Below are positions 1 to 64,000 of a stretch of DNA of 64,000 nucleotides, in pieces. A program made the translations under genes and the position numbers. This DNA is from Tetradesmus obliquus (lineage: Eukaryota > Chlorophyta > Chlorophyceae > Sphaeropleales > Scenedesmaceae): positions 5,738,501 to 5,802,500 of the forward strand of contig CP126192.1 of the NCBI GenBank assembly GCA_030272155.1. Direction: 5' to 3'. The notes beneath the pieces were generated by a model that was not told where the DNA came from, did no database searches, and saw only the letters and a list, made by a program, of their open reading frames with translations. How positions within the stretch are numbered: the stretch's first letter is position 1; each line of letters begins with the position of its first letter.

Positions 1-66
1 GCAGTACTGGTACAGCACTGCAGGACAAACAGCAGCGGTCAGCCCAGCAGGGCTCACAAACACACC

Positions 67-706
67 ATGGCGCACTGCTGTGCGGCCATCTACTTTGTGA
101 ACTTAAGGGGAGACACCCTAATAGAGCGGCGATACAGAGATGACGTGGAGTGAGTGTGCCTGCAGCATGCGCCCCACACATTGCTTGCTGATGCAGAGCA
201 AGGCGCTACACGAGCAGCACCCGGCATACACTGTGTGGCATGCAGCAGGGAGCTGCACTGTGCAGCAGCTTGCAGGACACTTCAAGGCAGCTGGCTTTGA
301 TGCTGTTGTCATCCGAGCTCCAGCAGCTGCAGCACACCCTGCAAGCACACACAGCATCACCAGCCTCAAACACAGCGCCACACCGCAACAGCCTCAACCA
401 CACCCAACACAGCATCAACCCTTTAACATCCTGCTGCTGCCACATGCAGGCGCGACATGGCAGAGAACTTCAGGACGCAGATCCTCAACAGCAAAGGCGA
501 GTCAGCCAGCCTGCAGACGCCTGTGCGCACGCTGGGCAGCTGCACCTTCATGTACCTGTGCCACGCCGACCTGTACATCCTCATGGTCACGCGCAACAAC
601 GCAAACGTGATGATGGCCTTCAAATTCATGACCTCGGTGAGCAGCAGCAGCAGCTCCCTTGTAGCAGCAGCAGCAGCGGTGTTCATCACCTCGGTGGGCA
701 GCAAGC

Positions 707-747
<41 letters not shown>

Positions 748-801
748 TCTGTCGAAGCAGCAGTGTGGCCTTCAAGTTCTTGACCTCCGTGAGCAACAAA
801 C

Positions 802-836
<35 letters not shown>

Positions 837-3800
837 TCCCGTACTGCAGCAGCGTGGCCTTCATAGTCATGACCTAGGTGAGAAGCTTTCTTGCAGCAAC
901 AGCAGCAGGAGCAGCAACAGCAGCCGCGGTAGCACCCAGCGGCAGCAGCTGCCAGGACGCAAGGAACACAACCTGTGACGCGGCAGAGGGGCAGCACTTT
1001 AGAGGTGGTACATGTCATACAGCAGTGCTCCACCGTACAGCCTGCTCACACTCAACTGCCTGCTGCTCCTCATACTGCATACGCAGCTGGTTGACCTGCT
1101 GCGCTCCTACTTTGAGGGCGCGCTGAACGAGAGCAGCGTGAAGCGCAACTTTGTGCTCATCTACGAGCTGCTTGACGAGACCATGGACTACGGCTTCCCG
1201 CAGCTCACGGAGCCGGCAGCACTCAAGAGCTTCATCCTGCAGAAGGGCGTGCGCAGCGAGCTGGACGCGGTGAGAGGCTTCTATTTTGGCGGGAGAGTTT
1301 GGAGTGGTTTGGTGGCAGCCGTGTTTTGGCGGGAGAGGTTAAGATGGCTTGGTGGCAGCCACCGCAGGGTGCAGCAGGTACAGGAGGCAGCGCGGCCAGC
1401 TGTTACAGCAGCATGGCATACATGCTTGAGGCATGCGGTCAGCTGGTAGCAAAACTCAAAGCTGTTGTGTGTGTGCTGTGCTGCCTTGCGCCGTGCCCGC
1501 AGGCGTCGTCCACGCAGCAGGCGCGCAACGCGACGCTGACGGTGACTGGCGCGGTGAGCTGGCGGCGTCCCGGGCTCAAGTACAGCAGCAACGAGGTCTT
1601 CCTGGACATTGTGGAGGAGGTCAACCTGCTGCTGAGCAGCACAGGTGAGGATGGCTGGAATGGATAGGGGCCACATGTTGCTGTTGTGACATGCTGCTGT
1701 TGTGTCATAATGGATATGACAACCTGCTGCTCAGCAGCACGGGTGAGAGGGCGGCATAGTACTTAGAAAAAGCTGCTATGTGGCACGCTGCTGTGAAACT
1801 AGCCTGAGCTGTGCACCTGTCTGTTTATGCAGCCTGTAGGTGCATCTTCAACTGCAAATGTTCAGCATATTTTCTTTCCGCCGTGCGATGCTTATGTATT
1901 ATTGATGCCCTCTGCAGGCGCGGTGCTGCGCAACGACGTGGCAGGCAAGGTGCTGATGACTTGCAAGCTGAGCGACATGCGCCAAGCTGCACCTGCTGAC
2001 AAAGCCTGCGCCCTGCTGCCTCTGGATGCATCTTCTTGTCGTGTATTTGCAGGCGCGGTGCTGCGCACCGACGATGTGGCCGGCAAGGTGCTCATGAAGT
2101 GCAAGCTCAGCAACATGCCCCAAGCTGCACGTGCTGACAAAGCCTGTGCCCCTCTCCCATTTTCTGTCGCTTCGCAGGTGCCGTGCTGCGCAATGATGTG
2201 GCGGGCAAGGTGCTGATGAAGTGCAAGCTCAGCGACGCGCCAGAGCTGCACCTGCTGACACAGCCTGCGCTCTGCTGCCTCTGGATGCATTTTCTTGTCG
2301 TGCACTTGCAGGCGCCGTGCTGCGCAACGATGTGGCCGGCAAGGTGCTGATGAAGTGCAAGCTGAGTGACATGCCAGAGCTGCGCCTGGGGCTGAACGAG
2401 GCACTCGAAGACGTGACCTTCCACCAGTGCGTCAACCTGGGGGCATACGAGCAAAGCAAGGTGGTGACCTTCATCCCGCCAGACGGCGAGTTCGAACTGA
2501 TGCGGTGAGCGGGTTCACTCAAAGGACTGCAGTCGCATAGGAACACACTCACATGTTGTGTGGTGAAATGCGTGCGTGGTGGGTGGCCAGCGCACGGATG
2601 GGTACAAACGTGCGCATGATGTTTGTGTTGGGTGTGTTCGCCGGTGTGCGCCGAGGGAGCATTAGTGAGGGGCGTTGGGTGCTGCATGCTTGAGGCCTTG
2701 CAGGTGGTGACCTTCATCCCGCCAGACGGCGAGTTCGAGCTCATGCGGTGAACGATTGGCTGCAGCACTGCAGTGATTGGTTGCAGTGGAACTGATGTGA
2801 TGTGTTGGTCACTTATGCGCGCTGCGGTTGCCCAATGCATAACTGCTTGACCTCGTGGCGTTGCTGCTTCCTGCAGCTACCGCACCAGCGAGGGTACATC
2901 AACGTGCCCTTCAAGGTTATCCCAGTGGTAAAGGAGCTCGGCTGCACCCTTGCCTATTCTCATGCTGCTTGACATGCTTGGCTCCTGCCGCCACTGCACC
3001 CGATGGGCATAGGCGCTGGCTGCAAGCAGTGGGTCTGGGCTGTATCTCTGCTTGCTGCTGCGCTCACAGCTCCCTTGCTGTGTCTGCTGCCTCGCCATTT
3101 CTGCAGCTACCGCACCAGCGAGGGCATCAACATCTCCGTGCTGAAGGCGGAACAAGCACTTCATCTCTGCCTGCTGTCCTCACACTGCTATACGTCTGTT
3201 TGGTGCCGCTCTCCCCAACCCCTGCAGCTACCGCACCAGCGAGGGCATCAACGTGCCCTTCAAGGTCATCCCAGTGGTCAAGGAGCTGGGCCGCACGCGG
3301 CTGGAGGCCAACGTGAGCGTGCGCAGCCTGTTTGGGGCCAAGATGTTTGCGCTCAACACAGTGGTGCTGGTGCCAGTGCCGGACTACACCGCAAAGTGCA
3401 ACATCGTCGTGACAAGTGGGAAAGCCAAGTACGACGCGACCAAGAAAGCCATTGTGAGTGGGCGGTCTTTTCCAATAGATGGTTAGGTTTTGGTCAGAGT
3501 TTGTCGGTGCTGTATGGCTGCTTGCGCGTTGTGGGGCAAGTGGGGTGGGTCGTGATGCTGAGTGCTGGCATGGGTTCGCACCGGAGCAGCACAACCACCT
3601 GTCAGCTGCGCTGCTAGCCCCTAACACCAGCCATGCGTGCTGTGCCTTGCAATGCTACATGCACGCGCAAGCACGCCACCTGTGGCTGTGTTGGTGAAGC
3701 CTGTCAAGCTTAATGTTTCGAGCCACATGTCTGGCTGCTGCTGCTGCCTGCAGGTGTGGAAGATCAAGCGCTTCAGTGGCGCCTGCGAGCACAACCTGCG

Positions 3801-4394
3801 CGCGGAGGTGTCCATGGTGTCCACCACCAAGGAGCGCAAGCCCTGGCCGCGCCCGCCCATCAGCATGAGCTTCCAGGTGCGTGTTATCTGAATACCATGG
3901 GCGGTAAGGCTGGTGGCGCTGCTGATATGTTTGGGGCGTGGCAATGTTCCGCCCATCAGCATGAGCTTCCAGTTGGGTTTGAAATTGAAAAAAACATAAG
4001 TGGTATGGCTTGCTGGCGCTGCTGCTACCTTTTGGTGTTGAACTGTGGCCTTGATATACTCGCAGGTGCCCATGTTCCGCAGGTGCTCATGTTTCGTGAA
4101 ATGCAAAGATGTTTCACTCATTCAAGTGTGTGTCATGATCACCCGCAGGTGCCCATGTTCAGCGCCAGCGGGCTGCGCGTGATGTACCTGATCCGGCTGG
4201 CTTGTGCTCATCTCTAGCATGCGATAACCCAAACAACGATTCAAATGCCCCACCTGCAGGTGCCCATGTTCAGCGCCAGCGGGCTGCGCGTGATGTACCT
4301 GAAGATCACGGAGCGGCGGCAGGGCCCCGCCTACAGCGTGGAGAAGTGGGTGCGTAAGATCTGCAAGAGCGGCGACTTCCAAGTGCGGATATGA
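67..4394 (+). CDS. AP2M: AP-2 adaptor complex subunit mu (clathrin endocytosis)
   Basis: Medium (mu) subunit of the AP-2 clathrin adaptor, which recognises YxxPhi sorting signals on cargo at the plasma membrane. Eight exons join in frame: 67-149, 450-636, 1087-1269, 1503-1644, 2312-2504, 3228-3453, 3754-3876 and 4260-4394, giving 423 residues (plant AP2M is about 438). The N-terminal longin-type half carries YFVNLRGDTLI and NNFVLIYELLDE-like sequence (here RNFVLIYELLDETMDYGFPQ). The C-terminal mu-homology domain carries VSWRRPGLKYSSNEVFLDIV, PPDGEFELM, KELGRTRLE, FGAKMFAL and VPMFSASGLRV. PPDGEFELM and the overall match favour AP-2 over AP-1. The acidic linker before DVTFHQCVNL is shorter than in Arabidopsis. 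The start is the first ATG of the conserved N-terminus. Nearly every exon boundary has partial tandem copies beside it (listed separately), so correct splicing must choose among several GT/AG sites. Confidence 0.96.
610..884 (+). repeat. Echoes of the 3' end and donor of AP2M exon 2, with CAG runs
   Basis: The exon 2 end encoding MAFKFMTS, followed by GTGAGC (610-642), is followed by three degenerate copies at 676-700, 764-797 and 854-884. Each keeps the TTCA..ACCTC/CTAG core and a GTGGG, GTGAGC or GTGAGA donor-like site. CAG/AGC runs separate the copies (711-747 and about 808-836). The copies lie only downstream of the real donor. Confidence 0.8.
1715..1750 (+). repeat. Echo of the 3' end and donor of AP2M exon 4
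   Basis: The sequence repeats the exon 4 end coding for NLLLSST plus its GTGAGG donor (1621-1650) with four or five substitutions, and keeps a GTGAGA donor. It lies about 95 bases downstream of the real donor. Confidence 0.75.
1911..2311 (+). repeat. Three upstream echoes of the acceptor and 5' half of AP2M exon 5
   Basis: Units beginning after AG at 1918, 2053 and 2178 each reproduce the exon 5 start (GAVLRNDVAGKVLMKCKLS-like) and the following bases. The true exon starts at 2312. Spacings are 135, 125 and 134 bases. The first two units are in the same frame and can be read through without a stop, so partial retention could be translated. Each has its own CAG acceptor. Confidence 0.88.
2698..2756 (+). 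repeat. Downstream echo of the 3' end and donor of AP2M exon 5
   Basis: A near-perfect copy of the bases coding VVTFIPPDGEFELMR with its GTGA donor (original 2459-2510) sits about 240 bases downstream, preceded by CTTGCAG. It could in principle act as a complete small exon of about 46 bases. Confidence 0.88.
2871..3148 (+). repeat. Two upstream echoes of the acceptor and 5' end of AP2M exon 6
   Basis: The CTGCAG acceptor plus the bases for YRTSEGINVPFKVIP-like sequence occur at 2871-2948 and 3101-3148, before the real exon start at 3228. The first copy has lost one base after CGAGGG, which shifts its frame. The second has diverged after SEGIN. Confidence 0.88.
3945..4205 (+). repeat. Echoes of the AP2M exon 7 end and exon 8 start within one intron
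   Basis: At 3945-3978 the end of exon 7 (PPISMSFQ) is repeated, but with TTGGGT instead of the GTGCGT donor. At 4062-4096 and 4142-4205 the start of exon 8 (VPMFSASGLRVMYL) is repeated behind CAG, once as a short decayed piece and once as a good copy ending in LIR instead of LKI. The real exon 8 begins at 4260. Confidence 0.8.
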
Positions 4395-4429
4395 GGGGCC
4401 GCGGGCAGCGCCTGGCAGGCAGGCTGCAG

Positions 4430-4710
4430 TCAAGGCAGAAGTGGGTGCGCAAGGTCTGCAAGAGCGGCAACTTCCAAGTGCGGATATAAGGCCACGGGCA
4501 GGCAGGCATGCAGGCAGAGGAGGGTGCGCAAGGTGTGTAGGAGAAGCGACTTTTGAGTGCGGATATGAGGGGCTGCTCCTTGAGGGGCTGCAGCAGAGAG
4601 GCCGAGGACCCTTCAAGTGCGGAAATGAGGCTGCGGGCAGGCGGGCTTGCAGGCAGAAGTGCGTGCGCAAGGTGTGCTACAGCTGCGACCCTCAAGTGCG
4701 GATATAAGGG
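4430..4710 (+). repeat. Three echoes of the AP2M C-terminal coding end downstream of the stop
   Basis: The last coding segment, from WVRK to the stop (GGATATGA), is repeated at about 4430-4490, 4502-4570 and 4655-4710, with variants of the cysteine-lysine-serine stretch and a GGATATAAGG or GGATATGAGG end. They lie in the presumed 3' UTR, and each would encode nearly the same C-terminus. Confidence 0.75.
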
Positions 4711-5271
4711 GCTGATGGGCCTGCATACAAAGAAGAAGTGGAAAGCAGCGCAGGGGCAGGAGGCGCCTGCATGGACGGAACACGGCTGTACCATGCACCA
4801 TGCTGGTGCTTCAGGTGAACATCAGCTGGCTGGTGCTATCACGGAACATGTGTTGTCGTCATCTGACAAAAGGCTGTACGCATACTTGATGTCTGATGCA
4901 TGCACTCTGTTGCATTTGCTTGCATTAGCTGAGGGTGTTGCTGTGTGGGCTTGCTGTCCCCAGCGACCGTGGTGGCAGTTTGAGCTGTGTGAGCGCTGTG
5001 GGTGTCTGCGTCGGGACACTGGAGGTCCCGGCTGTCATGCTTGTATGCAGTGCTTAATGGAGTGGGCAAGCCAGGCTGCAGCTGGTTATGATTGGGTCAT
5101 GTGCTGCATCAGGAACCGCATTGGCGCCGTAACGTTGAGGTCTGCTACTAGCAGACCGTAGTACGGGTCCCGAGAGGAACCTTGGACATGCTGATGGTGC
5201 TGTGTCTGCTTTGGTTTGCTTTGGGTTGGTCTTTCGTCGCAAGCCGGTCTTCGGCTACAAATGGGCAACGA

Positions 5272-5276
5272 TGTAA
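5272..5276 (+). terminator. Candidate TGTAA poly(A) signal for AP2M
   Basis: TGTAA is the usual poly(A) signal of chlorophyte green algae. This copy is about 880 bases after the stop, which implies a long 3' UTR that includes the C-terminal echoes. Confidence 0.3.
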
Positions 5277-5728
5277 CAGAAGATACACCTCACTTGGCTC
5301 ACTGAGATTGTATCAGGGCAGGGCAGACTCTGCCTCAGAGGCAACAGGAACACAAGACAGGGCCACCTTGCCATGCCACAACAATTGCGTGTCTCAGTGG
5401 GCTTGCCTCAGCAGGAGCAGAGGCAACAGGGTGGATGAAGGACGACAGACACACTGACTGTTACCTGCAAATTCTTTTACTGCGCAAGGTGCAGGCTGGC
5501 ACGCCTAGCGTGCACAGGTCTGACATGACCACATGACGTGTGGTTAGTGACCAGGGGCATGCCGTCTCGAAAACTGTTCCGCAAGGTCACAGGCATCGCG
5601 CGCTGATACACGGTCGAGGGCCATCTTTACCCGGCATACCGTGCTTGATACGCAGTGGTGTACGTTTCGTCTGTCATGCCGATACCGGCACTGTATACAG
5701 GCCTCCTGTAGTTGGAGGTGACGAGGCC

Positions 5729-6854
5729 ATGGATACCCCTGCTGAGCTAATCGCCAAGGTACAGCTGAACACACACAAAGTTCAAGACATTATGTTGGTG
5801 GTGCATGCTGCTGCATTACGCAACCATGCCTCACAGCAGCAGCAGCTGGAACAGCAGCAGCTGGAGCACTAGCAGAGCGCATCCTGCAATGCGAGCATTG
5901 CAAACCAACAGCAGTGATGTGTTGCATAAACTCACCCTAAACTTGCTGTTTCTGCCGTTCTGCGCTGCAGCTGGGCACCACAGGTCCTGCTGCAGCGGCC
6001 CTGCTGAGCCGCTTGTGGAAGCAATCTGCACATGCCAAGCTGCTGCAGCGGCCACCAGCAGACAACGCAATCACCAAGCATCAAACATTGTTCCAGAAGA
6101 CTCAAGACCACGCTGTGGTTCTAGAGCTGTGCCTGGATCAAGTTCTCAGGTTGCAGCCACAGGGGGATGATCATGCAGAGCAGTTCCTGCAAGCTGTGCT
6201 TGCTGCACGGCCTGTGGCAACGCTTGCCCGGCTGCTGGTGTGGCTGCAGCAGCGACCAGAGCTGCTGCAGCTGCCTGAACAAGCAGCAGAGGAGCTTACC
6301 TGTGGCTTGAGCTACGGCACCGTGTGGATGCCCTGCTGCAAAGGTGTGCAGGAGGGCAAGAGCAGCAGCAGCAGCAGAAGAGCGTTCGATAGCTGCAGCG
6401 GGGACAGCGGCAGCTGATTCAGTACCAGCAACAGAGGCTGAAAACGCACGTAATACAGCGGTGCATTACCGTACCGCCGCAGGCAATGACTGCGCACGTC
6501 ACCTGCCGCTAACCAGAAGCACAATGCTGGGGGAAAAGGCAGTTGTGAGGCACAGAAATGCACACACCTTTACAGAGCCGCAGGCACACACAGCCCTGAT
6601 GCTTGCAGCACCTGCTTGGAGCACTTGTTACTGCTGCACAGTACACTGCCTGCTTCGGCTCTGCTGTCAAATGTGCCTGACTGCTGCTGGCCTCTGTTGA
6701 GTGGGGCCGCTGATGCTTTCTGTGCTTGTTGTGCGCAGCACTCAGCTACCTGCTGCAGCTCGTGTGTGAACACAGCACCAACACCAAGCTGCTGCTGCAA
6801 CCTGCAGAAGAGCTGGTCAGCGCTGGTGAGCGGCGCTGTTTGACTGCATGAGCA

Positions 6855-6895
<41 letters not shown>

Positions 6896-9582
6896 GCCCG
6901 TTTGGCAACAATAGTACAGCGGGCGGTGTAATTTGCTCAGCTGCAGTCCTGGTCCAGTGGTTGTTTTGTTGTTGTGGTGGTGCACGCAACTGCTTAGCTG
7001 CCAGCAGCAGGGTGCTGCAGCACTGTTGCGGCCGCGGCACGCTCGCCAGAGCGCTTTGATCATGCCAAAGAGCAGCCTTCAGCTGCATCAAGGTGCGGGA
7101 GGGTGTGTGCCACTACTGCTGTGTATGGCTAGCCCTGCTGCTGCATTGTGAGTAGAGGCTGTTTCCTCGGTTGCCATGCAGTGCACCAGCCTGCTCCTTG
7201 TTTACACGACTAGTCCAAGTCACTTACTCGGGCATTGCTGATCTTGCAGCATGCTGCTGCTGTATGGGTCCCTGCTGCAGGCCTGCCGCAGCAGCTTCCT
7301 GGCTTCATATGGCAGGCTGTGCAGATCCTGGCAGCAGCGGGGCAGCCACTGTGCAACAACGCACTCGGCAGGATGGTCAGCATCAGCAGGATGACAGTCA
7401 CCATAATAACGCATGACAGCTGTGCAAGTGCAGCTGGCCCTGACAGCTCATGGGCAGCGGATTTGCTGCACCAGCTGCTGAACTACACAGTGGCTGCAGG
7501 GCTGATGCAGGCTCTGCCAGGCGGCAGGGTGGCAGAAGCTGCAGTAGCAATCAGCCAGAAGACCAGCGGCAGCAGCAGCAGCAGCAGTGGTGGTGGGAGT
7601 CACGACAGTCGTGGTGACCTGCTGCATGACTTCTTAGGGACTTCTCGTGACCTAATCACTGCTGCAGGGTCCCTTCGCGGTTTTACAGCAGCCGACAGCA
7701 GCATGTTTATAGCGGATACAGCTGTAGCTGAGGCAGCACTGCATCTGCTGGCAACATACTGCTGGCAGATACACCGGCAGCTGCAGATGCTGCAGCAGCA
7801 GCAGCAGCAGCAGCAGCAGGGGCGGCGGGTGCGGCTGTCACAGCAGCTGGGCAGGCGCATGCGTGGGGACCTGCTGCTGCTGCCGGACCCACAGACAGGG
7901 CCGCTGCAGCAGCTGCTGCCTGAAAACATGTTTTTGGAGGCGCAAGCTGCATCTTACGAAGAGTCGCGGGAAGAGAGTGACGTTCCAGCTGAACTGGCTG
8001 TTGGCTATGTGCTGTTCCGCGACGCACACATATTTGTCACGCTGCTGCAGCGCCATGTAGAATGGCTTAGCAGCAGCAGCAGCAGCAGCAGCAGCTCTCC
8101 TGTGTTGTGTGCTGCAGCGCTGCAGCTGTCAGCAGAGCTCTTGCTGCAGGCTGGTGCAGAGTGGCAGCGGCAGTACATGCACGCAGCAGAAGAGCAGCAG
8201 GCACAGCTGCAGGCAGATGAGGCAGCAGCAGCAGCAGGTGAGGATGCCAGGCTAATGCAGCAGGCACGTGTGCAGCTGGAGCCACCTGAATGGCTCATTG
8301 CTGATTGCTGCCGGCTGCTGCAGCAGCAGATGCAGCAGCTTTGGGCCAGCGGGCAGTGGCAGCAGCCGATGCAGCTGCTGCAGCAGGGCGGAGGGCAGGT
8401 GCTGCTGCAGGGCCTGACGCTTGCGGTGCACAGCAGCAGCCTGAGCAGTGAGCTTGGGGCGGCTGAAGGCATGGCATTACACAAGCTGCTTACAATCCTG
8501 CAGCCAAGCTCGGGTGGGTGGCTGGCCTGCTGATGTTGCATTGTTGCAGTCTGCTGCGACTGCTGTCTACGGACAGAACATAGGATGCTGAACATTCACT
8601 TGAGCCAAGCAGCGCGTGAAGTGACAAGCATGGGCTCTTTGCGTAGATGCAATGTTTGCCCACCAATGTAGCACTTGATTGCCAGCATTTCTGTCGTTTG
8701 TAGTTGCCATGCGTTGAAACTGCAGCCTTGTGCAATGATGGCATTGCAAGCTACCAGCTGTCTCCTGCCTCTCCTACCATAAGACCAAGCGTAGGTACAC
8801 AGTTATGCTGACGTGGTTGCGACATGATTAAATTGGCTGGTTGCTGCACTTGTGTCTCACACCTCCGCATTGTGGCGCGTGTGCACCATGCAGACCGCAA
8901 GAACGCTGCACTCCAAACCCGCATGCAGCTGTTCGTAAGCCAGCTGGCGCGCAAGCACCCAGTGCCCTTCTTCCAGTTCCTAGACGCCTGTGCGAGGTCA
9001 CGGCAGCGGGATGCAATTGCTGCTTGGGAGCTACCACGTCTGCTGCAGCAGGGGGCAGCCAAGATCGGCACCAAGGGGCTGGTGGATCTGCTCAGCAGCC
9101 CAGCAGCAGCAGCAGCACTCGGCTCAGCACTATGCAGCATCATGAAGGTGCGGGCGACACCTGTATCACCGAGCAGCGGGTAGTGCGGAGACGTCTGAAG
9201 CAGCCACGGAGGTGCGGCTATGGCTAGGCGCAGCAATCAGGAGCCTGTCCAACATTGCCAACGCATTGAGGGCTGCAGCACAACATGCAGCAGACGAAGC
9301 AGCAACCCTCAGCAGCGGCAGCAGCAGCAGCAGCAGGCAGCAGGCCAAAGCAAGCGCGCTGTTTCTCGCAGTGCTGCTGAGCAGGAGCCTGACAGCCCTG
9401 CATGAAAGTATAGCGGGGGAGGAGCTTGCACAGCACCTGCAGTACTTGCGGCGAGCCATCCCAGCATTCGAGAGTGTGTGGGGCGTGCTGCTGCTGCTTC
9501 AAGGCGACCTTCTGACAGCTGTGAATGCAGGCAGCACTGCAGCAGCAGCAGCAGCAGCAGCGGGTCCAGAGCTGGAGCGAGA

Positions 9583-9620
<38 letters not shown>

Positions 9621-9768
9621 AGGCTGTGCGCTGGCAGTACCTGCTGCGCCTGCATGAGTCGCGCAAGCTGGCGGCTGCAGCTGCAGCCTACCAGCAATGG
9701 AGCATTGCCAAAGCCACAATGGTCCAGGACTTTCCTGAGTGGTTTGAGATCCCTGATGACAGCCCTGC

Positions 9769-9829
<61 letters not shown>

Positions 9830-10111
9830 GCAGCAGATGCCCCCAATGCTGCACCTCAGCGCATGCAGCAGCTGTATCAAGAGGCACTGGTCTTATGCAG
9901 GGTGCTGACGGCTGTTGCGCCACTGCCTGTGGTGTGCAACAACCCCGGGTGTCTGGAGCTGCAGGGTGTGTCAGAGGCTGCAGCTGCGCGACATGTGTGT
10001 GCTGGCTGCGGCTGCCGCTACTGCAGCAAGGCCTGCCAGGCTGCTGGCTGGAGGAGCCACAAGAAGAGCTGCAGGCGCATGGCAGCATGCGGGATGAGGG
10101 TGGAGGGCTAG
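5729..10111 (+). CDS. MYND-type zinc finger protein with Gln/Ser-rich helical body
   Basis: Six exons with closing phases are proposed: 5729-5758, 5971-6301, 6739-6825, 7281-8513, 8894-9147 and 9191-10111 (951 residues). The first exon, MDTPAELIAK, is the least certain. The C-terminus is a clear MYND zinc finger: VVCNNPGC, then CAGCGCRYCSKACQ, then W..H....C. MYND fingers usually bind proline-rich partner peptides; no SET domain is visible. The body is Leu/Ala-rich and probably helical, broken by polyGln and polySer encoded by CAG/AGC runs. The intron between the last two exons would be only 43 bases (9148-9190), so that junction needs transcript support. A clear paralogue lies at 58098-62101. 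Molecular function is unknown. Confidence 0.75.
9770..9828 (+). repeat. (CAG)n run encoding polyGln in the MYND protein
   Basis: About 19 uninterrupted CAG units lie in the coding frame, between the DFPEWFEIPDDSPA segment and the MYND finger. The length is probably polymorphic. Confidence 0.95.
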
Positions 10112-10335
10112 AGGAGCGTCTGCAGCTGCAGCTGCTGATTTGGCGGCAGCAGCCAGGTTGCGAGCCAGTTTGTGTCAGCGGATGTGTTGTTTCAGCCGAG
10201 CCGCCGCTGCAAGGCAGCAGCATTTGCGGCGGCAGCAGCACACTGCGCAGCACGTGGTTGCCCATCACAAACTGTTGAGTTTGAATGTGGAGGGAGTATT
10301 TGTTACAGATTGTTGGGGCCAGTGGTCGCGCAGCC

Positions 10336-10340
10336 TGTAA
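10336..10340 (+). terminator. Candidate TGTAA poly(A) signal for the first MYND gene
   Basis: TGTAA lies about 225 bases after the stop codon at 10111, a plausible algal 3' UTR length. Confidence 0.45.
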
Positions 10341-10845
10341 GGGCCTTGCAGCAGGGTGTAGAATGAGATGTGATAATCGAACGTGGATGGGATGCAGGGC
10401 AGCTGCTCGCATGGCGGCAGCCGCGGCTCGATTGCGCTATCATTGAAAATGTATGGGGGGTTCACAGCGGCCCTGGTGCGAGCGTTTTCAAATGGTGTAT
10501 AACACAGCAGTGGGCGTGTATTCAAGGGTTGACACCTGCCGGGCAGGTTTGTTTCATTCGTCTGCTGCTCAGTAGGATGCTTGTCCTGCACCTGCTGCTG
10601 CTAAGGAGACCTTGTCTAAGCTGTTATTGAATTGCCCATCACTATGTTACAACAGTGGCGAAGCCTGCCAAGCTGCGCTGAAAAACTGCGCAGTCCAACA
10701 AACATCTGCCATGGTGCTGCGCAATTGTCTCTGGTGACACCTGGTGAGGAGCGTGCCACGCGGCGAACGGTTCGCGGCTTGGTCTTTTGCTGACTACCAT
10801 GTCATCCCAAACCGCCGTTGTTGGTACTCAACCGCACATAACACA

Positions 10846-10850
10846 TTACA
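10846..10850 (-). terminator. Candidate TGTAA poly(A) signal (minus) for the HROB-like gene
   Basis: TTACA on the plus strand reads TGTAA on the minus strand, about 120 bases after the stop at 10968. It is immediately followed by a plus-strand TGTAA. Confidence 0.45.
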
Positions 10851-10967
10851 TCTTGTAACAAGAGCCAGTGGACCCTGTCACGCTTTGGAGGGCCAACAGT
10901 GGGTAACCTTGTCCACATGAGCATGCCTGATACTGTTATTCTGGTAACGTGCGTGTGCTCAGATGCA

Positions 10968-12049
10968 TCAGCCATCCAGCTCCTCCAAATCTTCACCCAG
11001 CAAGTCATCCATCAAATTTACCGCCTGCCGGCCATGCAGCAGCGGCTGACCCCTGCCAAGCCCACCACTTGACGCTGCTGCTGCTGTTGAAGTAAATGGC
11101 CTCGCTGCTAATGGCACCTTGGCTGACCCTGGGCAGCTTGCTAGGCCAGCACCACTTGCTGCACTGCCTGCAGCTGATACTGCAGGAGAGGCTGGAGGCA
11201 TGAGCTGCTGCTGCAGCTGGTGCTGTGCGCGGAAGCTGCTGCCACTCGCAGCACCAAACATAGGGCCACCACCGCTAGCAGCCTTGGATTGGCTGCTGCC
11301 TGGCGCCTTGCCCTGCTGCTGAAGGCCCCAAGCTGCTGATGGACCATTGCCCGGCAACACAGCTCCAGTTACAGCACCTCCAGGTGCTGCCGCTGGCTTG
11401 AAACGCTTTTGGTTGGGGCCTAGCTCTGCACCTGCAGCAGTTGGCTGGACCTGCCTGCCAGGCTGCTGCTGCTGGGATGCTGCGCTGCCTGCTGCTAGTG
11501 GTGGCATCTGGCTGCCAAAGATGGCAGCAACCACACCATCGATTGCATCGTCATCATCACCAGCTTCCAAAGCATCCACATCCATGCCATTAGCATGCTG
11601 CAGTGAGCCATGTGCTTTGGCTGCTGGGCCAGCTACTGCTACAGCTGCAGGCGCCCGCCGCTGGTGCTGTAGCTGGTACGGCAGCGTGCTGCGTGCAGCT
11701 GGCTGCTGCGAGCCACCTGTCATTGGCTGCTGACTGTGCGGCTGGCTTTGCCCTTGCTGCTGTGACTGCTGGCTGGCATTGTGCTGCTGCTGCTGCTGCT
11801 GCTGCTGCGTAGTGGCTCCAAAAGTAGCGGCTCCCAACATGCCGCCTGGCGCTCTTTGGCTAGCAAACAGCTCTGCTAAGCCACCTGCTGCTGTGTCCTG
11901 CTGGCTAGTGTGCAAGCCTGCTTGCTGCTGTTGCTGCTGCTGCTGCCCTGGCTGCTGCTGCAGCCGCTGCACTTGTCCCCTGAAAGTAGACGGCTGCATC
12001 CTTGGCGGCGGAGGTGGCATGCTGCCACGTGCTGCGCTGCCTGCAGCAC

Positions 12050-12087
<38 letters not shown>

Positions 12088-13925
12088 GCTACAAGGCCTC
12101 TGCTGCCAGCTTCAGCAAACAAGCCAGCAGCAGGAGCATGTGTGCCGATAGCGCCAGCAGCACCAGCAGGCTGCCGGCTTGCTGTACCGAACCCCAAGCT
12201 AGCTGCAGGGCTCACTTCACCTTGCTCCTCCTGCAGCTGACTAGCATGCGGCACCTGCACATGAATGCCTGGCTGCTGCCGCAGGCTGGTGCGCCGCTGC
12301 CGCTGACTGTTGAGCACTTGCAGATGCGGGCTGGCTGGAGGCAGCAGAGAAGCCCTGCCTGCAGCAGGTGGCACTGTACCCGGCTGCTGCTGCTGCTGGG
12401 ACGGGCCACCAGCTGTGCAATGCTGCTGCTGCTGCTGCTGCTGATGGTGTACTTGCTGCTGGCCAAGCTGGCCTGTTGCGGCTGGTGGCTGCACCTGCTG
12501 CATCTGCTGCTGAGTCTGCGGCTGCTGTGCATGCTGTGCGTTGCGTATTCTGTCCTGCGGCGACTCAGCTCCCCACACCTGCAGCAGCCATGCAAGGTCA
12601 GCAGTAGCCTTGGAGTCAGCTGCACGTGTATGTTACATCATCTAGCACATCAGGGTGGCATTTGTTGTGATCATTTGCCTATGCCAAACACCAGCAGTTG
12701 TATGGAACATATAGCAAATGCCAGTGCAGCGAACACGATTGTGTCCCATTTGCTCACCCGCACTATGTTGCGTGCGGTGACAGCTGCGTAGATTGTGCCT
12801 GGTGCTGGTGTGAACACCGACACTTGCTGCAGCAGCAGCACACAGCCAGGGCCCAGCTCGGCCTGCTGCTGCAGCACACTGCTGTGCAGGGCTGCACCCA
12901 TACTGCCAGTGGGATCCTGCAGACATCAAACAAGACAGGTCAGCAAAGCAGTACTGTAAAGTTTCCAACGGCAAAGACAGCGTGTAGCAGCACATACATA
13001 CAGCACAAACATCATGCAGAGTTGCTGCAGAGGCGTCGTCATATGTGTGCATGCTGCTTGCACTGCTGGGACACTAGCATTAAAACATGTTCACCCAGTC
13101 ATTGTGGCACTGGCTAGCAGCAGCCCCACCTTGATTTTGGCAAAGGCGCTGTTGGTCCCTGAAGGCTGAAATGAGCCCAACATCACCAGCATCTGCACAG
13201 CAGCAGCAGCAAAATAGCTGCAGGGCATCAACACACCGCCTCAACTGTCCCAACAACTGCCAGCAGCAGATACAGCAACCATCATGTGTGGTTTGATGTG
13301 ACTGATTTGGTGTATGCTTGCACTGCGTAGCTTAGCCCTGCCACACATGCAGCAAGAAAGCCACACCTTTCAAACTTCAACAGCAGCTGCAGCCTACCTT
13401 CGGCACCTTGCCCAGTGCCAGACCCTTTGCCATTTTGATGGTGTGCAGCTGGCTGCCCGTGCCTGCAAGGGTTGCAATGTGCGTGGCATGATTGGAGTGA
13501 ACGTCATGATTTTGCGTGGGACCAGTGAGCTGCTGCTGTGATGCACGGCTGCTTGCAGGACAGGGATGGCCAAGGCTGTAGCAGTGGTATGCCACAGCTG
13601 CTCGGCAATGCTTGCTGCTGCAGGCGTATGCTGCCTTGCGGTTCAACGCAGGTTAGAAGGCCCATAGCTGTCACACGGCAAAGTAGGTTCAAAGCTAAAC
13701 AGCCAACGCACCAGCTCGTGCCTCCTGCTGCACAGTGAACTCGTGTGCACTGCACCACACTGCCGACTGGAAGCATACATCCAGCGCAAAGGTGTTGTCT
13801 GCGGTGCTGCTGCTGGTGCTGCCGCAATCACGCAAACCCAATGCTTCTGGCGTGGCTTGCTGCAGCGCGCCAGCTGCAGCCAGCTGCTGCAGCTTGCCTG
13901 CAGGACCAGGCAGGGTGCGAGCCAC
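10968..13925 (-). CDS. HROB: HROB/MCM8IP-like homologous recombination OB-fold protein (5' end unresolved)
   Basis: In animals HROB binds ssDNA and recruits the MCM8-MCM9 helicase during homologous recombination. Minus-strand exons are 13925-13712, 13462-13398, 13192-13130, 12916-12758 and 12578-10968; phases close for 703 residues, and the N-terminus is missing. Diagnostic pieces in order are RTLPGPAGKL (the PGPAG motif), FQSAVW, KVPKMLVML, KDPTGSMGAALH and VLLLQQVSVFTPAP..YAAVT..NIVR, which match the HROB OB fold closely. A single 537-codon exon adds a Gln/Ala-rich tail, an acidic patch (DDDDAIDGVVAAIFGSQ) and the end NLMDDLLGEDLEELDG, comparable to the acidic C-terminus of animal HROB. One small exon between ARAG and TGSQ may be missed. 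Upstream lies a probable shared promoter with the HDAC gene. Confidence 0.74.
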
Positions 13926-14584
13926 CTGCATGCAGCATGCATGATTGCTGTGTGTCTGCACTTGCAGGAAAGTCATGCTGGCAGGCCAGCTGGCAGAGCA
14001 TCATGTGCAGGTCTACAAGCAGGCATACAGCTGCTTCATGAGGCACACAGCTGAAGTTTCAGTGTGTCTAACCTGTGGAACATTCAGGCCTCCACCCCGC
14101 TGAGAGCCGGACATCTGAGACCCGCTCCTGACACTCATGTGTGCTGCTGCCCCGCAGTGTTGGTCAGGCTGAAGCACCCAGATCGCCGCCTGCCTGCCCA
14201 GCAGCTGCTACTATCTTCGACTATGTCTGGTTGCACCACAAGGCACCAACATGCACATGTGTATCAGAAGATTAGCTGATGCTGTTGTTGCAGCTGTTGC
14301 ACAGCATGTGGTGCTAGCAAGTGCAAAGATGAAAACTCAAAATTAATAACATTGATCGCGAACTATGCCACAAAAACGCCAAAGCATCGCTTGTTTGTCG
14401 ACTTGTGTTTGAACAAACGTAACATAACATTGTACTCACGTTGCGTGGGTGCTCTGATGCTGCATTCATCTTTCAGCGAACTACACCGCCATTTGCGTGC
14501 TATTACTTGTCAGCGCATGTTCAAAGCGGCGGTGGCACACTGCCAGGGTAGCACCTGCACACCACCCTACTGGCCCTCACCACA
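13926..14584. promoter_or_regulatory. Divergent intergenic region between the HROB-like and HDAC genes
   Basis: It separates the most upstream HROB exon found (minus) from the HDAC ATG (plus). It must contain the missing HROB 5' exon(s) and both promoters. I see no clear TATA box or other motif; an AT-richer stretch lies around 14330-14440. Confidence 0.4.
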
Positions 14585-17500
14585 ATGATCATGTTGCCTA
14601 TGATGCAGCCCGCGTATGGAGCCCATAAAGCAGTGAATCAATGCTCAAAATTGCAGTATTACCTACGTTACACCGCACGAACAGCAGCGGCTCATAGGCT
14701 AGTGTACAGTGTATCACACGCAGAGCAGCATGACAAGCCTGGTCACCCAGAAGCTGCTGCAAGGATCACAGCCATTGAGCAAGCACTGGCACAGCACGAC
14801 TTCCAGCACAAAACTCAGCTTGTAACAAGCAATCTCATGGATAAGCAGGCCGTGATGCGCTCGCTTGAGCTTGTGCACCCAGCTGGTTACTTGCAGCGGG
14901 TGCAGGAGATCTGCAGTGGTCTGCAGGTATGCCCTGCAGCCTCTGCTCTAGCCCATGTTCTGCACCCATGTGACAGTCAATTTGATATGCTACATACTTC
15001 ACAGCTGTGTTTAGCTGTGCTCAGGCTTCAGAGTAATCGTGGCATCTGCTGTTGCAGGAGCCAGCCATGGTGGATGAGAGCACCTACATCTGCCCAGGCT
15101 CCTTCGCAGCCTGCTGCGAGGTGAGCGCAGCATGGCAGCTGATGATGCTGGTGTTGATTTGCATGCAGCTGCTGCACGACTTGCCTGTGAACGTGTGTGA
15201 CAACAACTTCTGCACCCTACCGACAGGCATCAGCATCACAAAGCCACACTGCACATGTTACTGCCTGAACTCTTTATGCAAACTGCAGATGTCACCAGAC
15301 ATACAGTGACTTCTGCCTTGCGCAATGCTTGTTTCACTGCTTGTAGACGGCTGCAGCAGTACTGGCTGTACTAGATACAGTACTGGACGGCAGCAGCCCA
15401 CCAGCAGCTTCAGGCTTTCCTGCAAGCAGTCCTGCAGGGTTCTGCCTGGTGCGGCCGCCAGGTCACCACGTGCTGCCCAGCAGGCCCATGGGCTTTGGCC
15501 TGGTCAACTTCATGGCTGTTGCAGCACGACATGCACAGCAGCAGCAACGTGTGCCAGTGCACAAGGTGGGTGTGCAATGCTCAATCGTCACATTAAAGCA
15601 CATTAGAGCAGCTGCGGGAAGTTCAGGGCACCAGAGCAAAACTGCATTGGACATGTTTCCAATGTATGGGTTAATCTTGTGGCGCGCGGGCGCTGCGATG
15701 TAATTTGCTCAACGCTGGTGCGGCCGCCAGGTCACCACGTGCTGCCCAGTAGGCCCATGGCTTTGGGCTGGTCAACTTCATGGCTGTTGCAGCACGGCAC
15801 GCACAGCAGCAGCAGCAGCAGCGCGTGCCAGTGCGCAAGGTGGGTGCGGGACGCTCAGGGCACCAGAACCGATATGCACCATAATAATCCCTGTGTTATC
15901 TGTCTCATAGAGCCCCGGCACTGCATTTGATTATGCTTGCACCGTCAGGCGTCATTTGGATGAGTTGATCCGTGCCTGTTGGGCAAGCAGCATGGATCAA
16001 GTCATGCATGGGGTGAGTTGAGCTTCACAATAGAGCTCTCAGGCTCAACCAGCCTGCCCTTGTCCTAATTTGATTTACGCGCGGAAGAGCATAGGCTCAA
16101 GCAGGCTTGCCTGCTTCTGATGCGAGGACTGTAAATTTGTAACATGCATGGGGTGGTGCACCCATGCGCTGCTTGTGCTGCAGGTGCTCATAATGGACTT
16201 TGATGTTCACCATGGCAACGGCACAGAGGAGATCATGTACAGCGACCCCTCTGTGCTGTACATCAGCACACACCAACAGGGCCTGTGGCCATACACAGGT
16301 GGGTGGGTTGTGTGATACAGCTGGGCACTGCACTGCAGCACACGGTGCGCAGCTCTGCTTTTTTTCATGCTAGACTGTCCATCCTTACACGGCTGTGCCC
16401 CACTGGCACTGGTGTTGGCCTGCAGCTGGTTTGCTGCAGCAGCCACAAGTGCTGTTGCTTCCGCCTGCTGCTGCCGCTGCACGCATGCAACAACAGCCCC
16501 CTTTGTGCATTCCGCATCAACACTTGATGCCTCATAAACCAAGAGTGTGCTACTGCTGCTTTGGGTGTTGATGCTGCTGCTGCTGCCGCTGTACCACCAG
16601 GCAAGGTGCAGCAGATCGGCAGTGGCGAAGGCAAGGGTTGCACCATTAACATACCGCTACCTGGTGCGTGCTGGATGAGTTCGCCTGGCTCTGCCCACAC
16701 CGTTTGCTTAGACTGGGGCTGCACAACAGCCTTGCCTTCAGTGTGTGGCACCTACATAGTTTCATGCAGTGTGCTGCGCTTGGCATCAAAGTTGCCTCGC
16801 AAATCCTGCTATGCTCGTCAACGCTCCACACTTCACAATACGAGTGTTGCTGCCTGCCCTGCCAGGTGGTGCCGGCCATGCTGCCATGCAGCAGGTGCTG
16901 CAGCAGGTCATCCAGCCAGCAGCACGCAGCTTCCAGCCAGACCTCATCCTTGTCAGTGCAGGTGAGGCGCAGCGGCTGAGTATGTAGTGTAGTGACTTTC
17001 CAACGATTTACAACAACCCCACGCATAAAACGCCTCGTATAAGAGGAATTTCCAGCTGCTTGGACTTCGCCTTCCGCGTTGAAGGAATGCGCAGCAATAA
17101 CGCCGTGCAAGATACTGTGCGGTTGCTGTTGGTGGCACCAAACTTCGACAGGGATCTATCCAGGGAATGCCAAGTATAGCTAGCACATGTTGTTTCTGTT
17201 GCAGTGGTGCCATCCGGCATGCAGACTCAACAGCAGACATCAGCCTGAGAACCTTGACTACGTGTGAACGTCAACAGTTACTTGGGATGGCCCCTGCATA
17301 CTGCTGTTGCTGCTGCTGATTTTGTTATGCTGCTGCTGATGATGATGATCAATCATCTTTGTCATGAAACTTGTGTTACATAACGGGAGCATCTTTCGTG
17401 TCAAGCCATTGTCAAGCCAATGACAGGATCATCGGGCAACCGCATCCATCAGTATAAAGATTTGCAGCCATCAACTGGATTCTGCTAGTGACTCCAGCGC

Positions 17501-20185
17501 ACTGGCATGTAGTCAGGATTAGGGACGCTTGCCATAACGCAGCTGCTGCTGAATCATGGCAATGCCACGAACCATGTCATTGCCAGGACCAGCTGGGCCC
17601 TTGGCCCAGCATGCCATACTGCTGCAACTGCTGCTGCTGTTGCTGCTGGCCTACACCAACCATGGCACCGCCAGGCACAGCTGGCCACCCGGCCGGCACG
17701 GCATATGACAGCAGTGGCGGCGGCTGCAGCAGCTGCTGCTGCTGACCTACAACCAGCACGGCACCACCAGTCACAGCTGGCCACTCGCCCGGAACGCCAT
17801 ATGGCTGCGGCGGAGGCCACTGCGGCTGCGGCGGCGGCGGTGGCTGCTGCTGCTGCTGCTGCTGAGCTACAACCAATATGGCACCACCAGGTACATCTGG
17901 CCACCCGCCCGGAACGCCATGTGGCAGCGGCAGTGGCGGCGGCCACTGCTGCTGCTGCAGCGGCAGCGGTGGCGGCCATTGCTGCTGCTGAGCTACACCC
18001 AACATGGCACCACCATGCACAAGTTGCCACCCGCCGGGCACGCCATACGGCTGCGGCTGCTGCTGCTGCTGCTGCTGCTGCTTCTGCTGCTGACCTACAC
18101 CTGAAATGACACCCCCCGGGCACACTTGCGGCACGCAGTATGGCTGCTGTTGGCCATAGCCCACACTTATGTCCATGCCTGTATCGCTTCCCAGCCCTAC
18201 TATCTCAGCAATGAACAGCTCCGAGTCACTGCATCCCTGCTCTGCAGCTGCATCTATTAGCTGTGCCACCTGCTGGCTGCCAACTTGACTGATTAGCACT
18301 GGCGGCAGCTTAGTTGACAGCATGCGTATGGTGTTGTAAGCAAACCCGTGCTGCACAGCTGCACTCAGCAGCGTAGCCACGGCCTCGCTGCGCTGCTGCC
18401 GCAACAGCACACAAAGCGTCCATGCTTTCGCAGCAGCGCTTGCGCACTGCTGCCTGCAGCAGATGCAGCACTGCCTCGCTGCTGATGCCCGCTGCTGCTG
18501 GCAGCAGCTGGCAGAGCCGCTCCGTGCAATGAGCCCCCGGTGCTCCTTTCAGCTCTGCAGCTGCTGCCAGTAGCTGCTCCACCTGCTGGCTGCTGAGCTG
18601 TTGAAACCGCACACGGGGCAGCCCGGATAGCAACTCTAATGTGGGTGCAGCACTGACTTTCACGGCTGCTCTGACCATGGCACACACTCCTCACTGGTCA
18701 GCTGATCTACTGCTGGCAAAGAACACAGTGACGTGATGCTGTGATGTTTGTGGTTGTGTCCAACATCGCCGATTGCTGAGTGCAGCAGCTGCAGCACTGC
18801 AGTGCTGCTGTTGCCTGCTGCTGCTGGCAGCTTGCACAGCTGTGCCAGTCTTCCGCCTTGCTTAAGGGCTGCCTGCAGCAGCTGCAGTACTGCCTCGCTG
18901 CTCACGCTTGCTGCTGCTGGCAGCTTGCATATCCAGTCAACTTCCATGCCCGTGCGCACAGCTGCCTGCAGCAGCTGCAGCACTGCCTCGCTGCCAATGC
19001 CTGCTGCTGCTGGCAGCTTGCCCAGCTGCTGCATGCAAGGCCAGGGACCATAACTCTTTAGCTCGACAGCTGCTGCCAGTAGCTGCTCCACCTGCTGGCT
19101 GCTGAGCTGCCCCAGCAGCGCTGGCGGCAGGCCAGACAGCAACTCTGATGTGGCTTCACAACTGTTGGCAGAACAGGTGGCCTTCACGGCTGCGCTTACC
19201 AGCGCAAACACTTCCTTGCTCGTCAGTTGCTGTACTGCTGGCAAACGACACAGTGGTCTTATGCTTTGCGCTCTGCTGTAGGCTAGTCCCTGGTCGCACT
19301 CACTAACTGCTGTGTGCAGCAGCTGTAGCAGTCCCTCACTGCTGATGCCCGCTGCTGCTGGCAGCTCCCAAAGCTGGCTCGGCACCCAGCCTCGCTTGAC
19401 GGCCGCCTGCAGCAGCTGTAGCAATGCCTCACTGCTGATGCTGCTTGCTGCTGGCAGCTGGCATATCCTGTCAACATCCATGCCTTTCTCCACTGCTGCC
19501 TGCAGCAGCCGCAGCACTGCATCACTGCCGATGCCTGCTGCTGCTGGCAGGCTGCATAAGCATGCTGGCATCCTGCCTCGCTGCACTGCTGCATGCAGCA
19601 GCCGTGTCACTGCTTCACTGCTGAGCTGCTTTGCTGCTGGCAGCGTGCACAGAGCCTCCAGGACCTCCCTATGCATATCCTCATCATCATCATCTGTGTC
19701 ATCAACGTCGTCTGTGTCATTGAATGCGTATGGATCATCGAATCTGTATGGGTTTCCTAATCAAATCCGTATGGGTCATGGAATCCGTATGGGTTGCCGT
19801 ATTCGTACAGGTCATCAACTTCGTATGCCTCGTCGGATTCGTCTGGGTCAGCCCATACAGGGGCAGCAGTGCGGCGCTGCCACCGCTGCTGAACAGGGGA
19901 GGTGTCCCCTGCTGCCAGAAGCTGCGCAAGCACTGCTTCAAGCGTTGCTGCATCCACGTGCTGCTGCATGGCTTGCAGCCCCCGCAGGTGCGCCATTGCT
20001 CCTGTGTGCTACCGTGCTGCTGCTGTCAGCAGCAGCTTGCGAGCCACGTCAGGCTCCAGCAGCGCTGTATCTGGCAGGTACCAAACGGCTGTGAGCGCTG
20101 TTTGGTGGTTGCTGCAGTTCATGGCCAGCTGCAGCAGGTCAGGCATGGGCCCTTTGGCAAGTCTGAAGTCAGCCTGACCACACAG

Positions 20186-20220
<35 letters not shown>

Positions 20221-22154
20221 GCAGTAGGGATTAGGTTATCACTCACACAAGCATGAAACCATGACTGCATTGGGTATCAGGCAGTGCTGCCCGCCAGGAT
20301 GCATATGTTCTGCTGCACGAAGCGCTTCCTGTAGGTATGTCGGCGCAGCAATGCATCTATACAGGCCTCACAGTACTGTTGCAGACTGATCACTGCAAAG
20401 CCGGCATTGCAAAACCAACACTTGCCTCTGCACCATCGCAGCAGACAGCCACCGCTTTTGCAGAGCTGTCGGTCTTTATCCCTAGCTGCTTCTGCGCCTG
20501 CACCCACACCTCCACTCCTGCCACCATGCTGTTGGCCGCAGCCAACAGCTGCGCATATGTGATGCGCATGCCAGCTGCTACCAGCTGAACGGCAACTGCA
20601 CAGGGTACTGCTGGATGGTTGAGCAGCCGTGATGTCACATCTCCTGCCGTTTCAGGCGCTTTGCGTAGCAGCAGTGCTCCGAGCCACCCTACTGCCTGCA
20701 TGTGCTTCCGCTCTCTGCTGCTGTCGTTTGCTGTGTCTAAAGCAGAGTCCAGCATGACAAGGCTGTTAGCGCAAATCAAGGTTTCCACGCTGTTCCGAAA
20801 GGCTTTATTGCATGCAGCGAGGCAGGCCAGGCCTGTCGGGCCCAGCTCTGCGAGCAGAGGGGGCAAGGTGACTACACCTGCCAGCATAGAAGAACCGTTC
20901 CAAAGCTCGGCTACAAGGCAACAGTTGCCCCAGTAACCAGCTTAAAAATGCCTATCGCGGCAGTGACAACGTCCTAAACATGTTCAGAATTGACAATCAC
21001 ATTCAAAAAGCCTGCTGAACACGCCAGCCTGCTGCTGCTCAGCCGTGCGCACCACAGCAGCACTGCTGCCTGAGGCACCAGCCATACTCCCGCTTGCCCA
21101 CTTGCGCAGGCTCTTGGGTCACCACGTACAGCTGGCTCCCGGCAATTTCAACGAAGGACAATCCGTGACATTGTCAATCCCTGCCAGCCGGATTGTGCTT
21201 TTGCTGGAACAGCATCAGCTGCTGCTTGCCAGCTTGCAACATTGGATTTAGCTGCTGCCTCTGCCTGCCTAGACTAATCAGACATCACATATTGTGCTTG
21301 CAATTGACATTACAACTGAAAGACTGCCAACGACATGAGACGCCGTGCAAGCCCTGGATGTTGGTTGTGATGCACGTGTCTCTTGCAAGGCTGGTACCAG
21401 TACCTCTGCAGCGCACTCGAGCAAGCATCGGCGCATCCTTGGGCTACACAGTAACATCATGCTATGGCGGTCACTCCTTATGCAGTGGTGCTGGATAGCA
21501 TGCGAGCCACGCCCACACTCGTGTGCATGAGCTTACATTTATTGTCTTTTGCATTACCGCGCTGCGCTGCTTGCCAGGCTATGACAGCCACTTCATGGAT
21601 CCTTTGGCTGGCTTCCAATTTGAGTCAAAGACATACCACATGTTGTGTGGAGCTCTCGCGCGCTTGTCACATGAGCTGTGCGGCGGCCGGTGCATGTTCA
21701 TCTTGGAAGGAGGCTACCACCAGCAGTCACTGGGAGAGGCAGCTGTGGATTCCTTTGCGGGCATACTGGGCCTGCCAGTGCTGAGCAGCAGCGGCAGCAA
21801 CACGGCGTTGCCAGAGGAGCCGCTTGACAAGGTATTTCAGGCTGACCTACATGCGCCTCATGCTTGCATGATTGATGGCTATGTGCTGTTTGGCTGTTAG
21901 CGGTGATCATTACAGGAAGGACAGTACATGCCAAGCAACCGTCTTTCAAGTGAATCTGTCAACGCAACTCCCCTTGCTAAACCCAGTGCTTTGCCTCATG
22001 CGTGGCATGCTGTGCAAGGGAGGTGCACTATGATCAGCAGGCCTGTCTAGGTTAATGAGCACCACAGCAGAACATCCAGCAGCTTACGTTGCCTCTGGTG
22101 CTCTTGCAGGTTGAGAAGCTGCTGGCCCAGGTCAAGGCTCTGCACAACTTGTGA
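14585..22154 (+). CDS. HDA14: Class II histone deacetylase, HDA14-like
   Basis: Zn-dependent lysine deacetylase of the arginase/HDAC fold; the plant homologue HDA14 acts largely in plastids and mitochondria as well as on non-histone proteins. Eight exons close in frame: 14585-14926, 15058-15120, 15347-15565, 16184-16298, 16601-16663, 16866-16961, 21578-21831 and 22110-22154 (398 residues; Arabidopsis about 420). Motifs in order: [24 protein letters not shown] (His charge relay), [10 protein letters not shown] (two Zn ligands), [35 protein letters not shown] (third Zn ligand), [12 protein letters not shown] (catalytic Tyr), [12 protein letters not shown]. All catalytic residues are present. 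The N-terminal 35 residues are basic with few acids and could be a targeting peptide (inferred). Intron 6 is 4.6 kb and contains a minus-strand repeat-protein gene. Exon 3 has a downstream partial copy. Confidence 0.93.
15718..15842 (+). repeat. Downstream echo of the 3' half and donor of HDAC exon 3
   Basis: It repeats 15448-15571 (from [14 protein letters not shown] to the GTGGGT donor). A G missing within ATGGGCTTT and one extra G in CTTTGGGCTGG alter the local frame. The CAG run is longer than in the original. It probably is not used as an exon, but it carries an intact donor. Confidence 0.88.
17577..20887 (-). pseudogene. Helical-repeat protein gene nested in an HDAC intron; frame-disrupted
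   Basis: Minus-strand coding sequence. An F-box-like start ([34 protein letters not shown]) runs from 20887, followed by a middle exon (about 20190-20010), an acidic linker with repeated PYGF/DDPYAF units, then about ten repeats of about 37 residues with core [19 protein letters not shown]. The end is Gln-rich with about six copies of a YGVPGGWP..PGGA-type unit, and the stop is at 17577. The frame is broken: near 18686 one base is missing relative to sister repeats (EE-V.AMV), and near 18405 the frame shifts again. Around 20008 and 19757 stops interrupt otherwise coding-like sequence, although a 20010-19744 intron could remove both. It could be a recent pseudogene, or a gene with assembly indels. 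The family is unknown to me; the repeats look alpha-helical. Confidence 0.55.
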
Positions 22155-22334
22155 TGAGCAAGTAACATGTCAAGGTAGGGTTCTGCTCATGCTGCGTGGC
22201 ATTCAAAAGCCAGACATGAATAGGGCGCCGCGTTACTTTGAGCCAACAAATGTATTCGTTTGTGTATCTCTGAATTGCAATAAGCCTTCATGTGACCCGG
22301 GCACTCCTCGAACGAGGGCAGGACGAGAACAGGG

Positions 22335-25300
22335 ATGCCCAGCTCGTACGGTCACAATGCGCTCGGCTTCAATGTGCAGGCATGTTGCGCGTAATATTTT
22401 CAGCTATTTGTAGCTCGCACTGTCTACGGCAGGTCCAAGAACGTCTCACCATCGTGCTATGTATGTTGCTGCAGAACATCAAGAGTTTGGCCTCTTCTGG
22501 CCCTTCATCGCCAAAAGTCGTGCTGCCTGGGGGTTTCAGGACCGATAATGACTGGAAGAAAGAGGTGGGGAGCTGAGCTATGCACGCAGGACAAGGAAAT
22601 GGAGCAACTCAGCAACAGCAAGCACAACGCAAAGCTGGCTGCTGCCCTTGCAGCCAGTACAGGATACAGCCACACCAGCAGCACATGCTAGCATCTTACA
22701 ACATCAAGTTCGATGCATAAGTGTTAAGTGCTTTGACCATGGCACCTGAAGCATCGCCCTTTGTCTGCCGGTGTCTATGTTGCTTCATCTGCCCAGGTTG
22801 ATGACTCCAGGAAGAGCGGCGAGTACAGGGGGCAGCTGTCATCCAGGCTGAGAGAAGACAACATGCAGCTGCAGGTTAGAACAAAACCTGCCTTTAGCCA
22901 CTCATACATCAGCCAGCATGCAGGAGCTGGTACCAGCAGAGTTGTAACTGCTGAGATGGCTGTGTTGCTGTTCTGCCCTGGCTGGCAGCGCCCGCAGTAG
23001 CACTAACTAGCAGCATGCTCAGCCACATACCCGGCACTCAATGTAACATGCAATCAAAGTGTGTCCTGCAAGCGTCACTGCCACCCACATTGACAGTCGG
23101 GTGTTCTGCTGCATGCTGGTGTCCTGCAGGTTGCAGCAGAGCTGCAGGTGGAAGCTGGCGTGGGCCGCGTTGAAGCAGCACTGCGAGGCAAGCTGGCGCA
23201 GACGCAGGCGCTTGCACAGGGCTTGGAAGCGGCTCTAGCAGCAGTCAACAGCGAGATGGCTGGCCTATCCAGGGCACAGCAGCGGCTGACCACCATGAAG
23301 GAGCACTTGCAGGCAAAGGTTTCTGTCAACAAGTCCAGGCAGCAGGTGCGGGCCGTGGTTTGCATGTCAGTGGTGATGCAGATGCAGCATATCAACCTAC
23401 AGCACTTGCAGGACAGCAGTTTGCAGCGTCTTTCTGTTGGCAAGGTTATTGGAAAGGCGCGCAGCTGTCAGGAGCCTTGGGTCAGGGCACGACAGCAAGC
23501 AGGTGTTTGCTGACGCCAGCAGTCACTCAACTATCACTCCTGCACTCCTCTTCGGTTGATGATAACTGCGTTGCAGCATGGCAGGGCGTTCCACTTTTGG
23601 ACAAAGCCCTTGCTGTCTCACTCAAAACAGCTCCCCATGCTGCATGCTCTCACCCCTGCAGGTGCGCAGCGACAGGCCGCAGCGTGAGCTGGTGTGCGAT
23701 GAGGTCAACCGCAGCCTGGCTCGCCAGGAGACGCTGCTGTGCGGCCTGCTGGAGCGGCTGGGCCGTGCAGTAGCACTGGTGGCAGCAGACAGCGGCAAGC
23801 TTGCAGGAATCAAGCAGCTGCTCAGCAGGGACCTCAAGGACAAGGTGGATGTGGTGGTGGGCAGCAAGGGCGGGCTGCAGCTGTGTTTGAAAAGTTGCTG
23901 CAGCAACAGCAGTAGCCAGGCAGCTGATGTAGCAAGCTTTGATATCAACGCTAGTAGAATTAATCATTTATTTGGACTTACAGTCCCTGCTTGTTCCTGC
24001 CGCAATGTGCTATGCTTGGTTGGCTGCAGCAATCCGCGCTGAAGGTTGACGAGGCTGTGCTGTCAGTCAAGCCAGGCGAGGCCAGCACCGCAGCAGCGCC
24101 CACAGCCGTCAAGGTCGGCACTGCAATGGCGCGTGCAGCAGCTGCTGGGGCGGCGCGCACAGCAGGCAGCACCTACAGCCACTCCTGGAAGCAGCAGACA
24201 GACATGCTGCTGCAGGAGGCGCAGCACACGGCTGCAGATGCTGCCAGGTGGGCCATGAAGCTGAAGGTTTGCTGTGGCATGATGTTTGTCAACACTGTGT
24301 GGTTGCATACACCGTTGCAGTGAGCAAATGGTTGAAGGCGAGCTCAGCAGCTGCCGCTGATGCCTGCTTTTCTGACGTGTGCGTGCTGACTGCTATTGTT
24401 TGGCTGTCCCTCTTCTTGTGCAGGCTGCGCAAGGCTGTGAAGCAGCTGCTGCAGGAGGCCCATGCTGCCAGCCAGGCTGCAGGGCAGGCGCTGAACGCCT
24501 CGTTGGCTGCAAAGCTGGGCTCAACCAAGCTGCTCAAAGATGAGCTGGCAGCACAGGTGTGCTTGATGGGTGGGTATGGTAATTGCCATTCTGGTTTGCT
24601 GTTTGTGCAAGCTACGTGTAATGCTCCGTCCAAGAAGTCACTGCCCAATGCTGCTGCCGTGCCCCGTGTTTCGTGAATTCGCAGCTGAGCAACGTTCAAG
24701 ACGAGCGTGCACGTGCAACACAGCAGCGGGACAGCCTGCGCTCATCCTTGCAGGAAAAGCAGTGAGTGTATGGTCAAGCAGCACAGCCAGCAACAAGCCA
24801 GCTCAGTCGGCCTTCTGCTTGCATGTGCTGCACCATCCAGCGCTCCACACAACCACTCAGCAGCATGCAGCTGAGACCTACCATGTGCATCTCTCTACTT
24901 CTTTGAATGAACACATGATACGCATGCTGCTTTGAAGGCCCATTCTGACAATGCTTGATCGCTGCTTCATCGCTATTGCCTGCAGGGTGCCGCTGCAGCA
25001 GCTGGAGGCTCGCTACGCGCTGCGGGCCGCGCGCCCAGACGGCGAGGCAGTCGAAGACGAGGTGCAGTACGCGCTGGCAGCAGAAGCTGCACAACTTGCA
25101 GCCGTGTCCGCGCAGCTCTCGCAGCGCGTGGGCGCGGCCGACACGCAGATCTCGCGCCTGGACGAGCTGAGTGCGGCGCTGCTGCAGAACATTGCTGACA
25201 AGGAGGCTGCCTTGAGCCTTGAGGAGAAGGTGGCGCTGATGGATGGCCGCGCGCTGCCTGCGGTGCCGCCCACTCCCAGCGTGCTCAGTGTGAGTTCAGG

Positions 25301-25790
25301 GGAACCACGGGGATGCGGAACTCAGGGCTGATTCGTCACAGGGACTGTGTGGCAGCTTGCGGTGCGGATGCATGGGCGGTGCGTCTGTTACATACTTGGT
25401 TGCTACGGCTGTGCATGGGCTGGCAAACAAGCAGAATGTTTGCGGGAAGCACTGATGACTGACCCTTCTGCATGACTGTGTATGCTGGTGCTCCCGCAGG
25501 TGTGCAGCAGCGTTGCGTCTGGCTACAGCGGCCTTGGGGAGTCAGCCTCACAGGTGTGCTCACGCGTCAGCACACCCATGGCCAGGAGGGCAGGCGGGGC
25601 TGGCGGCAGCAGGGCAGGAGGCGGCGGCAGCTGCGCAGGCACATCTGTCACCAGCAGCGCCATCGCCAGGATTGCAGCACTCGAGCAGGAGCTCGCAGCA
25701 GCCAAGGTTGAGACGGAGCAGCTGCAGAAGACGATCACAGCGATGAAGGACAAGCCAGCGACCGCTACAGGCAGCCGCAGGGGCGCTTAG
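22335..25790 (+). CDS. Tektin (ciliary doublet microtubule inner protein)
   Basis: Tektins form coiled-coil filaments inside doublet microtubules of cilia. Ten exons close in frame: 22335-22373, 22475-22564, 22797-22874, 23130-23318, 23662-23844, 24030-24247, 24424-24556, 24685-24761, 24986-25289 and 25500-25790 (533 residues). Evidence is the two-half tektin layout: FRTDNDWKKEVDDSRKS, long heptad helices, RPQRELVCDEVNRSLARQE with DLKDKQSALKVDEAVLSV, then a second half with RPDGEAVEDEVQYAL and IADKEAALSLEEKVALMD. A Gly/Ser-rich segment and a short extra coiled coil extend the C-terminus beyond usual tektins (about 400-450 residues). The canonical RPNVELCRD loop is only loosely kept (RPDGEAVED), so subfamily assignment is open. 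The first exon, MPSSYGHNALGFN, is inferred from phase. Confidence 0.72.
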
Positions 25791-26913
25791 CAGCAGGGTT
25801 GTGGTAGGAAAACAGGGTGATGCGGTGCTGAGAGCTTTGCTGGCGCAATGTTGTGCACAGCAAGCCCATGCAGCGCTGTTGAAGCATGTAGGTAGCTTAG
25901 GCTTCAAGGGCTTTGAGCCATTAGAGGATCTCTGTCAGTCAGGCGTGCAAGGCAAGTGGGCAGGCACCACCCTGCACTCACTGCTTGCCACACACATCGG
26001 ACTCCATCACATGCTGCACTTGCAGCGCACCTGCTGTCAATGTTTGTGCTGCAGCAGGCCCTGGTGCAGTCCCTGAGGGACTGCTGCAACCCTGTTCTGC
26101 CAATGTAGCGAAGGCAGCTTTTGGTTTAAAGTTTTTTCAGGGCAGAGTGTGGGAGTGTGCAGAGTATTAGACAGCTGTGGACAGTGTGGCAGCCTACATC
26201 CCTGCTGGGTCACAGCCTGTAAGTGTTGTCCACGTGCTGTCATGACTGAATGATGATGCTGATCAGAAATGATGACACACACTCCACCTTGAATGTTTAA
26301 GGCGCCGTTTTGATGGATCAACGGTTTTAATATTGTTGGAAAATGGTGTGCATTCTGATTGGGTAGTGGCAGGTTTGAAGGCAGACAGGATCAAACATTG
26401 GCAAGCAGACAAGATGCCATTCAGATGCCTGTGGGCAGTGCAAGGGCAACCCGTCTGTGAGGCAGCCAGCAGAGGCCAGGTTGTGAAATTACTGCTCTAC
26501 TCGAGTGCTGTCGTCCGCTCTCGATGCTTTCGTGTGCATGAACGTGTTATAGTCGACGGAGCCGGTCAAACGTGTACTGATCATCGCGCGGGAACTTTAC
26601 CCGGTGACACACCCGGTAAGCCTGTTGATTTGGTTGTACAGCAAAACAAATTTTAGTTGTCGGCGTTGAGCTCCTCTCTGCCAACATAAATTTCAGGCCT
26701 GGAGCCCCAGATAGTTATGCAAAGCTGCAAGCTAGGCGATCTGCTGCTGCACGTACGACCAGCCCCTCTACTGTCATTGCAATCAAAGTAACATAGATTT
26801 TGCTTGAATCTTGGCCGATACATCTGTGTCATCGTCGCACCAGCTCTTGGTGGTCAGCAACGCTGCTACTGCTGCTGTGCCATCTGTGCTAACATCACAC
26901 ACAGCCTAACAAG
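25791..26913 (+). other. Intergenic region between tektin and channelrhodopsin
   Basis: It contains a candidate TGTAA at 26218 and presumably the channelrhodopsin promoter and 5' UTR. No coding exon or repeat was recognised. Confidence 0.5.
26218..26222 (+). terminator. Candidate TGTAA poly(A) signal for tektin
   Basis: It lies about 430 bases after the tektin stop at 25790. Confidence 0.4.
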
Positions 26914-29900
26914 ATGGGTGTTCCAGTGGGCGGAACAGATGGTTCAAGCTGCGTATATACACCACAGTGGGCTGGCATGCCAGCCGATCAGTTGGCGGCC
27001 ACCATAGCAAACATCATCATTGCTGTGGTTGGCATCCTGTCGCTGGCATTCTATGGAGCACACTCCTACCTGTCCACATGTGGCTGGGAGGAAGTGTATG
27101 TGTGCGTGGTGGAACGTGAGTGTAACAAGCCGGGGAGTACGTTTGGCACATGCTTTAACAGGCAGCGCACGCAGCATGTTTGGTTTGAAGACAGCAGCGC
27201 AGCAGATGTGTACAATGCCTGCCACAAGCTGCCGCATAGTAAAGGTGCTGCATGCAGCAGCATTCATGTACTGGGTTGTGATCCGACAGTGCAGTAACCT
27301 GCTTTTCTGTGCGTCTTCCAAGTATAGAACGTAAGTGAACCTGTCATGCTGCCCTGCTGCAGTGATCAAGGTGTTCATTGAGATCTTTCTGGAGTACTGC
27401 GTGCCAGTCACATTCTACGAAACAAACGGCAACTTCATCGTCTGGGTCCGATATGCTGAGTGGCTGCTCACATGCCCGGTGAGGCGCCGGCCTGTCTGTT
27501 ACATGTTGCAAATGCAGCAGTGTGTCACTCCAACCAGCTGCAGCACAACAGCAGTATTATGCTGCCAGCCCACGTCACTTGACTGCCAGGCACTACCCGC
27601 TGCTTCCGGCGAAGCATACCAAACTATCTGCAAATCTATTCCTCGCTGCTGCTGCTGCTGCTGCTACTACTGTTGCTGCTGCTGCTGCTGCTGCTGTTGC
27701 AAATGCTGCTGCTGTAAATGCTGCAGGTGATCCTCATCCACCTCAGCAACCTGACAGGCCTGGCTGACGACTACAACAAGCGCACCATGTCGCTGCTGGT
27801 GTCAGACATAGGCACGATTGTCATGGGCGTCACAGCAGCAATTGCCAGCGGCTATGTGAAGGTGGGCGGCAGGCGGCGACAGAAGCAGCAGCAGCAGCAG
27901 CGGAAGCAATGAGTGTGCAGCAGCAGCAGCATGCGCAAGTGCATGATGGGAACTGCTGAAGGGTGTCAAGCGTCCAATGCTGCTGCGTTAACAAGTGATC
28001 AATGTGTTGCCACCCCTGTATGCTCTGTGCCAGCGTGTGTGTGTGTGTGTGTCTTTGCGCTGACGCACTCGCTGCTGCTGCTGCTGCTGTTGTGTCTGGC
28101 ATGTGCAGCTGGCATTTTTCCTGCTGGGCTTGTGTTATGGCTGCATTACATTCAAGCTTGCTGGCCAGATCCACCTGGAGGCATTTTATTCAATGCCACG
28201 TGGCAAGTGCAGGCGACTGGTGAAGTGGATGGCATTGGTGAGCAACGTGCTGGCTACAGTTGAAACAGCCTACTTCAGTGTCAGCAGTGTCTTGCAACCC
28301 AGATTGGCCCGGGAGATAAGGCATGTTCTTTGATCTAGGCAGCTGCCGTCTGATGGCAGCTTCCTGTGTGTGCTGCTGGTGTGTTGTGATAGCTGATAAA
28401 GGGGCTAGCCTGCACGTTCTGACACTTTGTGACTGCATCTAAGGCAGAGTGGCAGCCATGCAGCTTCTGCTGCTTTGCTATATGTTGACTGCAGACGTCG
28501 ACTCATTCTGTTCAGCAGCAAACCCTGCCTATTCTCATACCATGCCCCGCTTGAGGCTGAGTGTGTGGTGTGCGTCTCTCTGCAGGTTTTCTTCACATCT
28601 TGGCTGGGTGAGTAAGGGTGGCACATGTCAAAGGGCAGTACAGGCGCGGGTGCAGCAACAAGAGCAGTGCCGCCATATGCACACCTAACCTGCACAGCAG
28701 TGATGCACAAAGTAGTTCAGCTACAGCAAGTTGCTGCCAGATTCCCTCCCTGTGTCAGCACAGGGAGCTGCTCAGAGTGCTGAGTCAGCATGTTTTCTGC
28801 TGCTGTGGAGCCTGCCGGCTACCCGGTGCTGTTCATGCTGAAACTTCCTTAGCACTGTTATAAACGGTTGTCATAACGCCTGCAGGCTACCCGGTGCTGT
28901 TTGTGTTGGGTACTGAGGGCTTCTTTGGCGTGCTCAGCCCCTGGGGGAGTGTGGTGGGCCACTGCATTGTGGACCTGCTCAGCAAAAACGTGAGTCGCTG
29001 GGCGCACAGAATTAGCTGTTTCAATCATGATAGGGGGTCTAGGGTGCCGCTGTCTGGTGGATTGTCACATATAGGAGCCCGGCTGGCAGCTGTGCAGCTA
29101 TGCAGCTGGCAGTCAAGTTTTTTTGCCATTCACGCGGTCTCCAGCCTGACTGGGCATTGTGTCTGGAGTCGCATGACACCAGCTCACTTGTCAGCGTCAG
29201 CAGCAACTGACACCCTGCTTACTGTTGCTGCTGCTGCTGCTGCTTCTGGTGTCTGTTCCTGTGCAGCTGTGGGGTTTCCTGGGGCACCACCTTCGCATCC
29301 ATGTGAGTGCATTGCTTGCTAGGCGTGCTAAATTTGTGCAAAGCAGTCACTATATATGGCCAAAATAAAGCACTTGCGGCACGCAGAGCTGCAGCACTAG
29401 CAGTAAGCCTTGCGCCTGATGACACATCCCTCACAACTTGAGCCGTGTTGCTGCGTGAACATGTCACGATAATCTGCACAGCGGCAGCTTGTCTGCGCTT
29501 TACCAACTAATTTACTATTTGCGGCTCTGGTGAGAAACACACATACGCAGAAGTAACGCGCGTCACAGCACGCATCCAAGGATTTGTACGTGCTGGCTGT
29601 GGCGTGCTGCTGCGCTGCAGGTCCAAGAGCACATTGCTATGCATGGCATCGTGCGGGTGCGGCGAGTGCGTAAGGTTCTGGGCCTGTTTGAGCTGGAGGT
29701 GAGGCTGGAGCAGCAGCAGCAGCAGCAACTGCGGCGGCGGCGGCGCCAGCAGCGCAGCAGCGGCTGCTGTTGTGGCGGCAGCAGCATAGCAGCGGTAGCG
29801 GCAGTAGGACTTCAGCCGCTCAAATCAGCAGTCATTAGCAGCTGTATGTACTGTTAGCCTGACTGATGGGGACACCACATGGCAGCAATTCAAGCGTCGT

Positions 29901-31218
29901 GCAGTGCCACATCAATGCGTGTCCTGCAGGGTTACAGGCGGCATTGCACTCAGGGTGTCAGCCAGCCTGCAGACAGGCACAAGGTCAGATACACAGCCAG
30001 CCAGCCAAACAGACAGTGATGCTGAATTCTTGCCCAATTGCCTAGCCTCACTGGTGCCTAGCCTCGCCGTGCTAGTGCCTGCTAGTGCCTGAGGCAGGTC
30101 TCAGCCCTGAGACGTACTGTGTTGGACTGGATTTGATTGGATTGCAGGTTGAGACGTTTGTGGAGGATGACAGCCTGCCGGGGGCTGTGCGCAGCTCCAT
30201 GGCTGGCGTGGCCCGCAGGAAGAGCATCCAGAAGGCCAGGAGCAACCTGACAGCCAAGGTGTGTAGTAGTCACTGGCAGGCGATGTGTGGCGCTCCTTGT
30301 AGCACACCCTGCGCCTTAGTGCATGCTGCTTTTTCTGAGGCATGCTGCTGCTGGCTTGGCGGACTTCCAAACACATATATGTTGAAAGTTCAGGCAGCCC
30401 AAAGCACACACTGCAGAGTCATGTGCATGTGTGGTGGCTCAGTGCTTCAGCCGTGGCTCTCTTGCCCTGCTGCTGCTGCTGCTGCTGCAGGGCCAGCACT
30501 GCTGTGAGCTTGACCCTACAAGCCCTGCCGCTGCCCCCACCCCCAAGTCCCCACACCCCTCCACACCCGGCAACCAGCCAGCAAACGCAGATGATGATGG
30601 TGAGATCGAGTACATTCTGCCTGCACAGTTCCTCCTGGGCAATCCCCGCTGGCACAGCAGCTTGGCTGGTAGTGTGAGGCGGGTGCACCCGGCAGCAGCT
30701 GAAGGCAGTGTGGCAGGTGCTAACACTAACCACAGCAGGGGTGTCAGCTTGGACTGGCCTGGCAGGGTGCCTGGCAGTGCATGGCGCAAGTCAGTTGAAG
30801 GATCTGCTGCAGCGGGGCTGAAGCAAGCAGGAGCACAGGCAGCAGCAGCAGCAGGTGCTGGCGGCACTGCTGAGGAGGACATAGCAGCGGATGTTGCGGT
30901 CAGGTCCAAAGCAAGCATGGGTGAGTTGCACAGACTGGCACACCAGTTGCTGTTCATGCTCTTCCAAACAGCAAAGACGCAAGCGCGCGCATGTTGTCAA
31001 CCTTGCAGCAGATGTTGGTCACGCGCACTGTTGCACTGGCTGACTAACTACAGGGCTGTGCGATCTTCAATATGGGCTGGTAAATGAAGAGCAACAAGTA
31101 CATCTTTGTGGTGTGACAGCGCTGCCGCAGTGTGCTTTGCTGAAGGCTTCTACACTGCTTCCTACTTAGAACCTGCCTGACTGCTGCTGTGCACGCAGAT
31201 GCATCCAAGACGGAGTGA
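26914..31218 (+). CDS. Channelrhodopsin (light-gated cation channel)
   Basis: Retinal-binding channel that drives phototaxis in green algae. Eleven exons close in frame: 26914-27115, 27363-27478, 27727-27861, 28109-28237, 28586-28607 (22 bases), 28886-28989, 29267-29302 (36 bases), 29621-29698, 30148-30258, 30491-30920 and 31199-31218; 460 residues. Seven helices are recognisable. Residues equivalent to Chlamydomonas ChR2: E67 (E90), E74 (E97), E78 (E101), R97 (R120), E100 (E123), C105 (C128), H111 (H134), D133 (D156), D231 (D253) and retinal lysine K235 (K257) in VDLLSKN. Motifs include STCGWEEVYVC, WVRYAEWLLTCPVILIHLSN, LLVSDIGTIV, GLCYG and EVETFVEDD. The conserved GPEGFG loop has one extra residue (GTEGFFG). 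The N-terminus is short, with no clear signal peptide. The cytosolic tail (about 150 residues) is Pro/Ser/Ala-rich, and its last 20-base exon is inferred. Confidence 0.94.
28808..28852 (+). repeat. Upstream echo of the 5' end of channelrhodopsin exon 6
   Basis: The bases for GYPVLF plus neighbours appear about 75 bases before the real exon start (28886). Here GCCG replaces the CAG acceptor, and a stop follows soon after, so this copy looks inactive. Confidence 0.75.
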
Positions 31219-33298
31219 GGGCACCCTACATATGTCCTGTACGATTTTGGCGGCTACCACAGGTGACAAAGGCGTGGAGCGCCAGGCAGCCCCGTTGGGA
31301 TTCTGCAGGTCGTAGCCAGCTCCGCACTAATCCAGTAGCATGGTTGAAAATCAGAAGATCCTAAAAAGATCTGTTACAGCTGCCAGTGCCCTCCTTGGAT
31401 GGAGATAGAGGTACAGCAGACAAGAAGCAGGCAAGAAGCAGTCGAGAATGCGAGTGTGTATGAATGCTTCAAGATCTTCTCTAGAGCGTCTAAACGGCCT
31501 TAAAAAGGGTTCTGACAGGGAGGCATGCTGCAGCTGCTGCTGCGCACCCCCAAGGTTTGTGTGTGCTGCCGGCCACGATAGTGTCAGTTGACTGCCGCCC
31601 TGATGACAACCCAATCCCAGGCTCCAACCAGCTGATTGCTCGTGTTTTTGTTTCGGCGCTTTGCTTTCCAGCTGCTGGTGGTGCGATTGTACCACGAATG
31701 TCAGCGTGTCCCCACCACCTCTGGCCATTACAGCCTGTGTTGGCTGTCAAGAATGAAAGGGGGCAGAGTGTTGTATGTGTGTGTTGTGTCGGCTGTTTGC
31801 CTGCATGCAGTGGTTATTCTTCACTTACAGTGTCATTGAGCCCGTGTCTGCCTGCATGCTGTTGTCTAAGTCAGGCATGGTTGCAACGATTGACATCCAT
31901 GCTGCCTGCCAGCACTGCAGGGGCTGTTCTTACTGAGCTTGCATAGCTGATTTAGCGTAGTTCTCACTGCACTTGTTCAACCTTTGCTGCGCTGACAGCA
32001 AGTTTACACCCTCAGCCGCCATACATGAGAATCAGTGTGGCAAGAAATCTGCATGCAGCAGCCGACACCGAAGCTTGCAAAGGCTGATGGTGTGCAAGAC
32101 GTGCATGGCATGACATGCATTGCAGCTGGCTGTGTTTGGCTCACTGCTGCTGGCAGCAGCAGCTTGCTGGAAGTTTCAGGTTGAGAAGACATAGATCTGC
32201 GCATTAGATGGCATCCACACACGTTGTTTTGCTTCTGGCACTGGTGATTGTTACATGCTGGCGCTGCTGCCGCGCACTCTGCACAGGTATGCCGCCTCTT
32301 TCCCCAGCTTTGTGGCGACAGCATAGATGCACTTTGACAATCATACATATGTCACTGGCCTTCTTGTCACAAGCTTATGTTGTATCACATCTATACCCTA
32401 CATCAGAAGTGGGTGCACTTCCACCTGGACCACATGTTCTGCAGCTGCTGCAATGCAGACAGCCATGCGCAGACCAGGTTGTGTTGTCCATCTGCATCCT
32501 GGCAGGCACGTCCATGCTGCACGGGCCGATGCGTGCGCCACACAGCCATACTTTTCCCAACTTGCCGCCAGCAGAGTGTGCACTCTGCATACGAGATGCA
32601 TCGATTAAAGCAGTGTGGTGAATACAAACCGGCGCATTATGCCAGGCAGACTGCCAGGCAGCCTCGGGGGCAGAGTGCAGTGCTGGAAATTACATCTAGG
32701 GACTGCCTTGTATGTTGTGCCTGCCGCTTTGAGTGCCTGCAGCTCCACTGCAGCGATCTACATACCTGCATGGCTGACTGGAGCGTGCTGTACCTGTTGT
32801 TTGTGCCTAGGTACGTAGTGCGTTTGCGGCATACAGGTGCCGTCTCTGTTGAGCATGGTGGGTGTGTTTGTGCCTGCGTGATCTAGTGCTGTGTAACCCA
32901 ATGCATCGTTTCCCCTTGAATACACATCAGGTATGTCTATCACTTGATGCCATGCTGCCTGTCGGCGACAATCGTGCCTGCTTTAATAGCTCACTTGGAG
33001 TGCCAGGAGACTTGGACAGGGGCCTTCTGGTCCAGCATTGCTTGAAGGTGCGCAGCTATGCATTACCAAGGTCGTTTGGGATACTATCCCAGTAGTACTG
33101 GAGCCGTACATTCGTCCATTAACATCAGCAGTAGAGCTGCAAACGCCGCAGTGCAGCGCATGCGATGCACATTGACGCTGTAGGAAGATGTTTCTGCAGC
33201 GCTTTGGTGCATACCTGCTGCTGTATACAGCAAAGAACACGTCAGCTGCCTGCCGGCAGCACGGAAGCAAGCTGCCCACCGCAACAACGCTTTATACA
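31219..33298. other. Intergenic region between channelrhodopsin and the OPR gene
   Basis: No complete gene was found. Short hydrophobic plus-strand frames occur at about 32208-32287 (ASTHVVLLLALVIVTCW) and about 32477-32560; a better two-exon fragment at 32743-33045 is listed separately. It may contain the channelrhodopsin 3' UTR and a decayed membrane-protein gene. Confidence 0.4.
32743..33045 (+). pseudogene. Possible membrane-protein remnant, weakly desaturase-like
   Basis: Two pieces join in phase: 32743-32810 (ADWSVLYLLFVPR) and 32931-33045 (YVYHLMPCCLSATIVPALIA, then ETWTGAFWSSIA and a stop). The spacing of a DW.V block, a hydrophobic helix ending PALI, and an ET..GAFW block resembles the region between the last two helices of delta-9 acyl desaturases. 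I find no His-box upstream in order and no final HxxHH after it, so it would be a fragment. The family call is a guess. Confidence 0.2.
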
Positions 33299-34531
33299 TC
33301 ACCCTGCCAGCGCCAGCTGCTGCTGCTGCTGCCCATCACCACCCTCGGCCTGCAGCACACTCTGCAGCAGCCCCGCAACTGCTGCTTGCACCTCCTGCCC
33401 CGCTGCCCCCTCCTGCAGCCCCCACCCCTCCGCCTGCGGTTGAAACCCAAGCTGCTGCAGCGCCCACAGCATGACGGCTGCATTGCGGCTTGTCAGCTGC
33501 AGCTTTCCTGCAGCCAACAGCACCTGCTTCAGCCACTCCCTATCTGGCTCAGCTGCAAAGCATGCTAGCGCCCACAGCATATCTGTCAGCGCTTGCTCGC
33601 TCATGTACCCAGCCTTAGATGCAGCTTGATGCAGGTACACTTTGAGCCAGGCAGCCCCCGGCCTGTGTTTTAGGGTGCAAAGCGCCCAGCCCACATCTGC
33701 TAGATCCTGGCTGCTCAGCAAGTGCAGCCTGCGCTGCAGCGCTGTCAGCAGCTGGTGCAGCAGCTGAGGGTGGGGTTTGAAGCCTAGCCTTGCACAGGCC
33801 CACAGAAGTGTGGCAAGCGAGGTGGTAGGAGCGCCGTCAGCAATCTTCTCGACTGCTCTGCTGACGCCTGCAGCCATGTACTCTGCATGAGGCTTCAGGC
33901 CCGACGCTGCAATGAATGCAAACACATCAGCCAGCTGCTGCGTGCTGCTCTGCCAGAGGATGAAGCCCTGCCTCTGCATCACAGCCTCTACCAGCTGCGG
34001 CAGCTGCTGCTGCTGGTACTGCTGCAAGCTGGCAGCCGCCAGTGCATCAGCACTGACCTGTCTGCTGGCGCTGCTGCTGCTGCTGGTGGTTTGGTTTGCC
34101 GCCCTACTGCTCCGCTGTCTGCTCCTGCCCCTGCCCCGCTGCGCCGGCGCTTGCTGCTGCTGCTGCTGCACTTCCACTGCAACCGCAACATGCCAATCCG
34201 CTGCATCTGCCGCTGCATATCCTGCCAGCCCCTGTTCAAACATCACACAAGCTTGACACAACCTCCTGAGGGTCTCAGGCTGCATGGTGGGTGCTAGCTC
34301 AACAGCACGAGCCAGCAGCAGCTGCTGCAGCTGACCCACAGGCATATAACCCATGCCCACACACCCAAGCAGCACATCAACCAGCACTTGGGCAGGTGCC
34401 GCAGGGCAGTGCTGCAGCAGCTGCTGCCCCAGCTGCTGCATCCACTGTGGGTCAGGCAGATGGCCCAGCCGCCCTAGGCACCAGCACAGCACACCAAACT
34501 GCTCCCTGCTCAACCCACCTTCCTGCTGTTG

Positions 34532-34571
<40 letters not shown>

Positions 34572-35564
34572 GAAGCAGCATCTGCATTTGCTGCTGTGGC
34601 TGCTGAAGAGCTGCTGCTTGCGTCTGCTGCATCCACAGCTGCTGCTGTTGCCGCCAACAGATCTTGCTGCTGCTGCTGCTGCTGCTGCAGCTCAGCTTGA
34701 CTAGGCACCTCTAGCCCGCCAGGAGCCTGACTCGCTGCTGTTGCTGCTGTGCTACTGTCAGCTCCAGCTGAAGGCAGATGCCCTGGTTGTGTCACTGCTG
34801 CTGGGCTGCTGCTGCTCCAGAGCTGCTGCTGCAGCTCCTGCGGCGGCAGCAGCAGCACAGCCTGGTCACTGCTGCTGCTGCTGCTGCTGCTGCTCCTGCT
34901 GCTGAAACCGTCGTGAACGCGTGCGAGTGCTGCTCGCATCCAGCTGTCTTTTGGCTTGTAGCCAAGAGAAGCAAGCGACAGCAGCAGATCCACAGTTTCA
35001 CCTGCAGCAGCAGGCAGGCAAGCACGGCAGGAACAGCACAGGACAGCGTCAGCAACTGGTCATGCGCATGTATTGATCAGCACCATATTACATGTAGCTT
35101 ATTACAAGCAGCTGCCCCAAAAGGAGGAGCCAGCAAAAAGGCAATGCTCGACGGTGACATACTAAAATGGCGCACGCTGCTTTCAGGACCATATATCATC
35201 GCCAGAACTGCCTGTGTCTGCTGGGTTGGCCATTTCCCAGTACCACCAGCAGCAGCAGTGTTATACACCAGCCGCACCAACACACCTCAAGAGACCTGCT
35301 GCAGCACGAAATGGCTAGCATTGTCTGTGTCTGCTGTGTCGGTCATAGCCGCCACCAGCAGCAGCAGCAGCATGCACACCGGCACCATCAACGCACCTGG
35401 AGAGATCTGCTGCAGCATCGGCTTCACTCGCTCGCACAGCGCTGCTAGCCAGCCTGCATTGGGTGCATACTTGGGCATGCGGGCCAGGCCATGCATCAGC
35501 TGCATCAGCTGAGGGCCGCTAAGCTCCTGAGCATCAAAAGCACGCCGGCTGATGATCTTCACCT

Positions 35565-35615
<51 letters not shown>

Positions 35616-36384
35616 CAACAGGCAGGGAAGCAGGCACAGGTTCTCAGGGTTTCTAGCAGACAGCAGACAGGCAGGCAGGCGCAACGCGTATGCACCAGGC
35701 ATCCAGTAGGCCCACAGCGCCCTTGTGGCTGCCAGGAATGACTGCGTCACACCGGTAAGGCCCTGTACTGCGCTGTGCACAGCATGGATGCCCAGCGCTG
35801 TTCAGCAAGCAGAAAGTACCTGAACTACTGCACAGCCACCATGGAGTGCTTTCCACACATTGCCTGCCGCACATCTGCACCAAATCAAACCACACCTGGT
35901 TGAGGAACAGTATGTCGCGTGGCGTGTACCCCAGCTCGCCCCACGCCCACACCAGCGAGCACACATCCCCCGGGGCAGCTGCGTGCAGGTGCTTGGAGGC
36001 CTGCCGGTAGCAGCGCTCCACCCACGGCAAGTCCGGCACAAACCTGACCAGGCAGCAGCAGCAGCAGCAGCAGCAGCAGAGTCAGTTGCAAGAGTCATAA
36101 GCCAGGATGCCTTTGAACTGAGGGGCATGGCTTTGAGGTGTTAGCAGCTACAGCTGCAACCTATGGTGTCGACGCGGACGCACGTAAGCGCCATGCTGCT
36201 GCAGCATGCTGGCGTCAGCACGCTCAGTTATCCATGCATGCTGCTGCAATGCTTCCCTAAATGCCTGCAGCACAGGCTGCAATGCTGCCTAGGAATGCCT
36301 CCACCAACACCCTACCCTGCTGAGACATGTCATGCTGCTGCCAGAGGAGCTCAAAAAGGCCCACTAATAGCAGGAAAACACTGG

Positions 36385-36415
<31 letters not shown>

Positions 36416-37689
36416 GGCATTTGCAACAGCCGGCGCTGCGCTGCACACACAACTCACCCGACCATTGCGAGCGCAGTCAGCATCTGCGCCAGCTGCGCAA
36501 AGCTGAGCGCCCCAACCTTGTGCTCCGCAGCAGCAAGCAGGCTCTCCCAGAACGCTGCATCTGTCACGCCGCAGCTGCACATGGCTGCAGCAGCTGCTGC
36601 AAAGTGCGCTGGCTGGAACCAGCTGGAGGCCTGCAGCAGCAGCACTGACAGCTCCTGCAGTAGCATGGAGCACTCGGGCTCTGGGGGAGGGCCAAGTTCC
36701 TGCAAGCAGAAGCAGCAGTAGCAGCAGCAGGCAGCAGCTGAGGGCCTAGTAGGCATTAGTTTGTGCGGCTGGGTAGGTTGAAGCAACAGCTGCTGCTGTA
36801 GAAGTTTGGCAATTCTGTGTGCTGCAACTTGGGCGACATAGCTGTCCTCATACCGTCACAATAAGCAAGGAACCAGCTGCAGCATTGCATCAACAACCCT
36901 TGCTGCCGTGGTGTTGCCGTTCGCAGCTGCCAGGACAAAGCCATCGACCAACACAACACTGCTTCTGCACTGCAGCAAAAGCATTGCGGCCCACCTTGTG
37001 CAACACAGCAGCTTGTGACGCAACTGCTGTGACTGCCAGGTAGTTGAGCACGCTGCCATGCTGCTGCAGGAATGCCTGCAGCTGCTGCCAGTCTGCAAGT
37101 CCTGGAATCTGCTGCGCCAGCTGGCTGTTGAGCTCTGCTGTTGCTGCATGCTGCTGCTGCTGCGCTCGCAGCCGCGGGCTGCTGGGCTTGAGCTCAAACA
37201 CTAGATGGTCAGACTCGATACTGTCGGCAGCCTGTAACAGAACCGTGGACATGGCATTTTCAGTCACCAGTACAGTACACAAAGGGGCTGGTAAAACTCA
37301 TGACAGGGTGCCTGCGAGCAGCCTAGGATGCAGGCGGATGCGTGCTTCCAACGACGATTATGGAAGGTGCCCCGGGTCACAGGAAGCAGTTGAGCTGCTG
37401 CTGCTGCGACTGCTGCGGTGGCGGCTGCTGTTCAGTGGCTGTCGCTGCACAAGCACACGGCATGCGTGGCTGAAGCATCCTGAGGTGTACCAACAATGCA
37501 GCAGCAGAGCCAGCGCACCTCATACACCTGCTTCAAGTACTCATGTTTGGCCGCATTTTGCAGCTCTTTGCGAGCTACATACTGGTTTGCGCGCTTGAGT
37601 GCTGCTGCAGCTATGCTGCGCGGTCTACGTGGCCCAGGTTGGCTGGCAGCAGCTGCTGCTCTGCCCCTGCTGCTGCTGAGCTGCTGCAT
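33299..37689 (-). CDS. Octotricopeptide repeat (OPR) protein, probably organellar RNA factor
   Basis: OPR proteins are helical-repeat RNA binders, expanded in chlorophycean algae, that stabilise or activate individual chloroplast (sometimes mitochondrial) transcripts. Minus-strand exons: 37689-37519, 37231-36995, 36699-36458, 36043-35896, 35562-35397 and 35001-33299; phases close for 888 residues. Repeats of about 38 residues include LAQMLTALAMVGFVPDLPW, VCSLVWAWGELGYTPRD, TVDLLLSLASLGYKPKDSW, LATLLWACARLGFKPHPQ, LADVGWALCTLKHRPGAAW and LTDMLWALACFAAEPDREW. The N-terminus (MQQLSSSRGRAAAAASQP..RRPRS) is Ser/Ala/Arg-rich without acids, like a transit peptide. The large last exon has Ser, Gln and Ala runs from CAG repeats between repeats. 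No RAP domain is visible. The RNA target is unknown. Confidence 0.82.
35564..35615 (+). repeat. (CAG)n run forming the 3' splice-site tract of an OPR intron
   Basis: On the minus strand this is a (CTG)n tract ending in CAG directly before the exon at 35562. It replaces an ordinary polypyrimidine tract. Confidence 0.9.
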
Positions 37690-38083
37690 CGCTCGACTCC
37701 AGCTTCAGCTATCACGATCCTGTCAAACATAAGCCGTCAATGTGTTTACTAACAATGATGAAAAATCATGCGAGTGCTAGGCGTCCTGACACAAGAGTCA
37801 CTTAGCACTTCACACGTGTTGCTACGCCAGGCTGCTTCTGAAGGCACGAGCCCTTGCAACCTACGAATCACATAACGACATGTCAGCTGACTTCTCACTG
37901 AGCTTAACAACCCAGCTTCAGTCTGGCGCGTTAGTGACAGGGTTACTGTTCACTCCTAGTCAGCAGTGCTGAGCACTGCCCACCCTTCAGGTCGAGCACG
38001 CTGAGTGTTCCTAATTTTCTTACATCGCAACTCAAGGGTAACATAACAGTTGCTGGCAATGCAAGCTGCGCTGCTGCATTGCC
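37690..38083. promoter_or_regulatory. Divergent promoter region, OPR (-) and ARM-like (+) genes
   Basis: Just under 400 bases separate two outward-facing start codons, so both promoters must lie here. I see no recognised element, and no coding potential. Confidence 0.5.
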
Positions 38084-41000
38084 ATGGCATCCAAGCAACA
38101 GCAACCAGCAGCAGTGACTGATAAGCCCCTTTCGCTTGCAGAACAGGCACTGCAGCATTCCGTGTACTTTAATGCCAGCACCTGCGAAATCAAGGGAGAT
38201 GTAGTGCAGCTTGCAGCTGTTTGGGTGAGCACTTTACACACCCGCCGCGTAGCAGGGACAATACAGCACATGTCACTGCAGTACGGTACTGCTTAACGCA
38301 CATGCCATGTACCGGCTGTCCAACCTCTTGCTGCTTGCTGAGCCTATCTTTGTTTATTGTTGTATGTGCTATGCAGAGGTCTGGCCATGGGCCAGTAAGC
38401 AAGGTGTGTCCTCAGCCGAGCATGTTGTGCCAGTGGTGCTGCGCATGCAGCAGGTGTCGCAGGCAACCAGCCAACACCTCTGCAATCACAGCATGCATTC
38501 AGCGCTTGAGCCCAGCCCCCCAGCTTTTTCACAGCATGCATGACGCCATATGGACCTGGTATGTTTCAGGTCACTGGGATACTAAAGCAGCAGTGTGTTC
38601 ATGCGGTGCTGGCTAGATCATGTTCAATCGTCTGACAGCAGCAGCTGCACCTGCATGTACTCCATACTGTGTTGCTGCAGCAAGAGGCTGGGCTGCTGCT
38701 GTGGTACCACTGCCACAGAGGCGAGGATGGGCAGGCAGAGGTTGCAGCAGCAGGCGTCATAAACAGCTGCCTGGCCACACTCAACAGCCAGGATGCTACA
38801 ACAGCAGACAAGTCGATTGCAGCAGGTGCGGTCGCTATAGCTGAGGTCATGCACGCTGCCATAGCAACGTGGGCTCCCTCCTGCAAGCTGATGGAGGCAG
38901 AAGAGAACTTACCATAAGTATAGGGTAGTTTGATGTGTCCTGCAGAACCAACAGTGCCAGCAGCCAGCAACCGCGCAGCCCACAGGTGCCAAGCATGTCC
39001 AGCAGTGCAACAGTTACAAAGTGCGTGTGCAAGAAAGCGTACATGCTCTCCTCCTGAACCTTTGCTGCTGCAGGCATCCTGCTCACGCTGTGCCAGGCAG
39101 ACCCCAAGCAGAAGGAGGCAGTGGTGAAGGCCAAGGCAGGGCCTGACAGCTGCTGCCAGGTGCTGCACGCCTGCCTGGCTTGTGCGGACTGCATGCCACG
39201 CCATGTTGTGGCGCTGCTCGCAAGCCTGGCTGCCAGCCCACTTGTGAGTGTTGATTCATTATGACTACTGCAGCTGTTGGATCAGCAAAGAAGCGGATAA
39301 GTTAACGCAGCAACTGTGCAGCGCCTGCAGGCAACAGTGGCACCCTGGGAGAGCTAGCACAGCTGTACTGCATACACGCAGATACAGTAGCAGCAGCTGT
39401 AGCAGTCGCTCTGACGGAATATACACAGGTGGCAAAGCATGTGAAACATCAGCTTCAAATTCACCCTCTGCTGCTGCCCCTGCTGTTTCCTGCAAGCACG
39501 CAGAGCCTAGCAGTGCTGCTGAAGGCGCTGCAGGGTGAGGTGCCCTGGGCCGCGTACTGCCGCCTGCTGGCGGGCAGCAGCAAGGACCACGCTACAGCCA
39601 TCAGCACAGCAGACCTTGTGCGCAGCCTAGTCACAGGGGTGAGCAGCTGCTTCTAGGGTGCAGCACAGCAATGCCAAGGGCAGCTGTCAAGGATCATTGA
39701 CAAGTGCTTGCCGATTACTTGAGGCGCTCATGGTTGCAACAGCAGTGCCTGCATATGATATTGTGCTAACTCCTGCTGCTGCTTGTGCCTGCTGATATCT
39801 GTGCGGGCTTTGCAGCATGAAGTGCTTGCTGCTGAGGCTGCAGCCAATGGGCTGCTGCAGGCGCTGCTGTGCTGCGCAGCCAGCCACAAGAGTGCTGCTG
39901 CTGTGGCAGCTGCAGATGCTGCTTTGCAGGCGTTGTGTGAGGCAGCTCCTGGCAACAGGGCACAGCTGGGGGAGCTTCCAGGTGAGTGCTTCCAGCTGCT
40001 GGTCTATTGCGTTTACAACGCTCATGAGTAGTGCCTGGCAGTTGCATCAGGCTGCTGTTGTTGCAGCAGCACGCGGCGTGTTGGCCAGAGGTTGACGTAC
40101 ACCACTGCATGCTGCGCCAGGGAGCGACAAGCGCCTTTGCACCAGGAAGCTTCAAGCCAAGGCTTTGGAATCCATGCTGTCTTGCGCCCTGCACCCCGTG
40201 TCGCGTCCAGGGGCCATTCAAATCCTTGTTGACCTACTGGGCCCGCCTCCTGCAAGCATTATTGCCTGGGAGCAGCAGGAGTACAAACACATCCTGCACC
40301 CGCCACCCCCACCAGCAGCGGCAGCAGCAGCAGGAGCAGCAGCACAGTCCCAAGCACCTCACGTAACCATTGCCCTGCCAGGCTCCAGCCAGCTAGGCAG
40401 CGCTGAGCAGCAGCAGCATGATTCGCAGATGCAGCGGACAGCGTCAGGCAGGCGCCTGCCGGGTGGCTGCAGCACGGGCAGCATGCGCACTTTTGGCGGG
40501 AATCCTGCAAGCGGCATCCTGCGGGGCAGCATGACGCCTCGCAGGACAGGCACGGGTGCGCTGGAGGATGTGGGGGCGCTGGGGCAGAGCAAGGCTGCGC
40601 GGAGCATTAAGCCTACCAAGTGAGCTGCAGCTGCAGCTGCGCTGCTTAGTAGTCGATAGCACGCCTGCTTCCGGTGTTGCTTTGAGGCGTGCACTCAGCT
40701 TGATGCTCTCTGCTCGAGACAGGGCACGAACTTGAACAGGCCATCAAGCGGCTTTGCTTTAAACCTATGCTACAATATCAACAACAGGACCTGCCATGCA
40801 TGTTGGCGCGCAGGTCGATTCGGCTGCCCGACATAGGTGAGGCTGAGGGCGCTGGCGCAGCAACTGAGGCCAGGTTGTCTGACCGCGCGCTCAACTCCAA
40901 GAGCAGCGTGGCGCGGCGGGGCGGCTCCTGCACCGGCTCGGATGGGGCTGGCAGCATTGCGGCCGGCCGCACGAAAGCAAAGGTGAGGGTGACCAGGGCA

Positions 41001-42520
41001 ATTGCTGCTGCAGACATCAAATCTATACAAAAATGAAGTTCTTTGTTGGTTACCACTGGTTGGCAAGTTGGTCAAGCAGCATCTTCCCTTGCCTTGCAGT
41101 GTATGATGGGGCGGCCGGAGAGAGAAGCAAGCCTGGTGCGTTCTGTTCTTTGCTGACTGGTGCACCGAGTGTTGACTGTTTGACCATATGAATGCTGCTG
41201 CAGGGCTTCCGCCACCTCACCATATCCTGCCCTGCCGGGGAAGCACCAGAGCTGCCCCAGCCAACGCAGCCGCTGCTATGCAAGAACAGCACAGCACTGA
41301 AGTGGCAAGGCCCTGTGCCAGATGCCACACGCGCGGCCGTTGCTGGCGTGCTGTCGGAGTTGGTGCAGCTGCCGCAGCTGTGCAGGGCCGTGCATGACAG
41401 GCTGGGCGCGTCACGGCTGTCTGCGCTGCTGGCTGCTATGAAGGCGATTGCAGAAGGTGGAGGAGGTGGGTGCCTTGACTTGTTCTGTAATGGTAGTGTA
41501 CTTGTTCAGAAGTGTGCACTGTGATTTCGTGATTAGTCTGCCCACTGCTGTGCTGTGAGTTGAACCATCACATAAACTGCCCGGCAGTGAGTTAGTAACT
41601 CACAGAAGGCAAAGTGGCCACTGTGACTCAACAGCAGCTGCTGTGATGTGCTGTGCAGGCAAGGGCGTCAAGAGCAAGAAAAAGAAGAAAGGCGGCAGCC
41701 TGACGCTGACACCTGAGAATGAAGCATACCTGTGCAACGTGTGCGTGTGCTTGAAGTTCATGACAGCAGCCGAAAACGCGGATTGCTACAGGGTGGCTGC
41801 TGCGGGCTGCCTACCGGCGCTTGTGCAGCTGGCAGCAGGCAGCAAGCAGACGCGGCTACGGCAGAGTGCAAAGGTGAGCAGGCACTACGTTGAGTTTGGA
41901 GCGCTTGCCTGGATTGACGGAGCGTGGCTGAACATACATGTGCTTCACGGTTGACATGTGTCTTATTGGAGGGTGCGCAGGCGCTTGACGTGCATTCCTG
42001 GCAAATCTATAATGTGCTGCTGCTGCTGCTGCTGCAGGCTGTGCTGTCCCAGGCCGCCCTGTTGGCTGAAGTGCATGACCTGGTGCAGCAGGCGGAGGTG
42101 CCGGAGGAGCTGCTGGTACAGGTGAGGCAGCTGAAGGAGCCAGCACAGCATGTGGCTGTGACAGGGCCAACAATTGGGCTGCTGAGGCGTGTAAGGAGCT
42201 GAGCTGAGCTGAGCGCTGTGCGTGGCACCAAGACCTACATAATCTATGCAAAGATGCACATTCAGCGCATCGCATGCTCCATGACGCCAGGGGGTCAAAA
42301 CCTCCTGCAGACCTAGTCAAGTGCAGCTGTTACAAGTTGACATGCAACTGATTGTAACATCTCCGTCAACATCTGTTTGACATGCAGTGTCCGCTGACTG
42401 TGCCTGCAGGCGCCGCTGAAGCTTGTTGATGAGGAGCTGAAGCAGCTGCTGCTGGAATTTCCTGACCACACGCAGCGGCTGCAGCGGCTGGATGACGTCA
42501 CCGCGCGCGCACGCAAATGA
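38084..42520 (+). CDS. ARM/HEAT-like helical repeat protein, function unknown
   Basis: The start is ATG at 38084 (MASKQQQPAAVTDKPLSLAEQAL). Well-supported exons are 38084-38224, 38377-38403, 39074-39243, 39429-39638, 39816-39981, about 40153-40619, 40814-40982, 41100-41135, 41204-41465, 41659-41873, 42038-42121 and 42410-42520. Exons between 38404 and 39073 (for example around 38670-38910) are unresolved. Repeated amphipathic Leu/Ala helices (AEVAAAGVINSCLATL, SAAAVAAADAALQALCEAAP, ADCYRVAAAGCLPALVQLAA) resemble armadillo repeats. A basic Ser/Gly-rich, probably disordered, region (40380-40980) interrupts them, and a KSKKKKKGGS patch precedes the last repeats. The C-terminus is a short coiled-coil-like helix ending DDVTARARK. 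I do not recognise a specific orthologue; a ciliary or trafficking scaffold is possible but unsupported. Confidence 0.55.
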
Positions 42521-44001
42521 ACACAGCAGTGTTGTGCGTGAACGGCAGCCGGGTTGTAGGCTGGGTCGTAAAGTCGGCACGGTGCAGCTGCAGCACCTGA
42601 CTGCTGAATGAGCCGTGTTTTGACGTGGACCAGTGCTTGCCGTGGGCCGGATCAGGGGCCATGTGTCGACCTGCACACAGCGCCGCACTATCATAGTACG
42701 ATGATGTGTCAGACAGATGGTACTGCTGTTACTGCTACTAGCAGATGTACCACAACTTGACCACGTGTTCTTGCATAGTGGAAGCTTGCATTGTGTGCTC
42801 CCAGAAACAGATGGTCCTCTGCGGCAGCCAAATCAGAGCCTGTCTGTTCAGGATTGTATCTTGCAAGTGTACTGGCACAGCTGTTGGCAGAGTACTGCGG
42901 TGTGCCTCTGTCATTCAGCAAAAGTAAGGCGCACAGGCAATGGCAGTGATGCTACCAGTTACAAGGTAACATGTTGGTTATGATGATGATGGCAAGCCAG
43001 GCGTGCCAGGTAGCAAAGTCACCCCTAGGGGCTTGACAAGTTGCGCCAAAAAGTTGGGCATACAGCGCATAAGCGCACACCATAACAGTCTGACATACAG
43101 CGCTCAGGCACACCAGAACAGGTGCCACAACGGGCACATGTGTCCGTGAGCCAGCAATGGCCTCACACTCTACTATGCAAATGAGCCCCGCATCATCCTG
43201 ATGCTTATGATAGACCACGCACTGAGCATCCTGATGCTTTTCAGAGACCATGCACTGAGCAGCAGAACAGGATTGCAAGCCCCAACCCAGCATGCTGATA
43301 CATACGCATGCAACCATTCATGCTGTCTGGACAGAAAGGCATGCTGCGCAGAGTCAAACACCATCTCTGCTGAAGCGGCAGAGCAGCAAGAAACTGCTGT
43401 CGGTGACCATCCAAGCATCTGTGGGTCAAAAGCTGCCGCGCACACAGCCTATACATTATATCCGCTGTTATGAGCTGTAACTGCTCAGCAGCAGCACAAC
43501 AGTTTTATGCTCCTGCACCATAGAGTTCCCAGTTCAGTAGTATGAAATATGCAAGCAATGCGAGTTCCTAGGGTGCTGTGCGAAGGTATGGACCTGCTGC
43601 TGTAGGACGGCTGCTGACAATGCACTGGGCAGACACACAAGCAAAGATGCTGCATGCCAAAGCGTGCCTCTGCATGCTACAAATTAAGAAGGCATCAACA
43701 GACAAAGAAAGGGCGCTAACGCTCGCAAGAACAGCACAAATCAGGCATGCAAATGCAACACAGCTAGGCAAAGCCAGCGTCTTGACTGCCAGACAGACCA
43801 TAAATAATCGGTTTGGGCAGTGCTGTTACCTGTACAACAAGAACATGCACAGCCGGATCAGCACACCTCACAGTGTGCCAAACTAAATCCTGCAAGCAGC
43901 GGCTTGAAGCCTTATGCCCTTGGCAGACGAGGCATGATGCATATAGACATGAACAAAACAAACAGTCCGATACACACACATGCGATCCAGGCCCTAAACC
44001 A
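42521..44001. other. Convergent intergenic region
   Basis: No gene was recognised between the ARM-like (+) and Cys-rich (-) genes. It contains a short tandem duplication at about 43190-43262 (GACCACGCACTGAGCATCCT-type unit, two copies) and a TGTAA at 43476 that could serve the ARM-like gene. Confidence 0.45.
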
Positions 44002-45720
44002 TTAAACGCCTGCAGGCACGCTCCCTGGCTTAGGGTTCACATAGAATGAGCGCACATCGAGCAACGGCGCTCCTGTGCGCAGCGTACACGTGCCTGAGAT
44101 AACAGTTACTGCCCAGCAGCCTGGGTTCTTGTCGCACCAGGACCTGCAAGCCTCAACTGCTGCTGCATCTGGAGCCGGCATGCTTGCCACAACTCCCTGA
44201 TCATCAGCCAAAGGCACTCCCATCTTTGACTGATCAGCAGCACTGAAACTGGAGATGTCCAGCTGCCTGTACAGGCCACTCTTGCTGCCTGAAACAGCAC
44301 CGATGAACCCTGAACCCATGAAAGAGCCCATCTCAGACCCCTGGCCCACTGCACCCACAGCACTGATCGTGCCGCTGACAATGCCGCTCGGAATCAGCTT
44401 GACCAGCAGCCTTGCAGGAGCACCCTCTGCAGCTAGCTGCATTGTGCCGCTCCTGCACTTCCCTGTCGCATAGTCATACTCAGCAAAGCAGCTGACGCCG
44501 TTGTCTGACTTGGTCCGGCAGCCTGCCACGCAAGCTTCTGCGGCGATGCTTTGTGTAGCAGTGAACACACTGTCAGGCAGGCCCCACACCTGCCCAGCAT
44601 GCACAGCCTGCTGTGACAGCCGCGGCGTGCATGCATCAATCGTAGTGGATCCCTGGCTAAAGGTAATGCCCTCTGAATCATACAACTCCTTTTGTCCCTT
44701 TGATGACACGTAGGCATACTTTGTGAGGGGGCAAGCAAGGCAGATCTCGCCATCTCCTGCGTGGTTGAGTGCATCCCAGCCGTTGTAGCCTGTCTGGTAG
44801 AAGCCGTAGCTGCACATGCTGCAGCTGACTGCCGCCTTGGAGTCGGTGCGGCCATAGCCTGGAATGCACTCTGCAGGAGAGAGGCAGCAGGCAAGGCAAG
44901 GAGGTGTTAGGAGGTAGAATAATAGGACGCAGAGCAGAGATACAGACAGTATGACGAGAGCACATGGAGCAGTGCCACAGACCAGCAAGAAGCGATGATG
45001 CAAGGAGTGCAGCTGGTGTTGCAGCTACCTCTGGTGCCCAGGCAAGTGCTGCAAATAAAGCGAAGCATGCAACCGCATAGACTCATGCAGCACACATCAC
45101 TTGAAGTTACAGCTGTCACTCGCTGCCAGTCAAAGCAGATATATCACTCACTGTTGCAGGCGGAGTTGTCGGCCCCCTGGGTGCCATTCTTGCTAGTGGT
45201 GAAGCTGGCACTGCAGGCGGTGCAGCGCGTGCCAATCTCTCCACCGTTGGAGTACGTCCCAATCGGGCACAGCGCCGGCGGCAGCGTGGCATCACTGGCT
45301 GTCCCTGTCAGCTGCACATCATCTGGAATGCCAAAGCCTGGAGCTACCACACAGTCCTCCGGGCCATCCTGAGCAGTATCCATATCCTCCGGGTTTATAT
45401 CTGTTGTGCGGCCAGCAGGGCAGGCAGTGCAGGCAGTGCCAGACCCAGCAGGGTTCCATGTGCCTCTCGGGCAAGCCGCCACACTCCCATCGGCCGAAAA
45501 CACGCCCCAGCCGGCCGCATTTGTGCATTCGGTGTAGTTGACAGCGCCAAGGCGCAGCGTGATCTGATTTGGGAAGCATGCCATGCAGGGCTGGTTCCAC
45601 AGGCCGAAGGAGCGCATGTCTTGTGCGCTGTAGGTGCCATTGGGGCAGATCGCTGCGCGGAACTGCTCTGGGTCTTCGGTGCCTGGCACCTTTTCCATGC
45701 CCCAGCCTGCTTCGATGTCT

Positions 45721-45755
<35 letters not shown>

Positions 45756-47128
45756 GGAGAATATTAGAGACCCCTGGCATCTGGGAAAAATCGAAGCAGC
45801 AATGCAGCATGACATGCCAGCAGGGGTGCAAGCTGCTTGCAGCTTGTCACAATCCAACCAAGCGCGCATACTAGGAGCAGCAGCACTCACAGCATGCGTC
45901 TGCTGATGTCGCCACCAAGCTTGTGTTGTCGGTGCCAGAGCTGTCAGCTTCAATCAAGGCACTCAGGATGCCAGCTCCACAGGCAGCGCATGCCTTGGTG
46001 CCATCAGTGTCCTGCACTGCTGTGTTGTCCCAGCCGGCCCAGCCGTTGCGGTAGTAGCCTTGGCCAGCAATGTTTGTGGGGCACTTGACCAGCTTGCCGG
46101 CTGTTGCGTCCAAAAAGTAGCCAGGAGGCACACCTGCAGAGCCAGCAAGCAGCAGCATTATTAGCAGTTGTATTAGCGAGAGTGTGCTGCGGGTTAGGCA
46201 GGTGCTACACAATAAATGCATGCATCTCGCAACGTGTGACCAGTTGGGTTGCCCTCACTGTCACGTGCAGCAGCCTTTTGCAAGCAAACCCTTCAAGCAG
46301 CAGTTGCTGAAACCCCAATAACACACACTCTTTGTTTCAAAATACAGATGCCGCATATAAACATACACTTTTGGTCCTTGTGCACTCACCGCAGTTGGCA
46401 ACAGAGCTCGTGCCTGTGCTGAGTGTAGTAGTGCCCAGCGGGCACGGCTGGCAGGTGGAGGCGCCATCAGCAGGCACGGCCCCGCCCTCAAAGTAGGTTC
46501 CCTTGGGGCAGGGGTCCGGCTCTGCACTGCCGAGGCCATCCACGCCCTGACTGGCAATTGTGTCCTGGTTGATGTTGAAGCCAGGCAGGGCAACTGCAAG
46601 AAAGCAAAAGGCGGCATACATCTGGACGCTTGGAGATGTGTTTTGTAGATGAAAGAGGAGTGGCATAGCAAAGGCACAGCAAGGCATCACTTTAGTGCAA
46701 CAATCTAGCGTTCACAGCAGTTGCTGTCATGTGCCCTGCCTTGAGGAGCTTGTCATGTTTGCTGTCTGCTACACACTTCTAGCCTGTTGTGGCTGCTGCC
46801 TGCAAGATATGAGACTCACCGTTGCACGCTGCCATGCTTGTTGCGCCGCCTTCCTCTTTTGTGGTTACGCCCTTGGGGCATGAGAAGCATTTGGATGCAG
46901 CTGGCGAGCTGACCTTGACATAGCTGGCCCTGAAAGTGCCCTGGTCGCAGCTGTACACCTCGCCACCTGACAGGTAAGCGCCCGGAGGCACCACTGCACA
47001 GCAGCAGCAACACAACCACGCACGCAGCGGCAGGGGTCAGCAAAAAGGTAACTGTGCGACGTTGCTGGTTGTGGGCAGCACAGTCTATTTAATCATGCAC
47101 AGCACTTGCTTACGCTATAGCAAGGTCA

Positions 47129-47166
<38 letters not shown>

Positions 47167-48261
47167 AGCTGCACAGACATGACCTTGCTGTGGTGCCTGC
47201 CGCAGCTGCTGCACCTGATGGAAGCGCATGTTCACTGTTGCCCGCAAGCAGCAGCAGTCGCAATGCCCAGCCTAACATGTTACCAGCACCAGCACTGCTG
47301 CCTTAGCTGCTGCTCCTACTGCTGCATCCTGCGCTGTCGCACCAGCAGCCATCCCAGCTGCCAGCCAGCTGCTGATGCTCTACATCAATCGCCTATTACA
47401 TGACATCAACCGCCACTCACTGCAGACTGACTCCTGGCTGGTGCGCAGTGCATCTGCAGAGCTGAACACAGCCTCATCTTCCCACAAGCCTGGGGGGCAG
47501 GGCGTGCAGGATGCATCCCTGGTCCCTCCGGCACTCCAGGTTCCCGCAGCACACTTTGCCGGCTGCGTCCATGTCATAGGCATGATATAGCCCGCCGTCG
47601 GCAGGCATCCAGAGGCCTGCTTGGCACCCGGCCCTGCTGTTGTCACACCCTTTGCTGCAAGATCTGCTGTGGTGGATTTGCTGTCTGCTTCCAATCCGAA
47701 GCAGGAGCGGCGCGCGCCGCGCTGCATGGGTTTGGCGCCGTTCCTGGCTGTGCGCACGCCGCCGGTGCAGAAGAAGCCTTGCTCACACTGCACGCAGCTG
47801 CAGCTGCCACTGGTACAGCGCTCGTATGTGCCGACAGGGCACACTGCAGGGCAGTGGCAGCAGTGATGATCATGGCAGCGCTGGGTGAGAGTGAAGTTCA
47901 TATGGACAGCACCAGCAACCTTTCGGCTACCGACCGTGGCACCAAGGCACACGGCCTCATAACATGAGCTACAGCCGCATGAAATGATTTTTCCAAGCGT
48001 TATGAAGCCCGGAAACTCACCGCAGTGCTGTCCACCGTTCGTCCTGACATATGTAGCTCTGCACTGACTGCAAACCACGTTGGCTCCCTGCGCAGTGCAC
48101 TTCCCCGTCTCGCACGAAGGAATCTTGTTTTTGCAGACTGCGGGCGTCACGGTCTGCCGAGCAGGCGCCTTCTTGTTCTGCTGCTGCAAGCTTCTGGTGG
48201 CGTGAGCGTGTGCTGCAGCACCCAGCACCAGCAACAGCACGCACGCCACGCGCTGCGCCAT
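44002..48261 (-). CDS. Secreted Cys-rich protein with GCC2/GCC3 (ephrin-receptor-like) modules
   Basis: Minus-strand exons: 48261-48021, 47843-47421, 46993-46820, 46593-46390, 46133-45891, 45718-45152 and 44870-44002; 906 residues. Residues 1-22 (MAQRVACVLLLVLGAAAHAHA) are a signal peptide. The rest consists of Cys-rich modules of the type CP.GTY...G.......C..CP.G, for example CPVGTYERC, CAAGTWSAGG, CPKGTYFEGG, CPNGTYSAQD, CPRGTWNPAG and CPIGTYSNGG, as in ephrin-receptor-like GCC2/GCC3 domains common in green algal extracellular proteins. The C-terminal 200 residues are Gly/Ser-rich and end with a Cys cluster (AVEACRSWCDKNPGCWAVTV). No transmembrane helix or kinase is seen, so it is probably a wall or matrix protein. 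All six introns are phase 1. Confidence 0.78.
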
Positions 48262-48799
48262 GCCTAGATTGAAATATTGTATTGAGCGCTGCTGCAGGCC
48301 TGTAGTTATGGTTCGTGTTGAGTGGAAGTCCGATCAAGTTGGGTAGCACGCACCGGGACGACCAATCGGCAGCAACACAGCACTAAGATCTCGCAATGAT
48401 GCTTGTAAAGGGCCTCTACTGTGCCAAGCTGGACTGAGAACAGGTGGTGGCATCGATGCTGCAAGCGGACCGGACCTACGGAGTAGGGCGACCTGCCGGA
48501 CCTTGGGCGAAGCATTTAGCGGGGCCTACAAAGAAGCCGTGGTAAGCATGTCAGTCCATGTGTGAGGGCACGAACACAGCCGAATTGCTCAGGCAAGACG
48601 CTGCACACCACGGGCACTACAGGTCCCGTCAGGCGAATGCTGGAAACGCCAGCCAACGCACAACCAGGCACAAGCTACGTGCTTCACCACGGAACGCTGC
48701 ATCACCGCCGCATCAATCCAAAATCACCCGAACCCTCGCAAAGGCGCCAAGTCAAAAGCACCCTGCTGGGGTGCAGAACAGCAGCACAGCCTGTGCCAT
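48262..48799. other. Intergenic region between the Cys-rich gene and CYP59
   Basis: Both flanking genes are on the minus strand, so this holds the Cys-rich gene promoter and the CYP59 3' UTR. I see no repeat or small gene. Open plus-strand frames here are the complement of the CYP59 last exon. Confidence 0.45.
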
Positions 48800-51700
48800 C
48801 TAGCGGTATCTGCTGCTGCCACCATGCTCCCGCCTGCCAGCGTCCCTGCTATCTCTATGCCTCTCATCCCCGCCTTCATAGCGCCGCTCCCTGGAGTGCT
48901 CTCTGCTGCGTGACCTGCGCTGCTCATACCCTGCTGCATGCCTGTCCCCATCCCTGCTGCCTACTCGCGCGTGCTCCCGCCTGTCTCGCTCATCCCTGCT
49001 ACCACCCCTGTGCTGCTCCTCACGTTCTTGGTATCTGCTGCCACCACCCCGCTGCTCCTGCTGTTGCCCGCGGCTGCTGTAGGGCCCTGCTGCAGCTGCT
49101 GCTGGCGGAGCACGCTCTCTGCTGCGCTCCCTGCTGTGGTGTTTGTGTGACTTCTCTTTCTTATGCTTCTCCTTCTTCTCCTTTTTCTGCTTCTTGTGCT
49201 TCTTGCTCCCATCTCTGCTGCGGCTGCGGCTCCTGCTGCTGCTGCGACTCCTGCCACGGCTTCTGCTGCGGCTGCGCTTGCCGCCGCCGCCGCCAGCTGC
49301 TGCTGCTGCCGGCGCATCCCAGCGCCGCTGCTGCCGCTCCCCGCCGCCATTCCGCTCCACCTGCTGCTGCTGCTGCTGCTGCCGGCGAGCATCGTGATGG
49401 TCAAACAGCAACAGCCCCCTGTCACCTTGCTGCTGCGGCGGCTGATTCTTCCGTTCAAAGCGGCCGTCGCCGCCCGGCCTGCCGCGCTCATGGCCGGAGG
49501 CTTCTGCTGCCATGTCGCTGGTGCCGCCGCGCTTGCCGTGGCGCTTGAACTGCTTCCAGATGTGGCTCACAGACTGGCTGAAGTCCACGCGGATGCGCCT
49601 GCAGCAGCAGCAGCAGCAGCAGCAGCAGTGACAACGCGGCAGCAGACATTGTGAGCAACTGCGCCCATGCCACAAGACTGCCGGCGAACAATAGAGAATC
49701 AGTTGAGTGCACCTTGCATGACGGGTACGCAGCAATGCCCGTACGTTTTAAACCCATATTGCTTACAAACGCAATCCTGCGCAGGCGCATGCAGACGCGG
49801 GATGACCGTTTTGCTGTGCCGCAGCTCCAAGTCAGCGTGCTGCTGCCGTTGCTGCGCCCCATCACTGCATTGCAGCGGCAGCAGCAACGGCAGCTGCCGC
49901 TGCTGCTGCTGCTGCTGCTGCCGCCGCGGACACCCACCTGTCATCGATCAGCACGTTGTTCATCTTGAAGTAGGCTGCCTCGCATGCAGCGTCATTGTCA
50001 TAGCCGATGAAGCCGTAGCACAGCGAGTCGCCGGTCTTGTAGTCGCGGATGATGTCACATGACGTCACGTTGCCAAACCTGCAGCAGTTGCGGGCGGTGT
50101 TGCAAGACCAGTTAAGACACAGAGCATTGGTGCTTGATAAGAGCTATGTAGCGGCAATCGAGCCAAGGAGCTCCGCTCTACCTTGGAACCTCCTGCGAAA
50201 GCCCTGTACCGCAAACCCCTTTCCCAACCTCTGCATCACAGCCGCCATGTAACCCTGACCAAGATGAAGCACACCTGCTGAAGATGATCTCTAGATCCTC
50301 TTCACTTGTAACGGGGTTGAGCTTGCATATGAACAGCATGTTGCTGGGCGGCTTCACGTCAGCCTCAGGCAGGTCCCCAATCATCTCCAGCACCACCGCA
50401 CGGTTGGCCGCCTCAGCCTGGCGGCTCTCCTTCTCAATCTCTTCTGCTGGCCGGGAGTCCTCAACTGGCACCCAGTCCTCCTCCAGGCGGTCACCCTGCA
50501 GCCACACAGCAGTGCTTTTGACGTTTGAGTGCGCATTGCAACATGTGATTGGGCTGCTCAATCCCCTCTGCTGGCGGGGAGTCCTCCACAGGCACCCAGT
50601 CCTCCTCCAGGCGGTCACCCTGCGGCACAAAGAGTGAAAGCGAGGGAGGGATGTGGAGTGCGAGAGAGGCTTGTAACATGGGGAAGGCAAGCTGACACCA
50701 AGTGGGGTGTAACTGGGCCAGAAAGAGTGAGAGTTAACGGCGAGAGTGCAACCACTGATAATGAGCATATGCAAGCACTGCACATTGGTGGTTCTGCCGC
50801 TGAACATGATGACACCGATTGATGCTGCGATGCATGCAGCAACAGCAGCTTCCGCTGGCAGCTGCACCTGTTGGTGGCAGTCTGCCATCTGCCAGTAGGT
50901 ATTCGTCATGCCTGCTGCTGCTGCTGCTGCTGCAGCTGCACTCACATGTTCAAACTGCGGCGCCGGTGACGCATCAGGGATAAGGTCGGCCAGCTGTGGG
51001 GGGTCGTCGAAGGGATCGTCCAGCAGGATGGCGTGGCGAATGCTGCAGGCGGGCGTGCAGCACACGTGCAACAGCCAATGCAGACGGTCACGTATGGTGG
51101 AGAGGTGCGCGTATGTGTGTAGTGTGTGCATGTTTCGGTTGATATGGGTGCTTTGTGTGGCACAGCACCAATGGCCACATAAGTCAGCAAGCAGACACAT
51201 ACATGTAACACAATGGCCACATAAGTCAGCAAGCAGACACATACATGTGTTACAGCCACATGTGCTGGCAATAGGACTTAGGTTTATGGTGCAGGTTTGG
51301 AGTTTGCTTGCTCACCGGATGTTCTGCATGGGTCGGCCAGCCGCATCAACAGGCACCTCACTCATCGCCTCAAGCACCTCCAGGCCCTCACTGACCTGCG
51401 TTACATGACAATGTTAAATAACAGTCTTGTAACAAAAAACAACTGCTTCAGCCAGAAGGTGTGTGTCAGGGGGCGGTTTACTTGAGACTGAGACACCGAG
51501 TTGATATGAAGGGGGGGTAAGCGACAAGCAAGCTCGAATTTCATGTGCTCCAGGGGGGGTAAGCGGGAAGCAAAGTGGTCACTGCCAGTCAGCACACTGA
51601 ACAGGTGGGGAAAGCCTACCAGGGGAGGGAGGGGGGGTAAGCAGCAAGCGACTTTGATCAGCGTGTATGCAAGGGCTGGACCCCCGGTAAGCGGTTGTAC

Positions 51701-51910
51701 CCCTCCACAGATTAACTGGGTGCCTCAGTCTCAAATAAACCGCCCCCTCAAGCAGTAGCAGCACCATATATCCGTGCTTCTGCTATTTCACAACTACATG
51801 GCATCAGCAGCATTATTGTCACCTCCAACCATGTGCTGCAGCTGACCCCATGACCCTGCTGCAGTCGTGCAGTGATGCACCACGCACGCCACTGCTGCTG
51901 GCGCTGCTGG

Positions 51911-51945
<35 letters not shown>

Positions 51946-53063
51946 CCGCCCCCGCCGTCTCTGCCGCCGCCCCCACTGCTGCTGCTGCTGCTGCTGCTGT
52001 TGCTGCTGCCGCTGCTGCCGCTGCTGCTGCTGCTGGTTCACCTGCCCAAACAGCGTGTGCTTCTCATCCAGGCTGTCCAGTGCATCCCCGAGCGTTATAT
52101 AAAACTGGCTGGCATTCAGCCCCGGCCCTGCGCTGGCCATGCCCACTGCACCCCGCCTGGCATGCTTGCGCTTGGGGCTGATCTCATCCTCAAAAAAGCG
52201 CGCCTGCGAGCCGTACATCAGCCTGCAGCGGCAGTGAACATAGATGGAGGTGATGTTACATGAAGCGTCAGCTGACGAGTTGCAAGCAAAGCAGATCAAG
52301 TGCTGTTGGGCGAGAGTTGGAGACGGATGCCAGACGGTTCACTGTATCAGGCTGCAGTCACATCACACATGAATTGTGAAAGCAGGAGACTAACATGCAA
52401 CTGTAACAGGCAACTGCTTGCTCACTCTGTCTCTTCTGTTCATTAGAGCACAGGACAGGCAGCATAATGCTGCTAGTACCGCCGCCGCAGCTGCTGCAGC
52501 TAGCACACGGGCCAACGAGAACAACCAAATGCACAGCTGACTGGGCTGTTGCTGTTGCTGCTGGTTGCTGCTGGTTGCTGTGCCAGTGTCTCACCCATAG
52601 ACTGACTCCCCTCCCTTGCCAGTGCCTGTGGGGTCGCCCGTCTGCGCAATGAAGTCTCGCTGCACATTGTGGAAGATGCAGTTGTTGTAGTACTTGACCC
52701 TGCATGCACGGCAGGGCCAGGCCATGCAGTGAGGCGAGCACTTGAGACCGTTGAGAATGCAGACAGCTGCGCTACCGTGTGCTGCCCTGTCAGCACACTA
52801 GTAACAGAAGCTTCTACATATGAATGCGATTCGTCGCAGCAATTCTCGTGGATGTCAACTGTTCTTGAGCTACATGGGTGCTGTATGGTGAGACGAGGCA
52901 CTGATGCAGCAGCTGGTGTTCACATGCTGCTGTGCTGGCCATGCTGTGCGATGCTGCTGCCTCACTTGCAGAGCTTCAGGAAGTTCTTGCACGTGTTGGG
53001 GGCATCATCTACGTAAAGATCTATGACGATGTCACCCTTGCTGGTCTCTAACAGCACTGCCAT
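48800..53063 (-). CDS. CYP59: Cyclophilin-RRM peptidyl-prolyl isomerase, CYP59/PPIL4
   Basis: Nuclear protein linking RNA polymerase II CTD and pre-mRNA processing. Minus-strand exons: 53063-52966, 52699-52595, 52222-52042, 51395-51316, 51042-50946, 50495-50275, 50078-49938 and 49598-48800; phases close for 573 residues. The divergent cyclophilin domain covers about residues 1-165: [82 protein letters not shown]. The RRM covers about 240-320: [20 protein letters not shown] (RNP2), [11 protein letters not shown] (RNP1), [14 protein letters not shown]. The tail is RS, KE and Arg-rich. The CCHC knuckle found in land-plant CYP59 is not visible. The intron before 52042 has CAG runs and a MITE-like element; a decoy copy of one exon start lies at 50619. 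Confidence 0.95.
50550..50619 (-). repeat. Upstream echo of the acceptor and 5' end of a CYP59 exon
   Basis: On the minus strand, GCCGCAG followed by bases for [14 protein letters not shown] repeats the start of the exon at 50495, about 125 bases earlier in transcription order. The copy diverges after PPAE and has an intact AG. Confidence 0.88.
51466..51751. mobile_element. MITE-like element with about 39-bp terminal inverted repeats
   Basis: The left end (51466-51505, GGGGGCGGTTTACTTGAGAC core) matches the reverse complement of the right end (51712-51751) with about five mismatches. The interior has three or four copies of a G-run followed by GTAAGC and a purine-rich stretch (about 51511, 51553, 51629 and 51684). 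There is no coding sequence and no obvious target-site duplication. It lies in an intron of CYP59. Length, inverted ends and lack of coding fit a non-autonomous DNA transposon. Confidence 0.65.
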
Positions 53064-53408
53064 AGCTACATGTGCAGCTGCTGCTACGGTTTACGCTCCT
53101 GGAGCAGGAGGCAGGCAGTGCTTGTACAGCAGTTGTGAGCGACATGGATTGCCTTCGAAAGGTTACTGAATCAGCTGTTGAAGCGGCCCTTGAATGAGCA
53201 GCACCGCAAGAACCCTTCTTTGTACCACATGTCACTGTCAACTGAACAAACCGGTCATACAGGAGCTCCCAAGCCGGCGCGATCACTCCTGCCACTCGTT
53301 TATTTTAGTTTCTGCTGTGCCTGGTTGGCCGGAACGGGCTGAGCTGCAGCCAGCACAAGCCAACTTTGCGTCCCATAGCTGGTTTGCGTTCGCATACAAT
53401 TGATCAAA
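53064..53408. promoter_or_regulatory. Divergent promoter region, CYP59 (-) and methyltransferase (+)
   Basis: It holds 345 bases between two outward-facing ATGs. No motif was recognised, and no convincing coding potential. Confidence 0.5.
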
Positions 53409-56400
53409 ATGAGCCTCGTTTATCACGCACAAGCAGTGGTTATACGGCTGTTCACATGGCTGTATGACTTGCTGCAGCTTGGCGCTGTTTTTGATGCTTT
53501 CCTCAAAGTCGTCATGCGGGTCACAGAGCTAGACGTGGTGCCGGATTTCATCATTAGACGCGGCATCCGGCTGCTGCTGAAGATCAGGCTGCAGTCTGTG
53601 AGTGCTGGTTACTGGGTACTGGCAGTTGTATAGCACTGGCAACTGGCAGCAGTGAATGTGTGGTGACTGGAGAATCACTTTGCTGCTGCAAGGTCTTTCA
53701 TAGCATCACTCCACCACGAAAAGCTTTTAATATAAGCGTTCTGCCCACCTTTCTATACACGTGCCACTGAGGTGGCTCTTCAACTGCGTGCTAGTAGCCT
53801 GGCATCATCACCGTGTGTGCCATCTTGTGTTGTGGTAATATCTCTTGTTGTCATTGCTGTGCAGATGGCTGGCAGCCTTGAGCAGCAGCTGGAGCGCAAG
53901 ATGGCATTCGTGCAGGAGCTCAAATGCCTGCCGGTGGCGGTGCAGACAGCAGCAGCAAACGAGCAGCACTACGAGGTCAGTTGCAGGCCCTGCAGTACAG
54001 GAATCATAACAGCAGTACAAGTGGCTGCCGGCAGCGCAGGCAGTGCTGTCACCAGCTGGAAAACTTCAGGGTTGTGTTGGATCAAATGTTAATGATGGTG
54101 TGCTTGTTGTTGGAGACACCACCTATTGGAGCTGCAACAGGCATCAGCACTCCCCTTCACAGCAACATCTGCAGCTGCACATCCCCTTAGTCCAGCCATT
54201 GCCCTCGCGAACACCATTCACGCAGCACCTGTCAGCTCTGCTAAGCAGCTGTCAGAGAGATACGTTTGAAATATATTCAACAATAAAGTGACACGGTCCT
54301 GCTGCAGGTGCCTACGGAGTACTTTGTGCTGGTGCTGGGGCGCCACCTCAAGTACAGCTCCTGCCTCTACAACAACCCCGGGGAGGGGCTCAACGAGGCG
54401 GAGCGCAACATGCTGGGTGAGCAGCTGCTAGCTGGCGCTGTTAGTTTGACCAAATGTTGACCAGGGTTGACCTGCAGGCTGGCAGCAACAGTCAGTTGGT
54501 GGCCAATTAACATGCGCAACATGCTAGCTGGCAGCGTTACTTTCAAAAAGATTTGACCAGGGTTGACCAGGAGGCTTGCAGGAACAGTTGGTTGGTGGCC
54601 AAGCAGATGGCATTTGCCTGGCACTCAAGCAGCTGCGGCTGGCTTGCAGGCACGTGCCCCTGCCGTAACACTAATCCTCACCCCACATCGACTGTCGCGC
54701 TGCTGCTGTCACCAAACATTACCTGCAGCGCTGTGCTGCGCGCGAGCGCGGCTAGCAGATGGCCAATCAGTGCTGGAGCTTGGCTGTGGCTGGGGCAGCA
54801 TGAGCCTTTTTATGGCTCAGGCTTTCCCCAACAGCAGCATCACAGCAGTCAGCAACAGCTCCACGCAGCGCGAATTCATCCAGCGGCGCGCGCGGGACCT
54901 GGATGTAACAAATTTGACTGTTATAACGGCGGACATGGTCGACTTCCAGGTGGGCTGCTTGTGTGGCGGCAGCAGCAGCAACAGCAGCAACGACAGCGGC
55001 AGCAATGCGTGCATCTTATACAGATGTTGTGCTGTGTAATAGAGTGATGTGTGCATTTACACAACTTGGCCTGTGTTTCGTTGTTCATGCACCATTGCAG
55101 CTGTGGTGGGCTTTTCGGCATGAGTGTGGCCTGTGCCTTGCCATGTTCTCAACCTGCCCAGCTTTGTCCCCTGCTTTGCAATGCTATCGTTGCTATGCCA
55201 GCTGCTCTTTCTGTGATGCGTACTTGCCAGCTGCCTATCCACTTCTGAGTGTCTCCCGTCTCTTCAACTGCTGCTTCTTGCCCGCAGGCACCCAGCACGT
55301 ATGACCGCATTGTGTCGATTGAGATGTTTGAGCACATGAAGAACTACGCAGTGAGTGTATGCAGAGGGAGACAGGCAGGCTGCTGCGCGATTTGGCAGCA
55401 ACACATGCCTGCACACGGGGTTGCGCTTAGGTTTACATAACCCAGCATGTTCCAGCAGTTGCGCATTATGTGCAAGGCAGCAGCTGATAATCACAACAAC
55501 AGCAGCCTGTCACAAGCCTGTGTAGCGCTGCCATCCTTGCTCACGCCTCCGCCTGCCACACTGCTGCTGCTGTTACTGCGTCTGCTGCTGCTGCTGCTGC
55601 AGGAGCTGATGCGCCGCATCAGCACCTGGCTCAAGCCTGGCGGCGCGCTGTTTGTGCACATCTTCTGCCACAAAAGCAGCCCGTACCACTTTGAGGTGCG
55701 CTGGCAGCGCTGCTGGTGTGCGTAACTGCTGCCAGCAATTGAGAAAAGTTGGCTTGAGGCTGCAGCCTAGTCCTGTTGACTTGTTTGATGAAGCCGCCAG
55801 CGCAGCCATCGAAAGCGTGCCTGCCAAGGCCACCACGGTCGGCCTGCACCTGCTGCTCCGTCACCTGATCGCGGCTCTAATGCCAGGAGACCTGACGTAT
55901 GCACGTCTCAGACATCTGTGTTGTTGCCTGCCGTCATTGTTGCTCAGCTTTAAACTAACATCTGATGACTTTCAAGAATTTACTGCTGCAGGCGAAGGAC
56001 GAGTCTGACTGGATGGCCCGCTACTTCTTCAGCAGCGTTCTATGTTAACTTTACTCCTTTGTTGACCTCCCAACTTCATTTGCAACGTACTGCTGCAGGT
56101 GCAGGACGAGTCTGACTGGATGACCCGCTACTTCTTCAGCAGCGTTATGTGTTGCTTCCTTCACTCTTGCTGACCTCTCAACTTTATTTGTAATGTACTG
56201 TTCCAGGTGAAGGACGAGTCTGACTGGATGGCGCGCTACTTCTTCAGCGGGGGCACCATGCCCAGCCTCGACCTGCTGCTGTACTTCCAGCAGCACCTGG
56301 CGCTGCAGCAGCAGTGGTGGGTCAACGGGTGCCACTACAGCAGGACGCTCGAGGCGTGGCTGGTCAACCAGGACAAGTTCAGGAAGGCCATCATGCCCAT

Positions 56401-56967
56401 CTTTGCACAGGTGGGGCTTAGGGCTTGAAAACGACACTTTAAAATGTTATGTGACGCATGTTGGGGGATGCGGGGCTGGGATGCTGGCCATGATGTGGAT
56501 CTCTTGCAGTACGGCGGCAGTGCATGCTTTGTGCACAATCAGGGTGCTGCATTGTGCATGTGGGTGTGATTGCTGACTGTGTGCGGGCCTGATAGAGGCG
56601 TGGCTGGCCAACCGGGACAAGTTTAGGAAGGCCATCATGCCCATCTTTGCGCAGGTGCGGCTTGTAGGCTGTTTTCGTTATCTGATGTGTCTCAGTGTTG
56701 TGTTGGGCCAGGCAGCCGGCTATGTGCTGGCCATGCTTATGCCTGTGTGTGCACGCCTCACCCCTGCTGCTGCTGCTCCTGCTGCTGCTGTCGGTGCTGC
56801 TGCTGCAGACGTACGGGCGCGACGCGGCGCTGAAGTGGTTTGTGTACTGGCGGCTGTTCTACCTGGCCTGCAGCGAACTGTTTAACTACAACGGAGGCGA
56901 GGAGTGGGGTGTGGGGCACTACCTGTTTGTGAAGCCAGCAGCAGCAGCAGCCAGCAAAGCAGCGTGA
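53409..56967 (+). CDS. SAM-dependent methyltransferase, coclaurine N-methyltransferase / CFA-synthase family
   Basis: Eight exons close in frame: 53409-53597, 53865-53975, 54308-54416, 54729-54949, 55288-55350, 55603-55695, 56207-56410 and 56809-56967 (382 residues; Arabidopsis At4g33110-type proteins about 355). Motifs in order: VPDFIIRRGIRLLLKIRL, NEQHYEVPTEYFVLVLGRHL, KYSSCLYNN, VLELGCGWGSMSLFMA (SAM motif I), TYDRIVSIEMFEHMKNY (conserved Glu/His), LKPGGALFVHIFCHK, FFSGGTMPS, LVNGCHYSRTLEAWL, NGGEEWGVGHYLF. The family is related to cyclopropane-fatty-acid synthases; plant members are annotated as coclaurine N-methyltransferase-like, but the algal substrate is unknown (an amine or lipid). 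Exon 7 has partial copies on both sides and exon 3 has one copy of its end. Confidence 0.92.
54417..54640 (+). repeat. Intron tandem duplication including the end of methyltransferase exon 3
   Basis: CGCAACATGCT plus following intron bases and a TTGACCAGGGTTGACC motif occur twice (54404-54475 and 54512-54575), followed by a degenerate third motif. The echo of the exon end has lost its GTGAG donor (TAGCTG follows). Confidence 0.65.
55985..56201 (+). repeat. Two upstream echoes of the acceptor and 5' end of methyltransferase exon 7
   Basis: Two units of about 108 bases each contain an intron end, a CTGCAG acceptor and bases for KDESDWMARYFFS or QDESDWMTRYFFS, then continue into AGCAGCGTT intron-like sequence. 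The real exon follows at 56207. The two echoes share the AGCAGCGTT branch, so one arose from the other. Confidence 0.9.
56594..56664 (+). repeat. Downstream echo of the 3' end and donor of methyltransferase exon 7
   Basis: Bases for EAWLANRDKFRKAIMPIFAQ followed by GTGCGG repeat the end of exon 7 (56356-56410) about 240 bases downstream. An intact frame and donor are kept. Confidence 0.9.
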
Positions 56968-58027
56968 GCAGAGCCAGAGCTAGGCATGGTTGTGTGCATT
57001 GCAGCGAGCAGAGGTAGGCACTGCTGCGTTCAGGGGTGCTGCAGCCAGCAGGGGCAATTGGTGGCCCGTGCGTGCTGTGCATGTGCACGTGCACACCGCG
57101 CAGCTGCAACGCACCATACTCGCAGGAGTGCCCAGCATCCCTGCTGCGCATGCGCAGCAGAATATGCTGCTGTGAATCTGGCCACAGGATGGTTGTGGTG
57201 CGAGCGACGCACATTGCAGGAGCTGGGCCGCAGCCACTGGGTGGTCAACCCCAGCAGTGCTTGCAGGGTTGCAGGACACGCAACATAAGCGCTTATGTTG
57301 CGGCAGCCCGTCAGCATTAATCTACATCCATAGGCTTGCAGCGCCGCAAGCTTCTACTTCGGCATGCTCATTCGAGCTGTCCTGTCTCATGACATTGTAT
57401 CAAGTTGAATGAAGATAAGCATGCTGAAGATAAGGTTGTTCAAAGGTACCAGCTTCAGGCCAGAGTGCGGGTAGCGTTGATCTGTGTGATGTTGCATATG
57501 CTTGTAATGTATGACCTGCATGCACGTTATAACCCTCTTATTGCTGTGTGCACGCCTGCCCCCTTCTGCCCTGCATCCAATGTCATGCTCTTGCCCGCCT
57601 GTCCGTTAGCTCCCAACAATCCCGTGACAAAGTATTAAGGGGAACTAAAGGAGCTTTTTAGGCACAATGGCCGTGTGTCGTTGTTTTCATCGTGATCCAG
57701 GGTTTTCCTTCATGACGGCACCTAATCTGCTGCATCGAGCCAGCCCCTCTCCTTCGCTGTTTCAGGGCCTCCCCGCACACAACAGTCCGTCCTTGATGGC
57801 TGATTACAAGTCTCAGTTGTGATCCAGCGCTTGATAATCTACATCTCACATGTGCTGTAGTGCAGCGACCCAGGTCCAGACCTGCTGATCGAGCGTGCTT
57901 CGAACGCAAACAGAAGGTCTTGTCACCCCTCAGCGTTTTTAACTGATGGTACAACGGCAATGCTGCATCAACGTCAGATGTTGACGGTGCATCAAGCCGC
58001 CAGCACTTGATTCTGATCTCTGACATC

Positions 58028-58059
<32 letters not shown>

Positions 58060-58097
58060 CACACGTTCAGTCATACACAGCTGTGTGCAGCCAAGCC
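56968..58097. other. Intergenic region between the methyltransferase and second MYND gene
   Basis: It contains a candidate TGTAA at 57503 and a (CAG)n run at 58029-58056 in the presumed 5' region of the MYND gene. No coding exon was recognised. Confidence 0.5.
57503..57507 (+). terminator. Candidate TGTAA poly(A) signal for the methyltransferase
   Basis: It lies about 535 bases after the stop at 56967. Confidence 0.35.
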
Positions 58098-58953
58098 ATG
58101 CCGTCCAGCAATGATCTGCATCAGCAGCAGCAGGCAGTGCCCGCAGCGCGCAAGCTGCAGGACCTGTTGCGTGGTCCACAACTATCGCAGCTGCTGCAGC
58201 ACCCTCCTCCAGCCAACCCAACAGCACAACAGCGGCAGGTGATGGTCGCCTGCATGCTCGCTGTGCAGAGGCTGGACCAGGCGCTGACAGGGGCTTCTGG
58301 AACACCAACAGCAGGCCAGCTGCTCAGCAGCCTTCTGCGCGTAGATGCAGCACACAGCACAGCAGCGCTGGTCGCCTGGGCGCTGCAGCGACCAGAGCAG
58401 CTGCAGAGTGAAGGGACGCAAAATGTCATCACTGACCCCCTGACAGCTCTCTGGTGCTTTGCTCAACCTGCTCTGATGGCTCAGTTAGTAATGGTGGTTG
58501 AATTGAGTCCCAGTAGCGCGGCGCAGCTGGCGAGGGACGTCACACAGCAGCTGGATCGGTCAGGTGAGCAGGACCAGGATGGCGAGATTATGCTATCGCG
58601 CTATGCTGTTTAGTGCATTTCGCAGCTGATGATGCATTGTTAGAGGTCATGATCAGCCCACTTTGGTCATCATACATGACACCTGCCCGGTGCGGCAAGC
58701 GCGTTGCAAGCAGGGTGTTGGTCCGTGCCAGCGCAGCAACTTGTCACTTTGCGCGCCCTAGGTGCCAGTGCTGCCAGAATCTGGTGTGTGCCAAGGCCAT
58801 CCCAGCTGGCATCAGTACAAGTTCTTCTCTGTTGGTTGATGGACACTGCTTGTGCTGCTGGCGTTTGCTGCGTTTGCTGCTGCACCGTGCTGTGCAGGCC
58901 TGCTGCAAAGGCTGCCTTCAGCTTTGGAGCAGTGCTCTCAGCTGCTGCTGCAG

Positions 58954-58984
<31 letters not shown>

Positions 58985-59522
58985 AGCAGCTCACGGCGCC
59001 TGTTGATACCAGTATGTTCATGTTCATTGGCAAGCTCGTGTGAGGGTCTTGCAGGTGTGTGATGTGACGCTATCAGCTTCCCTCAGCACCTTGCAGGGCC
59101 CTGCCTCTGCAGCAGCAGCATCCCCAACAGCAGCAGCAGCAGCAGCAGCAGCGGCAGTGCCACCTGTGGTGCAGGCATTGCTGCCGCTGCTGCAGCAGCT
59201 GCAATGCGGGCCAGCACTGTCAGCAGCAGCTGCACTTGCAGGCAACGGCGACAGCAGCAGTGCTGGTGCCTATCAATGCTTCAAGCTCATGCAGGCGTTG
59301 GCAGCGCAGCTGTTGAGCCGCCTCTGCAAGCTATCTCGATGCGGCAAAGAGACGCTGTCAGAAGAGGCGTGGCGGCAGGTGACGCGTGTGCTGTGCGACC
59401 CAGCAACACTGCAGCTGCTGCTGCAGCTGCTTGCAGCACAGACCCTGCTGCTGCACCAGCGGCCCACCACATACCTGCAGCAGCAGCGGCAGCAGCAGCA
59501 GTCATTGCGGCGCCCGTCAGAG

Positions 59523-59577
<55 letters not shown>

Positions 59578-61593
59578 CACAGCCTTGTGCGCAGGGAGGG
59601 CAGCAGCAGGCCGTTGAAGCAAACAAGCAGCGGCAGCCGCGCCTGGTGGTCATACCTGCCATCGAACACCATAAAAATGTGCTACAGCTGCTGCCAGGTG
59701 GCCAGGCTTACGTGAATACAGCGGCAATTCTGTCACCAGAAGCCTTGCTTGATGATGAGCATGCAGCAATCGCAACGACCGTGTCCAAGGCCAGTAGATA
59801 CGCTGCCGACTTGAACTTTGTTGTCAACTGTGCTGACCACCTGCAGCTGTTGGGCAAGGATGTTCCGGTGTTGTCAGTGGCGGCTGTGGTTCTGGTGCTA
59901 GAGCTGCAGCTGCTTGCTGCCTGGGCAGTGCGGCTGCCGCCGCTGCCACAGCAGCAGCAGCAGCAGCAGCAACCGCCACAGCAGCAGCAGCAACTGCAGC
60001 AGCAGCAGCTGCACTGGCAGCAGGTGGCAGAAGTTGCACTGCAGAACATGTCGAACAATAATCTGCTGCTGGACACGAATGAGCTGCTGCACTTGCTGCT
60101 GAAAGGTTTCCTGCAAGCAAGCGGCGGCTGCCTACCACCTGAGCTGCTGCAGCGGCATGGCCTGCAGCTGCTGCAGGCACTCGCAGCACCAGTGCAGCAG
60201 CTGCTGCTGAGCATTGGAGACAGTTCGGCTCTGATCTCTGCTGCTTCAGGGAGTGGCGTGGATGAGCAGCTGTTTGCGCTGAGAGCAGTGGCAGTTGGGC
60301 TGAATATGGCGCCATCGCCTGGCAGCGGCGTAGGTGAGCGTGGGTGGTTGCTGCTGCTGCCACTGAGTAGATGGGTCTCAACTTATGGTGATGGTGTGCA
60401 ACGACAGTTGTCCTGTTCTGGCCGGCGGGCGCTGTCTTTCCTGCTTATTTGTCAGCTGAATGGCACGCACAGGAGCTGTTGCCTCGTACATGGTAGGGCC
60501 TGCATGCATTGCACATGGTGTGTCAGCAAGTCGTGTTGTTGGTGCCGTGGTCATGTGTTAACCATGCTCGCATCAATTACTGTTACTGCTCAAACACATT
60601 TTTTCACGCAGCCGATGGCTTGTGGATGTGTCATTCTGGTGAACCAGCAGCCTCTGCAACATGCGCTGCATTTAACAGCAGGTGTGTGCGTGGCATGTCT
60701 TGCTGCATGCCGCGCCCTGTGCACTGCACACCAAGGCGAATGTTAACAGTCATAAGTTGAAGCTGGTTACTGCTGCTGCTGTTGTCTGCAGATCGCTTTC
60801 CTGAGGGTCAGCTACCCGCTCTAGCAGCAGCACATTCAGAGGCCTACTGCGCCCTGATCGATTGCTGCGTGCGCTCACCACTGCTGAAAGCAGAAGCTGC
60901 GGTGGCAGCTGCGGAGGTGCTGCAACCTGCATTTGGTGTTCTGTTGGGTGGTGAGGCAGCACTCAGCAACACAACAGCAGTGGCTGGCCTGGCGTCTGCG
61001 CTGACCAGCCTGAGCAAGCGAGCCATGCAGTTTGCAAACGCAGCATTGGTGCAGGGGGTGGGTGCTGCAGCAGCGGCGGGAGGGCCAGTAGAGGCAGGAG
61101 TTGGGGCCCCGGCAGCTGTGGCATGTTTCCCAGCTGCTGCCAAAACTCTTTTATGTCCGCAGCTGCCTCATGCAGTGCTGAACGCAGCGCGTTCACTGAG
61201 CAGCAGCAGCAGCAGCAGCCAGGCAGCTGCCAGCACCGCGTTTCTGGCTGTGCTGCACGCACGCAGCCTTGTGCAGCTGGCTGATGCAGTGGAGGCAGCT
61301 GGGCCTCAGCTGCTGTTCAAGTCATTGAACGCAGATGCTGCCAACAGGCTCGCATGGAGCTGTGTAGGTAACAGAGAGGTGTTCTTGACTGGTAGTGTCG
61401 GCTGCAGCGGGGACGAGCAGCTGCACAATGTGGACGGCCAATGGCGTGTGTGGCGATGGACAGTACTGCAGACCTGTAGAGCCCTGCTGATTACGTTGCG
61501 GCTCTTGGGTGTGGCGCCAAAAGCAGCAGGAGCAGCAGGAACAGCAGCTGCCACAGCACCAGCTGCTGTTGGCCAACAAAGCCATGGCATCTT

Positions 61594-61626
<33 letters not shown>

Positions 61627-62101
61627 TGGCAGCAGCAGGTCAGGAGCCAACAACAGTTGCCCCTGTGCTGTCAGCAGCAGCAGCAGCAGTGACAGTAGCA
61701 ACAAGCAGGCCAAGTGGGCCCACCTGCTGCGGTTGCCGCTTGTCAACAAGCCGTGGGCAGCAGCAGTTGCAGCATTTGACGCCAAGTGGCACAGCTACGA
61801 TTGGGAGAAGTTGGAACCGCATCTGTTGAGCTACTGTGCCAGCAAAGCAGCAACAGCGCAGCAGCTGTATCAGGATGCGCTGCAGCTGTGCAGGGCACTG
61901 GCAGCTGCAGCGCCGCTCACTGTGGTCTGCAACAACCCCAGCTGCAGCAACCTGGCTGGTGTCAGTGAGGCAGCAGCGTCCTGCAAATCCTGCACCGGCT
62001 GCGGGTGCCGCTACTGCAGCAAGGCTTGCCAGATGGGTGACTGGCGGCGTCACAGGCAGGCATGTCGCTGCATGGCTGCTGCAGGCATGACGTGCGGGTG
62101 A
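58098..62101 (+). CDS. MYND-type zinc finger protein, paralogue of the gene at 5729-10111
   Basis: Exons: 58098-58563 (MPSSNDLHQQQQAVPAAR start), 58898 to about 59010, about 59049-60333 and 60792-62101. The junction after exon 2 is unresolved because no phase-compatible donor/acceptor pair is clear around 59000-59050. The C-terminus has the MYND finger: VVCNNPSC, CTGCGCRYCSKACQ, W..H..AC. Colinear similarity with the first MYND gene extends through the N-terminal segment (LVAWALQRPEQLQ against LVWLQQRPELLQ), the GLLQRLPSAL / GLPQQLPGF junction, the QLYQDALQLCRALAAAAPLTVV block and the finger. The first exon spans what is two exons in the other copy. Long polySer (59527-59578), polyGln and polyAla runs interrupt the helical body. 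Function is unknown. Confidence 0.75.
59527..59578 (+). repeat. (AGC)n run encoding polySer in the second MYND protein
   Basis: About 17 CAG/AGC units lie in frame. The same trinucleotide run encodes polyGln in the paralogue, so the repeat inserts independently of frame. Confidence 0.92.
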
Positions 62102-62625
62102 CCCCAGCAGTCAGAGCTGCGTAATAAACTTGATGTTAGTAACATCACATGGTTGAGTTTTCAAGAAAGCGCAAGTTTTGTCGGTCCAAGCCTTTGTGAT
62201 GTAGCGCAGGGGCCGCGCGGCAGCAGCCGTTGCCACTGTTGATCAGTTCAGTTCAAAGCTTAGGGCCCACCTTTGTGGTGGTGGAGAAACCCCAGCGTTC
62301 ACCCAGCAGCAGGATAGGTTATCGTACATGGTGTTAGTGAGCGACAAGAGCGACTGACAGTCAGCAGGGTGTGTGGCCGGCTGGCAAAAATCCGCCCGCA
62401 TGTAACCAACTTACGTTTGCTGCAAACCCAACAGGCAGCACTGCTCACTGAGCATGTTGTGCACAGCTGTGGCAATGCATCCTGATGTCACCCTCTAGCC
62501 CGACATAACATTGGACATAACATTGGACGGTCAGTGCTCAAGTGTTACAAAAACTCACAAAATCACCGTCATCCATGCACATGGAAATCTATAATCACCC
62601 GCCGCTGCATTGCAGCCAATATGCC

Positions 62626-62663
<38 letters not shown>

Positions 62664-63009
62664 CTTAGCGCCAGTGGCCGTCCCAATTTGGGATGCCTGT
62701 CCCAAGCATCAACTGTTACTAACAGTTGGCTAGCAGCCAGGTTCAAATCACGCATTTAACCAAGTACATGCTTGCTGCAAACGATGTCAACAGCTAACAA
62801 TGTTCCAGTCACATGCGTCAGACTCTGACTGAGTCAGCCGCCGTCACAGCGCAAAGCCTTCAATGCAGTGCATGCCAATGCACAAAGAAGTGGCCGTACT
62901 GACTGAGCATTCACAACCATCTGCGTAGCCCAAACACACAGCTTCAGGGCACCACCAACCGTCTGCACAACCAGCAGCTGCATGGCTGTCACGGTCTGCA
63001 CAGCCAAGC
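62102..63009. other. Convergent intergenic region
   Basis: It lies between the second MYND gene (+) and the terminal minus-strand gene. It holds TGTAA at 62401 (+), TTACA at 62545 (minus TGTAA), a duplicated ACATAACATTGGAC motif at 62503-62528 and a (CTG)n run at 62631-62661. No gene was recognised. Confidence 0.5.
62401..62405 (+). terminator. Candidate TGTAA poly(A) signal for the second MYND gene
   Basis: It lies 300 bases after the stop at 62101. Confidence 0.4.
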
Positions 63010-64000
63010 CTAGTTCCACGCTGCTGCTGCTGCAGACGCTTTTGTCGCTGCCGCCACCACAGCAGCAGGCAGCGGCGCCGAGCTGGTGATGCCAGGCCCC
63101 ACTGCCACCAGCGCTGTCGCTGCTGCCGCCGCTGCTGCTGCCGGCTGCGGCATTGCGCCGCTGGCCTGCCTACTTGCGCCAGGGGTGGGTGGCTTGCTGG
63201 GTGCGTGGCTGTTGGTGCCACTCAGCGGTGCACGCAGCGCAACCTGCACAGCACAAGCAGGAGGATTGCAGGCATGTTTTGATGACGTCAGCAGATGGCA
63301 TCAACATACCAGCCGGGGGTGGGTGGCTTGCTGGGTGCGTGGCTGTTGGTGCCACTCAGCGGTGCACGCAGCGCCACCTGCACAGCACAAGCAGGAAGAG
63401 TGCAGGCATGTTTTGATGACGCCAGCAGATGGCATCAGCACACCAGCCGGGCGTGGGCGGCTTGCTGGGTACGTGGCTGTTGGTGCCACTCAGGGGTGCG
63501 CGCAGCGCCACCTGCAGCAGAAGCAGGGAGAATACAGGCATGCATTGACGACCTCAGCATACAAGCCAGCCCAAAGCACCACACAACAGGAACAGCATGC
63601 AGCACAACTGCCCGGGACCAGAAACAGCTGGCTACTCCCTCCATGCAAAGCACCTGTGTTGCTTGGACTGTTCTTGCCCCGACATACTTTTGCCCAAGCT
63701 CCTGGAAGCCATGCAGCGACACGCCAACCCTGAGGCTGCTGCTATATAGGTTACAAATCATATGAGCCATCTGCCATTACCTGCAGTTGGTAGTTGCTGG
63801 GCGTGTTCTTGCCCCGCGCATACTTCCTAACCAGCTCCTGGAAGCCATGCAGCGACACGCCAGCCCTGAGACCTTAGCTACTAGAGTATAGTAGTCATAC
63901 AAACCATCTTAGCCTCACCTGCAGCTGGTAGTTGCTGGGCGTGTTCTTGCCCCGCGCATACTTGCGCACCAGCTCCTGGAAGCCGTGCAGCGACACGCCA
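63010..64000 (-). CDS. 3' part of an unidentified gene, cut by the window end
   Basis: Two minus-strand exons are visible. One runs from beyond 64000 to 63920 and encodes GVSLHGFQELVRKYARGKN followed by TPSNYQLQ with a GTGAGG donor. The last runs 63243-63010 and encodes VALRAPLSGTNSHAPSKPPT followed by an Ala/Pro-rich tail ending AAAAAWN. Phases are compatible. Both exons have partial copies in the intron between them. I do not recognise the family; the tail is probably disordered. Confidence 0.6.
63244..63520 (-). repeat. Two upstream echoes of the acceptor and 5' end of the terminal gene's last exon
   Basis: Units of 134 bases, beginning after AG at 63511 and 63377, repeat the start of the exon at 63243 (VALRAPLSGTNSH, then PSKPPTPG) plus intron sequence with CTGTGCAG. 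Because 134 is not a multiple of three, each choice of acceptor gives a different downstream frame if read through. Confidence 0.9.
63650..63865 (-). repeat. Two downstream echoes of the 3' end and donor of the terminal gene's visible upstream exon
   Basis: The GVSLHGFQELVRKYARGKN..QLQ segment is repeated at about 63862-63783 (donor GTAATG, coding intact) and at about 63725-63650 in degraded form (GVSLHGFQELGQKYVGA). The original ends at 63920. Confidence 0.88.

What the first reader, a model, noticed from the sequence alone, without database searches (positions are those of the whole stretch)
610..4710. Splice-junction echoes: almost every exon boundary of AP2M is tandemly copied with its splice site
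In this otherwise conserved gene, partial copies flank exon 2 (3' end, 3 copies), exon 4 (3' end), exon 5 (5' end 3 copies, 3' end 1), exon 6 (5' end, 2), exon 7 (3' end), exon 8 (5' end 2, C-terminal end 3). There is a strict polarity: acceptor-side pieces lie upstream of the real exon, donor-side pieces downstream. Most copies keep a usable AG or GT. The same pattern occurs in at least five other genes here on both strands. Tandem duplications that span an intron-exon border would produce this polarity; the frequent CTGCAG acceptor gives microhomology. The result is a gene studded with competing splice sites, which may generate isoforms or act as buffering decoys. I know of no described genome-wide phenomenon of this kind.
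Basis: partly seen in the sequence, partly recalled or inferred. Interest (0 to 1): 0.88.

Follow-up and report, generated by a model that had tools for sequence, protein, structure and literature searches.

The report
Partial exon copies beside splice sites
In a green alga's genome, short pieces of exon ends with their splice sites have been copied into the neighbouring introns of ordinary genes; the copies are real and follow a strict layout, but they look like leftovers of short-range DNA duplication and exchange rather than a working splicing system.

Summary
AP2M (67-4394, 8 exons, 423 aa) carries the listed partial copies, though only 7 of 14 splice borders have one. The genome is Tetradesmus obliquus: 178/178 aa identity to the D1 protease of PDB 1fc7 (species recalled). 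Elsewhere, 34 of 59 homology-anchored exons have copies in flanking introns (8 of 22 in loci not chosen for copies). Of 79 end-type HSPs, 37 acceptor-end copies lie upstream, 42 donor-end copies downstream, none opposite. Duplication across a border plus selection for an intact frame must give this. Spacing is quantised (90-180 bp, then 210-270).

Copies look unselected: 9 of 77 splice dinucleotides lost, stops and indels at neutral ratios; the D1P protein holds the real exon, not the echo. Yet plain one-haplotype duplication with neutral decay fails: intron sides are often homologous (23 of 47) but about 40% diverged, exon sides about 8%, and synonymous differences are in excess (0.60 against 0.39 expected). 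My reading: short duplications in a diploid with diverged haplotypes, copied or exchanged through exons, the only alignable parts. The duplication part is well supported; the haplotype part is inference.

The parts
67..149 (+). AP2M exon 1 (start codon at 67); no copies found
450..636 (+). AP2M exon 2
766..788 (+). copy of exon 2 donor end, followed by GT
855..877 (+). second copy of exon 2 donor end, with in-frame TAG, followed by GT
1087..1269 (+). AP2M exon 3; no copies found
1503..1644 (+). AP2M exon 4
1720..1742 (+). copy of exon 4 donor end
1918..1995 (+). copy of exon 5 acceptor end (farthest)
2053..2119 (+). copy of exon 5 acceptor end, with 3-bp insertion
2178..2254 (+). copy of exon 5 acceptor end (nearest)
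2312..2504 (+). AP2M exon 5
2702..2747 (+). copy of exon 5 donor end; TTGCAG at its start, GT behind it
2877..2947 (+). copy of exon 6 acceptor end, with 2-bp frameshift
3107..3131 (+). second copy of exon 6 acceptor end, 25/25 identical
3228..3453 (+). AP2M exon 6
3754..3876 (+). AP2M exon 7
3949..3972 (+). copy of exon 7 donor end; GT lost (TT)
4149..4191 (+). copy of exon 8 acceptor end, exon part 43/43 identical
4260..4394 (+). AP2M exon 8 with stop codon
4437..4491 (+). copy of C-terminal end, with its own stop codon, in the 3' flank
4516..4570 (+). copy of C-terminal end
4655..4709 (+). copy of C-terminal end
15715..15857 (+). copy of the donor end of a histone deacetylase exon (real copy 15446-15583), 88% alike
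55992..56143 (+). two acceptor-end copies of predicted exon 56207-56410 (CMAS-like)
56596..56654 (+). donor-end copy of predicted exon 56207-56410
50554..50636 (-). copy of part of predicted minus-strand exon 50275-50495

Best explanation
The echoes are unselected by-products of a process, found in many parts of this genome, that duplicates short stretches (unit about 90-180 bp). SHOWN: units that straddle a splice border leave exactly this layout; about half of the intron sides are homologous at the tandem offset; copies carry lost splice sites, stops and frameshifts at neutral ratios; spacing is quantised. FOLLOWS: tandem duplication across an acceptor can only leave the partial copy upstream, across a donor only downstream, and duplications inside an exon are removed by selection, so polarity needs no special machinery. 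INFERRED: because exon sides are far less diverged than intron sides and differ mostly at synonymous sites, many copies probably trace to a different, diverged allele. T. obliquus is reported as a diploid with extensive heterozygosity; repair or recombination between haplotypes can pair only in exons, and that would bring in, or exchange, exon ends whose introns were already different. After that the copies decay neutrally.
For: Polarity 79 of 79 end-type HSPs (37 acceptor-end upstream, 42 donor-end downstream; besides 5 interior, 1 whole exon) around 59 anchored exons in 18 loci, at 46 distinct exon ends. HMM tables of HSP70 and CCT genes and one kinesin gene show the same polarity. 63 clusters of local direct repeats in 19 readable random 10-kb regions; offsets 0 below 60 bp, 40 of 63 at 90-180, 1 at 180-210, 15 at 210-270; anchored echoes alike. 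Intron sides above the 95th percentile of unrelated introns in 23 of 47 pairs, above the 99th in 12; the median score matches 40-45% divergence. Exon-side divergence: median 8%, 44 of 47 at 15% or less. Synonymous excess in 38 nearest echoes left after dropping 11 exon ends with HMM-visible copies: 109 syn, 68 non, 4 stop; share 0.60 against 0.39, p 4e-9. Neutral phase: stops 8 of 160 nonsynonymous changes in all 84 echo HSPs against 0.027 neutral; 6 of the 38 nearest echoes carry indels for 181 substitutions, like 12 per 356 in recent local repeats; splice dinucleotide lost in 9 of 77. D1P: real exon in the solved protein. Diploidy: PMC12636532 passage, title of Biondi et al. 2024 in a reference list, 208 against 109 Mb assemblies (PMC5552973).
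Against: No second haplotype could be examined, so the haplotype step is untested. Synonymous share does not depend on how alike the intron sides are (0.64, 0.66 and 0.56 in the three classes without HMM-chosen ends); a simple mixture of same-haplotype and other-haplotype events predicts that it should. Several pairs have nearly identical exon parts, also at synonymous sites, beside dissimilar introns (exon 8 copy 43/43; 1 difference in 67 in L037), which favours copy exchange over plain allelic origin. Changes private to the youngest echo are 4/4/16 by codon position, which would also fit selection on echoes. In random regions direct HSPs also exceed inverted ones at 1500-3000 and 3000-4500 bp (22 and 13 against 0 at score >=60), so the repeats are not only short-range. 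Why the unit is about 130 bp and why five of 19 random regions have no cluster is not explained.
Confidence: 0.6

Rival explanations
1. Plain tandem duplication within one haplotype, then neutral decay of the copy; the exon side merely looks more conserved because the real exon is constrained.
For: Polarity; homologous intron sides in 23 of 47 pairs; some pairs have intron sides as alike as exon sides or more (L006, L037, L038, L049); neutral stops, indels and splice-site loss.
Against: Neutral decay lets the exon side diverge at least about half as much as the intron side; observed about 8% against 40-45%. Synonymous share 0.60 against 0.39. Only 1 intron-only HSP beside 25 exon ends with copies in 33 introns (2 with weak hits), where 30-57% of events are expected to be intron-only; after allowing for 26% detectability p is 0.007-0.15.
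Confidence: 0.2
2. Echoes are kept by selection: competing or decoy splice sites, or alternative exon ends that are translated at times.
For: Exon side much better kept than intron side; synonymous excess; youngest-echo changes 16 of 24 at third positions. Alternative splicing with intron retention is reported for the PCS gene of S. acutus (PMC12899622, passages).
Against: Stops 8 of 160 nonsynonymous changes, not depleted; indels at neutral ratio, 13 of 15 indel-bearing HSPs with lengths not divisible by three; splice dinucleotides lost in 9 of 77; three C-terminal AP2M copies lie behind the stop codon; the D1P protein does not hold its echo.
Confidence: 0.12
3. Concerted evolution: ordinary old tandem copies are repeatedly overwritten by gene conversion from the real exon, while introns, too diverged to convert, drift apart.
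For: Sharp end of similarity at the splice signal in many pairs; near-identical exon parts beside dissimilar introns; exon divergence nearly independent of intron similarity.
Against: Conversion from the real exon of the same haplotype resets synonymous and nonsynonymous differences alike and does not by itself give the synonymous excess. Tracts of 25-100 bp are short for gene conversion (general knowledge).
Confidence: 0.2
4. Assembly artefact: pieces of the second haplotype were stitched into the assembly.
For: Diverged haplotypes are reported; allele-like differences of exon ends.
Against: Arrays of up to seven different copies (L045) and six in a kinesin gene; copies with stops, frameshifts and dead splice sites are not working alleles; copies occur in 16 of the 18 loci examined.
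Confidence: 0.05

Closest known systems
Internal gene duplication across exon-intron borders (Gao and Lynch 2009, known here only from the reference list and citing passages in PMC3443670 and PMC4974935)
   Same: Short duplications inside genes, cited as common and as a source of new introns.
   Different: Here many conserved exons carry copies, often in arrays, with quantised spacing, and exon and intron sides of one copy differ strongly in divergence. I could not read the original to compare rates.
Tandem duplication across one intron-exon boundary in potato RdRp (PMC4974935, passages read)
   Same: A segment crossing an intron-exon boundary is tandemly copied; acceptor signals are inherited by the copy.
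   Different: There one recent event made a new spliced intron; here no splicing of copies is shown, and the intron sides are mostly old.
Intron gain by AGGT tandem duplication (Rogers model; review PMC3443670, passages read)
   Same: Tandem copies with AG and GT; the exon 5 donor copy even has AAG|GT in the real exon and TTGCAG at the start of the copy, so an alternative path could give the same mRNA.
   Different: Copies contain real, pre-existing splice borders rather than an exonic AGGT; no new intron is shown.
Introners (PMC9860276, start of abstract seen in the listing)
   Same: Sequence copying in many genes that adds intron sequence.
   Different: Introners are elements that copy themselves into many genes; here each copy matches its own exon, and intron sides of different loci served as the unrelated baseline without a shared element showing.

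Membership tests
Tandem (internal) gene duplication across exon borders | Direct repeats at short distance, above chance | tested here: met
   29 local direct HSPs in the window against 0-1 in controls; in random regions 168 local direct, 0 local inverted, and 22, 13 and 1 direct in the next three 1500-bp bands
Tandem (internal) gene duplication across exon borders | Copy includes the flanking intron, i.e. contiguous unit | tested here: inconclusive
   23 of 47 intron sides homologous at the tandem offset; the rest cannot be told from unrelated introns
Tandem (internal) gene duplication across exon borders | Both sides of the unit diverged as expected from one event in one haplotype | tested here: not met
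   median about 8% on exon side, 40-45% on intron side; single pairs do meet it (L006)
AGGT tandem-duplication intron gain | New intron spliced between duplicated AG and GT, coding sequence unchanged | not testable with these tools
   no RNA data; one candidate noticed (exon 5 donor copy)
Tandemly duplicated (mutually exclusive) exons | Whole exon copied with both splice sites | tested here: not met
   1 of 85 exon-to-flank HSPs covers a whole exon
Introners | Shared element sequence in introns of many genes | tested here: inconclusive
   1000 alignments between intron sides of different loci show no obvious shared element; no genome-wide search for such an element was made
Selected decoy splice sites | Splice dinucleotides of copies conserved beyond surrounding sites | tested here: not met
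   68 of 77 intact, about 6% loss per site against 4-5% difference at codon positions 1 and 2

The most novel reading that the evidence does not exclude
In a diploid whose two haplotypes are alignable only in exons, repair or recombination between haplotypes is anchored at exon ends and leaves a widespread layer of scars: partial exon ends of the other haplotype, with their splice sites, parked about 130 bp or 250 bp from the real ones. Introns then grow by inter-haplotype exchange, and the echoes are a fossil record of allelic divergence inside a single haplotype.
Probability: 0.28. Interest if true: 0.78.

Novelty: new variant of a known kind. Interest (0 to 1): 0.58.

Why it matters
Copies sit beside 8 of 22 anchored exons in loci not chosen for them, and 34 of 59 in all loci. 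If that is typical, short border-crossing duplication is a main source of intron length in this alga; its mean intron length is listed as 462 bp, the longest of five green algae in one table (PMC5966456, passage). Such copies mislead gene prediction: the simple gene finder built here called several as exons. The split between a conserved, synonymously diverged exon side and a decayed intron side of the same copy is not what single-event duplication gives, and it makes a testable link between heterozygosity, homology-limited recombination and intron growth.

Tried and rejected
Self-trained gene finder: useful for borders of homology-anchored exons, but it adds micro-exons and takes some echoes for exons; for the counts I used only exons overlapping HMM hits, and dropped anchors without a predicted exon (marked '?') and the rows of L005, which repeats L008. 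The first test of echo selection included exon ends whose copies showed in HMM tables; this favours copies with few amino-acid changes, so I repeated it without those 11 ends; other ends of the same genes stayed in. The private-change test is small, still contains HMM-chosen groups, and can be confounded by older copies keeping ancestral states. I expected synonymous excess to sit only in pairs with dissimilar introns; it does not. CTGCAG junction microhomology: rejected on geometry. In-frame use of the donor echo instead of the real donor: offsets show no preference for multiples of three by eye. Functional echo exons by AG/GT at the inner junction: seen at single copies only (by eye). Intron-only repeats: besides the one, one weak one at score >=30 (4 inverted HSPs as control); one more in AP2M intron 3 is visible by eye but was not returned by BLAST, so masking may hide some. 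Density of repeats against predicted coding share in 19 random regions: no correlation (Spearman -0.17, p 0.48). Literature: the rows listed by the searches (titles and starts of abstracts) gave no description of genome-wide exon-end copies in introns of this or another alga; the library holds open-licence papers only. Biondi et al. 2024, Gao and Lynch 2009 and Hellsten et al. 2011 are not held.
Full report
WHAT THE WINDOW IS. The window is C2:5738501-5802500 of a 104.7-Mb genome in 17 contigs. A D1 protease gene on C3 encodes 178 of 178 residues identical to PDB 1fc7 over three exons (89 of 89 to 1fc6). That these entries are Scenedesmus obliquus is recalled, not printed by the tool. GC of the window is 0.57, as listed for T. 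obliquus in PMC5966456 (passages).

THE GENE AND ITS COPIES. AP2M has eight exons between 67 and 4394 that give an open 423-aa protein, AP-2 mu by PDB comparison. Seven of 14 splice borders carry at least one copy, so 'almost every' is an overstatement. Local direct HSPs with score >=60 in the window number 29 at offsets 15-1500, against 1, 0, 0 and 0 in four farther bands and 1 inverted. Exon 7's copy has lost its GT, one exon 6 copy carries a 2-bp frameshift, and one exon 2 copy an in-frame stop.

ELSEWHERE IN THE GENOME. In 19 readable random 10-kb regions there are 168 local direct HSPs with score >=60, none inverted; the next three 1500-bp bands hold 22, 13 and 1 direct ones. They form 63 clusters, which lean to coding sequence: 37 of 63 fall in the top quarter of coding scores of same-length segments of their region. 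Regions differ widely, from 0 (five regions) to 11 clusters, without correlation to predicted coding share. Pfam scans of the genome, exon by exon, show the same kind of copies in unrelated genes: HSP70 on C17 and C13, CCT genes on C16, C12, C17 and C14, a kinesin gene on C2 with six copies of one exon start, an aldehyde dehydrogenase on C14. As raw pair counts by HMM coordinates, 15 acceptor-end pairs have the shorter copy upstream and 10 donor-end pairs downstream; 1 donor-end pair is the other way (between two echoes), 5 are ambiguous, 22 are whole-to-whole. These include echo-to-echo pairs and two doubtful CCT pairs on C17 (23-47 and 461-487); of the kinesin table only the C2 gene was typed in.

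POLARITY. With 59 homology-anchored exons in 18 loci, 34 have a copy in the flanks: 8 of 22 in six loci not chosen for copies, 6 of 8 in AP2M, 20 of 29 in the others, and none in two loci. End-type HSPs: 37 acceptor-end with the copy upstream, 42 donor-end with the copy downstream, none the other way, at 46 distinct exon ends; 5 interior (two of them cut by the end of the locus), 1 whole exon. A tandem duplication across an acceptor leaves the rest of the exon attached only to the downstream copy, and across a donor only to the upstream copy. The polarity therefore follows from geometry plus selection against duplications that break the reading frame.

SPACING. The best offsets of the 63 random clusters fall 0 below 60 bp, 2 at 60-90, 13 at 90-120, 18 at 120-150, 9 at 150-180, 1 at 180-210, 8 at 210-240, 7 at 240-270, 0 at 270-300 and 5 beyond. 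The 47 anchored nearest echoes behave much alike, with 36 below 180, 4 at 180-210, 1 at 210-240 and 6 at 240-300. The unit thus has a preferred length near 130 bp, with a second class near twice that. Median share of the unit: 77 bp intron, 57 bp exon. I have no explanation for the length.

THE TWO SIDES DIFFER. Exon parts of 47 nearest pairs have a median divergence of 8%, 44 of 47 at 15% or less. Intron parts, aligned at the tandem offset, score above the 95th percentile of 1000 unrelated intron pairs in 23 of 47 and above the 99th in 12; a few are nearly identical, but the median fits 40-45% divergence, and simulated pairs with 10% or 22% divergence fall below the observed median in under 1% of cases. 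In one haplotype under neutral decay the exon side should be at least about half as diverged as the intron side. It is not. In 33 introns with both flanking exons anchored, 12 carry donor-end and 13 acceptor-end copies, and one HSP is intron-only (one more weak one at score >=30).

SELECTION OR NOT. Differences between copy and real exon fall 76/67/315 on codon positions 1/2/3 in 84 HSPs. To reduce choice bias I dropped 11 exon ends with HMM-visible copies and kept the nearest copy of each of the rest: 38 copies, 109 synonymous, 68 missense, 4 stops; synonymous share 0.60 against 0.39 expected if the copy is neutral and the real exon constrained (neutral spectrum from recent local repeats). 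So there was a phase of coding-like divergence. But stops are not depleted among nonsynonymous changes (4 of 72, or 8 of 160 in all HSPs, against 0.027-0.028), indels occur at the neutral ratio (6 indel-bearing copies per 181 substitutions against 12 gaps per 356), and splice dinucleotides are lost in 9 of 77 copies. Translated or splice-selected copies should show depletion of all three; the stop counts are small. In D1P, the one gene here whose protein was determined independently, residues of the real exon and not of its copy are present.

READING. A history of two phases fits: divergence while coding, then neutral decay. The first phase needs a source other than the present real exon of the same chromosome. 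T. obliquus is described as diploid with extensive heterozygosity and one homozygous chromosome (PMC12636532 on Biondi et al. 2024, passage), one strain's assembly is twice as large as another's (PMC5552973, whole text), and a relative has alternate haplotype contigs (PMC7955037, passages). If haplotypes align only in exons, exchange between them is anchored there. Rough bookkeeping: neutral phase about 5% per site (positions 1 and 2, splice dinucleotides), plus allelic differences of perhaps 10% at third positions and much more in introns, gives the observed 19% at third positions and 40-45% in introns. This is inference; the second haplotype was not available, and the lack of any link between synonymous share and intron similarity speaks against a simple version. 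Gene conversion between copy and real exon remains a live rival, and the two can act together.

WHAT IS KNOWN. Border-crossing tandem duplication is documented case by case (potato RdRp, PMC4974935, passages) and internal gene duplication is called commonly observed there, citing Gao and Lynch 2009, which I could not read. What is unusual here is density, arrays, spacing and the unequal divergence of the two sides.

Noticed in passing
C2:7430665-7431657 (L048): Kinesin gene with six copies of one exon start (HMM 260-289); spacings between copies 126, 141, 138, 135 and 141 bp, all multiples of three, in one open frame of 387 aa; the array might be read as coding repeat.
   Followed up: partly
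window 2459-2511 and 2696-2754: Real exon 5 contains AAG|GTGGTG where the copied part begins and the copy starts with TTGCAG, so an AGGT-type alternative path would give the same mRNA.
   Followed up: no
window 4437-4709: Three copies of the AP2M C-terminus lie behind the stop codon; two of them have many amino-acid changes, as expected without selection.
   Followed up: partly
window 17566-19649: Tandem repeats with long minus-strand open frames (leucine/alanine-rich units around 19 kb); no Pfam family reached its cut-off for the one stretch tested.
   Followed up: partly
window 35198-35417 and 54426-54602: Local tandem repeats of similar unit length (113 and 96 bp) without a predicted exon: the process is not confined to exon borders.
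   Followed up: partly
L017-L036: Strong unevenness of local repeats between random 10-kb regions (five with none, one with 11 clusters), unrelated to predicted coding share.
   Followed up: partly
L045, L038, L037, L049, L008: Echo units themselves seem to re-duplicate with their intron part (intron sides 88-98% alike in some echo-echo or echo-real pairs), so arrays can grow after the first echo.
   Followed up: partly
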